From an uncultured Eubacteriales bacterium (GTDB lineage Bacteria; Bacillota; Clostridia; Christensenellales; Aristaeellaceae), in contig CADASK010000007.1 of assembly GCA_902790495.1 (NCBI GenBank), positions 1 to 43,076 on the forward strand: a stretch of 43,076 nucleotides of DNA, written 5' to 3'. Below the pieces are notes generated by a model. It ran no database searches, was not told the DNA's origin, and worked only from the letters and a program-made list of their open reading frames with translations. How positions within the stretch are numbered: position 1 is the stretch's first letter; the number at the start of each line of letters is the position of its first letter. Positions 1-43,076 of the stretch are shown here, piece after piece. Made by a program: the position numbers and the translations under genes.

Positions 1-133
1 CCAAGCGTTTAGCTTATGGGTACCGTGACAACCTCTTCTTCTTTACGCTCGTCAGGTTCCTTTCGATTCGTTTCCCTAACTTTTCGTGAAGAACCAAAAA
101 AGGCCAAGGCTCCGTGAAAAACAGCGGCAAGCA

Positions 134-206
134 TTGACAGATGGAGGGAATAACATATACAAAGCGCGTGCATCTGATTGACATTGCAAGACAAACGGCC
201 TATAAT
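134..206 (+). promoter_or_regulatory. Tandem promoters of the toxin-antitoxin pair, with a possible operator
   Basis: Two sigma-A-like promoters are visible. The distal one has TTGACA at 134-139, a 16-bp spacer and TATACA at 156-161. The proximal one has TTGACA at 178-183, a 17-bp spacer and TATAAT at 201-206. The short inverted repeat AACCT(208-212)/AGGTT(218-222) lies at the expected transcription start and could be the site where the antitoxin represses its own operon; that role is inference. Confidence 0.65.
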
Positions 207-248
207 GAACCTGACAGAGGTTGACCGTTTCAAGAGAGGAGGCCCGTT

Positions 249-518
249 ATGACGACATCATCCTATACGCACCGCCTGGACCCGCAGCTCAGGGCGCAGA
301 GCGAGGCGATTTACTCCGCTCTCGGCATGTCCCTGGGCACGGCCATCAACGTATTCCTGAAAAAATCCGTTGCCGTCGGCGGTTTCCCGTTTGACGTCCG
401 CCTCGACTCGCCGAACAGGGAGACGGTGGAGGCTCTGCTGGAAGCCGAGAAAACCGCAAAGAATCCGGCCGTTCCTGCGATGAGTGTGGAGGACGCGCTG
501 ATGGAGCTGAAGCGATGA
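249..518 (+). CDS. RelB/DinJ-family antitoxin
   Basis: An 89-residue protein that resembles RelB/DinJ antitoxins. An N-terminal ribbon-helix-helix-like segment (about residues 5-50) contains the typical run of a helix, the LGMSLGTAINVFLKK segment and a GGFPFDV turn. The acidic C-terminal half would wrap the toxin. The start ATG follows a GAGGAGG ribosome site. Its stop overlaps the start of the next gene by four bases (ATGA), which implies translational coupling. The family neutralises an mRNA-cleaving toxin and, with it, represses the shared promoter; that function is taken from the family and the toxin neighbour. Confidence 0.85.
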   Translation: MTTSSYTHRLDPQLRAQSEAIYSALGMSLGTAINVFLKKSVAVGGFPFDVRLDSPNRETVEALLEAEKTAKNPAVPAMSVEDALMELKR

Positions 519-817
519 GCGGCTCCGGCGGATATCGGGTCAAGTGGACGGCCAGGTTCAAGAGGGATTACAAACTCGCCATCAAACGGGGCTATCGCAT
601 TGAGCTGCTGGACGAGGCGATCCGCCTGATTGCCCAGGGCGGCCAGGAGCAGCAACTGAAGGATCGGTACGACGATCATGAGCTTGGCGGGGACTGGAAG
701 GGTCACCGGGAGCTGCATGTCCTGCCCGACTGGCTCTTGATCTACTATCTGGAGGATGATATCCTGGTTCTGACGCTCTCGAGAACCGGAACGCACAGCG
801 ATTTGTTCAAAAAATGA
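515..817 (+). CDS. YafQ-type mRNA interferase toxin
   Basis: A 100-residue RelE-superfamily toxin most like YafQ, a ribosome-dependent ribonuclease that cuts translated mRNA. The residues known to matter in E. coli YafQ have clear counterparts: His55 in the DDHELGG segment, His68, Asp72 and Trp73 in ELHVLPDWLLIYY, and His94 and Phe98 in the C-terminal RTGTHSDLF. Length matches the family (about 92 residues). It sits directly downstream of its antitoxin with a four-base overlap. All the catalytic positions are intact, so the toxin is probably active. Transcription ends at the shared terminator just downstream. Confidence 0.88.
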   Translation: MSGSGGYRVKWTARFKRDYKLAIKRGYRIELLDEAIRLIAQGGQEQQLKDRYDDHELGGDWKGHRELHVLPDWLLIYYLEDDILVLTLSRTGTHSDLFKK

Positions 818-860
818 GATTTCCCTCGGAGGAATATGCCGGTGGTTTCCGGGGAAACAG

Positions 861-910
861 AAAAGACTGCCTTCCGGGTGCGCATCCGCACCTATGGAAG
901 GCGGTCTTTT
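861..910. terminator. Bidirectional terminator between the toxin and the convergent secreted-protein gene
   Basis: A 15-bp stem (861-875 with 896-910, one G-U pair) begins with AAAA and ends with TTTT, so it can end transcription on both strands. It separates the toxin (plus) from the convergent gene that stops at 921 (minus). Confidence 0.85.
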
Positions 911-920
911 GTTGTGGCGA

Positions 921-1706
921 TTACTTGATGACCTTGTACTCCCCGACGTGGATCTTCGACAGCACCCACTCGCCGCCGTAATAGGCGAAGATGAAGCGGT
1001 CGCGGGCGGGATCGCTGCCCTTCACGGCCAGCTCCACGGTGAAGCCGCGGTAGAGCTTGCCCTTGATGCGCACGGGCTTGATCGGGAAGAAGCGGGCGCG
1101 CGCGGAGGCATGCCAGCGGGGATAGGCCTTCAGCTGGGCGAGGATGTCCTCGGCCTCGGGGCTGAGGGTAACGCCCTCGAGGGCGTCGGGATGACCGGCG
1201 GCGGCCACGGTGAGGAAGAGCTGATCGGTGTAATCCAGCAGCTCGACATCCTCATACAGCTGCTTGCCGAAGAGGTAATCGGCGTGGGTGATGACAACCT
1301 CCTCGCCCATGTCGGCCAGGCGCTCGCAGCTCTCGCCCAGGCGCTGCACGGCTTCCACCAGGGTCAGCTCCTCGTCCAGGAAGACGCGGTGCGTCCAGGA
1401 GGCGTCGGTGTTGTTCCAGAACCAGCGCTTCGCGGGCTTCGGGGTGGCCGTGGGCTTCGGCGCGGCAGGCTTGGTCTTTTCCGTATCAATCTTCTCGGGC
1501 GTCACAGGCGCGGACGCCGGCGCGGTTTCGCCTTCGTTTTTCTTCTCGGGGTCGACGGCCGTGCCGCCCTGGCCCTCCTTGTTTTCCTCCGTCTGTCCGG
1601 CTTCGGTCTTGGGGTCGACAGCCGGCTCTTCGGCGAGGGCGAACACGCTGGTGCACACCAGCAGCGTGCAAAGCAGCAGAGCGATCAGGCGCTTGATGGT
1701 ATTCAT
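921..1706 (-). CDS. Secreted protein of unknown function with a Thr-Pro linker
   Basis: A 261-residue exported protein. Residues 1-25 form a Sec signal peptide: a basic start, a Leu-rich core and an AxA-type end (VFALA). Residues 26-95 are a Pro/Thr/Glu/Lys-rich linker that ends in PTATPKPA. Residues 95-261 form a compact domain with a Trp-rich start (RWFWNN) and a C-terminal WVLSKIHVGEYKVIK strand-like end; I do not recognise the domain. The start ATG has an AAGGAG ribosome site eight bases upstream. The gene has its own promoter (1762-1790) and a shared terminator downstream. A cell-surface or extracellular role is inference. Confidence 0.8.
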   Translation of the reverse strand: MNTIKRLIALLLCTLLVCTSVFALAEEPAVDPKTEAGQTEENKEGQGGTAVDPEKKNEGETAPASAPVTPEKIDTEKTKPAAPKPTATPKPAKRWFWNNTDASWTHRVFLDEELTLVEAVQRLGESCERLADMGEEVVITHADYLFGKQLYEDVELLDYTDQLFLTVAAAGHPDALEGVTLSPEAEDILAQLKAYPRWHASARARFFPIKPVRIKGKLYRGFTVELAVKGSDPARDRFIFAYYGGEWVLSKIHVGEYKVIK

Positions 1707-1761
1707 AAAACGGTCTCCTTCCTATTCCTCCGCGGAGCGGAGCACTCAGTTTCCTGCCTTC

Positions 1762-1790
1762 ATTTTACACCACGGGAGGGGCGCTGTAAA
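1762..1790 (-). promoter_or_regulatory. Promoter of the secreted-protein gene
   Basis: Read on the minus strand: TTTACA (1785-1790), a 17-bp spacer, then TAAAAT (1762-1767). It lies about 55 bases upstream of the start codon at 1706. Confidence 0.6.
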
Positions 1791-1801
1791 CCCCCGCGCG
1801 G

Positions 1802-1831
1802 AAAAAAAGACCCCGGCCATGGGCCGGAGTC
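1802..1831 (-). terminator. Terminator of the rpsB-tsf unit
   Basis: On the minus strand a 10-bp GC-rich stem (1822-1831 with 1809-1818, one mismatch) with a 3-base loop is followed by seven T residues (1802-1808). It lies 22 bases after the tsf stop codon. Confidence 0.9.
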
Positions 1832-1853
1832 CTGATGATTTCAGAGGGATGGA

Positions 1854-2783
1854 TTACGCCTTCTGCATGGCGGCGATTTCCGCGGCCAGATCGTCCTTGC
1901 GCTTCTCGATGCCCTCGCCGCGCTCGTAGCGGGCGAAGCGGACGACGTCCAGCGGGCAGCCGGTCTTCTTGGAGACCTCGGCCATCAGGGACTTGACGTC
2001 CTTGTCGGGGTCCTTCACGAAGGCCTGGTCCAGCAGGCAGACTTCCTTGTAGTACTTCTCGATCTGGCCGTCGACGATGCGGTCGACGATCTTCTCGGGC
2101 TTGCCGCTCTCGATGGCCTTGGCGCGCTGAATCTCGCGCTCCTTCTCCAGGCTGGCGCTGTCCACTTCCTCGCGGCGCACGGCCTCGGGCTTGGCAGCGG
2201 CGATCTGCAGGGCCAGGTCGTGAGCGAACTGCTTCACTTCCTCGTTGTCCTTGCCGTTCTCGTCGGTCTTCACGTCCACCAGGACGCCCACCTTGCCGCC
2301 CATGTGGATGTAGGCGGAGGTCAGACCCTCGCTCTTGAAGCGCACAAAGCGGCGCACGGAGATCTTCTCACCGATGGCCACGGTGGCCTCGCTCACCAGG
2401 TCGGAGATGGTCTTGCTCTCGTCGTCGCAGAACTTCTGCGCCATCAGCTCGTCCACGTCCTTGGGATCGCACTTGGCGATGTGCTTGGCCACGTTGTTGG
2501 CGAAGCCCTGGAAGTTATCGGTCTTGGCGACGAAGTCGGTCTCGCAGTTGACTTCGACGATGACGCCGGTGCAGCCGCAGGGGCTCACATAAGACGCCAC
2601 GACGCCCTCGGCGGCCACGCGGCTCGCCTTCTTGGCGGCCTGGGCCAGTCCCTTTTCGCGCAGCCAGTCGATGGCCTTGTCCATATCGCCATCGGAGTTG
2701 AGCAGGGCCTTCTTGCAGTCCATCATGCCGGCGTTGGTACGCTCGCGGAGTTCCTTGACCATTGCGGCGGTTACAGCTGCCAT
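1854..2783 (-). CDS. tsf: Elongation factor Ts
   Basis: A 309-residue EF-Ts, which regenerates EF-Tu-GTP by expelling GDP during translation in the cytoplasm. The N-terminal UBA-like domain (residues 1-50, with [15 protein letters not shown]) is followed by the signature TDFVAKTD at 82-89, which contacts the EF-Tu magnesium site, and by the dimerisation and C-terminal modules. The start was placed at the ATG at 2783 because it has an AGAAAGGA ribosome site and the family N-terminus; an open frame continues upstream but has no such support. It follows rpsB, the usual partner, with a 199-bp gap that holds a hairpin repeat. Confidence 0.97.
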
Positions 2784-2875
2784 GGGTATCATTCCTTTCT
2801 TATTATGGATAGGCAGAGCCTCGTAAGAGGACTCTGTCACAGAAACCTTTTCTGCGCTTGGATAGACTTGCATAG

Positions 2876-2966
2876 GATTCCGCGCCTGCGGGCGCGGGCA
2901 GGGGGCTTTGCGATCGCCCCCTGCACCCCTTCGCTCGCCTCACTTTGGTGTTGTCGCCAAAGGGCA
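2876..2966 (+). repeat. Intergenic double-hairpin repeat, copy 1
   Basis: Three inverted repeats stand in a row. CGCGCC(2881-2886)/GGCGCG(2891-2896) has loop TGCG. GCAGGGGGC(2898-2906)/GCCCCCTGC(2916-2924) has loop TTTGCGATC. CTTTGG/CCAAAG follows near 2943-2962. The first 35 bases (2878-2912) recur exactly at 40108-40142, and a third, diverged copy lies at 35439-35487 on the other strand. Here it sits between rpsB and tsf, so it is transcribed within their mRNA. Confidence 0.85.
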
Positions 2967-2982
2967 GAAAAGGAAAGATAGA

Positions 2983-3705
2983 TTACTCAGCCTTTTCGGG
3001 AGCGGCGTCAGGATCGGCCTGCTCGCCCTGCTTGCCCTCGAGGACGGCGTCGGCCATCTTGGAGGCGATCAGCTTGACCGCGCGGATGGCGTCGTCGTTG
3101 CCGGGGATGACATAGTCGATCTCATCGGGATCGCAGTTGGTGTCAACGATGCCGACGATCGGGATGCCCAGCTTGCGGGCCTCGGTCACGGCGATGTGCT
3201 CCTTGCGGGGGTCAACCACGAACATGGCGCCGGGCAGACGCTTCATCTCGCGGATGCCGCCCAGGTTGGCCTCGAGCTTTTCGCGCTCGCCCAGCAGCTT
3301 GGCGACTTCCTTCTTGGGCAGCACCTCAAACTGGCCGCTCTGCTCCATCTTGTCGATCTGGTTCAGGCGCTCCACGCGGGTGCGGATGGTGCGGAAGTTG
3401 GTCAGCATGCCGCCCAGCCAGCGGTTGTTGACGTAGAACATGTTGCAGCGCTTGGCCTCGGCCTCGATGGACTCCTGGGCCTGCTTCTTGGTGCCCACGA
3501 AGAGCACGGTCTTGCCCTGCATCGCGACATCGCGGACGAAGGCATAGGCCTCGTCGACCTTCTTCACGGTCTTCTGCAGGTCGATGATGTAGATGCCGTT
3601 GCGCTCAGTGAAGATGTACTGAGCCATCTTGGGGTTCCAGCGGCGGGTCTGGTGGCCGAAGTGAACGCCGGCCTCCAGCAGCTGCTTCATGGAAATGACT
3701 GCCAT
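2983..3705 (-). CDS. rpsB: 30S ribosomal protein S2
   Basis: A 240-residue S2 protein of the small ribosomal subunit. It opens with the typical [19 protein letters not shown] and keeps the RRWNPKM, GTKKQA and [11 protein letters not shown] blocks, as well as [14 protein letters not shown] in the second half. The C-terminus is a short, charged, low-complexity tail. The start at 3705 was chosen because of the AAGGAGG site just upstream and the conserved N-terminus. It is the first gene of an rpsB-tsf unit with its own promoter at 3810-3839. Confidence 0.97.
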
Positions 3706-3809
3706 GGGTATCTTCCTCCTTGTTGATCCTCCCCGTGACGCTTTGCGCCGGGCCGCCGGCCTCGTGGCCGACACAAGCGGACGCTGCGCACGGGTGCGTA
3801 GTCCAGTGG

Positions 3810-3839
3810 ATTATAACATAACCGTCATGGAAATGTAAA
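3810..3839 (-). promoter_or_regulatory. Promoter of rpsB-tsf
   Basis: Minus-strand TTTACA (3834-3839), an 18-bp spacer and a perfect TATAAT (3810-3815). The predicted leader to the rpsB start is about 95 bases. Confidence 0.8.
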
Positions 3840-3945
3840 GGGGAAATCGGCGAAAATTGCGGGTTTTTTGCAGAAAAAGCGGGTTTTTACAAGGATTTCC
3901 GGGCGGATGGCCGGGAAAACGACCCGCGCGGCGCCGGTGCGCCGG

Positions 3946-4485
3946 TCACTCCGCCGTGTCCGACGGCGCGAACAGCCCCGGGGCATCCCGGCCAGTGCGC
4001 TCGAGGATGATCGCCGCGATCTCCCGCGGGCGCAGGCCCTCGCAGTCCACCGCGAAGTGGGCGTACTTTTCGTAGAGCGGGCAGCGCTCGTTGTACAGGT
4101 CGAGCAGGGTCTGGCCGGGGGCGATGGACACCCCGCGGGCGTGCAGGTCGCCCAGCCGCGCCTCGATGGCTGGATAGGGCAGGCGCAGGTACACCACGTG
4201 GCTGATGTCCCGCAGGTGCGCCATGGCCTCCGGGCCGTAGATGACGCTGCCGCCCGTGGCGATGACCGTGTTCTCCGCGTCGATGGATGCGTTGACCCGG
4301 TTCTCCACCTCGCGGAAGCCCTGCAGCCCCACCGCGTCGCTGATCTCAAAGAGCTTCTTGCCCTCCACGCGCTCGATCAGGCGGTCGCTGTCCAGGAAGG
4401 ACATCGCGCCTGCCCGCGCCAGCACCACGCCGACGGTGCTCTTGCCGCTGCCCGGCATGCCGATGAGGGTGATATTGCTGATCAT
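3946..4485 (-). CDS. aroK: Shikimate kinase
   Basis: A 179-residue P-loop kinase that fits shikimate kinase, which phosphorylates shikimate in the chorismate pathway. Walker A is GMPGSGKST at residues 9-17, the substrate-binding DSD is at 32-34, the FREVE block with its Arg is near 58, and RCPLYEKYA, the LID-end motif, is near 135. The usual GGG loop reads GGS (TGGSVIY), as in several clostridial members. A CAGGAGAA ribosome site precedes the ATG. It lies just after the rpoC terminator, so it is expressed either by read-through or by a weak promoter of its own. No other aro gene is nearby. Confidence 0.88.
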   Translation of the reverse strand: MISNITLIGMPGSGKSTVGVVLARAGAMSFLDSDRLIERVEGKKLFEISDAVGLQGFREVENRVNASIDAENTVIATGGSVIYGPEAMAHLRDISHVVYLRLPYPAIEARLGDLHARGVSIAPGQTLLDLYNERCPLYEKYAHFAVDCEGLRPREIAAIILERTGRDAPGLFAPSDTAE

Positions 4486-4511
4486 GTTGCGATTCTCCTG
4501 CTCTGTATTGG

Positions 4512-4545
4512 AAAACAGCCGGGAAGCGTTGCATCTTCCCGGCTG
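4512..4545 (-). terminator. Terminator or attenuator between rpoC and aroK
   Basis: A perfect 10-bp stem, CAGCCGGGAA(4516-4525)/TTCCCGGCTG(4536-4545), is followed on the minus strand by TTTT (4512-4515). The short U tract suggests partial termination, which would allow some read-through into aroK. Confidence 0.75.
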
Positions 4546-4556
4546 CCGTCAGCGCA

Positions 4557-8204
<3,648 letters not shown>

Positions 8205-8243
8205 AAGGGTTCACTCTCCCTTCGGAAAAAGCACCATAACGCA

Positions 8244-11996
<3,753 letters not shown>

Positions 11997-12070
11997 AGGT
12001 TGCGATCACCCCTTACTAGTCCGACCAGCACCTGCTGTCTGCCGCTTGAAACGCTTTTGACATTTTCCGC

Positions 12071-12099
12071 TTGCATTTTGTACGCTTTCGGTGTACAAT
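12071..12099 (+). promoter_or_regulatory. Candidate plus-strand promoter of the metallo-hydrolase gene
   Basis: TTGCAT (12071-12076), a 17-bp spacer and TACAAT (12094-12099). Its start point (about 12106) lies inside the rpoB leader, so the two outgoing transcripts would overlap by roughly 37 bases. The leader to the hydrolase start would be about 220 bases. Confidence 0.55.
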
Positions 12100-12149
12100 G
12101 ATACAGACGGAACACATCTACAGCAGTAGAGATACTGATGCAATTTATG

Positions 12150-12178
12150 ATTGTACCATGTTTCTCCGCTCCTGTCAA
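12150..12178 (-). promoter_or_regulatory. Promoter of rpoBC
   Basis: Minus-strand TTGACA (12173-12178), a 17-bp spacer and TACAAT (12150-12155). It gives a leader of about 145 bases before rpoB. The interval 11997-12323 holds no gene; it holds this promoter, the opposing one at 12071-12099 and the rpoB leader. Confidence 0.85.
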
Positions 12179-12323
12179 TCATTTTTCGTCATTTTTCATT
12201 GCAACGAAACAAAAACGACACATTTTTCCGAAGAATGTGTAAAACATTCTGAAAGCATACCAGATCGTCAATACCGTTCGGGAGGTCCATCGGGCCTGCC
12301 GCGGAACCTTCGGAGGGATGAGA

Positions 12324-13214
12324 GTGAAGCGTTTCTTCCTATTATTAGTCGCCTGTGTCATGCTGCTGTCGGCCGCCGCGCCCGTCCTGGCGGAGACGGT
12401 GGTGGACAAGATCAAGGATCCCAAATCCACCTTCGCCTTCGACGCGGACGCGGAGCTGCTGGAGGTGGTCTTCCCCCAGATCTACGACTGCGACGCGATG
12501 CTCATCCGCCAGGGCGAGGCCACCATGCTGGTGGACACCGCTACCGACAAGATGGCGCCCCGGGTCATCTACATGCTGGACGCCCTCGGCGTGGAGAAGC
12601 TGGACGCCATCCTGATCACCCACCCGCACCACGACCACATGGGCGGCCTCAGCCTGATCCTCGACCACATGCCCGTGGGCATGGTGCTCACCTGCTTCGA
12701 GGACGCGGAGAACGAGCACAGCCTCCTGATGCGCAACACCTGCGAGACCCACGGCGTGCCGCTGGAGACCTTCGGCGACGGCGACCGGCTGGAGGTCGGC
12801 GGTGCGACGCTGGACATCCTGCTCAAGGCGGACCGCGTGTGGTCGGTCAACGACCGCTCCGCCGTGGCGCGGCTGCAGTTCGGCGAGCGCACCATGCTGC
12901 TCACCGCCGACATCGAGGCCAACACGGTCAACCGCCTGGCGGCCAGCTACGCCGCGGAGATCAAGTCGGACATCCTGAAATACCCCCACCACGGCAAGGC
13001 CTGGCTCGGCACGCCCTTCCACCAGGCCGTGGGCGAGCAGCTGGCCATCATGACCCTGAACGACCGCCAGACCACCGGCAAGAAGGACATGCGCGTGCGC
13101 AAGATCAGGGTCTACCTGACCACCCCCGGCTTCCTGACCTGCACCACCGACGGCGCCACCTGGCTCGTCGAGCGGACGCACGAGAAGGATGTCATGCCGC
13201 CGGTGGCGAAATAA
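12324..13214 (+). CDS. Secreted metallo-beta-lactamase-fold hydrolase (ComEC C-domain-like)
   Basis: An exported hydrolase of about 296 residues. It begins with a signal peptide (KRFF, a hydrophobic core, then APVLAE). The metal-binding motif THPHHDHMGG is intact, and downstream ligands are likely in LLTADIE (Asp) and KYPHHGK (His). The order resembles the extracellular nuclease-like domain of ComEC and free-standing relatives; the substrate is unknown. I prefer the GTG at 12324 because a GGAGGG site lies six bases before it. The ATG at 12318 directly abuts that site, leaving no spacer. It converges on uvrA across a shared terminator. Confidence 0.82.
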   Translation: MKRFFLLLVACVMLLSAAAPVLAETVVDKIKDPKSTFAFDADAELLEVVFPQIYDCDAMLIRQGEATMLVDTATDKMAPRVIYMLDALGVEKLDAILITHPHHDHMGGLSLILDHMPVGMVLTCFEDAENEHSLLMRNTCETHGVPLETFGDGDRLEVGGATLDILLKADRVWSVNDRSAVARLQFGERTMLLTADIEANTVNRLAASYAAEIKSDILKYPHHGKAWLGTPFHQAVGEQLAIMTLNDRQTTGKKDMRVRKIRVYLTTPGFLTCTTDGATWLVERTHEKDVMPPVAK

Positions 13215-13222
13215 CACGGCGC

Positions 13223-13256
13223 AAAAAAACGAGGACACAGCGTCCTCGTTCTTTCT
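13223..13256. terminator. Bidirectional terminator between the hydrolase and uvrA
   Basis: A perfect stem ACGAGGAC(13229-13236)/GTCCTCGT(13242-13249). On the plus strand it is followed by TCTTTCT. On the minus strand it is followed by seven T residues, which makes it strong for uvrA. Confidence 0.9.
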
Positions 13257-13257
13257 G

Positions 13258-16083
<2,826 letters not shown>

Positions 16084-16145
16084 GGGGATGGGTTCCTTCC
16101 TCTTTATCAATCGGTGCCGGATGACGGCGGAAAACAGGCATCCAT

Positions 16146-16201
16146 ATGTTCGCATTGAAGGCGAACATCAAGAGTGTAGCACAGCGGGACGGCGCGCGCA
16201 A
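16146..16201 (-). promoter_or_regulatory. uvrA promoter with a palindromic operator candidate
   Basis: Minus-strand TTGCGC (16196-16201), a 17-bp spacer and TACACT (16173-16178). The expected start point, near 16166, falls in a perfect inverted repeat, ATGTTCGC(16146-16153)/GCGAACAT(16161-16168). The arm that reads CGAACATATG on the minus strand matches the left part of the Firmicutes LexA box (CGAAC-N4-GTTCG), but the right half is degraded. SOS control is inference. Confidence 0.55.
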
Positions 16202-16258
16202 GGGGAACAGGGGATTTTGTCGCGCCCTGGGCTTTTTCTCCGCGGCGCCGCGCAAACC

Positions 16259-16287
16259 TTGACTTTTCCATCCCGTTGTGCTACCCT
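16259..16287 (+). promoter_or_regulatory. Promoter of the tRNA-Arg gene
   Basis: TTGACT (16259-16264), a 17-bp spacer and TACCCT (16282-16287), placing the start about seven bases before the tRNA. Confidence 0.7.
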
Positions 16288-16300
16288 AACAGGGCGATGA

Positions 16301-16374
16301 GCGCCCGTAGCTCAGTTGGATAGAGCGTCAGACTCCGACTCTGAAGGCCACAGGTTCGACTCCTGCCGGGCGTA
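16301..16374 (+). tRNA. tRNA-Arg, anticodon CCG
   Basis: A 74-base cloverleaf: acceptor GCGCCCG/CGGGCGT, D arm GCTC/GAGC, anticodon stem TCAGA/TCTGA with loop CTCCGAC (anticodon CCG, reads CGG), and T arm with loop TTCGACT. Two small oddities are the terminal G-U acceptor pair and an A-C mismatch at the base of the T stem (49-65). CCA is not encoded. The 3' 44 bases belong to a 92-bp repeat that recurs at 19182, so an element has integrated here while leaving the gene whole. Confidence 0.93.
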
Positions 16375-16422
16375 CATGCGAAAACCCCTTGAAATCATTG
16401 GATTTTCAAGGGGTTTACTTTT
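16331..16422 (+). repeat. Left attachment site (attL), 92-bp direct repeat
   Basis: This segment is identical over all 92 bases to 19182-19273. It comprises the anticodon loop to the 3' end of the tRNA (44 bases) and 48 bases of downstream DNA, including the tRNA's terminator hairpin. The identity breaks at both ends (A versus T upstream, T versus A downstream). Integration that restores the tRNA 3' end is typical of tyrosine integrases. Confidence 0.93.
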
Positions 16423-16423
16423 T
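16380..16423 (+). terminator. Terminator of tRNA-Arg, carried inside the attachment repeat
   Basis: AAACCCCTTGAAATC pairs with GATTTTCAAGGGGTTT (one bulged T), followed by ACTTTTT. Because it lies within the 92-bp repeat, each end of the element has a copy, which insulates the element from transcription at both sides. Confidence 0.8.
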
Positions 16424-16448
16424 CTTCCAAGAGGGAAATTTGAGCGTT

Positions 16449-16470
16449 TAGGCGCTTATTTGGCGCTTAC
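16449..16470. repeat. Left pair of phased GGCGCTTA repeats (integrase arm-site candidates)
   Basis: GGCGCTTA occurs at 16451-16458 and 16462-16469, 11 bp apart. The 22 bases 16449-16470 are identical to 19056-19077 at the right end of the element. The second unit contains the integrase stop codon. By position these are candidates for arm-type integrase or excisionase binding sites; that is inference. Confidence 0.7.
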
Positions 16471-17657
16471 TCGCTCTTTTTTTGGTTTTCCCGCGCGTCT
16501 GCTATGGCCTTTGTGATAGCTGCGGTGGCGGCACTGTTAGCACTTGCGAACTGATGACTATAAATGTTTAATGTCGTGCTTGTTTGGCTGTGTCCCAGGC
16601 GTCCAGCGACGGAACGAACGTCAAGCCCTGAAGAAATCAAGGCGCTGGCGTGGCTGTGCCTGAGTCCGTAAAGGGTGATCGGCGGCAAATCGTACTTTTT
16701 AATTATTTTCCGAAAGCGCTGAGTCGGGCTTGATAAATCCATGCGCTGACCCTCGCTTGTGGTAAAGACTGCATCCGTTGTCCATGAGTCACCGAACGGT
16801 TCTTTGTAAATATCTTGCTCAATTTTCCAAAGGGTGAGTAAATCAAGCGCTTCGGCGGGCAAGTCAATGATTCTTTCGCTTGCTTTCGTTTTTGGTTTTG
16901 CTGTGCGCACAGTGTGACCGTCTTTCCTGACTGCTCCCGCGCGAATGGTGATTGTGTTTCCGTCAAGGTCGTTCCAGTCAAGGCCGATTAGCTCCCCTGG
17001 GCGGCATCCGGTGTAAACTGAAAGAGTGAAAAAGCATCGCCAAATCAGCGGTTCGGACTCCAAACAGGAAAGCAACTGCGCAATCTGGTGCGGTTCATAA
17101 AAGACGGTTTCGGGCGTGTCGTTCGGCGGCGCGTCCACTGCGTCCATCGGTGAAACTGTTATGATCTGTAACTTTTTGGCAAAATTGCATAGCAAGCGCA
17201 AGAGGGTGTGATAATGCTTGCGACTTGTCCCGGATAATCTCCCAGTTGTACTTCTTGCGCCTGCATTTTCTTTGGAAAGGTCAGAAAAGAAGCGTTGCAG
17301 GCGGCGCGGGGTGAGGTCTTGCACAGCGACGTTTCCAAACGCTTCTCTAATCTTTGAATTGTATAACCATTGGTAATTATTGATAGTTGAAAGGGCAAGC
17401 GTTTCGCGCTTGGCGTCCAAATAAAGGGTAAACAATTCGTCGAGCGTAACTTTTCGCGTTGCTGTGATCGTTCCCCGGCCTGCATCGGTTTCAAGCGCGT
17501 TTGCCTGCTTTTGTGCTTCGCGGCGCTGGGCGTTGACTGTCATTGTTTCGGGAAAACGGATTGTGCGATAAATACGGCGCTGTCGGCCGTCTGGCCCATA
17601 TCCTGCGGAAACTACCAATTGCCAACTATTGGCACTTTTCTGACGAACCGTTGCCAT
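16467..17657 (-). CDS. Tyrosine recombinase / phage-type integrase
   Basis: A 396-residue integrase. It has an N-terminal AP2-like arm-binding domain (residues 1-60), a SAM-like core-binding domain (70-165) and a catalytic domain (185-380). Catalytic residues visible are Arg219 (GCRPGEL), a Lys in TAKPKTK, Arg333, His356 (RLGHS) and the nucleophile Tyr366 (NIYSH). The box II motif reads YGLRH rather than the usual HxLRH, so the first His (position 330) is Tyr. The start at 17657 has a strong GGAGGTGG site; upstream in-frame ATGs do not. It lies next to attL, reads toward it, and presumably catalyses exchange between the 92-bp repeats. Confidence 0.93.
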   Translation of the reverse strand: MATVRQKSANSWQLVVSAGYGPDGRQRRIYRTIRFPETMTVNAQRREAQKQANALETDAGRGTITATRKVTLDELFTLYLDAKRETLALSTINNYQWLYNSKIREAFGNVAVQDLTPRRLQRFFSDLSKENAGARSTTGRLSGTSRKHYHTLLRLLCNFAKKLQIITVSPMDAVDAPPNDTPETVFYEPHQIAQLLSCLESEPLIWRCFFTLSVYTGCRPGELIGLDWNDLDGNTITIRAGAVRKDGHTVRTAKPKTKASERIIDLPAEALDLLTLWKIEQDIYKEPFGDSWTTDAVFTTSEGQRMDLSSPTQRFRKIIKKYDLPPITLYGLRHSHASALISSGLDVRSVAGRLGHSQTSTTLNIYSHQFASANSAATAAITKAIADARENQKKSE

Positions 17658-17713
17658 ACTATCCACCTCCAAAAGCATCTTAGCACGAAACGCAAATAAA
17701 AACAACTGTTCGC

Positions 17714-17742
17714 TTGCAAACGAGACACAAAGTGAGTATAAT
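17714..17742 (+). promoter_or_regulatory. Plus-strand promoter leading to the excisionase-like ORF
   Basis: TTGCAA (17714-17719), a 17-bp spacer and a perfect TATAAT (17737-17742). It points away from the integrase and gives a leader of about 257 bases that crosses the GT-rich tract. Confidence 0.7.
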
Positions 17743-17786
17743 GATAAATGGGGGACTCGACGTGAGAAAGCCGACTCGCGCGGTCT

Positions 17787-17870
17787 GTGTGGTATGGTAT
17801 GGTTCGGCTTGGTTGGGTTTGTCTGGGTTTGGCTTGGCCTGGTTTGTCTGGGCTTGGTTTGGACTCGCTG
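17787..17870 (+). repeat. GT-rich degenerate tandem tract
   Basis: About 84 bases made almost only of G and T on the plus strand, in overlapping words of the form GGYTTGG and GGGTTT, with at least nine GG or GGG runs. It separates the integrase start from the excisionase-like ORF (the 17658-18005 interval holds no gene). It could form two-tier quadruplexes, bind a protein or be an origin; none of these can be shown from sequence alone. Confidence 0.6.
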
Positions 17871-18005
17871 ACTCTGTTTCTTGATTTACGCGAACACGAA
17901 ACTACAGCGAACACAAACAAACAGAAAAGCAAAAATCACAAGCACACACTGAAACTTAAATTCTGTTGATCGGTCGAGAATTTTTGTGATGGAGGTGCTT
18001 TTTCT

Positions 18006-18098
18006 GTGTTCGTAAATATTGACGAACTCGCACGGCTGACCGGTTTTTCTTCTTACAGTTTGCGGAAACTTGCAAAGGCTGGGAAAATCCCATCATAG
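18006..18098 (+). CDS. Very short excisionase-like helix-turn-helix ORF (possibly truncated)
   Basis: A 30-codon ORF begins with GTG eight bases after GGAGGTG. Its product (NIDELARLTGFSSYSLRKLA followed by KAGKIPS) matches the first helix-turn-helix of MerR/Xis-type excisionases. The frame then hits TAG at 18096, yet reading on in frame gives PTSGRRFNL, which resembles the GRR wing that normally follows. It is therefore either a recently interrupted excisionase or a real minimal protein. Its place between integrase and regulator supports a role in excision. Confidence 0.5.
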   Translation: MFVNIDELARLTGFSSYSLRKLAKAGKIPS

Positions 18099-18228
18099 CC
18101 AACTTCTGGGCGTCGATTCAATCTCAAGCGCATCCCGTTTCCCGCTCTTGTCTGGTAGTCTTGCTTTCCCTTTCGGTACTCCCGTCTACCTTGGCGCGTT
18201 CTCGGTGTCCTCCGTTCACCGTGATTAG

Positions 18229-18257
18229 AGTATAAACCATATACTTGAAATTGTCAA
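18229..18257 (-). promoter_or_regulatory. Strong minus-strand promoter facing the excisionase-like ORF and integrase
   Basis: TTGACA (18252-18257), a 17-bp spacer and TATACT (18229-18234), read leftward. No convincing ORF starts just after it, so the transcript would run antisense to the excisionase-like ORF and then reach the integrase (leader about 560 bases), or end earlier as an antisense RNA. Confidence 0.72.
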
Positions 18258-18299
18258 GGGGTAAATTAAAGAATTTCATTAAAAATTTTACATGCTCTC

Positions 18300-18328
18300 T
18301 TGACAGAATCAATCAAACGGTTTATCCT
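18300..18328 (+). promoter_or_regulatory. Promoter of the XRE regulator
   Basis: TTGACA (18300-18305), a 17-bp spacer and TATCCT (18323-18328), 20 bases before the ATG at 18349. It is back-to-back with the minus promoter at 18229-18257; the A+T-rich 42 bases between their -35 boxes are the likely operator region. Confidence 0.75.
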
Positions 18329-18348
18329 ATCTGTGGAGGTGATTTTTA

Positions 18349-18558
18349 ATGGATATTGTGCAGAAAATCAAAGCTGCATGTGCTGCTCTCGGTGTTTCTC
18401 AATCAGAACTTGCTCGGAGAATCGGCACGACTCCGCAAAATCTAAATCAGCGTTTGAAAGTCGCAAAATTCACACAAGCGGAGTTAGAGCAGATAGGTCA
18501 AGCGATTGGCGCGGAGTATCATGCATTTTTCAGGCTCCCTGATGGCACGGAAATATAA
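18349..18558 (+). CDS. Small XRE/Cro-CI-type DNA-binding regulator
   Basis: A 69-residue protein consisting of one helix-turn-helix domain (about residues 4-60). The helices are VQKIKAACAALG, SQSELARRIG and TPQNLNQRLKV, the last being the recognition helix. GGAGGTGA lies seven bases before the ATG. It reads away from the divergent promoter pair, the classic layout of a repressor controlling an integrase/excisionase switch. It has no peptidase or dimerisation domain, so induction by a RecA-type cleavage is unlikely. The regulatory role is inferred from position and fold. Confidence 0.88.
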   Translation: MDIVQKIKAACAALGVSQSELARRIGTTPQNLNQRLKVAKFTQAELEQIGQAIGAEYHAFFRLPDGTEI

Positions 18559-18888
18559 TGCTGTTTCTCTTACTATGCGAATAGGCGTTCCCTGCGCTCC
18601 TGTGGCTTGCGCTGTGGGCTTTGCTGGCTGTGGCTGACAAATCCTCCACAGGAACGGAAAACGCCTGAGAGGGGGCAAGTATTCGCGCTGGTGCGGTGTC
18701 AGCTTTGCAGGCTGTGTCTGCTCCGTCCTCCACCTGGCTATGGCTTTTCTCGGTGGAGGGTGGCGGCGGTGGCTCTGCTGGCCTTGCCTGGGCGCTGGCT
18801 CTGCTCCTGGTCGGCCTGATCGGCGGCGGGGCGGTGTGCTCCTGGGTGGCTGTGTGCGCTTTGCTGGCATCGCTGGCAAGGCTGACGC
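18559..18888. other. Structured, gene-poor core of the element
   Basis: No ORF here has a ribosome site or a recognisable product. The DNA is GC/GT-rich with long inverted repeats. GCGAAT(18577-18582)/ATTCGC(18681-18686), AGGCGTT(18583-18589)/AACGCCT(18660-18666) and CCTGTGG(18599-18605)/CCACAGG(18646-18652) nest into one imperfect hairpin of about 110 bases with a 40-base loop. A second stem is CCTCCACC(18727-18734)/GGTGGAGG(18752-18759). The word GCTTTGCTGGC recurs near 18618 and 18858. It may be an origin-like or structured-RNA region. Confidence 0.6.
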
Positions 18889-18917
18889 TTGCAGGATTAT
18901 CCTTCTTTTGGTATAAT
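18889..18917 (+). promoter_or_regulatory. Promoter of the candidate small RNA
   Basis: TTGCAG (18889-18894), a 17-bp spacer and a perfect TATAAT (18912-18917). No ORF with a ribosome site follows before the terminator at 18952-18991. Confidence 0.7.
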
Positions 18918-18923
18918 GTGGAT

Positions 18924-18990
18924 GTTGCATCCCCCTTTCTCTCTGTAGACGGCCTGTCCCCTTTGCCTGCCGGGGATGGGCTGTTTTTCT
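18924..18990 (+). ncRNA. Candidate small RNA of about 65 bases
   Basis: The interval between the promoter at 18889-18917 and the hairpin terminator at 18952-18991 would yield an RNA of about 65 bases. It has a pyrimidine-rich 5' part (CCCCCTTTCTCTCT) and ends in the terminator stem. Nothing in it is protein-coding. I know of no family it belongs to; the call rests only on the promoter-terminator pair. Confidence 0.5.
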
Positions 18991-18991
18991 T
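18952..18991 (+). terminator. Terminator of the candidate small RNA
   Basis: GCCTGTCCCC(18952-18961) pairs with GGGGATGGGC(18972-18981) with two G-U pairs and a 10-base loop, followed by TGTTTTTCTT. Confidence 0.75.
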
Positions 18992-19077
18992 GGGGTTTAT
19001 CTGGGGTTTATTTGGGGTTTACAGGGGCTTATTTCGGGCGCTTATTAGGCGCTTATAGGCGCTTATTTGGCGCTTAC
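18992..19077. repeat. Phased array of 8-base repeats at the right end of the element
   Basis: Eight copies of GG(G/C)G(T/C)TTA start at 18992, 19003, 19014, 19024, 19037, 19048, 19058 and 19069. The spacings are 11, 11, 10, 13, 11, 10 and 11, close to one helical turn, so all face the same side of the DNA. The first three read GGGGTTTA and the last four GGCGCTTA. The last two, with flanks, match the pair beside attL exactly over 22 bp. They are candidates for arm-type recombinase or excisionase sites. Confidence 0.8.
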
Positions 19078-19181
19078 AGAAACGAAATGAAGCAAAACGA
19101 AACCGCATGAAAAGCCCGAAAATCCTTGCAAAATAAGGACTATTCGCAACGGACAAAAACCGCTCAAAATGGCTTTTAACT

Positions 19182-19273
19182 GACTCCGACTCTGAAGGCC
19201 ACAGGTTCGACTCCTGCCGGGCGTACATGCGAAAACCCCTTGAAATCATTGGATTTTCAAGGGGTTTACTTTT
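19182..19273 (+). repeat. Right attachment site (attR), 92-bp direct repeat with tRNA 3' fragment
   Basis: Identical to 16331-16422. Its first 44 bases (19182-19225) are a fragment of the tRNA-Arg 3' half without a 5' half, so this is the displaced end of the element and not a second gene. The terminator hairpin is included. Confidence 0.93.
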
Positions 19274-19572
19274 ATCTTTTTATCATCGAATTTTCTGAAA
19301 TGGTTACTGTTTGGTTACTACTCGCCGGAAAATCAGCTTTTCCGGGCGTCTTTCAAGGCCTCCGTGCTTCATTATATTACCGATATGGTCATATATCGAT
19401 GAGCTTAGAAATTTGAAATTTCAGATTGGCAGTGTTGTTTTTATTGCTGGTGTGATAGAATATATGCAGCGCAATGGGAGAGGAGTGTTATTCCGTGAAA
19501 CCCGCGGCTACCTATATGGTTACATGTATCTATCACATTTGTTTTTACTGCCTTAAGAAGGAGATGGCAAAA
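19274..19572. other. A+T-rich interval after attR, with one hairpin and an imperfect repeat
   Basis: No gene is supported. It contains the perfect hairpin CCGGAAAA/TTTTCCGG (19325-19345) and the first member of an imperfect direct repeat (19338-19365), whose partner lies at 20216-20242. GGTTACT occurs twice just before the hairpin. A convincing promoter for the downstream gene was not found; TAGAAT near 19455 is the best -10 candidate. Confidence 0.5.
19338..19365 (+). repeat. Imperfect flanking repeat, left member
   Basis: TTTTCCGGGCGTCTTTCAAG and the following GCCTCCGT match 20216-20242 at about 24 of 28 positions, with one base gap. The two copies bracket the low-GC secreted gene. Confidence 0.6.
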
Positions 19573-20145
19573 ATGAGAAAATTGATCACCTTGATAATGG
19601 CCTGCATGATGTTCTGCTCTATCGCAGCGGCTGATACGATTGACGTGACCAGTATGACAATTCATGATCTGCAAGAATTGCAGGAACAGATCGGCATGGA
19701 ACTATCGCAAAGGGTACTAAAGGGACAGGAAGTACCTAAAACAGAATTCACTCCTTCACCTGGAAAGAAAACGTTGCTCATAGACGATAACGATTACAAA
19801 ATTTACTTGACAGGGAAATACAACGATAGCTACGGGACATTCTATGCTGAAGCAGTGTGCGAAAACTATAGCGGAAAAGCTCTCAGAGCGTGGATGGGTG
19901 ACGGCAACCTTGACGGATGGAAGCTGTCCTTCCCTGTCTTCTTTCCAGAACAAAAGTCTGGAGAAAAGCAAAAAAGCAGTATGATTATACAATATACAGA
20001 AGCCATGATGAAAAGTCCGAGCGAGATGAAGACATTCATCTTTACAATAACAACAGAAGACACTGAAGACGAATTTGGAAATGTTTATAAGCAATACGGC
20101 CCTTTCACTTTGCACTTTGAAGTTGGGAAATGGGTGAAAAATTAA
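19573..20145 (+). CDS. Small secreted protein related to the DUF4352-type paralogs at their N-terminus
   Basis: A 190-residue exported protein. Residues 1-19 are a signal peptide (RKLITLIMACMMFCSIAAA). They are followed by IDVTSMTIHDLQELQEQIGM, which matches the segment VDLSVMRTDELVKLREEID of the secreted proteins at 40974 and 42078. The rest forms a strand-rich domain (about 65-188), perhaps immunoglobulin-like. The ATG at 19573 has AAGGAG nine bases upstream; the longer open frame begins with non-export-like sequence. It is poorer in GC than its neighbours and is flanked by imperfect repeats, which suggests transfer. Function unknown. Confidence 0.8.
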   Translation: MRKLITLIMACMMFCSIAAADTIDVTSMTIHDLQELQEQIGMELSQRVLKGQEVPKTEFTPSPGKKTLLIDDNDYKIYLTGKYNDSYGTFYAEAVCENYSGKALRAWMGDGNLDGWKLSFPVFFPEQKSGEKQKSSMIIQYTEAMMKSPSEMKTFIFTITTEDTEDEFGNVYKQYGPFTLHFEVGKWVKN

Positions 20146-20215
20146 ATGCTAGAGCAGAAAAGGCAAGAACTAAAACAGCACAAAGATTGAAGTGGCGCCT
20201 CACAGTAAAAGCACC

Positions 20216-20242
20216 CTTTCCGGGCTCTTTCAAAGCCTCAGT
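20216..20242 (+). repeat. Imperfect flanking repeat, right member
   Basis: CTTTCCGGGCTCTTTCAAAG and the following CCTCAGT mirror the copy at 19338-19365. Confidence 0.6.
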
Positions 20243-20282
20243 AACACTGTTAGGGTTAGCATTTGCGTTCATCCCTCTGCGC

Positions 20283-20311
20283 TTGCAAAGCGGCGCGGTC
20301 CGTCGTATAAT
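20283..20311 (+). promoter_or_regulatory. Promoter of the membrane-anchored protein gene
   Basis: TTGCAA (20283-20288), a 17-bp spacer and a perfect TATAAT (20306-20311), 36 bases before the ATG. Confidence 0.8.
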
Positions 20312-20346
20312 ACCCATGCGACAAGGAAACGAAGAGGAGCGCGCGC

Positions 20347-21498
20347 ATGCAGGCAAGAGGCAGATCCCGCAGGAGCGGATTGCAGCAGGAGACGAGGCCG
20401 AGCCGCTGGAGACAGATGCGGAACTGGCTGATCGTGATCGCCGTGGTGGCCCTGGCCGTCACAGTGTTTCGTGCTGTGCGGTCCCAGCGGGAGGTGACGG
20501 AGATCGAGGCCGTCGCTATGCCCTGCACGGCGGATCAGAACGTGACGCCCTTCGGCGACAGTGTGCTGTATTACGACGGGGCCTCCATCCACTGTCTGGC
20601 GGGCGGAGGCGGCATCCGCTGGAGCTTCCCCGTGGGCACGGGCGCGTCCTTCGCGGCGTCGGATACCCACATGGTGGTCTGGTCAGGCACCCAGCTGTTC
20701 ATCGTCGACCGCAACGGCCGCCCTTCCTATAATGAGAACATGAACGGCCAGGTGCAGTTCGCCCGGGTGGGCAGCAAGTACGCGGCCGTGGTGGTGGGCG
20801 GCGACACCGAGCCCGACCTGCTCATCAAGAACCTGGACGGCACCCAGGTGGACGAGGAGAGCGAGGCCTACACGGGCATGCTCCTGCTGGACGTGGGCTT
20901 CTACGGCGAGGCGGACCAGTACATGTGGACGCTGGCGCTGGACGTCTACGGCACGGCGATCAACACGGTGATGAACACCTTCCAGGTGGGCAAGATGAAC
21001 ACCGGCGTGGTGGACCTGGGCGAATTCCTCGCCTACAAGGTGCTCTTTGAGGACAACAAGCTGCGGGTGTTCACGACCCAGCAGATGTACACCTACGACT
21101 ACAAGGCCGTGCAGGACATGGGCGCGACCCAGCTGGTCTACGGCTGGCAGCTGATCGACTATGACGTGCCCGAGCGCGGCAGCGCGCCGATGCTCCTGGC
21201 GGCCACCAAGCAGCTGGCGGAGGGCAGCCTCACGGAGCTGCGGGTGCTCACGGGTACCCAGGACCGCCGCTATACGCTGCCCAGCGCCTGCATCGGCGCG
21301 GGCGTGCAGGGCCGGAACATCTACGCGGTGTCGAAGAACTACCTCTACCGCGCGGACATCGACCGCCAGCGCTTCTTCGGCTACGCCCTGCCGATCCCCG
21401 AGAGCAAGCAGGTGACGAAGCTGATCGGCCTGACCTCCAACGGCAGGGCCATTGTGGCCTGCGGCCAGGAGGTCTACTCCGTGCAGCTGCCGAAGTAA
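20347..21498 (+). CDS. Membrane-anchored protein with a repetitive beta-strand ectodomain (DUF5711-like)
   Basis: A 383-residue protein. It has a basic cytoplasmic start (1-24), one membrane segment (about 25-45, NWLIVIAVVALAVTVF) and a long extracellular part of repeated strand motifs such as VLYYDGASIHCL, MVVWSGTQLFIVDRNG and IYAVSKNYLYRADID, as in beta-propeller-like folds. The organisation recalls the DUF5711 proteins of Clostridia; that assignment is from memory. No catalytic motif is visible. GAGGAG lies seven bases before the ATG. It is transcribed alone, from its own promoter to the terminator at 21543-21580. GC content returns to the host level here. Confidence 0.78.
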   Translation: MQARGRSRRSGLQQETRPSRWRQMRNWLIVIAVVALAVTVFRAVRSQREVTEIEAVAMPCTADQNVTPFGDSVLYYDGASIHCLAGGGGIRWSFPVGTGASFAASDTHMVVWSGTQLFIVDRNGRPSYNENMNGQVQFARVGSKYAAVVVGGDTEPDLLIKNLDGTQVDEESEAYTGMLLLDVGFYGEADQYMWTLALDVYGTAINTVMNTFQVGKMNTGVVDLGEFLAYKVLFEDNKLRVFTTQQMYTYDYKAVQDMGATQLVYGWQLIDYDVPERGSAPMLLAATKQLAEGSLTELRVLTGTQDRRYTLPSACIGAGVQGRNIYAVSKNYLYRADIDRQRFFGYALPIPESKQVTKLIGLTSNGRAIVACGQEVYSVQLPK

Positions 21499-21542
21499 AA
21501 CCGCACAAGCCCCTGACATCGTTCGGAACAACGGACGGTGAC

Positions 21543-21580
21543 ATCCCCTGCAGACCCGATCCGGGCGCGGGGGATTTTTG
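21543..21580 (+). terminator. Terminator after the membrane-anchored protein gene
   Basis: ATCCCC(21543-21548) pairs with GGGGAT(21570-21575), extended by inner GC pairs, and TTTTTG follows. Confidence 0.75.
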
Positions 21581-21906
21581 TTTTCGCCCTGGGCGTTTCA
21601 AAATGAAAAGAGAGATCCGCCCGCAAAGGTTTTGCAAGTGTTACAAAACATGAGATGGATGCTAAACACACGATTACATGGTATTATATCGATGCGGGAA
21701 AACATAGACATATCAAGGATTCCGCGCGTGGAGAACTGTAACGGAACTCGGCAAAAACGGGAAATGCGGGCCTTCCGGGGTCTGGATGATAAACACACGG
21801 CTATATGGATAACGGCAAAACGGGAAAACGGGAAAAACACGGACTATTCCGGTGGGAGCCGGGAAAAATTTCGTCGAAAAAAGTGAAAAAACAGTGCGGA
21901 AACATC
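21581..21906. other. Gene-free A-rich interval upstream of the S10 operon, with an imperfect repeat
   Basis: No supported gene. A 29-base imperfect direct repeat occurs at about 21655-21684 and 21783-21811, both containing TAAACACACG and the pattern TGGAT ... ATGG. Neither copy has a good promoter. Near 21815-21835 the word ACGGGAAAA is repeated. Confidence 0.5.
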
Positions 21907-21935
21907 TTGCATTCCTGCGCGGGATGGAGTATAAT
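21907..21935 (+). promoter_or_regulatory. Promoter of the S10-spc ribosomal protein operon
   Basis: TTGCAT (21907-21912), a 17-bp spacer and a perfect TATAAT (21930-21935). Confidence 0.88.
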
Positions 21936-21941
21936 CAAAAC

Positions 21942-22097
21942 GTTGTCTGTTTAGGGATGAAACGGTAAGTTGCCGCCCGGCCAGGCGGGTAATTACCGCG
22001 GACCAGCCCGACAATCGGGCGACGGACTCGAGTGCCAATGGCCTGCACCTGCAGTGGGCCGCCGGGCACAGACGAGAACGATCAAGGAGGTACTTCA
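21942..22097 (+). promoter_or_regulatory. Structured mRNA leader of the S10 operon
   Basis: About 155 bases lie between the predicted start and rpsJ. The leader is GC-rich with several stems, for example GCCCG/CGGGC around 22007-22021 and CCGCC/GGCGG around 21973-21989. S10 operons in other bacteria are autoregulated through the leader by L4, encoded as the third gene here. Whether this leader does so is inference. Confidence 0.5.
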
Positions 22098-22406
22098 ATG
22101 GCCAGCCAGAAAATCCGCATCAAGCTCAAGTCCTACGAGCACACCCTCATCGACGCTTCCGCCACGCGCATCGTGGAGACCGCGAAGCGCACCGGGGCCC
22201 GTGTCTCCGGACCCATCCCGCTCCCCACGGAGAAGGAGATCGTGACCATTCTCCGCTCTCCCCACAAGTACAAGGACAGCCGGGAGCAGTTTGAGCGCCG
22301 CACACACAAGCGGCTCATCGACATTGTCAACCCCAACCCCAAGACCGTGGACGCCATGATGAAGCTCGAACTTCCTGCTGGTGTCGAAATCGAAATGAAA
22401 CTGTAA
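22098..22406 (+). CDS. rpsJ: 30S ribosomal protein S10
   Basis: A 102-residue S10, a protein of the small-subunit head that is also a NusB partner in antitermination. It begins [15 protein letters not shown] and keeps [19 protein letters not shown] and RTHKRLIDI. The ATG follows AAGGAGG; the open frame upstream of it is leader sequence. First gene of the long operon, directly after a structured leader. The translation factor gene tuf, its frequent upstream neighbour, is absent. Confidence 0.98.
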
Positions 22407-22424
22407 GGCAGGAGGAACGAAACG

Positions 22425-23066
22425 ATGAAGAAAGCGATCGTTGGGAAGAAGATCGGCATGACGCAGGTCTTTACCGCGGACGGCCGTCTCGTCCCGGTCA
22501 CCGTCATTGAGGCGGGTCCCTGCACGGTGGTGCAAACCAAGAACAAGGAAACCGACGGCTATGAGGCCGTTCAGGTGGGCTTCGGCGAGCTGACCGAACA
22601 GCGCGCCAAGAAGCTGCTCAACAAGCCCGAGCAGGGCCACTTCGCCAAGGCTGGCATCGCCGCCAAGCGCACCCTGAAGGAGCTCCGCTTCGACGACTGC
22701 TCCGGCTACAAGGTGGGCGACGAGATCAAGGTCGACCAGTTCGCCGAGGGCGACAAGATCGACATCACCGGCACCAGCAAGGGTCACGGCACCCTGGGCC
22801 CGATCCAGCGCTGGAATCAGCACACCGGCCCCATGGCGCACGGCTCCAAGTATCACCGCGGCGTGGGCTCCATGAGCGCTAACTCCGATCCGTCCCGCGT
22901 GTTCAAGAACAAGCACATGGCGGGCCGCACCGGCGCCGAGCGGGTGACCATCCTGAACCTGGAAGTCGTGAGCGTGGACGCTGAGCGCAATCTGCTGCTG
23001 GTCAAGGGCGCGGTTCCCGGCCCGAACGGCACTGTGCTGGTTGTGCGCGACAGCGTCAAGGCCTGA
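22425..23066 (+). CDS. rplC: 50S ribosomal protein L3
   Basis: A 213-residue L3, an early assembly protein near the peptidyl-transferase centre. [16 protein letters not shown] at the start and the central loop [28 protein letters not shown] region (around residues 138-168) identify it; the glutamine of the conserved GxxQ methylation loop (RWNQH) is present. AGGAGG lies ahead of the ATG, 18 bases after rpsJ. Confidence 0.98.
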
Positions 23067-23086
23067 GCGCAAGGAGGAAACGAAAC

Positions 23087-23710
23087 ATGCCTAAGACTGC
23101 ACTATATAATATGGAAGGCGCGGCCATCGGCGAGATCGAACTGAGCGACGAGCTCTTCGCCGCCGCAGTGAACGTGCCCGCCATGCATCTGGTCGTCCGT
23201 TCCTACCTGGCCGCTCAGCGTCAGGGCACCCAGAGCGCCAAGACCCGCGGCGAGGTTCGCGGAGGCGGCCGCAAGATCTATCGTCAGAAGGGCACCGGCA
23301 ACGCCCGGCACCATGGCAACCGCGCTCCCCAGTTCCGTCACGGCGGCGTGGTGTTCGCCCCCAAGCCCCGCGACTATGTGATCGCGGTGCCGAAGAAGGT
23401 TCGCCGCCTGGCCTTCAAGTCCGCTCTGACCTCCAAGCTCAATGATGGCGACATCATCGTGGTGGACGAGCTGAAGCTGACCGAGGCCAAGACCAAGCTG
23501 ATGGCCAAGGTGCTCAAGAACCTCAAGGCCGACAAGAAGACGCTGGTTGTGCTGCCTGAGCGCGAGGAGAACGTGGTGCGCGCCACCGCGAACCTGGCAG
23601 AGGCCAAGACGACCTACGTCAACACCCTGAATGTCTACGATATCCTGAATGCGGACAAGGTGGTTCTCACCAAGGCTGCCGTTCAGTCTGTGGAGGAGGT
23701 TTACGCATGA
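23087..23710 (+). CDS. rplD: 50S ribosomal protein L4
   Basis: A 207-residue L4, which lines the exit tunnel through its extended loop (KTRGEVRGGGRKIYRQKGTG, about residues 45-65). In several bacteria L4 also represses its own operon by binding the S10 leader. Length and motifs are normal. Its stop overlaps the start of rplW by four bases, so the two are translationally coupled. Confidence 0.98.
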   Translation: MPKTALYNMEGAAIGEIELSDELFAAAVNVPAMHLVVRSYLAAQRQGTQSAKTRGEVRGGGRKIYRQKGTGNARHHGNRAPQFRHGGVVFAPKPRDYVIAVPKKVRRLAFKSALTSKLNDGDIIVVDELKLTEAKTKLMAKVLKNLKADKKTLVVLPEREENVVRATANLAEAKTTYVNTLNVYDILNADKVVLTKAAVQSVEEVYA

Positions 23711-24012
23711 AGGATCCTCATGACCTGATCGTCCGCCCCGTGCTCACAGAGAAAGCTTACGAGGGCATCGACGGCAAGCGCTATGTATTCGAAGTGCCGG
23801 TGACCGCCACCAAGACCGAGATCAAGATGGCGATCGAGAGCGTCTTCGCGGATGACGGCGTGAAGGTGGACAAGGTGAACACCGTGCGCACCATCGGCAA
23901 GATCAAGCGCCAGGGCCGCACCCAGGGCCGCACCCGTGAAGTGAAGAAGGCCTATGTCACGCTGAAGAAGGACTCCAAGCCCATCAAGTTCTTCGAGGGC
24001 ATGGCCCAGTAA
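23707..24012 (+). CDS. rplW: 50S ribosomal protein L23
   Basis: A 101-residue L23, at the tunnel exit where it docks trigger factor and SRP. The LIVRPVLTEKAYE start and VNTVRTIGKIKRQGRTQGRT tail loop are typical. Starts inside the last codons of rplD (ATGA overlap); the ribosome site GGAGG lies in rplD. Confidence 0.98.
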   Translation: MKDPHDLIVRPVLTEKAYEGIDGKRYVFEVPVTATKTEIKMAIESVFADDGVKVDKVNTVRTIGKIKRQGRTQGRTREVKKAYVTLKKDSKPIKFFEGMAQ

Positions 24013-24030
24013 AGCAGGGAGGACAGAAAC

Positions 24031-24864
24031 ATGGCTATTCGCAATTACAAGCCGACTTCGCCCGCCCGGCGCTTTATGTCGGTTCTGACCTATGAAGAGA
24101 TTACCAAGAAAACGCCCGAAAAGAGCCTGACCGAGTATCTGAAGAAGAACGCCGGCCGCAACGCTCAGGGCAAGATCACCGTCCGTCATCAGGGCGGCGG
24201 CAACAAGATCAAGTACCGCATCATCGACTTCAAGCGCAACAAGCTGGACGTGCCCGCGAAGGTGGCGGCCATCGAGTATGACCCCAACCGCAGCGCCTTC
24301 ATCGCCCTGCTGAACTACGCCGACGGCGAGAAGCGCTACATCCTGGCCCCCCTGGGCCTGAAGGTGGGCGACACCGTGGTGTCCAGCGAGAACGCTGACA
24401 TCAAGCCCGGCAACGCCCTGCCCCTGAACAACATCCCGGTCGGCACGCTGATCCACAACCTGGAGCTCAAGCCCGGCCGCGGCGGCCAGCTCGTCCGCTC
24501 CGCCGGCCTGGCCGCTCAGCTGATGGCCAAGGAAAACGGCTACGCCACCGTGCGTCTGCCCTCCGGCGAAATGCGCAAGCTGCCCCTGAACGCCATGGCC
24601 ACCATCGGCACCGTGGGCAACAGCGACCATGAGAACGTGCGCCTGGGCAAGGCCGGCCGTGTCCGCCACATGGGCATTCGTCCCACCGTCCGCGGCGTCG
24701 TGATGAACCCCAACGATCACCCGCACGGCGGCGGCGAGGGCAAGAGCCCCGTCGGTATGCCCGCTCCTGTGACTCCGTGGGGCAAGCCCGCTCTGGGCCT
24801 GAAGACCCGCAAGCACAAGAAGTACTCCAACAAGATGATTGTCAAGCGCGCTGGCGACAAGTAA
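24031..24864 (+). CDS. rplB: 50S ribosomal protein L2
   Basis: A 277-residue L2, needed for subunit joining and peptidyl transfer. [14 protein letters not shown] at the start, [11 protein letters not shown] near residue 50, and the C-terminal [14 protein letters not shown] with its conserved functional His (about residue 230) followed by TPWGKPALG are all present. GGGAGG precedes the ATG. Confidence 0.98.
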
Positions 24865-24894
24865 GCGTGTTCCAAGGAAGGAGGCAACTGACGA

Positions 24895-25173
24895 ATGAGT
24901 CGTTCCGTAAAGAAAGGCCCCTATATCCAGGACGCGCTGCTTAAGCGCGTGAAGGAAATGAACGCAACCGGCAAGAAGACGGTGCTCAAGACCTGGTCCC
25001 GGGCTTCCACCATCTATCCGGATTTCGTTGGTCACACCATCGCTGTGCATGACGGCCGCAAGCACGTGCCGGTCTATGTGACGGAGGATATGGTGGGCCA
25101 CAAGCTGGGTGAGTTCGCCCCCACCCGCACTTTCCGCGGCCACGCGGGTGACAAGACCACCACTAAGAAGTAA
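24895..25173 (+). CDS. rpsS: 30S ribosomal protein S19
   Basis: A 92-residue S19 of the small-subunit head, which binds 16S rRNA with S13. It begins [16 protein letters not shown] and has [20 protein letters not shown] and [12 protein letters not shown], all characteristic. AAGGAGG lies ahead of the ATG. Standard place between rplB and rplV. Confidence 0.98.
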
Positions 25174-25192
25174 GCGAGAGGAGTGACACGAA

Positions 25193-25576
25193 ATGGCAAC
25201 CCGTTCCAAGACGAAGTCTGCGGCACGCAAGCAGAATGCTGACCGCCGCCCGCAGGCCCACGCCAAGTATGTGCGCATCTCCCCCCGCAAGGTGAAGATC
25301 GTGATCGATCTGATCCGCGGCAAGAGCGTGCAGGAAGCGCAGGCCATCCTGACCTTTACCCCCAAGGCCGCCTCTCCCGTGGTGCTGAAGCTGCTCAACA
25401 GCGCCATCGCCAACGCGGAGAACAACCTGGAAATGAACCGCAACGACCTCTATGTCGCTGAGGTGTACGCCAATCCCGGCCCCACGCTGAAGCGCTACGT
25501 TGCCCGCTCCCGCGGCAGCGCGTCCCCGATGCTCAAGCGCACCAGCCACATCAGCGTGGTGCTGGACCAGAAGTAA
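25193..25576 (+). CDS. rplV: 50S ribosomal protein L22
   Basis: A 127-residue L22, whose beta-hairpin lines the exit tunnel. The conserved [18 protein letters not shown] follows an N-terminal basic extension of about 25 residues that is longer than in E. coli. The hairpin tip region ([20 protein letters not shown]) is intact, with no insertion of the kind linked to macrolide resistance. Confidence 0.97.
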
Positions 25577-25594
25577 GGCGAAGGAGGTTTATTC

Positions 25595-26263
25595 ATGGGT
25601 CAGAAAGTGAATCCCCACGGCGCGCGCGTCGGCGTGATCTATGACTGGAGCACCCGCTGGTACGCCGAGAAGAAGGATTTTGCGAACAACCTCGTGGAGG
25701 ACTACAAGCTCCGCGAGATGCTCAAGAAGAAGTATTATGCCACCGGCATCAGCAAGATCGACATTGAGCGCACGGCCTCCATGGTCACGGTGAACATCTT
25801 CACCTCCAAGCCCGGCATGATTATCGGGCCCAAGGGCGCCAACATCGAGCAGCTGAAGAAGGACGTGCAGGCCTTCCTGGGCAAGAACGTGCACATCAAC
25901 GTGCTGGAGATCCGCCAGCCCGACGCGGACGCTCAGCTGGTGGCCGAGAACATCGCCCAGCAGCTGGAGAAGCGCATCAGCTTCCGCCGCGCCATGAAGC
26001 AGAGCATCCAGCGCGCGATGAAGTCCAACGGCGTCAAGGGTATCAAGTGCGCCGTCGGCGGCCGCATCGGCGGCGCGGACATCGCCCGCAGCGAGAGCTA
26101 TCACGACGGCTCCATCCCGCTGCAGACCCTGCGCGCCAACATCGATTATGGCTTCGCGGAAGCGAAGACCACCTATGGCCGCCTGGGCATCAAGGTCTGG
26201 ATCTACAAGGGCCAGATCCTGCCCAAGGCCAAGAAAGCCCCTGCTGCGAAGGAGGTCAAGTAA
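25595..26263 (+). CDS. rpsC: 30S ribosomal protein S3
   Basis: A 222-residue S3 at the mRNA entry channel. [15 protein letters not shown] leads; the KH domain has [18 protein letters not shown] (about residues 70-87); the C-terminal domain has [19 protein letters not shown]. The end of the gene carries the AAGGAGG ribosome site for rplP, so the genes are tightly packed. Confidence 0.98.
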
Positions 26264-26266
26264 CCT

Positions 26267-26707
26267 ATGCTGATGCCCAAGAGAGTCAAGCGCCGCAAGG
26301 TGTTCCGCGGCCGCATGAAAGGCGAGGCCCATCGCGGCAATTTCCTGGCCTACGGTGATTACGGCCTGCAGGCCACCGAGCCCAGCTGGGTCACCTCCCA
26401 GCAGATCGAGGCCGCCCGTATCGCCCTGACCCGCTACACCAAGCGCGGCGGCCAGGTGTGGATCAAGATCTTCCCCGACAAGCCCGTGACCGAGAAGCCC
26501 GCCGAGACCCGCATGGGTTCCGGCAAAGGTACTCCGGAATACTGGGTGGCGGTGGTCAAGCCCGGCCGCGTTCTGTTCGAGATCAAGGGTGTGCCGGAGG
26601 ACGCCGCCAAGGAGGCCCTGCGCCTCGCGTCCCACAAGCTGCCCCTGAAGACCAAGATCATCAAGCGCCAGGAAGTGGCGACAACCGAAGCGGGTGGTGA
26701 ACAGTAA
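26267..26707 (+). CDS. rplP: 50S ribosomal protein L16
   Basis: A 146-residue L16, next to the A-site tRNA and central GTPase region. It begins [41 protein letters not shown] lies near residues 85-106. A second ATG six bases later (MPKRV) is an alternative start, but the family normally starts at MLMP. The stop and the rpmC start share one base (TAATG). Confidence 0.97.
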
Positions 26708-26898
26708 TGAAGGCTAATGAGATGACCGCTATGACGGTTGAGCAGCTGAATGAGAAGGTCAAGGAGCTGAAAACCCAGCTGTTCACCCTTCGTTTCCAGC
26801 TGGCGACCGGTCAGTTGCAGAACCACAAGCAGATCACTGATGTCAAGCGTGACATTGCTCGTGCCAAGACCGTGCTGCGCCAGAAGGAACAGGCGTGA
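26707..26898 (+). CDS. rpmC: 50S ribosomal protein L29
   Basis: A 63-residue two-helix L29 near the tunnel exit. [20 protein letters not shown] and [17 protein letters not shown] are the two helices expected. Overlaps rplP by one base, so re-initiation is likely. Confidence 0.97.
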
Positions 26899-26923
26899 GC
26901 GATGAAAGGAGGCAGCCCCTTCA

Positions 26924-27184
26924 ATGAGTGAAGAAAGAGGACTTCGCAAGACCCGCATCGGTGTTGTGGTCTCTGACAAGATGGATAAAACCTGCGTCAT
27001 CAAGATCCAGGACCGCGTGCGCCATCCCCTTTACGGCAAGATCGTGAACCACACCAGCAAGCTGAAGGTGCACGACGAGAACAACGAGTGCGGCATTGGC
27101 GACACCATCCGCGTGATGGAAACCCGTCCCCTGAGCCGTGACAAGCGCTGGCGCCTGGTCGAGATCATCGAGAAGGCCAAGTAA
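26924..27184 (+). CDS. rpsQ: 30S ribosomal protein S17
   Basis: An 86-residue OB-fold S17, an early 16S rRNA binder. [14 protein letters not shown] and [20 protein letters not shown] are the family blocks. AAAGGAGG lies ahead, with somewhat longer spacing than for its neighbours. Confidence 0.97.
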
Positions 27185-27211
27185 GAGCGCGTCAATAAGG
27201 AGGAAAACACA

Positions 27212-27580
27212 ATGATTCAGCCGCAAACGCGACTCAATGTCGCCGACAATTCCGGCGCTAAGGAAATCATGTGCATCCGTGTGCTGGGCGGCTCTTTCCG
27301 TCGCGATGGCTCCATCGGTGATGTCATCGTCGCGAGCGTCAAGAGCGCACAGCCCGGCGGCCAGGTGAAGAAGGGCGACGTGGTGAAGGCTGTGATCGTG
27401 CGCGTGCGCAAGAACAAGCGCCGCCCCGACGGAAGCTACATCAAGTTTGACGACAACGCCGCCGTTATCATCAACGACCAGATGCTGCCCCGTGGCACCC
27501 GTATCTTTGGGCCCGTGGCGCGTGAGCTGCGCGAGAAGAACTTCATGAAGATCGTCTCCCTGGCTCCCGAAGTGCTGTGA
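27212..27580 (+). CDS. rplN: 50S ribosomal protein L14
   Basis: A 122-residue L14 at the subunit interface. [20 protein letters not shown], then [11 protein letters not shown] and the C-terminal [20 protein letters not shown] are all conserved. AAGGAGG precedes the ATG. First of the genes known classically as the spc group. Confidence 0.98.
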
Positions 27581-27593
27581 GGAGGGTAAAGCG

Positions 27594-27929
27594 ATGAACG
27601 TGAAGACGAACGACAAGGTCGTTGTCATCTCCGGCAAGGACAAGGGCAAGGAAGGCAAGATCATCGCGTCCTTCCCCAAGACCGGCCGCGTGACAGTTGA
27701 GGGTGTCGGCACGGTGACCAAGCATCAGAAGGCCCGCAATGCCATGACCCCCGGCGGCATCATCCACAAGGAGATGCCCATTGACGCCAGCAACGTGATG
27801 CTGGTGTGCCCCAAGTGCGGCAAGGCCACCCGTGTGAGCCACAAGGTGACCGTGAAGACCAACGATGCCGGCAAGCAGCAGCGTCAGATGATCCGTGTGT
27901 GCAAGAAGTGCGGCGCGGACATCGACTGA
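27594..27929 (+). CDS. rplX: 50S ribosomal protein L24, zinc-ribbon form
   Basis: A 111-residue L24, an assembly initiator. The KOW motif ([17 protein letters not shown]) is at the N-terminus. The C-terminal half has CPKCG (about residue 77) and CKKCG (about residue 104), a four-cysteine ribbon that probably binds zinc, as in many Firmicutes. GGAGGG lies ahead of the ATG. Confidence 0.97.
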
Positions 27930-27947
27930 TAAAGGAGGAAGAGTCTG

Positions 27948-28493
27948 ATGGCTACCCGTCTGAAGGAAAGGTATAAGGCCGAGGCGATTCCTGCCCTGAA
28001 GCAGAAGTTCGGCTACAAGAATCCCATGGAGGTTCCGCGTCTGGAGAAGATCGTGATCAACATGGGTCTGGGCGATTGCAAGGACAACGCGAAGGCCATG
28101 GAGCAGGCGGTCAGCGAGCTGACCATCATCTCCGGCCAGAAGCCGATGGTCACCAAGGCCAAGAAGTCCATCGCGAACTTCAAGGTCCGCGAGGGCCAGA
28201 ATGTCGGCGCGAAGGTGACCCTGCGCGGCGCCCGTATGGAAGAATTCATGGATAAGCTGGTCAGCGTGGCCCTGCCCCGCGTGCGCGACTTCCATGGCGT
28301 TTCCACCAAGGCCTTTGACGGCCGCGGCAACTATGCCCTGGGCATCCAGGAGCAGCTGCTCTTCCCCGAGATCGAGTACGACAAGGTCGAAAAGATCCGC
28401 GGCATGGAGATGATCTTCGTGACCACCGCCAAGACCGATGAAGAGTGCAAGGAACTGCTCGCGGCGCTGGGCATGCCCTTCGCCAAGGCGTAA
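27948..28493 (+). CDS. rplE: 50S ribosomal protein L5
   Basis: A 181-residue L5, which binds 5S rRNA and contacts the P-site t[43 protein letters not shown] and [22 protein letters not shown] regions identify it. Start ATG after AAAGGAGG. Confidence 0.98.
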
Positions 28494-28513
28494 GGCAAAG
28501 GAGGAAATGACAA

Positions 28514-28699
28514 GTGGCTAAGACGAGCATGAAACTCAAGCAGGCGAGGACCCCGAAGTTCTCTACCCGCGCCTATACGCGCTGCCGCCTGTGCGGCCGC
28601 CCGCATTCTGTTCTGCGCCGGTACGGCGTGTGCCGTATCTGCTTCAGAGAGCTGGCCTATAAGGGCCAAATCCCCGGTGTCCGCAAGGCCAGCTGGTAA
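28514..28699 (+). CDS. rpsZ: 30S ribosomal protein S14, zinc type
   Basis: A 61-residue short S14 with two CxxC pairs (CRLCG at about 24-28, CRIC at about 40-43) that bind zinc. The zinc-free paralog used under zinc limitation is not in this window. The start codon is GTG, after AAAGGAGG. Confidence 0.97.
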
Positions 28700-28728
28700 G
28701 CGGGGAGAAAACGGAAGGAGGTTCTATC

Positions 28729-29130
28729 ATGGTTGTGAATGATCCCATTGCCGATATGCTCACCCGCATTCGCAACGCACAGGTCGCCAAGCACGACGCT
28801 GTGATCGTTCCCGCCTCGAATACCAAGAAGGCCATCGCCAAGATCCTTCTCAACGAAGGCTACGTGAAGGCCGTGGATTATATCGACGACGGCGTTCAGG
28901 GCAATATCAAGATCACCCTGAAGTACGTCAACGGCAAGCAGACCCCCGTCATCGCGGGTCTGAAGCGCATTTCCAAGCCCGGTCTGCGTGTGTACGCCCG
29001 CTGCGAGGAGCTCCCAAAGGTGCTCGGCGGCCTGGGCATTGCCATCATCTCGACCAGCAAGGGTCTGATGACCGACAAGGAAGCCCGCAAGCAGGCTATG
29101 GGCGGCGAAGTGCTCGCTTACATCTGGTAA
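28729..29130 (+). CDS. rpsH: 30S ribosomal protein S8
   Basis: A 133-residue S8, a central-domain 16S rRNA binder that in some bacteria represses the spc operon. [15 protein letters not shown] at the start and the C-terminal [20 protein letters not shown] are typical. AAGGAGG lies ahead of the ATG. Confidence 0.98.
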
Positions 29131-29158
29131 TACCGACACGTTCATGGAGGTGTGAAAT

Positions 29159-29704
29159 ATGTCTCGTATCGGAAGACTTCCGATCCATGTCCCCGCGGGC
29201 GTGACGGTAACGGTGGATGAAGGCAACCTGGTGACGGTCAAGGGCCCCAAGGGCACCATGAGCCAGCAGGTGAATCCCGACATCACCGTGAAGCAGGAGG
29301 GCGGCGTGCTGACCCTCGAGCGCCACAGCGAGGACAAAAACCACAAGGCCATGCATGGCCTGTATCGTACCCTGGTCCACAACATGGTGGTGGGCGTGAC
29401 CGACGGCTTCTCCAAGACCCTGGAGATGGTCGGCACCGGTTACAAGGCCAAGGCCAACAACAACGGCCAGCAGCTGGACATCGCCATCGGCTTCTCTCAC
29501 CCCGTGATCATCGCGGCTCCCGAGGGCATCACCTTCGAGACCCCCAACGATACCACGATCGTGGTGAAAGGCGCCAACAAGCAGGTCGTCGGCAATCTTG
29601 CCGCGGATATCCGTGCCATCCGCAAGCCTGAACCCTACCTGGGCAAGGGCATCAAGTACCAGGGTGAGCACATCCGCCGCAAGGAAGGCAAGACCGGTAA
29701 GTAA
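29159..29704 (+). CDS. rplF: 50S ribosomal protein L6
   Basis: A 181-residue L6 with two related alpha/beta domains. MSRIGRLPIHVPAGVTV leads; GTGYKAKANN and the C-terminal RKPEPYLGKGIKYQGEHIRR carry the rRNA-binding residues. GGAGG precedes the ATG. Confidence 0.98.
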   Translation: MSRIGRLPIHVPAGVTVTVDEGNLVTVKGPKGTMSQQVNPDITVKQEGGVLTLERHSEDKNHKAMHGLYRTLVHNMVVGVTDGFSKTLEMVGTGYKAKANNNGQQLDIAIGFSHPVIIAAPEGITFETPNDTTIVVKGANKQVVGNLAADIRAIRKPEPYLGKGIKYQGEHIRRKEGKTGK

Positions 29705-29722
29705 GAGAGGGAGTGACTGCAT

Positions 29723-30091
29723 ATGTTCAAGAAGCGCGACCGCAATGAGATCCGCGAGATCCGTCATGAACGCGTCCGCAAAAAGATCAGCGGCACCCCC
29801 GATATGCCGCGTCTTTCCGTGTACCGTTCCAACAAGCACATTCAGGCCCAGATCATTGACGACACCAAGGGTGTCACCCTGTGCGCCGCCTCCACGCTTG
29901 ATCCTCAGCTGAAGGGTCAGCTGGACGAGGTGGACAAGAAGGGCGCCGCCAAGCTGGTGGGCAAGCTGCTGGGCGAGCGTGCTGTCCAGGCAGGCATCAA
30001 AACGGTTGTCTTCGACCGTGGCGGGTATGTGTATACCGGCCGTGTGGCCGAGGTCGCCGCGGGGGCCCGCGAAGCCGGACTTGACTTCTGA
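29723..30091 (+). CDS. rplR: 50S ribosomal protein L18
   Basis: A 122-residue L18 that binds 5S rRNA. The basic start ([20 protein letters not shown]), [18 protein letters not shown] and C-terminal [13 protein letters not shown] ... AREAGLDF are conserved. The ribosome site is GAGGGAG. Confidence 0.98.
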
Positions 30092-30111
30092 TTAAAGGAG
30101 GACACACGCAA

Positions 30112-30609
30112 ATGCCACATTACGAACAGGTTAGCGAATTCAAGGATCGCCTTGTCGCTGTCAACCGCGTGTCCAAGACCGTGAAGGGCGGCCGCAATGC
30201 CCGCTTCTCCGCGCTGGTGGTGATTGGCGACGAGCAGGGCCGCGTGGGCGCCGGCATGGGCAAGGCCGTGGAAATCCCCGAAGCCATCCGCAAGGCGACC
30301 GAGGATGCCAAGAAGAGCATGATCAACGTGCCTCTGGCCGGTTCCACCCTGCCCCATGAGGTCACGGGCTATTATTCCACCGCCAAGGTGGTGCTGCTGC
30401 CCGCCCCCGAAGGCACCGGCGTGATCGCCGGCGGCGCCTGCCGCGCCGTGCTGGAAATGGCCGGCGTGCGCGATATCCGCACCAAGTCCTTCGGCACCAA
30501 CAACCCCATCAACATGGTCAAGGCGACGCTGGAAGCCCTCAAGCTCCTGCGCAGCCCCGAGCAGGTCGCCAACATGCGCGGCAAGACCGTGGAAGAGCTG
30601 CTGGGTTAA
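30112..30609 (+). CDS. rpsE: 30S ribosomal protein S5
   Basis: A 165-residue S5 at the mRNA entry channel, important for decoding accuracy. [19 protein letters not shown] and the loop [10 protein letters not shown] identify it. [10 protein letters not shown] and [12 protein letters not shown] follow in the second domain. AAAGGAGG lies ahead of the ATG. Confidence 0.98.
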
Positions 30610-30623
30610 GGAGGTAAATGAAG

Positions 30624-30806
30624 ATGAAGCTCAAAGTCACTTTGATCAAGTCTCCCATCGCCTCCCTGCCCAAGCACAAGGCCACGGTGGCGGCGCTGGG
30701 CCTGCACAAGCTGGGTCAGACGGTTGAAAAGCCCGACAACCCTGCGATCCGCGGGCAGATCTTCGCCGTTAAGCACATGGTGAAGGTCGAAGAAGTCAAC
30801 GAGTGA
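30624..30806 (+). CDS. rpmD: 50S ribosomal protein L30
   Basis: A 60-residue L30 ([20 protein letters not shown], then [20 protein letters not shown]). Two ATGs lie six bases apart. The one at 30618 is only three bases from the AAGGAGG site, while the one at 30624 has a normal nine-base spacing, so the latter is preferred. Confidence 0.93.
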
Positions 30807-30819
30807 GGAGGGAATCCCA

Positions 30820-31260
30820 ATGAAACTGCATGAACTGCACCCCGCTGAGGGCTCTACCACTGCTGCGAAGCGTCTGGGCCGCGGCGTGGGTTCCGGTCTG
30901 GGCAAGACCTCCGGCAAGGGCCACAAGGGCGCCAAGGCGCGCTCTGGCGGCGGCAAGCGTCCCGGCTTCGAGGGCGGCCAGATGCCTCTGTACCGCCGGG
31001 TTCCGAAGCGCGGATTTACCAATATCTTCGGCGTGGATTACGCCGCCGTGAACGTGGAACGGCTGGAAGTCTTTGAGGATGGCGCGACGGTGGACGCTCA
31101 GGCGCTGCTGGATGCCGGCATCATCAAGAACACCCTGGCCGGTATCAAAATCATGGGCAACGGTGAGTTGACCAAGAAGCTGAACGTCAAGGCCGCAAAA
31201 TTCACAGCCTCTGCCAAGGAAAAGATCGAGGCCGTCGGCGGGAAAGCCGAGGTGATCTGA
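30820..31260 (+). CDS. rplO: 50S ribosomal protein L15
   Basis: A 146-residue L15, a late assembly protein. [13 protein letters not shown], the Gly/Lys-rich [20 protein letters not shown] and [18 protein letters not shown] are diagnostic. GAGGAGGG lies ahead. Only one base separates its stop from the secY start. Confidence 0.98.
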
Positions 31261-31261
31261 T

Positions 31262-32539
31262 ATGGTTGAGAGCCTTCGCAAGATCTGGAAAACAGAAGAG
31301 CTTCGCAAAAAGCTGATCTACACTTTCCTGATGCTGCTGCTCTACCGTCTGGTGGGCGTTATCCCCGCCCCCGGCGTTGACCCCGCCCGCGTGGGTCAGC
31401 AGATGGATCTCCCGCTGCTGCAGCTGGTCAACATGATGACCGGTAACAGCTTCTCCCAGATGACCATCATGGCCATGGGTATCACCCCCTACATCAACGC
31501 CAGCATCATTATGCAGCTGCTGTGCATCGCCATCCCGGCGCTGGAAAAGCTGCAGCAGGATGAGAGCGGCGCGGGCCGTGAAAAGATCAACCGCATCACC
31601 CGCTATGTCACGGTGGGTCTGGCTGTGCTGCAGGCCATCGGCCTGGTGGCCGGTCTGGGCGCCATCAAGTCCGGCTGGTTCAACTACGTGCTGGTCGGCG
31701 TGTCCATGGCTGCGGGTACCGCGCTGGCGATGTGGATCGGTGAGCGCATCACGGAAAAGGGCATCGGCAACGGCGTTTCGCTGCTGATCTTCGTGGGTAT
31801 CATCTCCAACCTCTTCAACGGCATCATCAGCGCCTTCACCAACGCTTCCACCGCGGGCACGACCTCCGGCTGGATGGCGGCCCTGGTGATCGTCCTGATG
31901 GCTCTGGTTATGACCGTCCTGGTGACCTTCGTCGAGCTGGGCGAGCGCCGCATTCCGCTGCAGATCGCCAAGCAGACCAAGGGCCGCAGGGTCTACGGCG
32001 GCCAGAACACCCGCCTCACGCTGAAGGTGGTTTCCGTCGGCGTGCTGCCGCTGATCTTCGCCTACTCCTTCATGGCGTTCCCCAGCACCATCGTGCAGCT
32101 GGTGGATCCCCGCTATGAGGGCGCGTTCAGCCGCTGGTGGCTGACCAACATGAGCAACGGCGCGCCGCTGTACATCATCGTGTCCGCGCTGCTCATCATC
32201 GCCTTCACCTATTTCTACTCCTCCATCAGCTTCGATCCGAAGAAGCAGGCTGAACAGCTGATCATGCAGGGCGCGACCATCCCCGGCCAGCGCGGCAAGA
32301 ACATGCGCCAGTATCTGCAGACCACCGTGAACCGTCTGAACCTGTTCGCGGCTCTGTTCCTGGCGGTGCTGTCCGCCGTGCCTTCCCTGCTGACCCGCGG
32401 CCTGAACACGGCGGTGCCCTTCGCGGCGTCCTCCATTCTGATCGCGGTGAGCGTTGCCCTGGAGACCATCCGCGCCATTCAGGCCGAGATGAGCGTCCGC
32501 GGTATCGACATGGATGTGGAAAAGGGCGGCTTCATGTAA
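31262..32539 (+). CDS. secY: Preprotein translocase subunit SecY
   Basis: A 425-residue integral membrane protein with ten expected membrane helices, the channel of the Sec exporter. LIYTFLMLLLYRLVGVIPAPGVD is the first helix region. MTIMAMGITPYINASIIMQL lies in the plug and second-helix area, and the cytoplasmic loop ERRIPLQ plus the C-terminal MDVEKGGFM follow. It would export the several signal-peptide proteins seen in this window. Translationally coupled to rplO (one-base gap). Confidence 0.98.
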   Translation: MVESLRKIWKTEELRKKLIYTFLMLLLYRLVGVIPAPGVDPARVGQQMDLPLLQLVNMMTGNSFSQMTIMAMGITPYINASIIMQLLCIAIPALEKLQQDESGAGREKINRITRYVTVGLAVLQAIGLVAGLGAIKSGWFNYVLVGVSMAAGTALAMWIGERITEKGIGNGVSLLIFVGIISNLFNGIISAFTNASTAGTTSGWMAALVIVLMALVMTVLVTFVELGERRIPLQIAKQTKGRRVYGGQNTRLTLKVVSVGVLPLIFAYSFMAFPSTIVQLVDPRYEGAFSRWWLTNMSNGAPLYIIVSALLIIAFTYFYSSISFDPKKQAEQLIMQGATIPGQRGKNMRQYLQTTVNRLNLFAALFLAVLSAVPSLLTRGLNTAVPFAASSILIAVSVALETIRAIQAEMSVRGIDMDVEKGGFM

Positions 32540-32550
32540 GAACTTCTCCG

Positions 32551-32580
32551 CCATGCGCCGCCATCAAAAACGGCGCATGG
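32551..32580 (+). other. Intercistronic hairpin between secY and adk
   Basis: CCATGCGCCG(32551-32560) and CGGCGCATGG(32571-32580) form a perfect 10-bp stem with a 10-base loop. No U run follows, so it is more likely an mRNA-processing or stability element than a terminator. Confidence 0.7.
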
Positions 32581-32614
32581 CATTGTGTGTGATACGACGG
32601 AAAGGAGCGGCAGG

Positions 32615-33241
32615 ATGAACATCATCTTTCTCGGACCTCCCGGTGCCGGCAAGGGAACCCAGGCCCAGCGCATCTGCGCGGCGCTGAACATTCCTCAAAT
32701 CTCCACCGGCGATATTCTCCGCCGTGCCATGAAGGAAGGCACACCGACCGGCATGAAGGCCAAGAGCTACATCGACGCCGGTCAGCTGGTGCCCGACGAG
32801 GTCATCATTGATATCGTGAAGGACCGCCTCCAGATGGACGACTGCAAGGCCGGCTACATCCTGGACGGCTTCCCCCGCACGGTGCCCCAGGCCGAGGCGC
32901 TGGAGCAGTTCGCCAAGATCGACAGCGTGATTGAGCTGGCGGTCGAGGACGAGAAGCTCATCAAGCGCATCTCCGGCCGCCGGGTGTGCACCAAGTGCGG
33001 CGCGACCTATCACATCTCCCTGCTGGGCGACAAGACCACCTGCGACAACTGCGGTGAGACGCTGATCCAGCGCAATGATGACAAGGCCGAAACCGTACTC
33101 AACCGCCTCACGGTCTACCACAGCCAGACTGCGCCGCTCGTGGCCTTCTACGAGAGCAAGGGCCTGCTGAAGAAGGTCGACGGCGACGGCGACATGGACG
33201 CGATATTCGGTAAGATCATGGAGGCTCTCGGCCAGGCATGA
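32615..33241 (+). CDS. adk: Adenylate kinase
   Basis: A 208-residue adenylate kinase (ATP + AMP to 2 ADP). The P-loop GPPGAGKGTQ is at residues 7-16, STGDILR in the AMP site, and GFPRTVPQAE near 84. The lid has four cysteines (CTKCG ... CDNCG), the zinc-binding form common in Firmicutes. The start at 32615 is favoured by the family N-terminus and the GGAAAGGAG site; an upstream ATG in frame lacks one. The stop overlaps map by four bases. Confidence 0.97.
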   Translation: MNIIFLGPPGAGKGTQAQRICAALNIPQISTGDILRRAMKEGTPTGMKAKSYIDAGQLVPDEVIIDIVKDRLQMDDCKAGYILDGFPRTVPQAEALEQFAKIDSVIELAVEDEKLIKRISGRRVCTKCGATYHISLLGDKTTCDNCGETLIQRNDDKAETVLNRLTVYHSQTAPLVAFYESKGLLKKVDGDGDMDAIFGKIMEALGQA

Positions 33242-34029
33242 TCACCATCAAGAACCCAGGGCAGATCAGCTGCATGCGCCGGGCCGGAGCGCTTCTCTAT
33301 GAGACGCTGCAGACGGTGGCGCAGGCTGTGAAGCCGGGCGTGACCACAGCCGAGCTGGACGCGGTGGCCGAAAAGTACATCCGGGACCACGGGGCGACGC
33401 CCTCGTTCCTGGGCTATGAGGGCTTTCCCGCCTCCCTGTGCACCAGCGTGGACGACGCGGTGGTGCACGGCATCCCCTCCGAGCAGGAGGTGCTGCGGGA
33501 GGGCTCCATCATCAGCCTGGACTGCGGCCTGGTGCTGGACGGCTGGCAGGCGGACAGCGCACTGACCGTCGCGGTCGGAAGCATCAGCGAGGACAAGCGG
33601 AGGCTGATGGAGGTCACGCAGGCCTGCTTCTTCGCGGGCGCGCGGCAGGCTGTCGCCGGGCATACGCTGGGCGACATCGGCCACGCGGTGCAGACCCTCG
33701 CCGAGGCAAACGGCTACGGCGTGGTGCGGGACCTCACAGGTCACGGCATCGGCCGTGAGATGCACGAGGAACCGAGCATCTACAACTTTGGCCGCGCCGG
33801 GCATGGGCTGAAGCTCCGCGCCGGCATGACCATCGCCGTGGAGCCCATGATCGCCATGGGCACCTGGCGCGTGGACACGGATGAGGAGAACGGCTGGACA
33901 GTCCGCACGGCGGACGGTCTGCCCGCCTCCCACTATGAGCACACGATGGCGGTCTTCGAGGACCGCCCGCCGGAGCTGCTGACGCTGCCCGGCCACGTCT
34001 GGAAGGAGGCGGACGAATGGATCGCCTGA
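33238..34029 (+). CDS. map: Methionine aminopeptidase, type I
   Basis: A 263-residue enzyme that removes the initiator Met from new proteins. Metal and substrate residues are visible: His78 (VVHGIP), Asp95, Asp106, His169 (TGHGIG), Glu202 (VEPM) and a late Glu in YEHTM. It overlaps adk by four bases at its start and the next gene by 13 bases at its end, so the adk-map-KOW-infA stretch is tightly coupled. Confidence 0.97.
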   Translation: MITIKNPGQISCMRRAGALLYETLQTVAQAVKPGVTTAELDAVAEKYIRDHGATPSFLGYEGFPASLCTSVDDAVVHGIPSEQEVLREGSIISLDCGLVLDGWQADSALTVAVGSISEDKRRLMEVTQACFFAGARQAVAGHTLGDIGHAVQTLAEANGYGVVRDLTGHGIGREMHEEPSIYNFGRAGHGLKLRAGMTIAVEPMIAMGTWRVDTDEENGWTVRTADGLPASHYEHTMAVFEDRPPELLTLPGHVWKEADEWIA

Positions 34030-34316
34030 CCTACGAGACGGGGCGCGCGGTGCTCTCCACCCAGGGACGGGACGAAGGCAGGACCTTCCTGCTGCTCAGC
34101 GATGAGCAGGACGGATACGTGCTGATGGCCGACGGCCTGACCCGCAAGCTGGATCACCCCAAGAAGAAGAAGATCAAACACCTGAAACCCAAGCCTGTGC
34201 GGATGGAAACCTTGAAGAGCCGAATGGAAGCAGGACAGCTGCTGGACAGCGATCTGCGCAAGTTTCTGAAGGAAAACGGGCTGGGGATCGAACAGCCCCT
34301 GTGCAAGGAGGACTGA
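34017..34316 (+). CDS. KOW-domain RNA-binding protein (L14e-like)
   Basis: A 99-residue protein with an N-terminal KOW/SH3-like domain ([20 protein letters not shown], about residues 5-50), like the L14e group of RNA-binding proteins. A Lys-rich segment ([14 protein letters not shown]) follows, then an acidic C-terminus. GGAAGGAGG lies in the end of map and the start overlaps map by 13 bases. Clostridia commonly carry this gene between map and infA. A ribosome- or rRNA-related role is likely from place and fold, but not established. Confidence 0.88.
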
Positions 34317-34320
34317 AAAC

Positions 34321-34684
<364 letters not shown>

Positions 34685-34718
34685 GGGTTTTCCGCCATCG
34701 CGGAAAGTGCATCAAAAT

Positions 34719-34756
34719 ACCGGAGCAGCTGGTTGTTTCAGCGGCTCCGGTTTTTC
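34719..34756. terminator. Terminator at the end of the ribosomal operon
   Basis: ACCGGAGC(34719-34726) pairs with GCTCCGGT(34744-34751), extended by AGCTG/CAGC inside, and TTTTC follows. On the minus strand the same stem is followed by ATTTTG, so it can also serve the convergent fucU. Confidence 0.9.
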
Positions 34757-34822
34757 TGTGGGCAGCAATTGGCGTATAGCAGGGACGAAGGCCGTCGATC
34801 CTGACGACAGAGTTCGCTGGTG

Positions 34823-35254
34823 TTACCTCACCACGCCTTTTCTCAGAATGATGTTGGCGTACAGGGCGCTCTCGCCGCTCTGCACGACGCAGTAGGCCTT
34901 GCGAGCGCGGTCGATGAAGGCCTCGTGCTCCATGAAGTCGAAGGCTGCGGTGGGCAGATCTGTCTTGGCGGCGGCGAGGTAGTCCTCCCAGATGGGGGCT
35001 TTGTCACCGGGGAACATGCCCGCGGGCACCTCCATCACGGCGATGGGCTTTTCGACGAAGTCGTCCAGCGGGAAGAGGGCGACGATGGCCTTCATGATCT
35101 CCACGCCGCTGTGGCCGTCCAGGCGCACGCAGCGCTGACCCACGGACGCGCCGGGGAAGTTGCCGTCCGCGATGACCAGCTCATCGCCGTGGCCCATCTC
35201 GTTGAGGATTTTGAGCAGCTCCGGGGAGAGAAGAGGAGAGATACCCTTCAGCAT
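34823..35254 (-). CDS. fucU: L-fucose mutarotase (RbsD/FucU family)
   Basis: A 143-residue protein closely similar to E. coli FucU, which interconverts the anomers of L-fucose. It begins MLKGISPLLSPELLKILNEM, followed by GHGDELVIADGNFP with the likely catalytic His22 and Asp30, and ends in ESALYANIILRKGVV with the conserved Tyr. AAAGGAG lies ahead of the ATG. No other fucose gene is nearby, so it is either a lone accessory enzyme or has moved from a sugar operon. No clear promoter was found; TATAGT near 35400 is a weak -10. Confidence 0.88.
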   Translation of the reverse strand: MLKGISPLLSPELLKILNEMGHGDELVIADGNFPGASVGQRCVRLDGHSGVEIMKAIVALFPLDDFVEKPIAVMEVPAGMFPGDKAPIWEDYLAAAKTDLPTAAFDFMEHEAFIDRARKAYCVVQSGESALYANIILRKGVVR

Positions 35255-35406
35255 AGTGAAAACTCCTTTCCATGTGAAGCGCTGTCAGAGCGTTTTTCTT
35301 TTGCCTGTTTCATTCGATCAATGAAGCAGAATTCCTGCCATTCGATTCAATCGATCGTCAGAATGCTTCTGGCCACCCTCTAGAGAAATCTGCATGGGTA
35401 CTATAC

Positions 35407-35489
35407 AGTTCGCCTTCAAAGGATGCGGCCCGAAGAGTCCAGAGGCGATCGGAAAGCCTCTGGTCGCCGCCCGCAGGCGGCGAAATCTA
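35407..35489 (-). repeat. Intergenic double-hairpin repeat, copy 3 (diverged)
   Basis: Read on the minus strand it matches copies 1 and 2 in layout. GATTTCGCCGCC leads into the stem CGCCGCC/GGCGGCG (35465-35482) with loop TGCG. The second stem, CCAGAGGC/GCCTCTGG (35439-35463), has loop TTTCCGATC, against TTTGCGATC in copy 1. TTCG and CTTTG follow as in the others. Both stems differ in sequence from copy 1 yet remain perfectly paired. It lies five bases after the uvrC stop. Confidence 0.75.
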
Positions 35490-35492
35490 TAC

Positions 35493-37397
35493 TTACGGTA
35501 CCGCCCTGGCTTGGGCATTGCTCAGGGGCTTTTCCGCCCAGGCGCGAATCGCCTCGGCGGCGGGCTTGTTGATGCCATCCACCGCCAGCAGCTCGTCCTC
35601 CGTGGCGCCGCGAATCGCCTTGATGCTGCCGAAGTGCTTCAGCAGGGCCTTCCGCCGCTTCGGGCCAATGCCCGGAATATCCTCCAGCTGGCTGTGGGTG
35701 AAGGCCTTGCCGCGCAGGGCCCGGTGGTGCGTGATGGCCGTGCGGTGGGCCTCGTCGCGGATACGCTGCACCAGCTGCAGCTCCGGCGTGTGGTGATCCA
35801 GCACGATGGGCTCCTCGCGGTCGGGCAGAAAGATCTCCTCAAAGCGCTCGGCCAGGCCGAACATCGGGATGTCGACGCCCTGCTGCAGCATCGCGTCCCG
35901 GGCGAAGCGCACCTGCTGCGGGCCGCCGTCGATCAGGATCAGGTCGGGCAGGTCGGAGAACTTGCCGCCGACGGCCGGCAGCCCCTGGGCCTCGCGCTCG
36001 GCCTTCTCCTTCAGCCCGTGGGCGAAGCGCCTACCCAGCACCTCGTTGAGGGAGGCGAAGTCGTTCGCGCCCTCCACGGTCTTGATCTTGAACTGGCGGT
36101 ACTCCTTTTTCGCCGGCTCGCCGTCGATGAACACCACCATGGAGCCGACGCTCTGGATGCCCTGGGTGTTGGAGATGTCATAGCCCTCGATGCGCCGGGG
36201 GAAGGCCGCCAGCCCGAGGATCTTCCCGAGGCTCGCCGCCGCGCCTACCGTGCGCTCCTCCTGCACGGCCGCCTTCGCGTTGCGCTTCTCCAGGGCGTCC
36301 TTGGCGTTCTTCTCGGCCAGGAGCACCAGGTCGTGCTTCTCGCCGCGCTTGGGCGTGAGCAGGGTCACCGCCGCGCCCTTCTGCTGCCTCAGCCACTGCT
36401 CCAGCTGCTCCTGCATGCCCTCCGGCAGGGTCTGCACCAGCACGTTGCGGGGGATCAGCCCGCCCTCCTCGTAGTACTGGGTGAGGAACTCCGCCAGCAC
36501 CTCGCCCGGCTCCTCAGCGCCTTCGCGCTCCAGCAGGAAGTGGTCACCGCCCAGCATCCGCCCGCCGCGCACGTAGATGATCTGCGCCATGGCGTCCAGG
36601 CCGTCTTGGCTCAGTGCGATGATGTCCTGCTCGCTGCGGTCGGTGCGGATGGCGATCTGCCGCTCCATCAGCCCGCGCACGTCGCGGATCTTGTCGCGCA
36701 GGGTCGCCGCCTTCTCGTACTCCATGTGCGCCGCCGCCTCGGTCATGCCGCGGGTGAGCTGGTCGATCACCGGCTGATAGTCCCCGGAGAGGAAGGCCAG
36801 CACGCCGTCCATCATGTCCCAGTACTCCGCCTCGGTGCACTTGCCCGCACAGGGCGCGAGGCATTTCTTGATGTCGTAGTTGATGCAGGGGCGCACGGGC
36901 CGCTTCAGCGGGAATTTCAGCTTGCAGGTGCGCAGCGGAAACACATCCCGCACGGCGTCGATCACCTGCTTGACCGCCGTCGCGCCGATGTAGGGCCCAA
37001 AATAGCGCGCGCCATCCTTCTGCATCCGCCGCGCGAGGGTCAGCCGTGGGAAGGGCTCCCGCAGGTCGACGCGGATGTAGGGGTAGTGCTTGTCATCCTT
37101 GAGGAGGATGTTGTAGTAGGGCTTGTGCTCCTTGATAAGGTTGCACTCCAGGCACAGCGCCTCGAGGTTGCTGTCGCACAGGAGGATGTCAAAATCCGCG
37201 ATGTGGGAGATCATCGCGGCGACCTTCGGTGTATGCGCTGTGTCGCGGAAATACGACCGCACACGGTTTTTGAGATTGACCGCCTTGCCGACGTAGATGA
37301 TGGTGCCCTCGGCGTTCTTCATCAGGTAGCAGCCGGGGCTGTCGGGCAGCCGGGCGATCTTGAGCTCGAGGTTTTCACCCCAGTTGATGCGGGACAT
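35493..37397 (-). CDS. uvrC: Excinuclease ABC subunit C
   Basis: A 634-residue UvrC, the dual-incision nuclease of excision repair. The GIY-YIG domain lies at about 12-95 (SPGCYLM, then IIYVGKAVNLKNRVRSYF), followed by a Cys cluster (CKLKFPLKRPVRPCINYDIK region), a UVR motif near 205-235, the RNase H-like C-domain (GYDISNTQG, IDGGPQQ, DEAHRTAI) and tandem HhH motifs at the end (IPGIGPKRRKALLKHFGS). The ribosome site CGGAGG is about 12 bases from the ATG. Its promoter is immediately followed by repeated operator-like words. Confidence 0.97.
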   Translation of the reverse strand: MSRINWGENLELKIARLPDSPGCYLMKNAEGTIIYVGKAVNLKNRVRSYFRDTAHTPKVAAMISHIADFDILLCDSNLEALCLECNLIKEHKPYYNILLKDDKHYPYIRVDLREPFPRLTLARRMQKDGARYFGPYIGATAVKQVIDAVRDVFPLRTCKLKFPLKRPVRPCINYDIKKCLAPCAGKCTEAEYWDMMDGVLAFLSGDYQPVIDQLTRGMTEAAAHMEYEKAATLRDKIRDVRGLMERQIAIRTDRSEQDIIALSQDGLDAMAQIIYVRGGRMLGGDHFLLEREGAEEPGEVLAEFLTQYYEEGGLIPRNVLVQTLPEGMQEQLEQWLRQQKGAAVTLLTPKRGEKHDLVLLAEKNAKDALEKRNAKAAVQEERTVGAAASLGKILGLAAFPRRIEGYDISNTQGIQSVGSMVVFIDGEPAKKEYRQFKIKTVEGANDFASLNEVLGRRFAHGLKEKAEREAQGLPAVGGKFSDLPDLILIDGGPQQVRFARDAMLQQGVDIPMFGLAERFEEIFLPDREEPIVLDHHTPELQLVQRIRDEAHRTAITHHRALRGKAFTHSQLEDIPGIGPKRRKALLKHFGSIKAIRGATEDELLAVDGINKPAAEAIRAWAEKPLSNAQARAVP

Positions 37398-37450
37398 AAA
37401 AGCGGTTGCCTCCGGGAAATCCTATGGCATGAAAGGGTCATTTGTCACAG

Positions 37451-37508
37451 TTTACTGCCTCATTTCTCGGAGATTTGAGGCAGTAAAATTGGTGCTTGAT
37501 GCAGTAAA
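37451..37508 (-). promoter_or_regulatory. Operator-like triple repeat downstream of the uvrC promoter
   Basis: On the minus strand: TTTACTGCATCA (37508-37497), TTTACTGCCTCA (37487-37476) and the inverted TGAGGCAGTAAA (37462-37451). The first two are direct repeats 21 bp apart (two helical turns); the second and third form a perfect 12-bp inverted repeat. They begin right at the -10 box. The inverted pair could also act as an RNA hairpin in the leader. Confidence 0.7.
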
Positions 37509-37537
37509 AGGATAGCATATCCGCCGGGAATGCGCAA
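37509..37537 (-). promoter_or_regulatory. uvrC promoter
   Basis: TTGCGC (37532-37537), a 17-bp spacer and TATCCT (37509-37514). The -35 hexamer is the same as that proposed for uvrA. Confidence 0.55.
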
Positions 37538-37610
37538 GGGCGGATGAAAAAGGCCACCCCCCTGGAGACAGACGGGACGGCTTAAGGAACGAGGCATTCG
37601 TTTGCTTGGA

Positions 37611-38030
37611 TCACAGGCTGATATCCGTCAGAAAAGCGTCAGGCGTTTTGGCTGGGATGACACTGTGATGCTCGAAATCCTTGATATTGGCGGTGATAAT
37701 GCAATCTACGCCCGCGGTCTGCGCGCAGCAATCCTGCAGAGCGTCCTCAAAATCAGTGAAATCAGCTTTTTCAAGCGAGGCCAAGATGGTGGAGTTGTCC
37801 GCGCCAACCACTGTCAGCAAGGTGCAGAGACTACGGATGTAGGCCCTCCGAGTCAGATCAGGTACTTTTCTTGTCACATACCAAACGGTGGAAAGCGTGT
37901 GAAAAGCGATAAAGCCCTCCGCTTTTCCTTCTGCCAGCAGGAGCATGATCTGTTCGCACGCGTCACTGTAGGGATCTTCTCTGCCGGAAAGATAGGTTAA
38001 AACGATGTTGGTATCCAGCAGGATTTTCAT
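37611..38030 (-). CDS. PIN-domain toxin (VapC-like ribonuclease)
   Basis: A 139-residue PIN-domain protein. Acidic and polar metal-site residues are visible: Asp6 and Asn8 in LLDTNIVLTYL, Asp93-Asp96 in DFTDFEDALQ, and Thr113, Asn115 and Asp118 in IITANIKDF. Such proteins are magnesium-dependent ribonucleases, often acting on tRNA. The start overlaps the upstream gene by four bases, the usual toxin-antitoxin coupling. The RNA target cannot be told from sequence. Confidence 0.85.
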   Translation of the reverse strand: MKILLDTNIVLTYLSGREDPYSDACEQIMLLLAEGKAEGFIAFHTLSTVWYVTRKVPDLTRRAYIRSLCTLLTVVGADNSTILASLEKADFTDFEDALQDCCAQTAGVDCIITANIKDFEHHSVIPAKTPDAFLTDISL

Positions 38031-38293
38031 ACAGCGCCTCCGGCAGAAGGAAAATCGCCAAACTTCTCTGCCATTGCTTTTTCTCGTTCAGCTTCAGAAA
38101 AATCGATCACCGCGCCTGTTTTCCGCAGGGATTCGAGGGTCTGATAAGCCTGCATCCTCGGAGAAAGAGCTGATTTCTCCTCGGCACCAGGATGAACATG
38201 GGGTATCATGCGCACCATGATTTGCACAATGGCCTGCACACTGTCCTCCGGCAGATGATCGATCAGCTGATACGCTTCCTCCCTGATGGTCAT
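38027..38293 (-). CDS. Antitoxin partner of the PIN-domain toxin
   Basis: An 88-residue protein: TIREEAYQLIDHLPEDSVQA forms an N-terminal helical region, and the C-terminus (IDFSEAEREKAMAEKFGDF) is charged and likely flexible, as in antitoxins that cap their toxin. I do not recognise the family firmly. The ATG at 38293 was chosen because GGAGGTG lies five bases before it; an in-frame ATG 30 bases upstream has none. It is the first gene of a two-gene unit with a promoter at 38350-38378. Confidence 0.8.
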   Translation of the reverse strand: MTIREEAYQLIDHLPEDSVQAIVQIMVRMIPHVHPGAEEKSALSPRMQAYQTLESLRKTGAVIDFSEAEREKAMAEKFGDFPSAGGAV

Positions 38294-38349
38294 TCCAACA
38301 CCTCCGATCAACAGGATATTCATGGGTTCAATGGGATGGATTCAACGAT

Positions 38350-38378
38350 ATTGTATCTGAAACACAGGCTGAAATCAA
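38350..38378 (-). promoter_or_regulatory. Promoter of the PIN toxin-antitoxin pair
   Basis: TTGATT (38373-38378), a 17-bp spacer and TACAAT (38350-38355) on the minus strand. Confidence 0.6.
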
Positions 38379-38444
38379 GACCTTTGTTGAGGTTGAAAAG
38401 GCTGCCCCCATAAAAGCCAGGGGCGGTGGATGAGCAATGCTAGG

Positions 38445-38636
38445 TCAATTGGCAGAGTCGCCATACTGCGTGACGAGCATGAAGCCGTTGTTGTTGGCAA
38501 AGGTCTGGGCGGCGGTGCCCTGGCAACCGAGGATGTAGATGACCTGGCTGTCCGCGAAGGCGTCCGGGGCGATGGTGGTCACCGTGCGGGGGATGAACAC
38601 CGCGGCGGCGTGTATTAAGGCCTCAATTACCTGCCA
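38445..38636 (-). pseudogene. C-terminal remnant of a BspA-type leucine-rich-repeat protein
   Basis: Minus-strand reading gives VFIPRTVTTIAPDAFADSQV, then IYILGCQGTAAQTFANNNGF and MLVTQYGDSAN before the stop at 38445. This is the typical last repeat and cap of LRR_5/BspA surface proteins. There is no start codon or ribosome site: upstream lies the promoter of the next gene. Only about 60 residues survive, so it is a gene fragment. The rest of 38294-38733 holds promoters and no other gene. Confidence 0.75.
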
Positions 38637-38651
38637 GGATTCGATTCTTGA

Positions 38652-38679
38652 TTGACATTCCCGGCTGAAATGCTATAAT
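38652..38679 (+). promoter_or_regulatory. Promoter of the DUF3048 gene
   Basis: TTGACA (38652-38657), a 16-bp spacer and a perfect TATAAT (38674-38679), 54 bases before the ATG. Confidence 0.8.
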
Positions 38680-38733
38680 AAACGAGTCATCTTGTCTTGA
38701 TAAGGAAAGAACGCCGAAAGGAACGATTTCGCG

Positions 38734-39996
38734 ATGAGAAAAGTGCTCTGTATGCTGCTCGCTGCCCTGCTGATCGGCTCGGTGGCCCTTGCGACGGCTG
38801 AAACCGTGATCGATGGCAAGGAAGTCCGGAACATCACGATCAATGAGGCCGGCCTCAACGAAGCGCCCGAGGGCGTCAGCCCTACCACGGGCCGCCTGCT
38901 CAGCGAGCTGGCCGCTGCCGCGCCCTCGAACGCGACGGGCCTGGCCGTCACCGGACGCTATATGCCCATGCTCGTGCAGATCGACAACGCGGACAACGGC
39001 ATCGGCATCCGCTCCCCCTGGGGCGGCCTCTGGGCGGATATTATCTATGAATCGCCCCTGTACAACAGCGGCGACACCCGTATCTCCATGCTCTTCTCCG
39101 ACGTGATCCCGGACGCGGTGGGCCCCGTGCGCTCCGCCCGCCTCGGCCACGTGTGGCTGCGCGAGGAGTGGGACGCCGGCTTTATGTTCTACGGCCAGCA
39201 GGAGTTCCCCAAGACCAACGTGAAGGCTGAGTTCAAGCGCCTTGGCGCGGACGACAAGGGCGTGCTCTTCTCCGGCACCGACGGCTCCAACAAGCCCTGG
39301 AAGAAGTTCTACACCAAGGTGCAGAGCCTCAAAAACCCCCACGACAAGAGCGGCAACGCAGCGGAGATCTCCAAGCTGATCCCGGAGACCCATACCGCGC
39401 CGAACCACACCTTCCTCTTCACGGATGAGCCGCTGACCGGCGGCGACACCGCGAACACCATCACCCTGCACTGGCTGAGCTACCCCTACACCAACCAGCT
39501 GGTGTACGACGCGGCGCGCAACCAGTATTACCGCTACATGCTGGAGGAGGACAAGAAGGGCAACCTGACGCCCCACATGTGGGTGGACTTCTACACCCTG
39601 AAGGATGAGACCGAGTACGCCGACCTGACCACGGAGAGCTTCAAGTACAAGAACATCCGCGGCGAGCGTCAGCCCATCCCCTTCAACAACATCATCATCC
39701 AGCACCTGCAGTGCGACTGGGTGGCCAGCAACGCCCCTGTGACCTACAACGTGGGCGACGCGGCCTACTTTGGCAAGAACACCTTCGTGGCCCAGGGCAA
39801 CGCGGACTTCTTCATGAACGGCCAGCACGTGGCCGGCGTGTGGAAGCGCAACGACATGAATTCCCGCACCGTGTTCTACGGCCCGGACGGCAATGAGATG
39901 AAGCTGCAGCGCGGCCGCACCCTCATCGTGATGATTCCCTTCAACGCCCCCAAGGCGGATTATCCGGATCACTTCACCCATGTGAGCTATGAGTAA
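38734..39996 (+). CDS. Secreted DUF3048-family protein (YerB-like)
   Basis: A 420-residue exported protein. The signal peptide covers about residues 1-22 (ending ALATA). The DUF3048 hallmark follows: MPMLVQIDNADNGI, ADIIYESPLYNSGDTRIS, then DVIPDAVGPVRSARLGHVWL. A second part near 300-415 holds FNNIIIQHLQC and RTLIVMIPFNAP, matching the C-terminal portion of YerB-like proteins. No lipobox cysteine is seen, so it is secreted rather than lipid-anchored. An AAAGGA site lies about ten bases before the ATG. The molecular function of the family is unknown to me. Confidence 0.88.
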   Translation: MRKVLCMLLAALLIGSVALATAETVIDGKEVRNITINEAGLNEAPEGVSPTTGRLLSELAAAAPSNATGLAVTGRYMPMLVQIDNADNGIGIRSPWGGLWADIIYESPLYNSGDTRISMLFSDVIPDAVGPVRSARLGHVWLREEWDAGFMFYGQQEFPKTNVKAEFKRLGADDKGVLFSGTDGSNKPWKKFYTKVQSLKNPHDKSGNAAEISKLIPETHTAPNHTFLFTDEPLTGGDTANTITLHWLSYPYTNQLVYDAARNQYYRYMLEEDKKGNLTPHMWVDFYTLKDETEYADLTTESFKYKNIRGERQPIPFNNIIIQHLQCDWVASNAPVTYNVGDAAYFGKNTFVAQGNADFFMNGQHVAGVWKRNDMNSRTVFYGPDGNEMKLQRGRTLIVMIPFNAPKADYPDHFTHVSYE

Positions 39997-40017
39997 AGCG
40001 GTTCAGCGCTGACAGAC

Positions 40018-40057
40018 AAAAAGGCCTGCGTCCCAGATGATGGGGCGCGGGCCTTTT
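40018..40057. terminator. Terminator after the DUF3048 gene
   Basis: AAGGCCTGCGTCCC(40021-40034) pairs with the GGGGCGCGGGCCTT segment ending at 40055, with two mismatched or wobble positions. It is flanked by AAA and TT, so it works on the plus strand and possibly on both. Confidence 0.8.
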
Positions 40058-40106
40058 GCAGTTACAATATGCATCTCAGATATACATTTGCGAAATGGTA
40101 GCAAAG

Positions 40107-40246
40107 GTTCCGCGCCTGCGGGCGCGGGCAGGGGGCTTTGCGGTCGGTCCGGGGCTGCCGCCCGCTCTCCGCTGAAAACTCCATAACATGGAGTTTTCCG
40201 GGCGCCCTGCACCCCTTCGCTGCATACCCTTACTTTGGTATGCTGA
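40107..40246 (+). repeat. Intergenic double-hairpin repeat, copy 2 (with an inserted hairpin)
   Basis: The first 35 bases (40108-40142) equal 2878-2912, and the 17-base block CCCTGCACCCCTTCGCT (40205-40221) equals 2919-2935. Between them copy 1 has 6 bases and copy 2 has 62. The extra DNA includes a perfect stem AAAACTCCAT(40175-40184)/ATGGAGTTTT(40188-40197). The last hairpin is GCATACC/GGTATGC (40222-40242) around the shared ACTTTGGT. It sits just after hsp20. Confidence 0.85.
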
Positions 40247-40708
40247 TTAGCCCTCAATCAGGATCTGCTTCTTTTCGGGCGCCTTGGGGGCATCCTTCTT
40301 GGGCACCAGCAGGTGCAGCACGCCATTCTCGTAGCTGGCCTTGATGTCCTCCTCGGTCACGTAGCTGCCCACGTAGAAGCTGCGCTGCATGGTGCCGGCG
40401 TAGCGCTCCTGGCGGAGCATCTTGCCCTGCTTGTTCTCCTGGTTCTTGTCCAGGGTCTTCTCGGTGGTGATGGTCATGTAGCCGTTCTGCAGATCCACAT
40501 GGATCTCATCCTTCTTGAAGCCGGGCAGGTCGATATCGACCTCATAGCCCTCGTTCGTCTCGCGGACGTCGGTTTTCATCAGGTTCTGGGCATGCTTGCC
40601 ATACAGGGTGCGGTCCATGTTCGGGAAGCCGCGGAAGAAGCCGCGGTCAAAGTCATCCAGCATATCCATCAGGTTCTCGCCGAAAACAGTAGGAAGATAA
40701 GTGCTCAT
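40247..40708 (-). CDS. Hsp20-family small heat-shock protein
   Basis: A 153-residue alpha-crystallin-type chaperone that holds unfolding proteins in an ATP-independent way. The N-terminal arm (1-45) is rich in Phe and Asp. The crystallin domain runs from about 45 to 140 (TDVRETNEGYEVDIDLPGFK; GTMQRSFYVGSYV; ASYENGVLHLLVPKK), and the C-terminal tail ends in an IxI-like ILIEG. GGAGG lies seven bases before the ATG at 40708; an ATG six codons upstream lacks a site. Its promoter overlaps a CtsR-type operator. Confidence 0.95.
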   Translation of the reverse strand: MSTYLPTVFGENLMDMLDDFDRGFFRGFPNMDRTLYGKHAQNLMKTDVRETNEGYEVDIDLPGFKKDEIHVDLQNGYMTITTEKTLDKNQENKQGKMLRQERYAGTMQRSFYVGSYVTEEDIKASYENGVLHLLVPKKDAPKAPEKKQILIEG

Positions 40709-40857
40709 ACTGAAACCTCCATTCAAGCGCCTTTGTTTCCGCCGGCGCGTTCACTGTGTGTTCTTGCGCGTTATGACAAATCCCGCGCGCGGTCATCGGC
40801 CGCCCCGGTTCGGGCCTCTCTCCGGTTCCCCGGCTCTCTTCCCTTCCCGGTGACTGT

Positions 40858-40897
40858 ATAATAGCACAAAGGTCAAAGAAAGTCAATAACTTTGACC
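40858..40897 (-). promoter_or_regulatory. hsp20 promoter overlapped by a CtsR-type operator
   Basis: The promoter on the minus strand is TTGACT (40881-40886), 17 bp, TATTAT (40858-40863). On the plus strand GGTCAAA-GAA-AGTCAAT (40871-40887) fits the CtsR heptad repeat RGTCAAA-NAN-RGTCAAA with one mismatch. It covers the -35 box. An inverted third heptad, TTTGACC, lies at 40891-40897. CtsR represses heat-shock genes in Firmicutes and is released by heat; control here is inferred from the site. Confidence 0.82.
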
Positions 40898-40928
40898 AAA
40901 GTTTTTGGAACTTTTTTTGAAATCAAAT

Positions 40929-40956
40929 AGCTGCCTCCCGGAATCGGAAGGCAGCT
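40929..40956 (-). terminator. Terminator of the secreted DUF4352-like gene
   Basis: On the minus strand a 12-position stem (40945-40956 with 40929-40940, one mismatch) around a 4-base loop is followed by ATTTGATTTC. The U tract is weak. Confidence 0.65.
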
Positions 40957-40973
40957 TGGCTGCAGAAAGCGTT

Positions 40974-41900
40974 TTACCTGTTAATCACAAACACCATCGC
41001 CTCGTCGATGTTGTTCGTAGGCGCGTAATAGATCTCGAACTTCTTCCAGTTCCTCGGAACCTCGAAGCCGATCTCACCCACCGCCTCGGCGCCGGGGCTC
41101 GTGGGCTCGTACATCAGGGCGGGATCGCATTCCATCAGGGCGTCGGAGCTGATGCGCACAACCTTGCCGTCGCACACGCCCACCATGGTCACGTCCTCGA
41201 TGGTGGAGTAGGCGTTGCCCACCTTGATCCCGAATTGCACGATCAGGTACTCGTTGCCGCTGGACGGCCCCATGAAGAAGGAGCCCCTGGAGGTGCGGTA
41301 GCCCAGCATGGTGTAGGTCTTGCCGTTGAAGCGGGCCGGCTCGTTCACCAGGTAATAGGAGCGGGGCGTGGCGGTGGGCTTGGGCGTGGCCGTCGGCCTG
41401 CGGGTCGCCCTGGGGGTCGCGGTGGGCCTGCGCGTGGCGGTGGGCCGCGGGGTGGCCGTCACGGTGACGCGGCTGGCCGGGATGTCGGTGTTCAGCAGCA
41501 CCTGGCCGTCCAGCTCCAGGTAATACAGGGTCGGCATGTCGTTCTGGGCCGCGAGCATCGCGAAGACCTTCGGCTCATAACGGCCGCGGCTCGTCTTGTA
41601 GGAGAGGCTGGGGGTGGCGGTGTAATAATCCCAGTCCTTCTGGAAGGCCTCGTCCGCCCAGCGCCAGGACACGGCGTACACACCGTTGGCGAGCAGATAG
41701 GACTCGACGCTCTCCTCGACGCTGAGCTGAATCTGGCTCTTCTCCGCGGCGGTGAGGGTGTGGTTGAGGGCCAGCTCGGCGTCGATCTCCTCGCGCAGCT
41801 TCACCAGCTCGTCCGTGCGCATGACGGACAGGTCGACCTCGGCGGCCAGGGCGGCGGATGTGCTCAGCGCCAGGATGACTAGGGCAATGATACGCTTCAT
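40974..41900 (-). CDS. Secreted DUF4352-like protein with a Thr-Pro linker (paralog 1)
   Basis: A 308-residue exported protein. The signal peptide is at 1-19 (RIIALVILALSTSAALA). A short charged helix VDLSVMRTDELVKLREEID comes next, then a folded N-domain (about 45-145). A linker follows of RPTATPRPT/KPTATP repeats (about 147-180), then a C-domain (181-308) with MLGYRTSRG, GNEYLIVQFGIKVGN and FEIYYAP, resembling the immunoglobulin-like DUF4352. The start follows GGAGGAAA. It is about half identical to the next gene, but the first 99 bases compared are exactly identical. Function unknown. Confidence 0.85.
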   Translation of the reverse strand: MKRIIALVILALSTSAALAAEVDLSVMRTDELVKLREEIDAELALNHTLTAAEKSQIQLSVEESVESYLLANGVYAVSWRWADEAFQKDWDYYTATPSLSYKTSRGRYEPKVFAMLAAQNDMPTLYYLELDGQVLLNTDIPASRVTVTATPRPTATRRPTATPRATRRPTATPKPTATPRSYYLVNEPARFNGKTYTMLGYRTSRGSFFMGPSSGNEYLIVQFGIKVGNAYSTIEDVTMVGVCDGKVVRISSDALMECDPALMYEPTSPGAEAVGEIGFEVPRNWKKFEIYYAPTNNIDEAMVFVINR

Positions 41901-41961
41901 CGTGTTTTTCCTCCCTGCAGGTGTTGCGATAGAACCGGGTTTGTTCCGTTTTCTATATTAA

Positions 41962-41990
41962 TATTAGTTGCAAAACCCGTAAATGTCAAG
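41962..41990 (-). promoter_or_regulatory. Promoter of paralog 1
   Basis: TTGACA (41985-41990), a 17-bp spacer and TAATAT (41962-41967) on the minus strand, about 62 bases before the start codon. Confidence 0.75.
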
Positions 41991-42011
41991 AATCTTTCGA
42001 TGGGGCAGGAT

Positions 42012-42050
42012 GAAAAGAACCGGATGTGTATTCTCCATCACATCCGGTTC
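42012..42050 (-). terminator. Terminator of paralog 2
   Basis: A perfect 12-bp stem GAACCGGATGTG(42017-42028)/CACATCCGGTTC(42039-42050), followed on the minus strand by TTTT (42013-42016). Confidence 0.88.
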
Positions 42051-42077
42051 TCTGTCATCCATTCGTCCTGTTCTTTG

Positions 42078-43076
42078 TCATCGATTGATCACAAAGACCA
42101 TTGCCTCATCGTAGTTTTGGGTGGGTGTGTAATAGATTTCAAATTTCTCCCATTTCTTTGGAACCTCAAAGCAGACCTCGCCAACCTCTTCGGATCCGGG
42201 ACTAATCGGTTCAAACATAAGCAGTGGATCACATTCAAGGAGGCCGGTTGAGCTCAAGGGCACAAGCTTCCCGTTGCATTTTCCAGCCATGGCCACGTCG
42301 TGGATGTAGGTATAGGCATTGCCTACTTTTATCTTGAACTTGACGATCAGGAATTCATTTCCCTTTGCGGGCTTGAAGGCAGAGGAACGATTAGCAGCAG
42401 AGGATGTGCGATAGCCTATCATGGTATAGGTCTTGCCATCGAACTCAGCGGGTTCATTCAGCAGGTAATATGAACGAGGCTCAGGGGTGGCGTAACTCAA
42501 GGTTCGCTTGGCTGTTGGCGTCGGTGTTGCGGTCGGCTTAGGAGTAGCTGTGGCCTTTTTGGGGGTGGCTGTTGGCTTTGGGGTGGGTGTAGGTGTGGGT
42601 CTGGGTGTCTCTGTCGGCTTGAGGGTCACCGTAGGTGTAGGTGCAGGCGTAGCGGTTTCCTGAACAGGGCTGACAAAGGTGTCGGAATGCAGCAGAATAT
42701 CCTCACCCAGTTCAAGATAGGACAGCTCAGGCGTGCCATTTTGGTCTTTAAATGTCGCATAAACATTCGGCTCATAACGGCCTTTGCTTGTCTGGTAAGC
42801 TACGCTGCCCTTCGCTGTGTAGTTGTTCCAATCCTTCCGGAAGCTATTTGCGTCCCAATTCCAGACGACTGGAGAAGCGTTCTTTGCAGCTAGATAAGAT
42901 TCTACATTCTCTTCAATACTGTGCTGGAGCTGATTCCGCTCCTCGTCCGTGAGAAAATGATGAGCTGTTAGTTCCTTGTCGATCTCCTCGCGCAGCTTCA
43001 CCAGCTCGTCCGTGCGCATGACGGACAGGTCGACCTCGGCGGCCAGGGCGGCGGATGTGCTCAGCGCCAGGATGAC
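42078..43076 (-). CDS. Secreted DUF4352-like protein (paralog 2), 5' end outside the window
   Basis: At least 333 codons; the start lies beyond 43076. The part seen begins within the signal peptide (VILALSTSAALAAEVDLSVM in the shared reading). An N-domain, a long Thr-Pro linker (TPAPTPTVTLKPTETPRPTP and more, about 70 residues) and the same C-domain as paralog 1 (MIGYRTSSA, GNEFLIVKFKIKVGN, FEIYYTP) follow. The body is visibly poorer in GC than paralog 1, but the 99 bases at 42978-43076 equal 41781-41879 exactly. It ends at a strong terminator. Confidence 0.83.
   Translation of the reverse strand, partial: VILALSTSAALAAEVDLSVMRTDELVKLREEIDKELTAHHFLTDEERNQLQHSIEENVESYLAAKNASPVVWNWDANSFRKDWNNYTAKGSVAYQTSKGRYEPNVYATFKDQNGTPELSYLELGEDILLHSDTFVSPVQETATPAPTPTVTLKPTETPRPTPTPTPKPTATPKKATATPKPTATPTPTAKRTLSYATPEPRSYYLLNEPAEFDGKTYTMIGYRTSSAANRSSAFKPAKGNEFLIVKFKIKVGNAYTYIHDVAMAGKCNGKLVPLSSTGLLECDPLLMFEPISPGSEEVGEVCFEVPKKWEKFEIYYTPTQNYDEAMVFVINR

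Follow-up and report, generated by a model that had tools for sequence, protein, structure and literature searches.

Satellites of the PICI type combine an integrase and att repeats with a replication module and a packaging or capsid-interference gene, and they are induced and packaged by a helper phage. Very small satellites, the PICMIs, have been described in Vibrionaceae beside fis; as outlined in PMC10803314, they encode an integrase, a small AlpA/HTH excisionase-type protein, and a DUF3987 or DUF5906 primase, and that outline attributes no capsid-remodelling genes to them. A 6,110-bp PICMI consists of int, alpA, a putative primase, and three other genes, and PICMI115 (6.1 kb) is presented there as the smallest satellite with characterised activity (PMC10803314). 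Our literature searches for small satellites with an integrase and an excisionase, for the smallest or cryptic integrative elements, and for satellites of Clostridia or Faecalibacterium returned no description that matches the locus analyzed here.

This locus is a 2.85-kb element in a window of 43,076 nucleotides (the whole stretch of DNA that was analyzed) from an uncultured Eubacteriales bacterium. With a probability of about 0.7, judged from sequence comparison, it would have arisen by internal deletion from a small integrative element that was phage-satellite-like; it does not look like a new kind of complete tiny element, and it is probably able to integrate but locked in.

The target gene is tRNA-Arg(CCG) (16301..16375, + strand; ARAGORN, Rfam RF00005). 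The 3' half of this tRNA lies inside the left of two 92-bp direct repeats (attL, 16331..16422, +), which also comprises the terminator hairpin, and the other copy is attR (19182..19273, +). The repeats are identical at 92/92 bp with a spacing of 2851 and start 4 nt 5' of the anticodon; the first 17 bases occur twice in the window, even when up to three mismatches are allowed. The original prediction of perfect repeats bounding an integrated, integrase-bearing unit at this tRNA was thus borne out, with both ends present. It had also taken the exact repeats as a sign of recent integration. The 92-bp identity does speak against a long-decayed remnant, but as a simple clock of recency it was rejected, because relatives likewise have the terminator within the repeat (91 bp, perfect and at the equivalent position, in L131; 65 bp, one mismatch, and a further 20 bp in register in L053). 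Capture or conversion, and not only recency, may therefore underlie the identity of the att sites.

In the genus mate G005, the same tRNA runs on into other genes, which are also present in the host genome on contig C34. None of the eight tRNA-Arg(CCG) regions L068 and L071–L077 matches the integrase of the element. The suggested search for an empty site thus yielded integrase-free tRNA-Arg(CCG) genes, but not a clean attB, since the tRNA flanks in G005 and in the window are not collinear. A second match in the host genome to the post-tRNA terminator of G005 (C56:55-99) lies beside unrelated DNA and was set aside; from its sequence, it is read as a chance terminator likeness.

The reading frame at 16467..17657 (−) is open and encodes a 396-aa tyrosine integrase, which matches Phage_integrase (PF00589, E 3.9e-24) and has an N-terminal SAM domain besides. 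R219, K256, R333, H356, and Y366, which we take to be the catalytic residues, occupy invariant columns in an 11-row alignment; at the first position of the HxxR box, where His is usual, this integrase and most rows have Tyr. Related integrases are 36–50% identical, and matches at E<=1e-60 were obtained in 13 of 308 family genomes, the own genome counted. A close-relative scan gave one genome-contig match at 26% and none in viral contigs, and alignment against viral contigs yielded four loci with 24–27% identity. All 2210 matching phage records were below 60% identity, and Paenibacillus phages made up 19/20 among the phage matches listed. Arm-like repeats are present at both ends, on the left (16444..16469, +; GGCGCTTA twice with 11-bp spacing, plus GCGTTTA) and on the right (18992..19076, +; GGGGTTTA three times, GGGGCTTA, and GGCGCTTA four times), so that six GGCGCTTA sites are present in the element.

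An open XRE/Cro-type regulator of 69 aa (18349..18558, +) is preceded by the promoter TTGACA-17-TATCCT (18300..18328, +), and the promoter TTGACA-17-TATACT on the other strand (18229..18257, −) points at int through antisense xis. Nine promoter-like sites were observed vs a mean of 2.7 in shuffles, and the regulator with divergent promoters stands as predicted. This upstream region is conserved in relatives, where the position of the leftward promoter faces a ~90-aa gene. The divergent small gene was found at 17 of the 21 XRE loci having upstream sequence (two as partial matches); it is missing from the window, and also from the remaining four (L119, L122, L130, and L131). On the other side of XRE, 18919..18986 (+) is a candidate short transcript, or simply a terminator. 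Its promoter, TTGCAG-17-TATAAT at 18889-18917, was read by eye and was not listed by the promoter scan; its hairpin spans 18947-18986 (z -3.7 for 18919-18992). The proposed small RNA keeps this promoter–terminator pair, but only the tRNA exceeded the Rfam gathering score in 15500-20500. Apart from the pair, nothing spoke for a carrier of regulatory RNA, one of the roles envisaged originally.

The excisionase gene (xis, 18006..18158, +) is broken. Its 30 codons end at an in-frame TAG (18096-18098), after which a short second piece of the xis domain continues in frame and stops early, with the normal C-terminal part missing. The excisionase-like ORF reported earlier is the 30-codon first piece and no intact gene; xis is uninterrupted in 12/12 aligned relatives. 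The 30-aa first piece scored 21.4 bits against HTH_17, under the 27-bit cut-off, and xis of the relatives is named by position and HTH likeness (without a PHROG match in L053 and without a Pfam match in L111). Upstream of xis are a promoter-like site, TTGCAA-17-TATAAT (17714..17742, +), and the array that had been described as phased repeats (17795..17862), which is present but degenerate and G/T-rich, with 15- and 25-bp periods by TRF. One array pattern was found at 5 of 170 loci; four of these are DNA of the window itself, and the fifth is L168.

When 226 mechanically called ORFs of relatives were compared with 16423-20300, only an XRE homologue reached E<1e-5 besides the integrase; two weaker hits (1.3e-4 and 3.4e-4) were antisense to xis. 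No transfer, replication, or virion genes were seen in this comparison, in agreement with the original prediction, and no clear CI, cro, or primase relics. Integrative mobilizable elements are marked by a relaxase or oriT; the largest ORF of the element besides int has 148 aa and no PHROG match.

Repeat ends of relatives were assignable at 16 of 60 integrase places, 4.8–13.6 kb apart. The 17 delimited elements, the window's included, span 2.85–13.6 kb, and the smallest is that of the window, with no second one of ~2.85 kb among them. The larger ones carry genes for a repressor and for replication, in some cases also genes of the packaging type. Some relatives have terminase-small-subunit, head-maturation-protease, DnaC-loader, exonuclease, primase, sigma-factor, or tape-measure-like genes, and L058 has DUF3987. 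By gene content, the related elements appear phage-satellite-like, where "satellite" rests on part of the family because a virion-type gene was not seen in every relative (selected ORFs scanned). The notion of an element that borrows a helper's machinery fits this lineage, but not the completeness that was assumed with it.

The most informative relative, L111, is a 5.18-kb element at tRNA-Trp in a genus mate, with the order int, xis, DUF5906 protein, small gene, divergent XRE, arms, and att. Its XRE is 64% identical to that of the window and its integrase only ~25%; of its order, the window has only the ends. The 11.8-kb element L131, from another bacterial family of the same taxonomic order, shares the tRNA-Arg target, a related integrase, an XRE with a divergent promoter, and GGGGTTTA arms with our element. 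In contrast, it keeps CI-like and Cro-like genes and genes for a 940-aa primase, a sigma factor, and Zeta-like and Abi_2 proteins, and its divergent gene, unlike that of the small-gene loci, encodes a HIRAN protein. Larger islands of the same layout, which the original note had named as a refuting result, are thus present in related genomes, though not known from the same species. The "complete-looking" description and a minimal satellite as a finished design are not supported, in view of these islands, the broken xis, and the conserved promoter without its gene.

The last two features point to a deletion. The parent would have been arranged as int, xis, primase-type gene, small gene with divergent XRE, arms, and att, as in L111, and a single ~2.5-kb deletion, starting where xis ends and reaching the leader of the divergent small gene, would have taken out the middle. 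The putative junction between the xis remnant and this leader (18157..18190) overlaps short imperfect repeats only (18 nt at 83% and 16 nt at 81%). The integrase would bind the GGCGCTTA-type arm sites and recombine in the anticodon region, with the tRNA restored by the 3' half and terminator brought by the element. XRE may repress the promoter from which it is transcribed as well as the remaining leftward one, which would now read across antisense xis toward int. Since no working Xis or replication genes are left, the element should be stably fixed, and it would move only if a related element supplied Xis in trans. No copy of the undeleted parent was found among the relatives searched; as the closest integrases are 50% identical and that of L111 only ~25%, the parent is deduced from gene order alone. 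Gene loss in the element, as opposed to gain in the relatives, is a direction that we infer and that is undated.

Against the deletion reading, int, XRE, the 92-bp repeats, and the arm sites have stayed intact, whereas a dead element could have lost them. The same features, with conserved integrase columns and a promoter before XRE, would suit a functional minimal hitchhiker, for which a co-resident satellite or helper phage would provide Xis, replication, and packaging, and minimalist satellites such as the 6,110-bp PICMI exist (PMC10803314). We nevertheless regard this as unlikely. Besides the broken xis and the lack of another element so small among the 17 delimited, no resident helper is visible in the 94.5%-complete assembly: its single related integrase is the element's own, and no large terminase was convincing (one match, E 1.2e-4, whose query also matches 11 of 14 control genomes). 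An exact att 23-mer was absent from all viral contigs searched. Gradual decay of the middle of an old tRNA island is improbable. The two defects in xis would agree with it, as would the right flank (19274-20271), which is AT-rich, carries its own arm-like repeat, and has no DNA match among 11 other genus genomes, features that suggest older layered insertions. However, the 92-bp identity includes a terminator that varies between genus mates, integrase and XRE are open, and clear relics of CI, cro, or primase are lacking, as noted above. An assembly artefact joining two element ends is very improbable. The assembly does have 78 contigs with 4.5% contamination, and with respect to its neighbour gene the tRNA has the opposite orientation to that in G005; however, repeats as short as those at the junction would not cause misassembly, and the element is internal to a contig of 43 kb.

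On the deletion reading, the case shows that a small element of the satellite-like kind can be reduced to its two ends and yet keep its integration functions. By comparison, this order of bacteria seems to have a set of small satellite-like elements that integrate at tRNA genes, one of which, PICMI-like and of 5 kb, is in the same genus. If still mobile, the element would be far under the 6.1 kb of PICMI115 (PMC10803314). Were it a hitchhiker, int, an autorepressor, and att/arm sites in <3 kb would make an element that parasitizes satellites much as MITEs do transposons; as the deletion would have set int downstream of an XRE-controlled promoter, the integrase would then be switched by XRE.

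Compared with the PICMIs outlined in PMC10803314, the element has an integrase of its own, and L111 has an integrase, a xis-like gene, and DUF5906; unlike them, the element is located in tRNA-Arg and not beside fis, lacks a primase, and has a broken xis. With PICIs it shares the integrase and att repeats. The larger relatives resemble PICIs and cf-PICIs further in their int, CI/cro-like, xis, and replication genes and, in some, a terminase small subunit or head protease, whereas the element has no replication or packaging genes and no CI/cro pair, and no capsid-interference gene was matched. The defective "proto-hitcher" elements, as presented in PMC11389934, are alike in that gene loss leads to dependence on others for movement; here, unlike there, the loss would have hit a satellite, which was already dependent.

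The integrated element at the tRNA-Arg(CCG) gene (16301–16375) is bounded by two identical 92-bp direct repeats, attL (16331–16422) and attR (19182–19273), with a spacing of 2851 bp. Starting just 5′ of the anticodon, the repeat takes in the 3′ end of the tRNA and extends into a terminator hairpin. Within the repeats lie a tyrosine integrase gene (int; 16467–17657, minus strand) and a 69-amino acid XRE frame (18349–18558, plus strand). The GC content of the element (16331–19273) is 0.496, compared with ~0.64–0.69 in the left flank and ~0.65 just past 20250. The identical repeats, the frames found, and this difference in GC confirmed the original prediction of a tRNA-Arg(CCG) target with perfect repeats, an integrase, and an XRE regulator. 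Promoter-like sites were more numerous than expected (9 versus 2.7 in shuffles), and the terminator count was not above shuffles (5 versus 4.6). Of the proposed small RNA, a strong hairpin at 18947–18986 stood, but it had no match in Rfam, and its promoter, assigned by eye, was absent from the promoter scan. The stretch 18559–18900 is strongly T- and G-rich and non-coding-looking (AT skew of −0.42 over 18500–18999), weakly matches similar DNA at other loci, and is a candidate origin or packaging region. To the right of XRE, the fetched relatives share arm repeats and weak matches and are otherwise unconserved.

The proposed excisionase-like ORF proved to be xis-like sequence with a broken frame. 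The first frame comprises 30 codons (18006–18095) and stops at TAG; the same frame then continues with PTSGRRFNLKRI; this piece is similar to the second half of an excisionase domain, though it terminates prematurely. In contrast, xis was uninterrupted in all 12 aligned relatives, where it was named from its position and HTH likeness (xis of locus L053 had no PHROG match and that of L111 no Pfam match). Because Xis is lost, stable integration is predicted.

Integrase matches at E ≤ 1e-60 occurred in 13 of 308 family genomes, and a profile search at order level (E ≤ 1e-70) matched 15 of 396, the window's own genome being included in both counts. A tRNA gene (Arg, Trp, or Leu) was present in the fetched flank of 9 of the 12 other integrase genomes. 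With ends set by direct repeats, 16 of the 60 related integrase places examined were delimited, at 4.8, 5.2, 6.2, 6.7, 7.3, 7.5, 8.6, 8.7, 9.8, 10.0, 10.7, 11.8, 11.9, 13.1, 13.5, and 13.6 kb; the supporting repeats were 16 bp in the 10.7-kb element and 20–24 bp in L111, L140, and L149. The window's element is the smallest of these 17 (16 relatives and itself), a ranking limited to elements delimitable within ~20 kb because 44 places gave no ends (tRNA not adjacent, contig end reached, or no repeat). In seven of the delimited relatives at tRNA-Arg, the repeat starts 29–31 bases past the tRNA start, as it also does in the window. Integrase C-terminal remnants adjoin tRNA-Arg genes in genomes G005 (L066) and G020 (L067); these represent degraded relatives at a site of the same type.

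Arm-like sites were found inside both element ends. Of seven copies of GGCGCTTA in the 43-kb window (a count reached by 1 of 100 shuffles), the element contains six: two are next to attL and four precede attR. Three copies of GGGGTTTA, also the arm type of L062 and L131, directly precede the right set. In several relatives, other short sequences are likewise repeated inside both ends. Tyrosine integrases integrate at arm and core sites, and the intact conserved columns of int suggest that it would do the same.

Element-free DNA was found in genus mate G005, which has the same tRNA without the element, but its flanks are not collinear with the window. There the tRNA is followed by other genes (NUDIX-like and others, by reading), which occur on contig C34 in the window's genome, and immediately upstream of the tRNA is neighbor gene orf20347, on the opposite strand. 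Because this orientation differs from that in the window, an inversion or another rearrangement has occurred at this point in the window. Comparison of 16257–20272 with L068 (G005) 4121–5486 placed the tRNA inverted relative to orf20347, its other neighbor being a uvrA-like gene (named by reading). A breakpoint of this rearrangement is located at the element locus. This integrase, used as the sole query, had no match in any of eight tRNA-Arg(CCG) regions (L068 and L071–L077). The AT-rich stretch 19274–20271, right of attR, is foreign; it had no DNA match in the 11 other genus genomes, and similarity to G005 starts at 20272. It carries its own tandem TGGTTACT pair at 19301–19319 (0 of 100 shuffles, for a pattern picked after being seen), with a pair-to-repeat distance close to that of the left arm sites, and may represent the left end of an older element in tandem whose integrase has been lost. 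Short sequences at 2868–2947, 35415–35488, and 40106–40146, also present on own-genome contigs C34 and C59, are a dispersed repeat family.

Several relatives carry int, a CI-like repressor, a Cro-like gene, xis, and replication genes, the repressor and Cro names being assigned partly by reading. PHROG matches comprised terminase small subunits (L055, L059, and L064), a head maturation protease (L058), a DnaC-like loader and replication initiation (L053), a RusA-like resolvase (L055), exonuclease VIII (L062), sigma factors (L058 and L131), a primase (L131), and tape-measure-like proteins (L059 and L065); 3 of the 19 scanned proteins had no match. Reading of the ORF lists gave no other virion genes, the PHROG scan covering selected ORFs. 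This gene mix is consistent with phage satellites.

XRE homologues (E ≤ 1e-5) occurred in 39 of 308 family genomes, own included, with 45 matches in total. The loci compared were 20 fetched regions with 21 of the 44 other matches, plus one more in L131. The divergent promoter region upstream of XRE is conserved, and among the 21 loci for which upstream sequence was available, 17 have a ~90-amino acid gene facing it (for the first XRE of L120, the fetched DNA ended before any such sequence). The small-gene match was only partial in L124 and L127, and there was none in L119, L122, L130, and L131; L131 has a HIRAN protein in its place, and the XRE frame of L122 is itself broken by TGA. The first 75 residues of the L115 small gene matched PHROG 434, a RecE-like exonuclease (E 1.5e-11), and no Pfam family above cut-off. 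The 69-amino acid XRE divergent from a ~90-amino acid RecE-associated-type gene thus forms a conserved module across L111–L129, present in these 17 of 21 loci; in L062 and L059, what accompanies the small gene in place of XRE is an Arc-like frame (named by reading). The window retains the divergent promoter (18257–18229) and ribosome-site-like sequences (18213–18209 and 18192–18189), but the broken xis end follows instead of the ~90-amino acid gene.

The order in the genus mate's L111 is int, xis, a 509-amino acid DUF5906 protein, the small gene, XRE, arms, and att. Removal of ~2.5 kb from such an order, between the xis end and the small-gene leader, would give the window's layout and size, with the junction near 18157–18190. 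We therefore read the element, with a probability of roughly 0.72, as a deletion derivative of a known kind, with satellite-type ends and the middle missing. That it is instead a working hyper-minimal hitchhiker, close to the minimal satellite originally considered, is unlikely; although the element keeps int, XRE, and identical repeats, its xis is broken, and neither a helper nor a sister element is visible in its own genome. In the deletion derivative, the conserved position of the two divergent promoters suggests that XRE may control both. The leftward promoter is now directed at int; on that strand, the scan lists no intrinsic terminator in the intervening DNA, so XRE control of int is predicted.

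The case is ordinary but instructive, as satellite-type ends persist without the middle. Within the same genus, L111 (5.18 kb, G003) and L140 (6.74 kb, G010) both lie at tRNA-Trp, the former with int, xis, the DUF5906 protein, the small gene, and divergent XRE, and the latter with int, a xis-like frame, and a 445-amino acid frame. These two are minimal elements resembling PICMI.
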